From a virus, in the IMG/VR virus record IMGVR_UViG_3300044611_001939, positions 1 to 20,361 of that record: a DNA stretch of 20,361 bases; one strand, given 5' to 3'. The notes beneath the pieces are model-generated. The model was given only the letters and a program-made list of their open reading frames with translations. It was not told the DNA's origin and did not search any database. A program made the position numbers and the translations under genes. Shown piece by piece: positions 1 to 20,361 of the stretch. How positions within the stretch are numbered: position 1 is the first letter of the stretch; each line of letters opens with the position of its first letter.

Positions 1-13
1 GGATAGTGCTAAC

Positions 14-298
14 ATGTACTCCATATTTACAATACAGTTACTTATTGAGATGTCGGAATATGTAAAAAAGCAATATGGAATTACTTTAGATCAATTTTTA
101 GAAGAACAATACTTAGAGTTTGACTCATACATATATTCTAAAATACCAGAATTTACTAAAATAAATACAATAACGCATTTAGGAAATAAGCGTGCAACAT
201 GGTCAGAAATAAATGATTATATAGATCAGATTGATACAGCTAAATACTCTGGCGTCAAAATGACCTGGGACTTTATTGGTGCAAAAAATGATGATTAA
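14..298 (+). CDS. Unrecognised protein, possibly the 3' end of a longer gene
   Basis: I do not recognise this 94-residue acidic protein. It has a helical N-terminal half (IEMSEYVKKQYG...LDQFLEEQY) and a C-terminal part with WSEINDYIDQ and TWDFIG, but no signal peptide, membrane segment or known motif. The reading frame stays open to the left edge of the window (codons from base 2), so the ATG at 14 may be internal and this may be the C-terminus of a larger protein. Only a weak GGATA lies in front of that ATG. It is convergent with the next gene and their stop codons share the palindrome TTAA at 295-298. Function unknown. The start is the least certain part of this call. Confidence 0.6.
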   Translation: MYSIFTIQLLIEMSEYVKKQYGITLDQFLEEQYLEFDSYIYSKIPEFTKINTITHLGNKRATWSEINDYIDQIDTAKYSGVKMTWDFIGAKNDD

Positions 299-729
299 GG
301 TAGATTGTTAACCTTATCTTCAATACGTTTTACAACATCAGTATACTTATACCAGACATCTGGTTGACCACTATATTGTGTGATATTGGCAGCTATGATT
401 TTCATTAAACCCATAGCTAATCTTATATCTTTAACTGTTTCAGCAATTTTGACAATATCACTATTGTCAACTATGTTGTTTATTTTGTGCATTATCACTT
501 TGTCTTCTGGATAATGCTTCTTAATATCTACGTTTAGCTCATCTAAATTTTTCTTAATATGAGAAATTAAGATTTGATTACGCATAATTTCGCTTTGTAA
601 TGCCTCATTTTTGACCAGGTATTGAGTGAGAAGAGAAATTGCCTGATTAGCATTTTCTAAACTTTTTAGAACAACTGCATCTTGAGGCAAATTAATATTT
701 GACTGACCCGATGGTTGCATTTCTTTCAT
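295..729 (-). CDS. Unrecognised helical protein, last gene of the leftward operon
   Basis: This 144-residue protein has no family I recognise. From about residue 18 it is almost entirely predicted helix with heptad-like spacing (VVLKSLENANQAISLLTQYL, then SEIMRNQILISHIKKNLDEL), which suggests an oligomeric helical bundle or coiled coil. There are no cysteines, signal peptide or membrane segments. The start is well supported: AAGGAG lies 6 bp before the ATG at 729. It is the third gene of a tightly packed leftward set (10 bp after the previous stop), so it is probably co-transcribed with the two genes to its right. Its stop overlaps that of the convergent gene by four bases. A structural or scaffold role is possible from context only. 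Confidence 0.8.
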   Translation of the reverse strand: MKEMQPSGQSNINLPQDAVVLKSLENANQAISLLTQYLVKNEALQSEIMRNQILISHIKKNLDELNVDIKKHYPEDKVIMHKINNIVDNSDIVKIAETVKDIRLAMGLMKIIAANITQYSGQPDVWYKYTDVVKRIEDKVNNLP

Positions 730-739
730 AAAACACTCC

Positions 740-1354
740 TTATGTGCATATTCTATTATAGTCGCTATCTCTCTGGAACTTACTTGCTAATTCTGCTAAA
801 GTGACTGGAAGCCAAGAAGCAAATATCTTTTCTAATTTTTCGTCAAGCTTCTTGCCTTTTGCGGTTGGAGTTTCAAAAGCGGTTCCAGTATCTTCATAAA
901 CATCATGAAGTTCATTATAAACATATGGTATTCTTTTTATTTCTTGCATAATGCTACTAAAGTAAGGAGAGCCTGGGAACAGACTGCCATTGCTCTTCTT
1001 GTACAGGCAAAGCATTGTTTGAATTTCTTCAGGTAAATCTTTAAAATTGTTTACATTTTCTGTAGCTTGCTTAAAACTATCTTTCATTTCTTTAGAAGTT
1101 CTTTCCATAACATTAGAAGTGTCAAGGCCATGAACCTCTCCCATGCCACGTAAGCCCTTAGCAAGAGCCAAGGTTGATGTTCCACCCATTAGGTGATTAA
1201 CCAGCGGGCTGTCTGTAACGCCCCTTAAAAGCCCCCATAAGGGACTTCCAGGGCTTCTCTTGGTTTCTTCAGCTAGTTCCTTAGCCGTTTCTTTTAACGG
1301 ACCTATGGCTTGTTTTTTCATATGTATAAAATTGTCGGTTTTAAGAATTATCAT
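740..1354 (-). CDS. Unrecognised phage protein, 204 aa
   Basis: I do not recognise this protein. It has a basic N-terminus (ILKTDNFIHMKKQA), a Gly/Leu-rich stretch around residues 35-70 (PLWGLLRG...LMGGTSTLALAKGLRGMG) that is weakly hydrophobic, then a mostly helical charged region. It looks soluble or loosely membrane-associated, with no catalytic motif. The ATG at 1354 is preferred because AAGGG stands about 6 bp upstream, just after the previous gene's TAA; the alternative Met12 has no ribosome-binding site. It is the middle gene of the 1947-to-295 leftward operon, with gaps of 8 and 10 bp. The Met-Lys-Lys-Gln-Ala string near the N-terminus resembles short K-x-A strings in several neighbouring proteins, but that similarity is too short to mean much. 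Confidence 0.78.
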   Translation of the reverse strand: MIILKTDNFIHMKKQAIGPLKETAKELAEETKRSPGSPLWGLLRGVTDSPLVNHLMGGTSTLALAKGLRGMGEVHGLDTSNVMERTSKEMKDSFKQATENVNNFKDLPEEIQTMLCLYKKSNGSLFPGSPYFSSIMQEIKRIPYVYNELHDVYEDTGTAFETPTAKGKKLDEKLEKIFASWLPVTLAELASKFQRDSDYNRICT

Positions 1355-1362
1355 ATTATCCC

Positions 1363-1947
1363 TTATCTTGAATATTCACCAGTTATTACATAAAGTTGCT
1401 GTATATTCTTTCCTAATGGAGGAAATACAGGTCCTATTGAGCCAAAAAGATTTTCTTGTTCTATCCATCTGTGTATCTTTTTAGCCTGTTGCTTGAACTT
1501 GATTGGAACCTTTCCTATAACGTCTTGTATTTCATGTGGCATTACGGGGGGAAATGCACTCATGTCTAGTTTTCTTGTGCCTCGAATGTTGCACATTTGC
1601 TCTGGAGTCATGACTGTTCTTGCAATAGAGCTTCTAGATCTTTGATGCATAAGTTGAGTTGTTCTTGAACTTAAGAAATTTAAACCATTGATAACGGACT
1701 CAATCAACCATACCATCTTTTGCATTTTTTCTAACTCAAATTTTTCTCTTGGAACAAGAGGTGGATTTTTTTCATCATCTTCTTGAGCTTTTTTCTCTTC
1801 AGATATAATATAATTTAATTCTACTAATTCTGATTCTAAAAACCAAATACTGCTGTCTGCCAGCATTTGTTCTGTTGGTGTAAGTGTGTATTCTGTATTT
1901 GATTCTAATTTAGAATATAAATTAGTAAGGATATTCTTAAATGGCAT
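1363..1947 (-). CDS. Unrecognised phage protein, first gene of the leftward operon
   Basis: This 194-residue protein is not a family I can name. The first 100 residues are helical and acidic (LTPTEQMLADSSIWFLESEL, EEKKAQEDDEKN). The middle carries a basic patch (MHQRSRSSIARTVM) and the C-terminal third has Pro/Gly-rich turns (FPPVMPHEIQDVIG, GPVFPPLGKN). There is no signal peptide or enzyme signature. It heads a leftward three-gene operon and is divergent from the gene at 1993. The 45-bp gap between them holds a perfect palindrome with a TATAAT box on each strand. No good Shine-Dalgarno precedes its ATG at 1947, unlike its operon partners, so translation may be weak or the leader short. A virion or scaffold role is only a guess from the neighbourhood. 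Confidence 0.78.
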   Translation of the reverse strand: MPFKNILTNLYSKLESNTEYTLTPTEQMLADSSIWFLESELVELNYIISEEKKAQEDDEKNPPLVPREKFELEKMQKMVWLIESVINGLNFLSSRTTQLMHQRSRSSIARTVMTPEQMCNIRGTRKLDMSAFPPVMPHEIQDVIGKVPIKFKQQAKKIHRWIEQENLFGSIGPVFPPLGKNIQQLYVITGEYSR

Positions 1948-1949
1948 GG

Positions 1950-1963
1950 TATAATATATTATA
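1950..1963. promoter_or_regulatory. Palindromic divergent promoter region
   Basis: TATAATATATTATA is a perfect 14-bp palindrome between two divergent start codons (1947 on minus, 1993 on plus). It gives a TATAAT -10 box on each strand. On the plus strand it is preceded by TGG, making an extended -10 (TGGTATAAT, 1947-1955). No convincing -35 element is visible on either strand. The symmetric sequence could also be an operator. Promoter activity is inferred, not shown. Confidence 0.45.
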
Positions 1964-1992
1964 TTTTCTAAAATTTTGAGGTTATTCCTATC

Positions 1993-2853
1993 ATGTATTC
2001 ATCGAACAGTTTGCACTTTACAAGAAATAGTCAACTATTAGAAAAACTAGCACAAGCTACTCAGGGCAATCAGTATGTAGATATTAGTGGCAAGCCTTCT
2101 AAAACACCTGTTCTATATGATCACGGTGGAAGAAAATACTATTATATGTCAGACGGTAGAAGAATTGATCAACTATCAGGTACAGTAATAGATACAGATC
2201 AAAATGTAGCTCAAAAAGCAAAAGATTATGCCGCATCGACAGCTCAAGCAGCATCACAACAGCAAGCTCAAAAACCTGGAGTAAATCCAGCCGCAAAATT
2301 TATAGAAGTGAACGAAACAAGAAAAAAGTTTAATCTTCCTGAGTATAGATCTGTACAAGAGATGATTCAAAAAGAAAAAGATTTGAATGAAGACTATCAG
2401 GCAGCAATGCAAAATTATATAGAAAATTATGGATGGACAGCTGATCAATTTTACAAGCATTATCCAACTGTTTATGATTTTGCAGTTGATTTGCAAAAAC
2501 CAGATCTTTCATCTGGTGGTAGAAAAGATTTTAGTGATGAAAGAATATTGAAATCTATTCTTACTTTTAATGAAGATGAGTTAAACAAAATACCAACACA
2601 AGAAGCATTTAGAGTTTTAGATGCATTTATTGGTAGACTTCCAAATATTAATGTAAAAAATGAAACATTTGATCAGTATGAAAGACGCTTAAGAATAGAT
2701 CTACTCAAGTATCGTATGATAAATCCAAAAATGATGGAACACATCATAAAGCAAAAGATGGTGGATGCTCAACAGAGACTAGGAAGACAAAATCCAGCCA
2801 TAGCAGCAGCATATCAAGAAAGAGCTGCTCAAAGAAGTTACCGAAATAGATAA
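1993..2853 (+). CDS. Unrecognised phage protein, 286 aa, possibly structural
   Basis: I do not recognise this protein. Residues 1-30 contain a basic/hydrophobic segment ending in LEKLAQATQG. Residues 40-65 have an aromatic patch (GGRKYYYMSDGRR) and 75-100 are Ala/Gln-rich and probably disordered. The remainder is helical and charged, ending in an Arg-rich tail (AAYQERAAQRSYRNR). The KLAQ string resembles KKIAQ in the convergent neighbour at 2921-3835, which also has an aromatic YYGPYAAPDGKKRYF patch. That hints at two proteins handled alike, for instance by a capsid maturation protease, but this is inference. The ATG at 1993 has GAGG about 10 bp upstream. It is the only rightward gene in this block and ends at a hairpin terminator shared with the convergent gene. 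Confidence 0.8.
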   Translation: MYSSNSLHFTRNSQLLEKLAQATQGNQYVDISGKPSKTPVLYDHGGRKYYYMSDGRRIDQLSGTVIDTDQNVAQKAKDYAASTAQAASQQQAQKPGVNPAAKFIEVNETRKKFNLPEYRSVQEMIQKEKDLNEDYQAAMQNYIENYGWTADQFYKHYPTVYDFAVDLQKPDLSSGGRKDFSDERILKSILTFNEDELNKIPTQEAFRVLDAFIGRLPNINVKNETFDQYERRLRIDLLKYRMINPKMMEHIIKQKMVDAQQRLGRQNPAIAAAYQERAAQRSYRNR

Positions 2854-2870
2854 TTAATTTTTTTAATAAT

Positions 2871-2899
2871 AAAAAACAGGCATTTCTGCCTGTATTTTT
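2871..2899. terminator. Bidirectional terminator between convergent genes
   Basis: The hairpin ACAGGCA (2876-2882), loop TTTC, TGCCTGT (2887-2893) is flanked by a run of A on the left and of T on the right. It can therefore serve as a Rho-independent terminator in both directions, for the rightward gene ending at 2853 and the leftward operon ending at 2921. Confidence 0.8.
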
Positions 2900-2920
2900 A
2901 TTTTATCATTTTTACTTTAA

Positions 2921-3835
2921 TTATCTATCTTCAAATTCACCCGTATAAGAATATCTCTTAGCACTCTTGTCAAATACAACTTTAAAGTATCTTTTCTTGC
3001 CGTCTGGAGCAGCATAAGGTCCGTAGTAACCCTCTATATTTGCTTGCTTGCCATCTGGGAAGAAATAATTAGGCTGACGAACATTAGATGCTGAAGAGCT
3101 AGCAGGTGGTAACTGAGTGTTACCGGGAGTTGCTGGAGTAGAGACACTAGCTTGTCCACCGCCGCCAGCTTGTCCACCGCCGCCAGCTTGAGATGGAGGC
3201 GGCTTAGAAGCTACGTCATCTTTGCCACCTCCAGTTGAACCTGGAGTTGCTCCGGGTGCGGGTGCAGGTGCGGGCTTTTTACCTTCTGGTCCAGCTCCAA
3301 GTGGAACGTTGGGGTCATACGGGCTTCTTGCTTCTTGCTGTGGGCCTTGCGCCTTGGGACTTCCTCCGCCGCCTTGAGAAGCTGCTGCTCCAGCTCCAGC
3401 TGCACCGCCAGCCTGTATCTTTGAGTTAATTCTACTAGCAAGTTTATCTAAAAATGCAAGGCGAGACTCAAATCCGCCTCTCATTCCAATTTCTTTTATA
3501 CCTGCGGCTTCTTGTTGAGATATATCCCAAAGACCAATAAAATTCTTAGCAGCATCTTCACGATTAGGACCTTTTGTAATTCTGTCTTTCCAGTAATTAA
3601 TTACTTGAAGTTTTTCTGTAGGATCTAAGCTTTCAAAATATCCACTACCAGCTCCAGCAACAGGAAGTCTATCAAAACGTCCTGCTTGCATAAAAGCAAG
3701 AGCTTTTTGCTTGTTCATTTGCTGCATAGATTCTTGTTGCATTTCTGCCAACTCAGATTGTTGAGCAATTTTCTTAAAATTACCAGAAGACTTTAGTAAA
3801 ACTTTATTTGTAATTTTTTGTTTTCTGTTATTCAT
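2921..3835 (-). CDS. Low-complexity Gly/Pro/Ala-rich phage protein
   Basis: This 304-residue protein has a basic N-terminus with FKKIAQQSELAEMQQES, then a helical region (residues about 30-130) with LDPTEKLQVINYWKDRI and a Gln-rich coil. A long disordered linker (about 140-245) consists of GAGAAASQGGGG, PAPAPAPGATPG and two copies of QAGGGG. The C-terminal 50 residues look folded and aromatic (YFFPDGKQANIEGYYGPY, then KRYFKVVFDKSAKRYSYTG). I do not recognise the family. It is the last gene of the leftward operon from 6950, 16 bp after the previous stop, with AAGGA about 9 bp before its ATG, and it ends at the 2871-2899 terminator. The linker-plus-terminal-domain layout would suit a virion or internal capsid protein (inference). 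Confidence 0.82.
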   Translation of the reverse strand: MNNRKQKITNKVLLKSSGNFKKIAQQSELAEMQQESMQQMNKQKALAFMQAGRFDRLPVAGAGSGYFESLDPTEKLQVINYWKDRITKGPNREDAAKNFIGLWDISQQEAAGIKEIGMRGGFESRLAFLDKLASRINSKIQAGGAAGAGAAASQGGGGSPKAQGPQQEARSPYDPNVPLGAGPEGKKPAPAPAPGATPGSTGGGKDDVASKPPPSQAGGGGQAGGGGQASVSTPATPGNTQLPPASSSASNVRQPNYFFPDGKQANIEGYYGPYAAPDGKKRYFKVVFDKSAKRYSYTGEFEDR

Positions 3836-3851
3836 GTGAATTATGTCCTTA

Positions 3852-4589
3852 TCAAATTTCGAATCTTTGCTTTAAAGCATCTGCTGTTCCTGTACCAGAT
3901 GGCTTAGCTGCTGCTGCTGCTGCTGCTGGCGCTGACTGCTGTGGAGGAGCAGATGGGGTTGGTGCAGGAGGAGGTTGTGTGGAAGTTGGAGCTTGAGGAA
4001 GTTGCTGAGTATTTGTTTTACCAGTGAGTGCCTCATAATTAATAGGTTCCTTTCCTGTTGCAATCAGCATATCATTCATAAGTTCATCTTCTTCTAAAAG
4101 CTTCTTGCCAGCTTCAAAAGCAGGACCAATTCCTCTTTCAGTAAGTCTTTGAGATATTGTTGCAATTCTTTCACTTAATTTAGCATCAATATTTTTAAGA
4201 TCATTATCTAGACGATCAGATATGCCGCCAAGTCTTGATTTCACTTCTTGTTGGAATCTTGCTTGTGCATCTTGAAGAGCTTTTAGCATTTCTGGAGTTT
4301 CTGAACCACCAGACCACCAGTCTTGAGCAGACTGTAGCAAGTTTGATTTACTGAATATAGATGCTAAAGCTCCAACTGCACCGCCAGTTAATCCAGCTCT
4401 CAGAGCAGATCCGAATAGAGCGCTACCTGCTCTTCCAAGTGCTGGACCAACAGCCCTTCCAAGATTATAGGCTAACTGAGCTTCTTTATTGAGTGTGAAT
4501 GTTCCATCAGCTTCAGCAGTAACGTATCCTTTTCTGATGCCTGAAGCAAGCCACTGTGTTTGAGATATTTTTATCATTTCTTTTTTCAT
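3852..4589 (-). CDS. WL-motif protein with glycine-rich and coiled-coil regions
   Basis: This 245-residue protein shares an N-terminal motif with the next two genes upstream: MIKISQTQWLASGIRKGYV (residues 5-23). A Gly/Ala-rich hydrophobic region (about 44-83: GRAVGPALGRAGSALFGSAL, then GLTGGAVGALASIF) could insert into or cross a membrane, or pack as an amphipathic helix. A coiled coil follows (about 100-155: QARFQQEVKSRLGGISDRLD), then a Pro/Ala-rich disordered tail with eight consecutive alanines. The last ten residues, ADALKQRFEI, echo IAEALRNRY near the C-terminus of the next protein upstream. The start at 4589 has GAGG 5 bp upstream. The gene lies 9 bp after its upstream partner, so the two are co-transcribed. 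Function unknown; a minor virion or ejected protein is one possibility. Confidence 0.82.
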   Translation of the reverse strand: MKKEMIKISQTQWLASGIRKGYVTAEADGTFTLNKEAQLAYNLGRAVGPALGRAGSALFGSALRAGLTGGAVGALASIFSKSNLLQSAQDWWSGGSETPEMLKALQDAQARFQQEVKSRLGGISDRLDNDLKNIDAKLSERIATISQRLTERGIGPAFEAGKKLLEEDELMNDMLIATGKEPINYEALTGKTNTQQLPQAPTSTQPPPAPTPSAPPQQSAPAAAAAAAKPSGTGTADALKQRFEI

Positions 4590-4598
4590 GTTAACCTC

Positions 4599-5828
4599 TT
4601 ATTTTGGTAAATAATCTGGAGACTGTGGAGCAGAGGCTCCTGGTGCATATCTATTTCTTAAAGCTTCAGCTATCTGATCTTGCTTTTTCATAGCTGGACC
4701 ACGTGAAGTTGGTTGAGTTTGCTGTATTTGTCTTTGTAAATCAGCAATTGTAGCCATTGTATTTCTCATTTCCTTATCAAGCACTTTACTAATGCCTGCA
4801 ATGGGCTGGAATACCATTTGTAGTGAAGCAATGCCTCGCTGGAAATCTTGAGGTCTGTAATCTTTCATTTGATTATTACCTCTTGCTGCATCAAAAAGAG
4901 CATCAGCGCCATAATATCCGGCTAATCCACCACCAAGTGCTGCAGCACCACGGCCAAGCATTTGTCTACCAGTTAATGCTGGAGTTGGATTTGGAGTTGG
5001 ATTTGGAGTTGGATTTGGAGTTGGATTTGGAGTTGGATTTGGAGTTGGATTTGGAGTTGGATTTGGAGTTGGATTTGGAGTTGGATTTGGAGTTGGAGTT
5101 GGAGTTGGATTTGGAGTTGGATTTGGAGTTGGATTTGGAGTTGGAGTTGGAGTTGGATTTGGAGTTGGATTTGTTCCACCGCCACCGCCAGAAGTGCCAC
5201 CACCAACTAAGCCAACAGCAGCTCCTCCTTTGTATGGAACAGCGCTCTTAAATGCAGCTACAAATTGTGCATTATCCATACCAGCACCCGCTGGATCAGT
5301 AACTCTTAAGTTACCCTTTCCTACCATTCTTTCAAGAAGATTTTTGTCTTGATTATATAACTGAATCATTTGAGAATTTCCAGCAGGGTCTGTTACTTTT
5401 AATAAAGATCTTTCCAAACCTCCAGCACGTGATGCAATAACGTCAAACTTGAAATTTTGTCTTTGATCTGCAGGAATAGCCTGTATCGCAGAAATAGCAC
5501 TGTCTCCTTGGAATCTTAAGGCTCCAAGTTGAGACATTCTACCTTCTCTAAATCTATTCCATCGCTCTCTTAATTTTAATGCAGCTTCTGGATCTTGTGG
5601 ATCTATTTTTGCTTGAGCGCGGCTACCAGAGTCACTTTGCAACCAATCTTCAAAAGACGGAAGTTGAGCAGCAATAGAAGGGTCATACAAAGATCCCTGC
5701 GCTACCTTCACTACGCCATCACCTTCTGTGTAAAATAAGCCTTTATCTAGGCCAACCTGAAGCCACTCACGGGAGCTCATTTTAATCATGGGTTTAGACG
5801 AATTTGCTGTTTTAATAAAACGTGCCAT
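4599..5828 (-). CDS. WL-motif protein with (Asn-Pro-Thr-Pro)n stalk
   Basis: This 409-residue protein has four visible parts. First is a short basic leader ([13 protein letters not shown]), followed by the shared motif [17 protein letters not shown] at residues 14-30. A globular region reaches about residue 205. A Gly-rich hinge then leads into a 64-residue Asn-Pro-Thr-Pro repeat (about 220-283), which would form an extended polyproline-like rod. The C-terminal region (about 284-409) opens with [20 protein letters not shown] and contains [13 protein letters not shown]; both are matched in the paralogue at 5890-6618 (GRGLAAGAGGVGGYLLADWI and DIAGISKSLDKSM). GGAGG lies about 10 bp before the ATG at 5828. 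The repeat is a multiple of three bases throughout, so copy-number change would alter rod length without frameshift. I cannot name the family; a virion component is inferred. Confidence 0.83.
4981..5172. repeat. 12-bp tandem repeat encoding NPTP units
   Basis: Sixteen near-perfect units of GGAGTTGGATTT (plus-strand reading) run without interruption for 192 bp. Two units are the variant GGAGTTGGAGTT, which adds an extra Thr-Pro pair. On the minus strand the array codes for the Asn-Pro-Thr-Pro rod of the 4599-5828 protein. Both the 12-bp and embedded 6-bp periods keep the reading frame. Confidence 0.97.
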
Positions 5829-5889
5829 TATGTAATTTCCTCCAAATGCTATATGTTATTCAAAATAATATAAATGTTTTCCTCTTCAT

Positions 5890-6618
5890 TTACTTATTTT
5901 TTGCTGCGTCTAACTGTCTAATTAAGTCTAAAACGGTTGCGACGCCTTCTGCCATACTCTTGTCAAGACTTTTAGATATTCCAGCTATATCTTTAGCAAT
6001 CATAGTTAATTTAAGTGCGGCTCCTTTAAATTTAGGGATACTGCCTGCTTTTTGTTCTATTACTGATGGAGATGCAACATTAAATCCTTTTCTTTGGTCT
6101 ATAGTTGCATCAGCTATCCAGTCAGCAAGAAGGTATCCTCCAACCCCACCGGCACCAGCAGCAAGACCTCGACCAGCAACTGTTCTTGCCTTACTTGGAC
6201 CCAGAATAGAACGGATTCTACTGGGTCTTGTTGTTGACTGAAGGGCTGCCACCTGTTCTGGAGATATAACTCCACTAGATCTTAAATATTCTCGCAATCT
6301 TGCTGGATCTGCAGCAATTGCGTTTATAACTGCAGGATCAACATTTTGCTGCCTACTTTGCATAATGCGTGAAACAAGCATTTGTGCACCAATGCTGCCA
6401 GCAACAACACCAAAAACAGAATTACCGTCTGATTGCTCCGATTCTCTTGAACGTTCTGGAGACTCATTACGTCTTGACGCTTCACCTGGATTTATAATGC
6501 CTCCAGAAGCAGAAGGAAATGGCATATTTGTAACATCAAAAGCAACTTTGCTTCGTGTTGAAACCCAGTTGTTTTCTATGCCTATTTTTAACCAATCTGC
6601 TGAAGACAGCTTAATCAT
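5890..6618 (-). CDS. WL-motif protein, paralogue of the NPTP-repeat protein
   Basis: This 242-residue protein begins with the shared motif MIKLSSADWLKIGIENNWV. A charged disordered part (about 45-70, RRNESPERSRESEQSDGN) precedes a helical middle with DPAVINAIAADPARLREYL. The C-terminal domain (about 145-242) matches the neighbour at 4599-5828: AGRGLAAGAGGVGGYLLADW and DIAGISKSLDKSM, then VATVLDLIRQL. I place the start at ATG 6618, overlapping the previous gene's TGA as ATGA, because it aligns with the family motif; a TTG at 6657 would add 13 residues and is less likely. The ATGA overlap suggests translational coupling. The Gly-rich GGVGGYLLADWI stretch is weakly hydrophobic. The duplication is clear, but the function of the pair is unknown. 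Confidence 0.83.
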   Translation of the reverse strand: MIKLSSADWLKIGIENNWVSTRSKVAFDVTNMPFPSASGGIINPGEASRRNESPERSRESEQSDGNSVFGVVAGSIGAQMLVSRIMQSRQQNVDPAVINAIAADPARLREYLRSSGVISPEQVAALQSTTRPSRIRSILGPSKARTVAGRGLAAGAGGVGGYLLADWIADATIDQRKGFNVASPSVIEQKAGSIPKFKGAALKLTMIAKDIAGISKSLDKSMAEGVATVLDLIRQLDAAKNK

Positions 6619-6950
6619 GGAAGCTTGGTATTCTTTCTCCAAGCTTTGCAACTCCAATATCTGGCACTTGTTCTGTCTTTAGCCTGATCGCACTTATGTC
6701 TAGCTAAAAAGCTCTTCTGTCTACTTGGCTTATTTCTCTTAATTGACAGTGTTTTTTCACCTTTTGCCTTGGCGCTTGAGCCACCATGACCAAAGTTAAC
6801 CTTCTTTACATTTCCACTCTTTGGATCTTTGACATATACCTTAAATTTCTTTACATCGCCCTTCATGATCTTGCCTAGTGGAACATCTTTACCGCCATGC
6901 TTTGCGGCTTCTTTACGCATTTCGTAGTTATTTGAATTGAATTCGAGCAT
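6615..6950 (-). CDS. Small basic protein of the ARHKCD...YWSCKAW family
   Basis: This 111-residue, strongly basic protein has a short N-terminal leader (to about residue 30), then KKFKVYVKDPKSGNVKKVNF (about 33-52). A C-terminal signature region follows: KRNKPSRQKSFLARHKCD, then SARYWSCKAW. I recall this combination (KVNFG, a basic RxSFxARHxCD segment and YWSCKxW) from conserved proteins of T4-like cyanophages and some large algal viruses, where its role is not established to my knowledge. The two Cys plus His could bind metal. It is the first gene of the leftward operon; AGGAG lies 5 bp before the ATG at 6950. A strong hairpin terminator sits immediately upstream (6962-6998). Basic charge and position beside probable capsid-associated genes suggest nucleic-acid or scaffold contact, but that is inference. 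Confidence 0.85.
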   Translation of the reverse strand: MLEFNSNNYEMRKEAAKHGGKDVPLGKIMKGDVKKFKVYVKDPKSGNVKKVNFGHGGSSAKAKGEKTLSIKRNKPSRQKSFLARHKCDQAKDRTSARYWSCKAWRKNTKLP

Positions 6951-6961
6951 AGAATTCTCCT

Positions 6962-6998
6962 AAAAAAAGAACAGTACGGTTTTTACTCCGTACTGTTC
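6962..6998 (-). terminator. Strong terminator placed directly upstream of a gene start
   Basis: GAACAGTACGG (6969-6979) and CCGTACTGTTC (6988-6998) form an 11-bp perfect stem with an 8-nt loop. On the minus strand the stem is followed at once by seven T (6968-6962), a textbook Rho-independent terminator for the leftward gene ending at 7038. It ends only about 11 bp before the ATG of the next leftward gene (6950), so it could also act as an attenuator in that gene's leader. Confidence 0.85.
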
Positions 6999-7037
6999 CA
7001 TACCCCTTTTTATTAAAATATAAATATATGTATGAAA

Positions 7038-7712
7038 TTATGATGCGGGGTATTGATTGGGGGTGTAATCTATCATTAAACTTACTGTTATATCGTAAAA
7101 ATGTTTTCTCCAAGTGGCTGATGTTATCCACTTATAACGGATATCTTCATTTTTCTTTTTTTCAGCAATAATGTCATTTACGTCTCTACCAGTTTCTTCA
7201 CATTCCTTCATGAGCTCTGCAGTCACTGGATGTGTTTGAACCCCTTGTGGGGCTTCCTTTTTCACGACAAGAACTCTGTCGTTCTCTGGTCGATTCGTAA
7301 TATCAATATCGTACACCTTTATAATATTAAGAGGAAAAACGTCTTTGTTGTCTTCCCCAAAAACTAATTTTCTTACATTTGATCTAAATGCTTCATTGCA
7401 CAAAGATGACAACTCATTTGATAAGCTTATTCTCCATTGTTCAAAAGTATCAATATCTTCTTTTGTTGGATCTTCAGCAATAGTAAGATAGTGAAGAACT
7501 TTTTTACATTCTACGAGATCATCCGAGTCGAACTGGAACTGAGTATTCCATGGTTTTGTTGATCGCATCTTTCCGTCTTTGATGTGAAAATCAACGTTGA
7601 CTGCATCTTGAGAAAAGTTTGGATTAGAAATTGCGTTAAAAATCTCTTTAGCAACAGATTGCTTAAGTAATTCCGAAAAAAACTCTTGTAGCTTAACTGG
7701 AGTGTTGTTCAT
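7038..7712 (-). CDS. Unrecognised 224-aa phage protein
   Basis: I do not recognise this protein. It looks like a soluble, mixed alpha/beta globular protein with acidic patches (AEDPTKEDIDTFEQWR), a middle segment with repeated beta-like strands (VRKLVFGEDNKDVFPLNIIK, then VYDIDITNRPENDRVLVVKK) and a C-terminal ITSATWRKHFYDITVSLMID. There is no known catalytic motif, signal peptide or membrane helix. Its ATG (7712-7710, minus) overlaps the ATG of the rightward ATPase (7711-7713) within one CATG, so each gene's ribosome-binding region lies inside the other's coding sequence. Its own Shine-Dalgarno is weak (GAGA). It is followed by the 6962-6998 terminator, so it is probably a single-gene transcript. 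A partnership with the ATPase is possible but unsupported by sequence. Confidence 0.8.
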   Translation of the reverse strand: MNNTPVKLQEFFSELLKQSVAKEIFNAISNPNFSQDAVNVDFHIKDGKMRSTKPWNTQFQFDSDDLVECKKVLHYLTIAEDPTKEDIDTFEQWRISLSNELSSLCNEAFRSNVRKLVFGEDNKDVFPLNIIKVYDIDITNRPENDRVLVVKKEAPQGVQTHPVTAELMKECEETGRDVNDIIAEKKKNEDIRYKWITSATWRKHFYDITVSLMIDYTPNQYPAS

Positions 7713-8595
7713 GTATTATCTCAAAAGTATTGATTTTACAAATTTTTGTGGTTACAAAAAATTGTCTTTAGATTTCTTCAAAGACAACAAGCCTTTGCCT
7801 CTTACTGTATTTTTCGGACCAAATGGAACTGGAAAAAGTACTGTATTGAGTGGAATAAGAATGTTGTCAAATCCATATCAGTTTTTTGGAAGAGAGAATG
7901 ATATGTATTTTAGAAAAATGGTGTTTCACGAAGACTACGACCCCACATACTCTGGCTTTATTAAATCAGTCAGAGATCTTAACTTAACAGCTCACTTTAT
8001 TGATACAGAAAATAAAACATATAAAGTTATTTTAGATCAAAACGGAATTATAGAATCAGAGTTACCAAGATATAATTCAGATCAAGAGGGATGGAGTGTT
8101 TTTACTGATGCAGATCATCCTATGAATATGAACAAATTTCAAATTAGAAAAGAAGCTGCAGAAAAATTTCTTGAAATAGCTTCATACGTATACGGGTTAC
8201 CATTATCTTTAGGAAAAGAAATAACAACTTATGATCTTGAAGACAGTGCTACGTTTTATCAAGATTTAATCATTACAAAGAAAGAAGTTAAAGTACACTT
8301 CAAAAGAATGAGTGATGGAGAAAAGAAAATAGCAACTTTGCTCCGTCACATATGTAATGAATCAGTTTTAAATCCTAGTAATATATATCTTATTGACAAT
8401 GCAGAAATGCATATTTATTTCAAGAGACATCCAGGTTTAGTAAAAAGATTAATATCTTGTTTTCCTGATAAACAGTTCATAACTACTTCTCACAGTTCCA
8501 ATTTTATTAATGCAGTAAAGTCACATGTGGGAGAAGAAGCATTATTTGATTTAGAAAAAGTACACGGGTTCGACTCTGTTAGTTATGACATGTGA
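7711..8595 (+). CDS. ABC/SMC-like AAA ATPase domain protein
   Basis: This 294-residue protein is a single ATP-binding domain of the SMC/RecF/OLD-type ABC ATPase class. Visible motifs are Walker A GPNGTGKST (residues 36-44), a signature-like MSDGEKK (200-206), a Walker B strand IYLIDNAEMH (225-234) and a switch histidine in TTSHSS (His261). At 294 residues it has no room for a TOPRIM nuclease domain or long coiled-coil arms. The residue after the Walker B Asp is Asn230, where active family members normally have Glu, although Glu232 follows. I start it at ATG 7711, with GGAG 8 bp upstream; a GTG at 7702 would add three residues and lacks a ribosome-binding site. It is the only enzyme-like gene in the window. 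The substrate is unknown; DNA repair, defence or defence-counteracting roles are all possible. Confidence 0.88.
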   Translation: MYYLKSIDFTNFCGYKKLSLDFFKDNKPLPLTVFFGPNGTGKSTVLSGIRMLSNPYQFFGRENDMYFRKMVFHEDYDPTYSGFIKSVRDLNLTAHFIDTENKTYKVILDQNGIIESELPRYNSDQEGWSVFTDADHPMNMNKFQIRKEAAEKFLEIASYVYGLPLSLGKEITTYDLEDSATFYQDLIITKKEVKVHFKRMSDGEKKIATLLRHICNESVLNPSNIYLIDNAEMHIYFKRHPGLVKRLISCFPDKQFITTSHSSNFINAVKSHVGEEALFDLEKVHGFDSVSYDM

Positions 8596-8742
8596 ACTTT
8601 CTACCACTGAACCCGAAGGGTTCTGTGCCGAGGGGCGAAGCCCCGAGGAATAATTAAAGTCAATGTCGCTTCGCTCCATTTGTCGATGTCACTCCAAAGT
8701 CGTGACATCGAACAGTAATTGATTGTATGTGCTTGGGTTTGT

Positions 8743-8755
8743 AATCCGTTTCTGT
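8743..8755 (+). repeat. Direct repeat copy 1, AATCCGTTTCTGT
   Basis: The 13-base sequence AATCCGTTTCTGT occurs here and again at 8852-8864, 109 bp apart in the same orientation, both inside the structured intergenic region. Each copy lies next to a hairpin arm. Confidence 0.85.
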
Positions 8756-8851
8756 TCCCTGTGAAACAGGGAGATAGCCCCAGGTCAATCGCCACTTTAT
8801 AATAATTCTGAAACTCTTTCATATAAAGGACACTCTCCCATCTGTTTTCAG

Positions 8852-8864
8852 AATCCGTTTCTGT
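8852..8864 (+). repeat. Direct repeat copy 2, AATCCGTTTCTGT
   Basis: Second copy of the 13-base direct repeat at 8743-8755. Its first three bases are the end of the TTTCAGAAT stem arm, and it ends 13 bp before the extended -10 promoter candidate. Confidence 0.85.
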
Positions 8865-8877
8865 AATTATTGTTTAA

Positions 8878-8886
8878 TGTTATAAT
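8878..8886 (+). promoter_or_regulatory. Extended -10 promoter candidate for the fibre operon leader
   Basis: TGTTATAAT is a perfect extended -10 element (TG-N-TATAAT); the hexamer 17 bp upstream (TTTCTG) is a poor -35. A start near 8893 would place the structured 8918-9117 domain in a leader of about 270 nt ahead of the first fibre-cluster gene at 9165. The same TGN-TATAAT pattern is present at 1947-1955. Activity is inferred. Confidence 0.5.
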
Positions 8887-8917
8887 GATATTTTTGTATA
8901 AATTATTTGCAACAACG

Positions 8918-9117
8918 GTTAGTTGCCAGCAAGTTTTTACAGAACTTAATTTCGCTGTCCAATAGTTGAGTCAGTTCCGGTTCGACCTTGACGACCCTTC
9001 CACCGCATTTGGAAATGCGCTACCAGAGTTGTTTGGGACTGGTTACCGCTGGCCAATTGAACTCTGTGCCAACTAACGACTAAATTTTTGTAGTAATGCT
9101 GTAACAAAACTACAAAA
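8918..9117 (+). ncRNA. Candidate structured RNA or leader, multibranch 3' domain
   Basis: GTTAGTTG (8918-8925) pairs perfectly with CAACTAAC (9070-9077), and directly inside it GCCAGC (8925-8930) pairs with GCTGGC (9048-9053), closing a large loop. Within the loop are AAGTT/AACTT (8931-8935/8943-8947), GTCA/TGAC around a GGTTCGACC turn (8970-8992), the near-perfect hairpin CGCATTTGGAAATGCG (9004-9019) and ACCAG/CTGGT (9022-9026/9039-9043). A further 8-bp stem TTTTGTAG/CTACAAAA (9086-9093/9110-9117) follows. The arrangement looks like a folded multihelix junction. It may be a free-standing RNA, the 3' half of a longer RNA that starts near 8609, or the 5' leader of the 9165 operon. No known riboswitch or intron core was recognised. 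Confidence 0.5.
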
Positions 9118-9164
9118 TCTATATCGGCACAAAGACAAAATAAACTTTTTTAGTAATTAATCTT

Positions 9165-9353
9165 ATGAGTTTATCCCTTTTTCCAAATGTTGTAAATAAA
9201 AAACTTTTTGTACAAGATACGGCTCCTGACTATGCTACTGCTGGTGATCAATGGTTTAATACCTTGAAAGGAATTTTACTTATATTTGTAAGAGACGACA
9301 AGGGTGTCGGTTATTGGATCGAAACTGGCTCATCTGTCAGTGATGGAGGTTAA
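9165..9353 (+). CDS. Small fibre-cluster protein with a GD-x-W-x-NT module
   Basis: This 62-residue protein is essentially one module: TAPDYATAGDQWFNTLKG, then a strand and GYWIETGSSVS. The pattern [ST]-x-P...GD-x-W-[FLY]-NT...W also occurs in the next gene (GDRWLNT) and twice in the 705-aa protein (GDRWYNT, GDKWFNT), so it belongs to the same adhesin system. I recall such short modules in cyanophage-type fibre and baseplate-appendage proteins. It is the first gene after the structured intergenic region, and no Shine-Dalgarno is visible before its ATG, while the next gene has a strong one. It ends with GG, two bases before the next start. It may be a small fibre adaptor; the exact role is unknown. 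Confidence 0.72.
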   Translation: MSLSLFPNVVNKKLFVQDTAPDYATAGDQWFNTLKGILLIFVRDDKGVGYWIETGSSVSDGG

Positions 9354-9355
9354 TC

Positions 9356-9643
9356 ATGTTTCAATTCCCCAATCCCTCAGAAACTACAAGCTTTTTTATA
9401 AATGGCAAGGAATGGAGATGGGTTGGTTCTTATTGGGAATTAGTCAAAACAGCAGTGAGTGGTGGCGGTATTTCTTTTTATCAACAGGATGATGCACCTA
9501 TTGAAGCTAAATTAGGAGATAGGTGGTTAAACACTCAGAATCTTACTGAATATATTTATGTTCAAATGTCTGCAAATCCAGACGTGTTTCAATGGATGGA
9601 TTTAACTGGAGATTATCCCGGAGATACTTTTGTTGGAGATTAA
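9356..9643 (+). CDS. Small fibre-cluster protein with FNG-W and GD-x-W-x-NT modules
   Basis: This 95-residue protein joins two modules found elsewhere in the cluster. Residues 1-28 (FPNPSETTSFFINGKEWRW) match the N-termini of the proteins at 9648 and 13024 (FPSNP...FNGKKW and FPTSP...FNGRTW). Residues about 42-80 (DDAPIEAKLGDRWLNTQNL) match the GD-x-W-x-NT module. The start is well placed: GGAGG lies 6 bp before the ATG and the previous TAA is two bases upstream, so the two genes are translated together. It ends in an acidic GDTFVGD tail. Both modules are probably small beta-rich domains that bind other fibre subunits or surface ligands (inference). No signal peptide, as expected for a phage structural protein. 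Confidence 0.78.
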   Translation: MFQFPNPSETTSFFINGKEWRWVGSYWELVKTAVSGGGISFYQQDDAPIEAKLGDRWLNTQNLTEYIYVQMSANPDVFQWMDLTGDYPGDTFVGD

Positions 9644-9647
9644 ATAA

Positions 9648-11765
9648 ATGGCAGTAAAACCTTTAGGCTTTCCAAGCAATCCAACTGATGGTCAGCAGTA
9701 TACATTCAATGGTAAAAAATGGATGTACAATTCTGACATTCCAGGATGGGAAGCTCTTCAGGTTACTGATGTTAAAACAATTAAGAAAGATACCACAAGT
9801 AGTCAAGTACTGTTTGGCAATGACGATACTATTGGAAGTTCGGCTTTTACATTAGGTGATAACATCACCATGAATGCTGTAACTAAAACAATATCAGTAG
9901 CTGATGGTGCTGGTAGTGGTCTTGATGCTGACTTTTTACACTCAGTAAGTGGAAGTCGATTCACTGAAAATTTGAAGTCAGGTATTTTGTATGGCGGATC
10001 ACTTTCCGTTAATACATCTAATAATGCAAAGTTTGATGTTGCCGCTGGTTCAGGGATAATAGTGTCAACTACTGGAGGTGGATACGGATCAACTGCAAGT
10101 CCATCCACTACAATTACTACAATTACTTGGTCTGCTCAGTCTTCAATAACAGTAAGCAATATAGGATCATATGACACTACTTGGATTTATGTTGATGAAG
10201 ACGGAATTGTTCAACAACAAAACGGTGCATTTACTGATGAAAATTATAAACAGTATATAATACTTGGAGCACTCGTTCATCCAAATAGGACAACGATAGC
10301 ATTTGTTTCAAATCTTCCTACCGTTGTATATAATACATTAAATCAGTATGATGAATTTATAAGAAAACTTGGTCCAGCAAAAATATCTGGTCACAGAATT
10401 TCTGCAAATGGTTCAAATCTTTTACTTGATAGAAGTTCTGGAGTTTCTTATATTATAGGCGGAAATTACGTTACAGATTCTTCTCATCCAAATGTTGTTA
10501 GTGATGCAGGGACTACTGCTGCAACAATTTATAGAATGTATTCTGACGGTGCTGGTGGCTACACGACTGTGTCAAATACAGCAATTGATCCAAATTCATA
10601 TGATAATGATTCTGGAACTTTGCAATCTGTGAGTTCTTCAGAATGGACAATACAGAGAGTTTATTATTTTCCAAAGAAAACAAACACACTTGCGATATAT
10701 TATGGAAAAGTAAAATACAATTCTCTTGCAGAGGCCCTATCTGGAGTTGCAAATGAAGTGTGGACTGAATCTAATAACACAAAAGACAAAACTATATTTT
10801 GCGCGTATCTTATAGTTAAAGGAAACGCTTCTCAGCTAAACAACAGTTCAGATGCAAAAATAATTCAAGGAAGTATATTTAGAGAAATCGTTTCATCTGG
10901 TAGTGGTGGTGGCGGTGCCGTAGAGTACATATCAGATCTTCTTGATGTTCAAACTTCTGCTCCAGTTATTGGAGAAGCTCTTATTTGGAACGGTTCAAAT
11001 TGGGTAAATCAGCGTGCTATAACTTATATATCAGAGCTTGACGATGTGCAAACATCGTCTCCTACAAATGGACAGTTTCTTGTATGGAACGGTTCTAATT
11101 GGACAAATCAATCTCTCACCGGAAAAATATCTTATGTATCATCTCCCACTGCTCCAAGTACTACTTTATACAACGCAGGAGATAGATGGTATAATACAAC
11201 TACTGGTATTGAATATACATTAATAGATGATGGCAGTGATCTTTTTTGGGTCAATATATATTTGAGTCCAAATGAAGACTACATTATGAGTGAACTCACT
11301 ACTTTTATGAAGTACGTCAGTTCTAGTTCTACTCCAAGCGTTGCTTCTTATAAGGCTGGAGACAAATGGTTTAATACTTCTACCGGTGTTGAATATACGC
11401 TTGTAGATGATGGTAGTGACAAGCAGTGGGTAAACTTAAATACAAATTTTATTGCACACGTTCATCCGATCTATGAGATTACTTTTCCAACATCAACAGT
11501 TGCTTCATCTACATACTCCGTTCAAGATACAGATTATTATGTTGGAGTAAATTACGCTGGAATTGTGACTATAACACTTCCATCAGGATCTGCTGGTAAA
11601 ATATTTGTAATCAAAGATGAATCTGGAAATGCAAGTTATTTAAATCGTTACATAAAAATACAAGGATCTGGTGGTCAATTAGTAGACGGAAGTGCGTATG
11701 CTATTCTTAATATTAATTATGGATCTTTAACTTTGATTTATAGAAATGGCTGGAGAATCATATGA
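9648..11765 (+). CDS. Modular tail fibre/adhesin protein, 705 aa
   Basis: This is a multi-module phage adhesin. It opens with FPSNPTDGQQYTFNGKKW (residues 8-25). A long beta-rich region (about 100-400) resembles tail appendage proteins, with KQYIILGALVHPNRTTIAFV and a stretch ending in IIQGSIFRE. After a Gly-rich hinge come two tandem modules with DVQTS and WNGSNW (about 424-490), then two tandem GD-[RK]-W-[YF]-NT modules with EYTL[IV]DDGSD (about 496-615). The C-terminal 100 residues (VTITLPSGSAGKIFVIKDES) are a common phage fibre end domain. GGAG lies 9 bp before the start, and the stop overlaps the next start as ATGA. It probably forms a trimeric fibre or baseplate appendage for host contact. 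The modules recur in genes on both sides. Confidence 0.85.
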   Translation: MAVKPLGFPSNPTDGQQYTFNGKKWMYNSDIPGWEALQVTDVKTIKKDTTSSQVLFGNDDTIGSSAFTLGDNITMNAVTKTISVADGAGSGLDADFLHSVSGSRFTENLKSGILYGGSLSVNTSNNAKFDVAAGSGIIVSTTGGGYGSTASPSTTITTITWSAQSSITVSNIGSYDTTWIYVDEDGIVQQQNGAFTDENYKQYIILGALVHPNRTTIAFVSNLPTVVYNTLNQYDEFIRKLGPAKISGHRISANGSNLLLDRSSGVSYIIGGNYVTDSSHPNVVSDAGTTAATIYRMYSDGAGGYTTVSNTAIDPNSYDNDSGTLQSVSSSEWTIQRVYYFPKKTNTLAIYYGKVKYNSLAEALSGVANEVWTESNNTKDKTIFCAYLIVKGNASQLNNSSDAKIIQGSIFREIVSSGSGGGGAVEYISDLLDVQTSAPVIGEALIWNGSNWVNQRAITYISELDDVQTSSPTNGQFLVWNGSNWTNQSLTGKISYVSSPTAPSTTLYNAGDRWYNTTTGIEYTLIDDGSDLFWVNIYLSPNEDYIMSELTTFMKYVSSSSTPSVASYKAGDKWFNTSTGVEYTLVDDGSDKQWVNLNTNFIAHVHPIYEITFPTSTVASSTYSVQDTDYYVGVNYAGIVTITLPSGSAGKIFVIKDESGNASYLNRYIKIQGSGGQLVDGSAYAILNINYGSLTLIYRNGWRII

Positions 11766-12982
11766 GTTTTTTATTCAACAATAGAGTTAGTTTTAATGGA
11801 GATGCAGTTGATGGATTTGGTAGATTAAAAGTCAGCCAGCCTTTTACTTTATTCGATTCTCAACATCGTTATCAGGAAAATGATAAATGGAACACTTTTA
11901 CTACTACTGGAGGTTCTACTTTATTTAAGTTAAATGAAAGTGCTTTAGATCTTATTGTGAATACAGTTTCAGGAGCAAAAGTCTATAGAGAAACAAACAG
12001 AGTTTTTCCATATCAACCTGGAAAGTCATTACTTGTTCTTAGCACATTTGTTCTGGCGAGTGGTCAATCAAATTTGCGTCAAAGAGTTGGTTATTTTGGA
12101 ACACAAAATGGTGTATATTTAGAACAATATAATGGAATCAATTATCTTGTTCTTAGAACTTATGTAAGTGGGGCAGTTGATGACTCAACGTACAAAATTG
12201 CTCAAGCTGACTGGAATGGTGATAAATTTGATGGTAGTGGACCTAGTGGTAGAACTATAGATTTTACAAAAGCAAACATACTTTGGTGTGATATTGAATG
12301 GCTTGGTGTCGGTGATGTTCGTTGTGGTTTTTACGTAGATGGTAGACCAGTAATAGCTCACACTTTTCATAATGACAATCAAAATACAACTACATACATG
12401 ACCACTGCTTCTCTTCCACTTAGAATGGAAATTGAGAATTTAGGTCCCACTTCAGTTTCTTCTACTGCAAAACAAATCTGCAATAGTGTAATGTCTGAGG
12501 CAGGATTTGAGGGATTTGCTCGTCGCTATAATGTAAGTAAGAGTGGTTCTACATTTACAACTTTGACATCTGCCGGATATCAGTATCCTGCCATATCTTT
12601 GAGGATGAATTCTAGCAGACTCGATTCTGTTATTATTCCTTCTAATATAAGTGCTGTGCTTGATGAACAAGCTTCTAATAAGCCTGATGTGGTTCAATAT
12701 AGAATATTATTAAATGCAACAATTTCTGGAGGTAGTTGGACAACTCACTATAATGGAAATGTTGACTACAATATAACGGCGTCATCTGTTACTGGAGGAA
12801 CTGATATTATTGGAGGTTATATTAGTAGTAGTGGATCTTTAGATATTTCTCAAATTAATGATTTTAATTTTCAGCTTGGCAGAACTATGACAGGAGGAAG
12901 TGATACGTTTACTTTAACATTTACTGCAGTTAATTCTGGTGCTCAAATTTTATCAGATATGTCTTGGTTTGAAATAATTTAA
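11762..12982 (+). CDS. Virion structural protein of the GRLKVSQPFTLFDS family
   Basis: This 406-residue protein belongs to a family I recall from cyanophage-type T4-like myoviruses. Its marks are DGFGRLKVSQPFTLFDSQ near the N-terminus (about residues 18-35), RVFPYQPGKSLLVLSTFV (about 81-98), LRQRVGYFGTQNGVYLE, then ILWCDIEWLGVGDVRCGFYV and TTTYMTTASLPLRMEIEN. It is beta-rich, with a C-terminal region resembling a carbohydrate-binding or fibre-tip fold (ends LSDMSWFEII). I believe members are virion structural proteins, probably tail-fibre or baseplate associated; the biochemical role is not known to me. It is coupled to the upstream fibre gene by ATGA, with GGAG 6 bp before the start. It is near full family length and shows no break. 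Confidence 0.85.
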   Translation: MSFLFNNRVSFNGDAVDGFGRLKVSQPFTLFDSQHRYQENDKWNTFTTTGGSTLFKLNESALDLIVNTVSGAKVYRETNRVFPYQPGKSLLVLSTFVLASGQSNLRQRVGYFGTQNGVYLEQYNGINYLVLRTYVSGAVDDSTYKIAQADWNGDKFDGSGPSGRTIDFTKANILWCDIEWLGVGDVRCGFYVDGRPVIAHTFHNDNQNTTTYMTTASLPLRMEIENLGPTSVSSTAKQICNSVMSEAGFEGFARRYNVSKSGSTFTTLTSAGYQYPAISLRMNSSRLDSVIIPSNISAVLDEQASNKPDVVQYRILLNATISGGSWTTHYNGNVDYNITASSVTGGTDIIGGYISSSGSLDISQINDFNFQLGRTMTGGSDTFTLTFTAVNSGAQILSDMSWFEII

Positions 12983-13023
12983 AAATAGGATTTTGATATA
13001 TTTTATTATAATTATTAATTAAT
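12983..13023 (+). promoter_or_regulatory. AT-rich gap with TATAAT, possible fibre-gene promoter
   Basis: The 41-bp gap before the 13024 gene is almost pure A/T and holds TATAAT at 13007-13012. No -35 is visible at the right spacing and no Shine-Dalgarno precedes the ATG at 13024. It may be a late-type promoter lacking a -35, or simply an AT-rich spacer. Confidence 0.25.
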
Positions 13024-14034
13024 ATGCCAACAATCAATTTTCCAACATCGCCGTATTCTGGACAATCTTATAATTTTAATGGCAGAACTTGGTACTGGAA
13101 TGGTTACGCCTGGGATGTTTCTACATCAACTTCTGGTGGCGGAAGTGGCACTGCTGTTCAGTATCTTGACCAATTGGCTGATGTGACAATATATGATCCT
13201 TATGTTGGTCAGGCGCTTATATTCAATGGTAATGAGTGGGTCAATGATTATGTGGATGTTCCTGCGGATGCTGTTTGGGAGAATGCCGCCACTACAACGG
13301 CCACTGATATTAATGGAGTTCCAGCTGGTACTTCGTTAGCTGGATTAACCCCCATTCAAGTGCTAGAAGAAATATTATACGCATATCAGCCTGTGACTTT
13401 AAGTGCTTTCTCTATTGGATTGTCATCTACTTTTGAAATCGGGCAAACTGCTGGTGGTGGATCTGCAACTGCAACTTGGTCTGCAACAAATAGTTCAAAT
13501 ATTGTTGCAAATGGAATGAGTATCACCTATTCAGGAGTTTCTTCAGGTACTCTTGTTACTGGGCAACCGTATTCGGCTGGATCAGGATTATCAATAGCTC
13601 ATCCTTCATATTCTAGCTCAACAGTTGGTGCTACTTTAACCTTTACTCTTAATGCAGATCAGGAGCAGGGTGCTGATGCCACGCGCACAACATCTTCTAG
13701 ATGGTGGAGTAGAATGCACTACGGAAAATCAACAAACGCATCGCTAACCACATTTATGGGTGGCACTTTATCTGGCGGTAGTAATTCTTTAATATCAAGC
13801 GCTTCTTTCCCGTCTTCATCTTTGAGTTTCAGTGCTGTTAATGGTTACGTTTATATTTTTGTTCATAATAATTATTCTATTACTTCATTTGCAATTGGTG
13901 CTACTGATGTTTCAAGTACATTTTCCATGGTTGGTACTCAAAGTATTACAAATGCCTACGGTGCAACAGCAACCTATAAGGTGTATAGATCAAACAATCA
14001 ATTAAACGGAGATTTTACGCTAAGCGTATCATAA
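13024..14034 (+). CDS. Tail fibre/adhesin protein with FNG-W and DV-x-GNEW modules
   Basis: This 336-residue protein begins FPTSPYSGQSYNFNGRTW (residues 5-22), matching the starts of the 9356 and 9648 proteins. After a GGGSGT hinge it has YLDQLADVTIYD and QALIFNGNEWVND (about 48-78), one diverged copy of the DVQTS...WNGSNW module of the 705-aa protein. Then comes a segment I recall from myovirus fibre proteins, TPIQVLEEILYAYQPVTLSA, followed by a beta-rich domain with TATWSATNSSNI and a Trp/Arg patch SSRWWSRMHYG. The C-terminal part (about 250-336) looks like an Ig-like or lectin-like beta fold. It lies 41 bp after the previous gene without a clear Shine-Dalgarno and is followed after 4 bp by the next gene. 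Role: probable adhesin subunit. Confidence 0.8.
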   Translation: MPTINFPTSPYSGQSYNFNGRTWYWNGYAWDVSTSTSGGGSGTAVQYLDQLADVTIYDPYVGQALIFNGNEWVNDYVDVPADAVWENAATTTATDINGVPAGTSLAGLTPIQVLEEILYAYQPVTLSAFSIGLSSTFEIGQTAGGGSATATWSATNSSNIVANGMSITYSGVSSGTLVTGQPYSAGSGLSIAHPSYSSSTVGATLTFTLNADQEQGADATRTTSSRWWSRMHYGKSTNASLTTFMGGTLSGGSNSLISSASFPSSSLSFSAVNGYVYIFVHNNYSITSFAIGATDVSSTFSMVGTQSITNAYGATATYKVYRSNNQLNGDFTLSVS

Positions 14035-14038
14035 AAGT

Positions 14039-14440
14039 ATGCCAATATCAGGAACGGTTACAGTATCTGGAGTTGTTGCTCCGACTTCAACGTCGGATAC
14101 TTATCCTGTTACAGACCCCAAATACGGTCTTGGTGGATTGCGAAGTATCACTGGAGGGGCTGGAGACGCCCTTACTGACATTCCATCAGCAAGACGTGAA
14201 GAAGGCATGATGGTATATGTTTCTAATACAAGTAAATATTATAAATTGGTTGGCGGCATAGCTGACGTGAACTGGACTGAATTTGTTCTTTTGCCCGTAG
14301 ACGCTCACGGTAATGTGTACATTAATGGAAACTTAAAAGTTTCAGGATGGATCGAAACTGATACAGGAATACAGGGTAATCCCTATGATGCACCAGAATA
14401 TCTCCAAGATATGAACCTGGATGGAGGAACTTATTCTTAA
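14039..14440 (+). CDS. Small tail fibre-associated protein ending DGGTYS
   Basis: This 133-residue protein has a Thr/Ser/Val-rich N-terminus (GTVTVSGVVAPTSTSDTYPV), then a region with YGLGGLRSITGGAGDALTDI and EGMMVYVSNTSKYYKLVGG that looks like a short beta domain of the kind found at the base of phage fibres. It continues with HGNVYINGNLKVSGWIETD and ends NLDGGTYS. The following 1210-aa fibre ends with TIDGGTYA, so the two share a C-terminal tag. The NVYINGNLKVSG piece also resembles repeat units of the big fibres. It begins four bases after the previous stop with no strong Shine-Dalgarno. It may be a small fibre subunit or connector; no closer family is recognised. Confidence 0.75.
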   Translation: MPISGTVTVSGVVAPTSTSDTYPVTDPKYGLGGLRSITGGAGDALTDIPSARREEGMMVYVSNTSKYYKLVGGIADVNWTEFVLLPVDAHGNVYINGNLKVSGWIETDTGIQGNPYDAPEYLQDMNLDGGTYS

Positions 14441-14490
14441 GTTCTGTATTAAATAAAACGTTTTACCATATAATAAGAGGAAATTTTTAA

Positions 14491-17400
14491 ATGGCAACAA
14501 ACCCAACAATTCAATTTAAGAGAAAAACAAGTGCAGCAGGGGCTCCTGCATCTCTCAGTGCAGGTGAACCAGCATTCAATACTGTTGAAAATTTCCTATA
14601 TGTTGGTAATGGCTCTGCAGTTAAGTGGGTTGGTGCCGAGATTCTTGACCACACAACGACTGCATTTACAAGTACGACAAGTCTTGCTACTCGTAAGGCA
14701 ATTGGTGATATTTTTGCTCCATTAAGAAGTCCAGTTTTTACTGGAACAATTACAGGAAATAATGTAGTTCTTGCTGGAGATATAGCTGTTAATGGTGGTG
14801 ACATCACTTCTACTTCCAGTACATTTAATTTGTTAGCAAGTAAAACTGATGGCTTTACTCTTAATATTGGTCCTAATACTGGATTTAGTAATACTACCAC
14901 AATAAATATAGGAGCTACTTCTGTTGATGGAGCAACTACTGACATCAATATTGGCCATGGTTACTCAGGTACAAGAAACGGGAATATTACTATTAGTAGT
15001 AAAGCAGTTACCATTGGCGCTGGTGCAGGTATAACTATTGACACTTCCTCTATTGGCACTGATACAGCTACTACATTTAATTTACTAAATTCTACAGTTA
15101 CAAATGCAAATATATTTGGTGCTGCTGCTACTTTTGTAGTTGGAGCAAGCGGATCTGGAACCGCCAGTATACGAAACGCTACAACTAGATTTGGTGGAAC
15201 TTCTGGTGGTGCAACTATTGCAACACAAACAACAAGCGGATTAAATCATCTTAGTATTATTCCTTCAGGAAACTTAAGACTTTCAGCAACACGTTCAGAT
15301 CTTTCTGGTCTTGGTACTCAGGGCACTATTACGATAGTGAACGGAAGCGGTGGAACTGCAACAAGTGTCAGTGGAGCCCCGCTTTTGCTTGGCGATTATG
15401 CTGATTCATTTGGTAATCCTCAGCCTGGTGAACTTAGAATACTAGAATCAGGTGGTTCTAATTATACTGGATTTAAAGCTCAGGCAATGAGTTCTGATTA
15501 TATCTATACTCTGCCTTCCGCATTCCCTGGATCTTCTGGTTATGTGCTACAATCTGATACTTCAGGCAATATGTCATGGGCAGCTCCTGCTTCATCTGCA
15601 AGCGTAGGGGTTACTGCAACAAGTGCAAGCACAAATTATAAAATGATATTTACAGATGTTAATGCTTCAAATACATCTGCATCATTGTTCATTGATACAA
15701 CTTCTGGCATAGTATTTAATCCTTCTGCTAATAATCTTACTGTTGCTGGAAGTGTTTATGCAAATGCAAGCTTGTATCTAGGTGCAACATCTACTGGGCT
15801 CAATAAAATATATATTCCAGAAACTGATCCAACTGGTGGGTTTGCAATTAATGAATTAGCAAATGATATTGATCATATTTACATAGAAAAACAATTTCCA
15901 GGAGCAGCTGGTCCATTTAATAATGTTTATTATATGAAAGTCGGAGATGCTACAACGTATGGAGGCTACGATGCTTTCCCTGTTGGTCAGCCTATTAATG
16001 TAACAGACTATGAGAGCAATGTTTCGTCGTTTGTCAATATAGGCGCTGGTGGATATCTCGCAGCAACCAATACGGGATATTCTTATTACAAAACTATAAA
16101 CATTGGTCCAGATACAGGAACTGGCAAGACAACATACATTAATCTTGGAGCCGTCAATGGCACATCATCCAACTTGACCACAGTTTATGGTGCCATGTCT
16201 GTTACTGGCAATATTTCAACCAATCAAAATCTTGTTGTCAATGGTGGTACTGTAACCAGTACTGCAACTACATTTAATCTTTTAAACACAACAGTCACAA
16301 ATGCAAATGTTCTTGGAGACTTAAGAACATTGTCAATAGGCAATAATACGACTACTGGTCAAGTCGTGAATATGTTTACTAATGCAGCTGGTACGTCTAC
16401 TTATAATTTTGCTACAGGTAATACTGCTAATGGTTCTACAAAAACTATAAATATCGGACAAAATAGTGGAGCTGGAGTAACAAATGTAAATATTGGTGGT
16501 GGCTTAAACGGTAAAACATTGATTGAATCTTCTATTATAGATCTAAATTCTGCAACTATTTCAAGTAACGCAACTGTTTTAAGTCTTTTTGCTACAAATC
16601 TTACAGTTCAAGCTTTTCATAATGCTCAAACTCTTTCATTAGGTGCCACTACAGGAAACGCAACTATTAGAAATGCTAACACAAACATTAATGGGACTCT
16701 GACCGTTACAGGTGCTACAGTGATTCAAGGAGCGCTTACGCTAAACAGCTCTCTTACTGTAACCGGGGCTACAACTTTTCAGGGTGCTCTTTCTACAAAC
16801 AGTACTCTTTCAGTTACAAGTAATGCAACGTTTGGGTCTAATATCATAGTAAATGGTGGTAATATACAAACCACTTCTTCTACGTTTAATCTAGTTACCA
16901 ATACTGCATCTGTAATTAATATTGGAACTACATCAGGTAGTTCTATAAATATAGGAAATGGTGGATCTACAACTCAATTTAATGGTAATATAGAAATTAA
17001 AGGCGCTTCTGATACTTCTACTGTTGGAGCTGGTTCTTCTACAAACGTTAATTTGTTTAATACTACAGTAACTGGTTTGAATATCGGAGCTTCTGCAAAT
17101 ATTATCAATATAGGATCTTCAAATAGTACAACCTATTTTGCAGGTGGAGTAGATATTGCAAGTGCTAAATCATTTATGGTCAATGGCACAGCAGTTCTTA
17201 GCTCTTCCAGTTTAGGAACAACAGTTACGAATTCTAGCTTAACGAGAATAGACAGTTCCAATCTTACTCTAACTGGAGACCTTGCTGTAAATGGCGGAGA
17301 CGTAACATCTACGGCCACTACTTTCAATCTTCTGAATTCTACAGTTACTGGTCTTAATATTGGTGGTGGTGCTAATACAGTTAATATAGGATCTACAACT

Positions 17401-18123
17401 GCTGTTATTAATCTTGGTACTGGCACCAACGGCGCTACAGTTAACGTTAAGGGTAACCTTGTTGTTGATGGCTCAACCACTACAGTAAATTCCACTACTG
17501 TCACCATTGATGATTTGAATATCGTTCTTGCAGATGGTCAGACAACTGCTGCAGGTGTCGATGGTGCAGGTATAAGTCTTGGTACTTCTGGAATCACATG
17601 GAATTATGTACACGGTGGTGGTACTTTTGCCAACTGGACATCAACTGAAAATCTTGATTTAACAACTGGTAAGTCTTACAAGATTGGTAATCAATCAGTA
17701 CTTTCTTCATCAACCCTTGGTCCATCAGTAGTCACTTCTTCGCTTACTCAGGTTGGTACGATTGCCACTGGTACATGGAGAGGTTCTGTTATAGCTGCCA
17801 ACTGGGGTGGTACAGGATTTGGAACATATACTGTTGGTCAGCTTCTGTATGCTGACACTACAACAAGCTTGGCAAAATTGACAGCTGCTGCAACTCCTGG
17901 ATCTCTTCTTGCAAGCAATGGTGCAGGTGTTGCTCCAGAATATAAATTTATATCTCTTACAAACGGAACTGTTACGTCTTCTTCTGGAACTCTTACACTG
18001 GCTATACAAAATGCTGCTGCAGACGGTTCTACTAAGGGTCTTGCTTCGTTTAACTCAACTCAGTTTGACGATTCATCTGGCTTGATTACTCTTGATACAA
18101 TTGATGGTGGAACTTACGCTTAA
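14491..18123 (+). CDS. Large repetitive tail fibre protein, 1210 aa
   Basis: This is a giant phage fibre. The N-terminal 50 residues (MATNPTIQFKRKTSAAG, LSAGEPAFNTVENFLYVGNG) match a domain common at fibre N-termini, related to the one on major tropism determinant proteins. The body is a long series of beta-repeat units with VNGG[DTN][IV]-x-[ST]T-x-[ST]TFNL, at about residues 111, 195, 594, 798 and 944, alternating with NIG/INIG strands, so a beta-solenoid shaft is likely. The C-terminal region has VDGSTTTVNSTTVTIDDLNI and VGTIATGTWRGSVIAANWGG, then GGTYA at the end. GAGG lies 10 bp before the ATG and a strong terminator follows. It probably forms a trimeric host-binding fibre. The repeats are shared with the partial gene at 18664. 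Confidence 0.88.
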   Translation: MATNPTIQFKRKTSAAGAPASLSAGEPAFNTVENFLYVGNGSAVKWVGAEILDHTTTAFTSTTSLATRKAIGDIFAPLRSPVFTGTITGNNVVLAGDIAVNGGDITSTSSTFNLLASKTDGFTLNIGPNTGFSNTTTINIGATSVDGATTDINIGHGYSGTRNGNITISSKAVTIGAGAGITIDTSSIGTDTATTFNLLNSTVTNANIFGAAATFVVGASGSGTASIRNATTRFGGTSGGATIATQTTSGLNHLSIIPSGNLRLSATRSDLSGLGTQGTITIVNGSGGTATSVSGAPLLLGDYADSFGNPQPGELRILESGGSNYTGFKAQAMSSDYIYTLPSAFPGSSGYVLQSDTSGNMSWAAPASSASVGVTATSASTNYKMIFTDVNASNTSASLFIDTTSGIVFNPSANNLTVAGSVYANASLYLGATSTGLNKIYIPETDPTGGFAINELANDIDHIYIEKQFPGAAGPFNNVYYMKVGDATTYGGYDAFPVGQPINVTDYESNVSSFVNIGAGGYLAATNTGYSYYKTINIGPDTGTGKTTYINLGAVNGTSSNLTTVYGAMSVTGNISTNQNLVVNGGTVTSTATTFNLLNTTVTNANVLGDLRTLSIGNNTTTGQVVNMFTNAAGTSTYNFATGNTANGSTKTINIGQNSGAGVTNVNIGGGLNGKTLIESSIIDLNSATISSNATVLSLFATNLTVQAFHNAQTLSLGATTGNATIRNANTNINGTLTVTGATVIQGALTLNSSLTVTGATTFQGALSTNSTLSVTSNATFGSNIIVNGGNIQTTSSTFNLVTNTASVINIGTTSGSSINIGNGGSTTQFNGNIEIKGASDTSTVGAGSSTNVNLFNTTVTGLNIGASANIINIGSSNSTTYFAGGVDIASAKSFMVNGTAVLSSSSLGTTVTNSSLTRIDSSNLTLTGDLAVNGGDVTSTATTFNLLNSTVTGLNIGGGANTVNIGSTTAVINLGTGTNGATVNVKGNLVVDGSTTTVNSTTVTIDDLNIVLADGQTTAAGVDGAGISLGTSGITWNYVHGGGTFANWTSTENLDLTTGKSYKIGNQSVLSSSTLGPSVVTSSLTQVGTIATGTWRGSVIAANWGGTGFGTYTVGQLLYADTTTSLAKLTAAATPGSLLASNGAGVAPEYKFISLTNGTVTSSSGTLTLAIQNAAADGSTKGLASFNSTQFDDSSGLITLDTIDGGTYA

Positions 18124-18143
18124 TACAAATTAATTAAGATAAT

Positions 18144-18173
18144 AAAAAGGGCGATGTTAATATCGCCCTTTTT
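18144..18173 (+). terminator. Terminator after the 1210-aa fibre gene
   Basis: GGGCGAT (18149-18155) and ATCGCCC (18162-18168) form a stem extended by AAAAA/TTTTT on either side, with a 6-nt loop and a T run at 18169-18173. This is a strong Rho-independent terminator 20 bp past the stop. It is symmetric enough to work in both directions. Confidence 0.88.
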
Positions 18174-18204
18174 ATTATAATTCCGATAAATTTTTGGAGG
18201 TTTT

Positions 18205-18408
18205 ATGGAAGAAAAATTAGCTTTTTATGAAAATTATTACATTCCCTTATTAAAGAAGAGACTGTCAGATATGAGTGCTTCTTTTCCAGAAGCGGAGGCA
18301 GCTTTGGTGTTTTTTAAAGAAAAATGTTCTAAACTGGAATCAGAAAATAAGCTTTTAAAAGATCATTTAAATAGTATTTCTTCTCCAAATAATTCTGATT
18401 ACAAGTAG
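18205..18408 (+). CDS. Small coiled-coil protein, tandem paralogue 1
   Basis: This 67-residue protein begins MEEKLAFYENYYIPLLKKR and continues as a charged helix with heptad spacing (FFKEKCSKLESENKLLKDHL), ending in a short polar tail. It is similar to the next gene: both start MEE..-FYE...IP..K, share the AD/SD turn and a Lys/Glu-rich coil. A perfect GGAGG lies 4 bp before the ATG, so it should be strongly translated. It sits between two giant fibre genes and just after a terminator. Small coiled-coil proteins next to fibre genes include the T4 fibre chaperone gp57A, which is about this size. I infer a possible chaperone role without sequence proof; a fibre-bound minor protein is the alternative. 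Confidence 0.8.
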   Translation: MEEKLAFYENYYIPLLKKRLSDMSASFPEAEAALVFFKEKCSKLESENKLLKDHLNSISSPNNSDYK

Positions 18409-18417
18409 GAGATATGA

Positions 18418-18654
18418 ATGGAAGAAATTTTTAAATTTTATGAATCTAATCTAATACCTTATTTTAAAAGTAAACACGCTGATTTGGTTTTAAGGGTTGC
18501 AGAGCTAGAAGCTCTTGCTTTGTTTCAAGAATCAAAAATAAAAAATCTTGAAGAAAAAATAAAACAAATGGAAAATGGTGCTTTTTTAAGTAATCAAGAT
18601 ACAGCTATCAATGCAGTAGCTAATGGTAAAAAATCAAAAAAGCAAAAATATTGA
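18418..18654 (+). CDS. Small coiled-coil protein, tandem paralogue 2
   Basis: This 78-residue protein starts MEEIFKFYESNLIPYFKSKH and resembles the preceding gene over its first 50 residues, then diverges into a coil (LEEKIKQMENGAF) and a basic tail (NGKKSKKQKY). The tandem arrangement indicates a gene duplication. AGGAG lies 6 bp before the ATG at 18418; an ATG at 18414 is out of frame. Only 9 bp separate it from the next fibre gene, whose own ribosome-binding site is poor, so the downstream fibre may depend on translation of this gene. As with its paralogue, a fibre-assembly or fibre-capping role is inferred from size, helical content and position only. Confidence 0.8.
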   Translation: MEEIFKFYESNLIPYFKSKHADLVLRVAELEALALFQESKIKNLEEKIKQMENGAFLSNQDTAINAVANGKKSKKQKY

Positions 18655-18663
18655 GTTTTATAA

Positions 18664-20361
18664 ATGGCAACAAATCCCACGATTAAACCTAGACGAGGTA
18701 CATCAGCGCCTGGCGTTGGAGCTATTAATCAAAATGAATTAGCAGTTGATACAACTAATAAAAGAATTTATATTGGTGCAGCTGATGGATCTGGTACTTT
18801 AATTGGTTCTGCTCCTGGTGGTTCAAGTACTCAGGTCCAATTTAATGATGGAGGTAACGCAGGCGGCAGTGCTGGTTTAATTTTTAGTAAGACTTCTTTT
18901 GATCTTACTATTGGCGGAGATTTGGCAGTCAATGGTGGAGACATTACAAGTACTGCTACTACATTTAATTTATTAAATACTACAGTTACGAATGCAAATA
19001 TTCTTGGGGCAGCTGATACGATTGTGATAGGTTCAGCGAATGGAACGCTGACTATTAGAAATGCTGGTACTAGAGTTAATGGGACTCTTACGGTTACTGG
19101 TGCTGGAGTCATTCAAGGTGCTTTTTCTGCAAATAGTACTTTAACAGTTACTGGTGCTTCCACGTTCCAGAGTGCAGTCATTGCCAACGGCGGAACAATT
19201 ACAAGTTCTTCTACTACATTCAATCTACTAAATACAACAGTTACTAATGCCAATGTTCTTGGAGCAGCTGACACAATCATTATTGGATCATCTCTTGGCA
19301 GTGCCACTATAAGAAATGCAAACACCGCTATTAATGGAACGCTTTCAGTTACAGGAAATTCTACATTTGTTGGCGACATTTCTGTAAATGGAGGTGACAT
19401 AAATAGTACAGGAGCATTGACTATTACTGCTGGTGGTAGCAATACGAATATCAATCTTGTACCTAATGGTTCTGGAACTGTTGATGTTGCCTCAAAAAGA
19501 ATAACAAATCTTTTTACTCCATCATCAGATGCTGACGCTGCAACAAAAAAATATGTTGATGATATTGCTCAAGGCTTGCATATTCACTCAACTGTTAGAG
19601 CTACTACTACCTCTAAGCTATCAACTCTTGCTGGTGTTGCTGTAACCTATACATCTGCAACTCAGGCAATTACTTGGTCTGGTGGCACTGCGCTCACAAG
19701 TACATTTACTGATGGAATCGCCTTTACTGTTTCTTCAACTGAATCAAATGCTGATAGAATTCTGGTAAAAAATGAAGGTGATGCTGGAGGTCTTGGTGCT
19801 GCCTACAATGGTACTTATTATTGCTATGGCGCTAGAGAATTGCGCAGAACTTCTGATGGTAATACAGCAGCAGAATTTGTTGGTGGAGACTTTTGTTTCG
19901 TTTTAGAAGGAACTTTGTATAATGGTAGTGGGTGGGTTCAAACTGAAAAAGTAATAACCTTAGATACTACAAGTATATTGTGGGAGCAATTTTCTGGAGC
20001 TGGAACTTATACAGCTGACGAAGTTACTCTTACAAGATCTGGCACTCAATTTAGTATTAAAAATACTTATGTTGGCCAAACTAGTATAAATACTGTTGGC
20101 ACTATATCCACTGGTACTTGGAGTGGCTCTGCAATAACTATTGGCTATGGAGGAACTGGAGTAACTACTTATACTGCCGGAGACATCCTGTATTATGTGT
20201 CTGGTACTGCTTTGTCAAAACTTCCAATTGGGTCAAACACTACAATACTTGAATCTACTGGTTCTGCGCCGTCTTGGGTGGCTAGCAGTGGTAATGGTGG
20301 AGTTGTCCGCACTATTAGTGCTACACTTACTGGTGTTACTCTGGTTAATCCAATATTAACA
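18664..20361 (+). CDS. Large repetitive tail fibre protein, runs off the right edge
   Basis: This frame is open from ATG 18664 through all 566 codons to the window end, so the gene is 3'-truncated here. It begins MATNPTIKPRRGTSA, paralogous to the 1210-aa fibre start. It has two copies of the TTFNLLNTTVTNAN block (near residues 100 and 185), each followed by GAADTI-type strands, NGTLTVTG and NGTLSVTG. Further on is TPSSDADAATKKYVDD, a widespread fibre motif, and VGTISTGTWSGSAITIGYGG, matching the C-terminal region of the 1210-aa protein. These paralogous blocks are close in protein but differ at many third codon positions, so the duplication is not recent. No clear Shine-Dalgarno precedes the start. 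Role: probable second host-binding fibre, or a variant of the first. Confidence 0.88.
   Translation, partial: MATNPTIKPRRGTSAPGVGAINQNELAVDTTNKRIYIGAADGSGTLIGSAPGGSSTQVQFNDGGNAGGSAGLIFSKTSFDLTIGGDLAVNGGDITSTATTFNLLNTTVTNANILGAADTIVIGSANGTLTIRNAGTRVNGTLTVTGAGVIQGAFSANSTLTVTGASTFQSAVIANGGTITSSSTTFNLLNTTVTNANVLGAADTIIIGSSLGSATIRNANTAINGTLSVTGNSTFVGDISVNGGDINSTGALTITAGGSNTNINLVPNGSGTVDVASKRITNLFTPSSDADAATKKYVDDIAQGLHIHSTVRATTTSKLSTLAGVAVTYTSATQAITWSGGTALTSTFTDGIAFTVSSTESNADRILVKNEGDAGGLGAAYNGTYYCYGARELRRTSDGNTAAEFVGGDFCFVLEGTLYNGSGWVQTEKVITLDTTSILWEQFSGAGTYTADEVTLTRSGTQFSIKNTYVGQTSINTVGTISTGTWSGSAITIGYGGTGVTTYTAGDILYYVSGTALSKLPIGSNTTILESTGSAPSWVASSGNGGVVRTISATLTGVTLVNPILT

Follow-up and report, generated by a model that had tools for sequence, protein, structure and literature searches.

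Three consecutive genes on the minus strand of the 20,361-base virus record IMG/VR IMGVR_UViG_3300044611_001939, analyzed here at its full length and referred to as the window, encode proteins A, B, and C, each beginning with a similar short head. The question raised by this locus is what such a head does. In a sequence-only reading, it had been taken for a sorting or docking tag, with capsid packaging and cleavage by a maturation protease as examples of its use. The three open reading frames (ORFs) and their heads lie where that reading had placed them (Table 1).

Table 1. Proteins A, B, and C and the predicted leaders, heads, and mature parts in the window (a slash marks a predicted cut; PSSM, scoring matrix described in the text)
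Feature	Position	Strand	Remarks
Protein A	5890-6618	-	Head MIKLSSADWLKIG; leader of 0 residues from the assigned Met
A, head from the assigned Met to the predicted cut	6541-6618	-	SKVA/FDVT; K-V-A codons at 6541-6549
A, predicted mature part	5890-6540	-	C-terminal Gly-rich segment and GISKxLDKxM as in B
Protein B	4599-5828	-	Head after a 13-residue leader
B, leader with the first K-x-A site	5805-5828	-	PSSM, orthologues
B, head to the predicted cut	5700-5789	-	HMM, PSSM, orthologues
B, predicted mature part	4599-5699	-	Pro-rich repeat of variable length
Protein C	3852-4589	-	Head MIKISQTQWLASG after a 4-residue leader
C, head to the predicted cut	4479-4589	-	FTLNKEA/QLAY; PSSM, orthologues
C, predicted mature part	3852-4478	-	ORF, orthologues
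Predicted leader of the 2921-3835 protein	3764-3835	-	GNFKKIA/QQSE; PSSM
Predicted leader of the 1993-2853 protein	1993-2052	+	QLLEKLA/QATQ; PSSM
Predicted leader of the HVA1-like protein	6906-6950	-	Ends MRKEA/AKH; weaker, by eye; outside the PSSM top list

The best ungapped block of 13 residues in the three heads holds seven identical columns, against at most three in 400 shuffles and at most four in 600 triples drawn at random from the N-termini of four sister contigs, and chance was therefore rejected as the source of the likeness. An HMM trained on 20 tags from other phages, with the window and its close relatives left out, gave exactly three matches above 2 bits in the window: A (11.6 bits), B (7.9 bits), and C (4.2 bits, a score that is weak by itself). 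No curated Pfam or PHROG family was found for A, B, or C outside low-complexity sequence; all matches were weak, and the best ones of B fall in its Pro-rich repeat. Profile searches against the PDB, in which B was one of the queries, gave nothing usable (the B profile matched a lipoprotein at 0.006 and an internalin at 0.009), and the predicted structures of C and A, with mean pLDDT values of 41.5 and 38.5, were too poor for use. By tblastn against isolated phages, A, C, and the protein encoded at 1993-2853 gave chance matches or none.

The head is conserved in the orthologues of each of the three proteins, down to overall identities of 24% (A), 19% (B), and 26% (C). In close relatives (97% and 56% identity in A), the heads are retained while the middle of B shrinks from 409 to 299 residues. 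All three heads are also kept in a more distant third phage (L021) and in the contig G006, and those of B and C in the contig G008. Among the orthologues of C, 10 of the 23 invariant columns fall in residues 7-37, a region that closes with K-x-A, and K35 and A37 are invariant in six orthologues. Residues ~210-290 of B form a Pro-Thr-Asn-Pro repeat, the length of which differs strongly even from that in the closest relative. The leaders before the heads had been given as 0, 13, and 4 residues in A, B, and C; the lengths for B and C stand, while that for A is probably not 0. At the codon matching the start assigned to A, L021 has Leu, and another relative, L007, has Val or Met by the reference translation (Val in the ORF translation), so that translation in these phages must begin upstream. 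A TTG at 6657, upstream of the assigned Met, is among the ORF starts of the window, and the comparison suggests that translation of A probably begins upstream of the assigned ATG here as well.

The description of the proteins as otherwise divergent had to be amended for one pair. A and B have a C-terminal Gly-rich segment and GISKxLDKxM in common (phmmer E 6e-11 and 8e-11) and thus are, by their sequences, true paralogues; for C the description holds, since in these searches it is related to the other two through the head alone. Could the three simply be tandem duplicates with a conserved first domain, and no transferable tag? The head and C-terminal segment common to A and B are what such an origin would leave, whereas C has nothing but the head in common with them, and a like head stands on unrelated bodies in other phages: the 75 tagged bodies compared by blastp fell into 64 clusters, with enzymes recognized by Pfam among them. 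Paralogy was therefore rejected as the whole story, and we regard an origin by plain duplication as improbable.

The tag that these bodies carry occurs in two forms. The consensus of the long form is S-x-x-[ED]W-x-x-IG-x-x-x-GW-x-K-x-A, of which the head of A, B, and C is one dialect, and the short form, MNWYKxAQ, is found on many proteins of uncultured phages. In a 60-kb sister contig (G003), the head profile matched two further genes, and many N-termini start with MNWYKxAQ, MQWYKFAQ, MNWLKWAK, or the longer SKxEWxxIGxxxGWxKxA. A pattern scan of the IMG/VR DNA found the long form in 41 stretches and the short form in 27, against 0 and 1, respectively, for controls with the codons in reversed order, and both forms were present together in several contigs. 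When translated, the short-form matches were at an ORF start or at most 16 residues from one; the long-form matches were mostly near an ORF start, and a few of them, such as that in L051, look accidental. A slightly stricter version of the long pattern, run on 84,980 genomes of bacteria and archaea, matched a single stretch, in a planctomycete MAG, and tblastn with a 34-residue query, an insensitive search, found the consensus tag in no isolated phage. No description of these tags was found in the literature searched, which included a minority of subscription papers. Judged by these matches, the head of A, B, and C belongs to a wider set of tags on dozens of unrelated proteins of uncultured large aquatic phages.

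The tags were counted in 16 contigs, which had been chosen for tags or for relatives of the window genes and do not represent 16 independent genomes (G001 is nearly identical to the window, and G013 and G016 are one lineage); gene starts were taken from our own simple caller. At 10 bits or more, the tag HMM gave 48 matches among the 26,423 ORFs of this set, training tags included, and none among the reversed ORFs. At 7.5 bits or more there were 55 matches, 52 of them in called genes, where the tag lay within the first 40 residues in 42 cases and deeper in 10, in some of these internally or at the C-terminus; one match is at the C-terminus of a 791-residue protein. The short tag stood at the start codon of 53 ORFs, a count that includes one GTG ORF of G011 that is likely a false positive, and the reversed motif at that of none. 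As many as 12 short tags were found in one contig.

Among 20 carriers or candidate carriers, Pfam recognized glucose-6-phosphate dehydrogenase (G6PDH), D-2-hydroxyacid dehydrogenase (in two phages), NUDIX, LysM, a P-loop kinase, a cyclic-phosphate-processing receiver domain, PcfJ, and a poly(A) polymerase head domain; the remaining proteins gave no convincing family. In G011 the tag on G6PDH is the short one, whereas the G6PDH of G013 has a long tag that precedes the called start. The proposal of a sorting or docking tag is strongly supported by this pattern, that is, a modular and mostly N-terminal element on unrelated carriers, with two forms on one enzyme family. A link to ADP-ribosyltransferases (as T4 Alt) had been suspected by eye for the proteins at G024 46645, G025 12616, and G021 7657, and was dropped for want of Pfam support, the second giving a weak ThaI match and the other two none.

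Some further observations concern single carriers. The P-loop kinase-like protein at 66246-66890 of G011 has no N-terminal tag and has MNWYKSAK near its C-terminus, while a kinase in G021, similar to it by eye, has the tag at its N-terminus. Very small proteins in L048, L068, G011 (48513), and G014 (6043) consist, by eye, of approximately the long tag and a Lys-rich CWxGYxxxGxKxKxGKxVPNC. Along positions 1-74888 of G011, the GC content is ~0.50 in the first 45 kb and drops to 0.35 in the last 15 kb, and the tags are confined to the second part; the contig is mosaic or chimeric.

The conserved unit might also be the nucleic acid, with the gene start preserved for expression or copied by recombination and the peptide without a function of its own. 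AAC encodes the Asn of the short tag in 26 of 37 cases, against 12.8 expected, a bias that a purely peptide-level tag leaves unexplained, and the tags are more alike within a genome (0.54) than between genomes (0.45; 0 of 2000 permutations), so local copying may happen. Against this, synonymous codons of the tag vary at the positions tested, the upstream bases inspected look unrelated, and the long tag, which may sit at least 12 residues from the start, is conserved as a peptide. We consider this explanation highly improbable.

Tags usually end in K-x-A; an exact K-x-A is absent in A of L007, which has KKTVA. The known gp21-type site of phage T4 ends in Glu, (L/I)-x-E, unlike the present heads, which end in Ala. 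A site matrix (PSSM) derived from 192 scaffold sites of five other phages was used to rank all positions in 22 window proteins, and its first rank was the end of the head of A (SKVA/FD). The end of the head of B ranked fourth and that of C ninth, and the leaders of the 1993-2853 protein, the 2921-3835 protein, and B ranked third, tenth, and eleventh; the remaining five positions down to that rank are deeper inside window proteins. A site scoring at least 7 was present in residues 1-60 of 6 of 16 genes in the window, where the frequency in body windows predicts 1.7, and of 128 genes in all contigs, against 58.6 expected, while the flanking context alone separated N-terminal from body sites weakly (p 0.02). 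Also in the window, an HVA1-like protein (phrog_7595) is encoded at 6615-6950 on the minus strand, with matches in 32 isolate records, mostly of Pelagibacter, Roseobacter, and other marine phages. Most of these matches begin near residue 14-16, and the leader MLEFNSNNYEMRKEA therefore looks like an addition.

K-x-A was also found in the scaffold-like tails fused to the head-maturation proteases of relatives. The window contig itself matched none of the relatives' genes for protease, portal, terminase, or major capsid protein. G008, which encodes a terminase, a portal, a major capsid protein, and, by a weak match, a tape measure, has between its portal and capsid genes (39872-45379) a protein of 1,835 residues, of which residues 97-204 match a head maturation protease (phrog_18299, E 3.6e-11). 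In its scaffold part, Lys is followed by Ala at a spacing of two 38 times, against 13.3 ± 3.5 in shuffles, and all other K-to-A spacings from 1 to 8 are at or below chance. The scaffold part of the G006 fusion (39854-45604) holds 37 such pairs, against 12.1 ± 3.2. After the Ala of K-x-A, Ser is above expectation, and in G006 Gln is as well. Matches to capsid, portal, protease, and terminase were obtained in 8 of the 16 contigs, G006, which keeps A, B, and C, being one of them; the half without a capsid or protease match may be fragments or other phages. The fusions of these eight contigs are 1,835-2,306 residues long, and the K-x-A excess is strong in five (38-46 vs. 13.8-15.7), moderate in two (37 vs. 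21.3 and 22.7), and not distinct in one (G012, 22 vs. 15.9). K-x-A was the top pair at this spacing in five of the eight.

Outside the fusions, K-to-A pairs at spacings 1-6 were counted in the remaining proteins of the 16 contigs: residues 1-60 held 320, 590, 321, 340, 352, and 337, and later residues 1176, 1386, 1145, 1270, 1212, and 1207. Six protease fusions and the genes without a start in the contig were left out of the N-terminal counts, both here and for the scored sites above. The excess of K-x-A is thus at a single spacing and mostly at N-termini. K-x-A-Q also occurs in the N-terminal extensions of the five portals inspected. Two relatives hint at the motif beyond the tagged phages: in Tunturi_5, the gene that follows the annotated maturation protease has 16 K-x-A against 5.6, and LR745208 has an N-terminal K-x-A excess; Rctr197k showed no sign of it, with an N-terminal site in 0 of 26 genes of the stretch analyzed. 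Bacillus phage G, the closest isolate by major capsid protein (49% identity over 96% of the G008 query), has such a site in 5 of 33 genes of a 40.8-kb stretch, against 2.4 expected. The link between the heads and a maturation protease is in this way supported indirectly, in that the predicted K-x-A end of the heads is the motif that fills the protease tail of the relatives.

A tag of this kind, whether cut or uncut, might instead address proteins to another place in the infected cell, such as a phage compartment, a membrane, or a site of replication. Metabolic and nucleotide enzymes among the carriers would suit such a destination, as would the tags found internally or at a C-terminus. It does not agree, however, with the K-x-A that fills the head-maturation protease fusion and recurs in portal N-termini, and we judge it unlikely. 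Rather, we favor, with moderate confidence, the reading of the heads as N-terminal capsid-targeting propeptides that work as in T4, with another sequence and another protease site.

Known systems provide models for such a role. A T4 review (PMC9026906) describes the internal proteins as bearing a capsid targeting sequence (CTS); 10 residues of it are enough, gp21 cleaves it off, and the CTS is suggested as a route for adding varied proteins to the head. As described there, the CTS resembles the present heads in being a short N-terminal peptide common to divergent proteins, with a proposed docking role at the core and removal by the head protease; the present tags differ in sequence, in the predicted cut after K-x-A, in the longer W..IG...GW form, and in having metabolic enzymes as carriers. 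For P1 DarB, the portion seen of PMC9024508 reports that the N-terminal 30 residues suffice for sending a reporter into the capsid; the likeness is one of description only, and, unlike the present tags, that signal has in this portion a single described carrier. In SPN3US and other phiKZ-like giant phages, several head proteins, the portal included, lose N-terminal propeptides to the prohead protease, with multiple sites within one propeptide (available part of PMC10052503). Those propeptides have another cleavage motif and are mostly long, and a head common to dozens of proteins is not described in that part of the article. By analogy with these three cases, the present tags would work like their signals and differ in sequence, predicted site, and range of carriers. 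The tagged phages may also be related to the bS21 phages of PMC9723584.

By analogy with T4 and P1, we infer that the tagged proteins are packaged into the capsid. While the head assembles, the tag would dock its protein to the prohead's inner core or scaffold. The maturation protease, fused to a very large scaffold-like region, would then cut after K-x-A; with tag and scaffold removed, the mature protein would be free within the capsid and could leave with the DNA on ejection. The long (S..xW..IG...GW.K.A) and short (MNWYK.AQ, FIKTA) tags would be alternative addresses of one system. Against the reading as capsid propeptides stand the 10 deeper tags, where a propeptide is harder to picture, and carriers such as G6PDH and the dehydrogenase, which are not usual virion proteins.

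A broader version, which we put forward only tentatively, is a general and transferable address system, with two interchangeable tags, capsid loading, K-x-A trimming, and injection, by which enzymes and dozens of small proteins would act in the host before phage gene expression. If so, G6PDH, D-2-hydroxyacid dehydrogenase, NUDIX, and kinases would be ready-made injected cargo, and the products of some auxiliary metabolic genes of phages would do their work after injection as proteins. Apart from this version, the tags provide a candidate sequence rule for predicting which of the many unknown proteins of these uncultured phages enter the virion and possibly the host, together with a predicted protease specificity, and they are candidate cargo labels for laboratory systems.

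Follow-up and report, generated by a model that had tools for sequence, protein, structure and literature searches.

Only a handful of very large structured phage RNAs are known and their functions are open. One of them, ROOL, is an octameric RNA nanocage, and a further structured RNA is known in the phi29-type packaging pRNA, which is about 174 nt and adjoins packaging genes. A ROOL example of 659 nt has been described, with a complex structure including pseudoknots, encoded by phages and prophages and with no known protein partner or function (PMC12286853). The window presented here is a record of 20,361 bases from an uncultured virus, and its intergenic region at 8596-9164 (569 bp) appears to encode an RNA that is comparable to ROOL and GOLLD in its size, its ornate structure and its phage origin (PMC12286853), GOLLD being another large phage RNA whose function is open, and that resembles OLE RNA as a large ornate RNA and the phi29-type pRNA as a phage-encoded structured RNA. 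It differs from all four in having no Rfam match. Moreover, unlike ROOL, it occupies a fixed slot beside fibre genes in one uncultured phage lineage; unlike the phi29-type pRNA, no packaging genes were recognised around it in the window; and OLE RNA, for its part, comes from extremophile bacteria and has dedicated protein partners (PMC12286853, in part). ROOL and GOLLD often lie near tRNAs, a usual but not obligatory setting, whereas no tRNA, nor any tmRNA, was detected by ARAGORN in the 20.4 kb of the window.

Rfam 15 gave no match to the window at gathering thresholds and only chance matches up to E 10. At lax thresholds (E up to 10) on both strands, ROOL, GOLLD, group I and group II introns, RNase P and tmRNA were all missing from the window and from contigs L003, L009 and L067, and nothing was found in 66.7 kb of related loci. 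The earlier note on this DNA had seen no ROOL or GOLLD signature and had named these two, group I introns and tmRNA for the comparison. In 11 related records, themselves fragments, neither the reverse transcriptase domain that marks DGRs and retrons (PF00078) nor the TROVE domain that marks Y RNA/Ro60 systems (PF05731) was detected. A literature search yielded no description of such an RNA. Matching neither the ROOL nor the GOLLD model, the RNA was filed as a new family rather than as a member of either, and the compensatory changes in its helices across homologues, by which a new structured ncRNA family is recognised, are described below.

The ORF list bears out that this is the sole large gap of the window, the remaining ones being of about 80 bp or less. 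It is bordered by a RecF/SMC-like ATPase ORF (7702-8595, plus strand; Pfam AAA_15), which adjoins the gap in all four clades described below, and by a small fibre-like ORF (9165-9353, plus strand), the first gene of the fibre operon, whose start codon at 9165 has no strong Shine-Dalgarno sequence. The gap holds no conserved ORF, the longest stop-free stretches varying in frame and length among homologues. On either strand it folds more stably than its dinucleotide-shuffled versions (z = -3.9 for plus, -3.4 for minus). Folding energy by itself leaves the strand of the RNA undecided.

The ATPase and the first fibre ORF served as queries against IMG/VR contigs, and in other contigs of uncultured phages the two genes again enclose a gap comparable to that of the window, the contigs falling into four clades. 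Clade I comprises the window, L002, L003/L004/L008, L005 and L006/L007, with gaps of about 546-605 nt, and the three further clades are L025/L026, L009 and L064/L067; the comparison rests on about nine distinct sequences, all of them metagenomic. In more distant relatives of the ATPase, mostly from jumbo phages (L028-L033, L078-L080), the gap is missing and the ATPase gene is followed by ordinary genes; as these relatives occur without the RNA alongside, the ATPase is independent of it. DNA similarity searches with the window, L005, L025 and L067 as queries found no related gap in sequenced or isolate phages. Pattern scans of viral_contigs (pseudoknot and TGACGA motifs) returned the known slot only, besides chance matches that fail the pseudoknot descriptor, a pattern scan of genome_contigs gave 0 matches, and an ATPase profile run on genome_contigs retrieved distant ATPases only. 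Additionally, covariance model R1 found no second copy of the RNA above chance in 19 whole records.

The core of the putative RNA is an H-type pseudoknot at 8791-8854 on the minus strand, in which helix a (8795-8801/8822-8828) is crossed by helix b (8805-8813/8846-8854). Helix b had previously been read as a simple 9-bp hairpin at 8805-8854; its pairing stands, but as one half of the pseudoknot. Both helices covary, with two-sided changes in 6 of 16 pairs, and two more compensatory changes separate L064 from L067 in helix b. The single-stranded blocks GAUGG..UGUCC, UGAAA and AGUGGC (minus strand) are conserved. A descriptor composed of GCCACT, helix a, GGWCA, CCAT and helix b recovers the pseudoknot at this slot in each of the four clades; the 1.22 Mb of fetched loci contain no other match, and shuffles contain 0. 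Outside the pseudoknot and the H10 region described below, the L009 and L064/L067 clades align weakly (model R2, E-value = 0.03-0.16). The sequence CCGTTTCTGT occurs twice, at 8746-8755 and 8855-8864, flanking hairpin H4 and the pseudoknot and reading ACAGAAACGG on the minus strand; both copies are retained in clade I and missing from the other clades.

Around this core, a series of minus-strand helices keeps its pairing despite turnover of the sequence. In the 5′ part of the RNA, hairpin H11 (9088-9115) has its stem sequence fully replaced between relatives such as L006 and L015, the latter an independent fragment outside the model that still retains the hairpin with a different sequence. Helix H10 (9024-9030/9060-9066, 7 bp) shows two-sided changes in 5 of 7 pairs, and is followed by a conserved GUAGC, which is weaker in L064/L067; a model of its domain (R2) recovers L015, which it does not contain, on the minus strand (E-value = 2e-6), and the best match of L067 is also on the minus strand (E-value = 0.03). 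Hairpin H9hp (9004-9009/9014-9019) carries two-sided changes in 4 of 6 pairs and the strand-diagnostic helix J/J2 (8962-8975/8991-9003) in 4 of 11, and the latter encloses a terminal hairpin at 8979-8981/8985-8987, within 8962-9003. H8 (8927-8930/8954-8957 and 8931-8935/8943-8947) has an inner stem whose pairing is conserved with differing sequence in the window, L002, L003 and L006, with mismatches in L005, and H7 (8909-8913/8922-8926) reads GCAAC/GTTGC in the window and L003 and GCAAAT/ATTTGC in L002 and L005. Next to the pseudoknot, and linked to it by a conserved GGGGAUAU-like segment, lies H4 (8756-8772), which pairs fully with a different sequence in L005 (8 bp) and L006 (11 bp).

Toward the 3′ end, H3 (8683-8692/8702-8711) shows two-sided changes in 4 of 10 pairs with 100% of cells paired; it is the hairpin reported before at 8683-8711, and it has 10 bp. 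H2 (8632-8636/8640-8644) has two-sided changes in 3 of 5 pairs, its stem reading by eye GGGGC/GCCCC, GTGGC/GCCAC, ACCGC/GCGGT or GACGC/GCGTC across relatives, and in H1 (8609-8614/8618-8623), at the 3′ end of the RNA, one pair is CG, AT or GC. The three GAA triloops recorded earlier do exist on the plus strand (8615-8617, 8637-8639 and 8763-8765), but in the relatives they are not conserved in hairpins 2 and 4, where AAA, TTTA, GGAG or GT are found. The nested stems proposed at 8732-8784 and 8918-9077 (CGGTTAGTTG/CAACTAACG) are absent by eye from the close relative L003 and are probably due to chance.

Taken by region, the domain at 8962-9066 shows two-sided changes in 14 of 27 pairs with 95.5% of cells paired in seven sequences (slid-partner controls 24-42%), and H1-H3 show them in 8 of 21 pairs with 100% of cells paired (slid controls 28-41%). 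Since folds and visual inspection guided the choice of pairs, these percentages are biased toward structure, and more weight belongs to the two-sided changes, to the slid controls and to the pair of naturally swapped alleles presented below. As for the suggestion that a large ornate phage RNA fills the gap, the compensatory changes found in the homologues support it strongly, and none of the refuting conditions named in the earlier note that could be applied overturned it. The comparison shows a multi-helix fold with an H-type pseudoknot core, which four clades of one uncultured phage lineage carry in a fixed slot flanked by ATPase gene and fibre operon.

The strand was decided by comparing how the same helices pair when read as plus- or minus-strand RNA, with the two alignments used for the counts built separately. 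In helix J, the most variable helix, every one of the seven sequences forms the seven core pairs when read as minus-strand RNA, G-C, A-U and G-U taking turns, whereas on the plus strand the G-U cells turn into A-C mismatches; 96.1% of its cells are paired on the minus strand vs. 74.0% on the plus strand, and for the whole domain at 8962-9066 the values are 95.5% vs. 83.2%. The loop within H10 is a GNRA tetraloop hairpin on the minus strand in L026, L064 and L067, and GNRA loops occur on this strand only. Since H1-H3 and helix a carry no G-U pairs on either strand, the call draws mainly on the 5′ (minus) domain. Encoding of the RNA on the minus strand is thus well supported by the comparative data, which contradict the G-U pair cited by the earlier note in favour of the plus strand, a strand that was probably wrong. 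A GTCA/TGAC stem near 8970-8992 in plus orientation was dropped, as the local helix J pairs fully only on the minus strand, and a likeness of CTATTGGAC between the plus strand of L067 and the minus strand of clade I was judged to be chance. A minus-strand RNA therefore points away from the fibre operon and converges with the ATPase gene, and it is most likely directed toward the latter rather than being a leader of the fibre mRNA. The direction of the neighbouring genes would have misfiled it as just such a leader, which illustrates that the strand of such RNAs needs comparative testing.

A natural exchange of alleles allowed the structure to be compared within a nearly constant background. 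Contig L002 and the window share 99-100% identity across the ATPase gene as far as 8776, and they do so once more over about 2 kb beginning at 9657; the sharply bounded block of about 880 bp in between (8777-9656) has only about 73% identity. This block joins the 5′ two thirds of the RNA, including the pseudoknot, with the first two fibre ORFs (9165-9353 and 9356-9643), so that RNA and small fibre ORFs were exchanged together. Among 51 tested pairs, 11 are changed: seven of them on both sides without loss of pairing (1.6 expected by chance), three on one side, all giving G-U on the minus strand only and A-C on the plus strand, and one broken, at a stem end. The exchange supports a conserved structure predicted on the minus strand.

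Helices are conserved among homologues from 9131 to 8605, and the RNA is placed at approximately 8600-9145 on the minus strand, with the 5′ end near 9131-9150 and the 3′ end near 8600. It would be closed by P1, an 8-bp helix between 9124-9131 (5′ strand) and 8624-8631 (3′ strand). A match at 8625-8631/9124-9130 had been noticed earlier and given little weight; it exists and is one of 8 bp, and its complementarity is kept in all five clade-I sequences, with the register shifting to UGCCGAG/CUCGGCA in L006 and with a bulge in L002 and L005. Because the 3′ strand is invariant, this is conservation and not covariation, and P1 as terminal closing helix is supported, but more weakly than the inner helices. 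H1, P1 and H2 are contiguous with zero linkers, and P1, so placed, defines a compact, self-contained unit. No intrinsic terminator was found after the RNA, and the search for a conserved minus-strand promoter gave weak consensus matches only.

Among the possible explanations, we consider it probable that 8600-9145 represents a stand-alone minus-strand phage ncRNA of about 530 nt with a pseudoknot core, belonging to a new family of large RNAs. Its promoter would lie next to the fibre operon, in the divergent region, and its transcript would end after hairpin H1; during infection it may keep a stable fold and act in trans, whether alone, as an oligomer or together with a protein, as has been proposed for ROOL and GOLLD. 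The fuller proposal, a new trans-acting family unrelated to ROOL and GOLLD in sequence and structure, with a conserved pseudoknot core and the slot between ATPase and fibre operon, which serves in an RNA assembly or RNP in infection, is one to which we give an even chance. The RNA could alternatively be the 5′ leader, for example an attenuator or antiterminator, of a long transcript that crosses the ATPase gene in antisense direction before reaching the minus-strand operon (7712 to 295), which it would control. That operon begins within the head of the ATPase gene (7712 overlaps 7702) and must accordingly have its promoter in that gene or past it, and the failure to find an intrinsic terminator past the RNA fits such read-through. 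About 900 nt of antisense ATPase would, however, separate the leader from its first gene, P1 makes the RNA a self-contained unit and neither an expression platform nor a terminator was seen, which leaves a leader of this kind doubtful. Somewhat more doubtful still is a cis-antisense regulator, a minus-strand RNA that would overlap the fibre mRNA at its 5′ region and, by pairing with it, govern fibre expression: the divergent arrangement, the short spacing of about 35-50 nt from P1 to the fibre ATG and the exchange of the 5′ two thirds of the RNA together with the first two fibre ORFs would suit it, but overlap alone suffices for such control, and the elaborate conserved structure with its pseudoknot core would be left unexplained.

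The remaining explanations are unlikely. A plus-strand 5′ leader of the fibre operon, the orientation implied before, agrees with both flanking genes being on the plus strand and with a structure that stops about 35 nt short of a fibre start codon without a strong Shine-Dalgarno sequence, but the diagnostic helix pairs at 74% on that strand vs. 96% on the minus strand, the three pairs altered on one side only between near-identical phages would be A-C there, and the GNRA loops would be lost; we regard it as unlikely. That the RNA belongs to a known family (ROOL, GOLLD, group I or II intron, RNase P or tmRNA) but has diverged beyond the reach of its model is slightly less likely again, its size and phage context being like those of ROOL and GOLLD but the lax-threshold searches of the window, the three relatives and the related loci, as well as ARAGORN, having returned nothing. 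Least likely of all is an element acting as DNA, such as inverted repeats forming a recombination or packaging site. Many stems are perfectly paired, mini-hairpins of the d(GCGAAGC) type are present and the exchange breakpoint (8776/8777) falls inside the element, all of which a DNA site would accommodate, but three features are signatures of RNA: the G-U substitutions, which agree with a single strand, the GNRA loops and the H-type pseudoknot, which is conserved. The stand-alone minus-strand RNA preferred here offers a pseudoknot core, a fixed slot, an allele exchange that tests its structure and no Rfam counterpart, and it raises the question of whether ornate phage RNAs are a recurrent solution.

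Some further features of the window were recorded. The ATPase gene and the minus-strand gene at 7038-7712 overlap head-to-head by 11 bp (7702-7712), and because of this overlap the promoter of each must lie inside or beyond the other. The ATPase and the ORF at 740-1354 have almost no or no relatives in sequenced phages. The product of 11762-12982 is a virion structural protein (phrog_1645) with about 41-45% identity to cyanophage and HMO-2011 proteins. The large fibre ORF at 14491-18123 has at its start a near-threshold match (26.1 bits, cutoff 26.3) to Mtd_N, the N-terminal domain of a phage tropism determinant. Finally, the ORF at 4599-5828 contains an NPTPNPTP low-complexity repeat (4929-5207), which differs among near-identical contigs.
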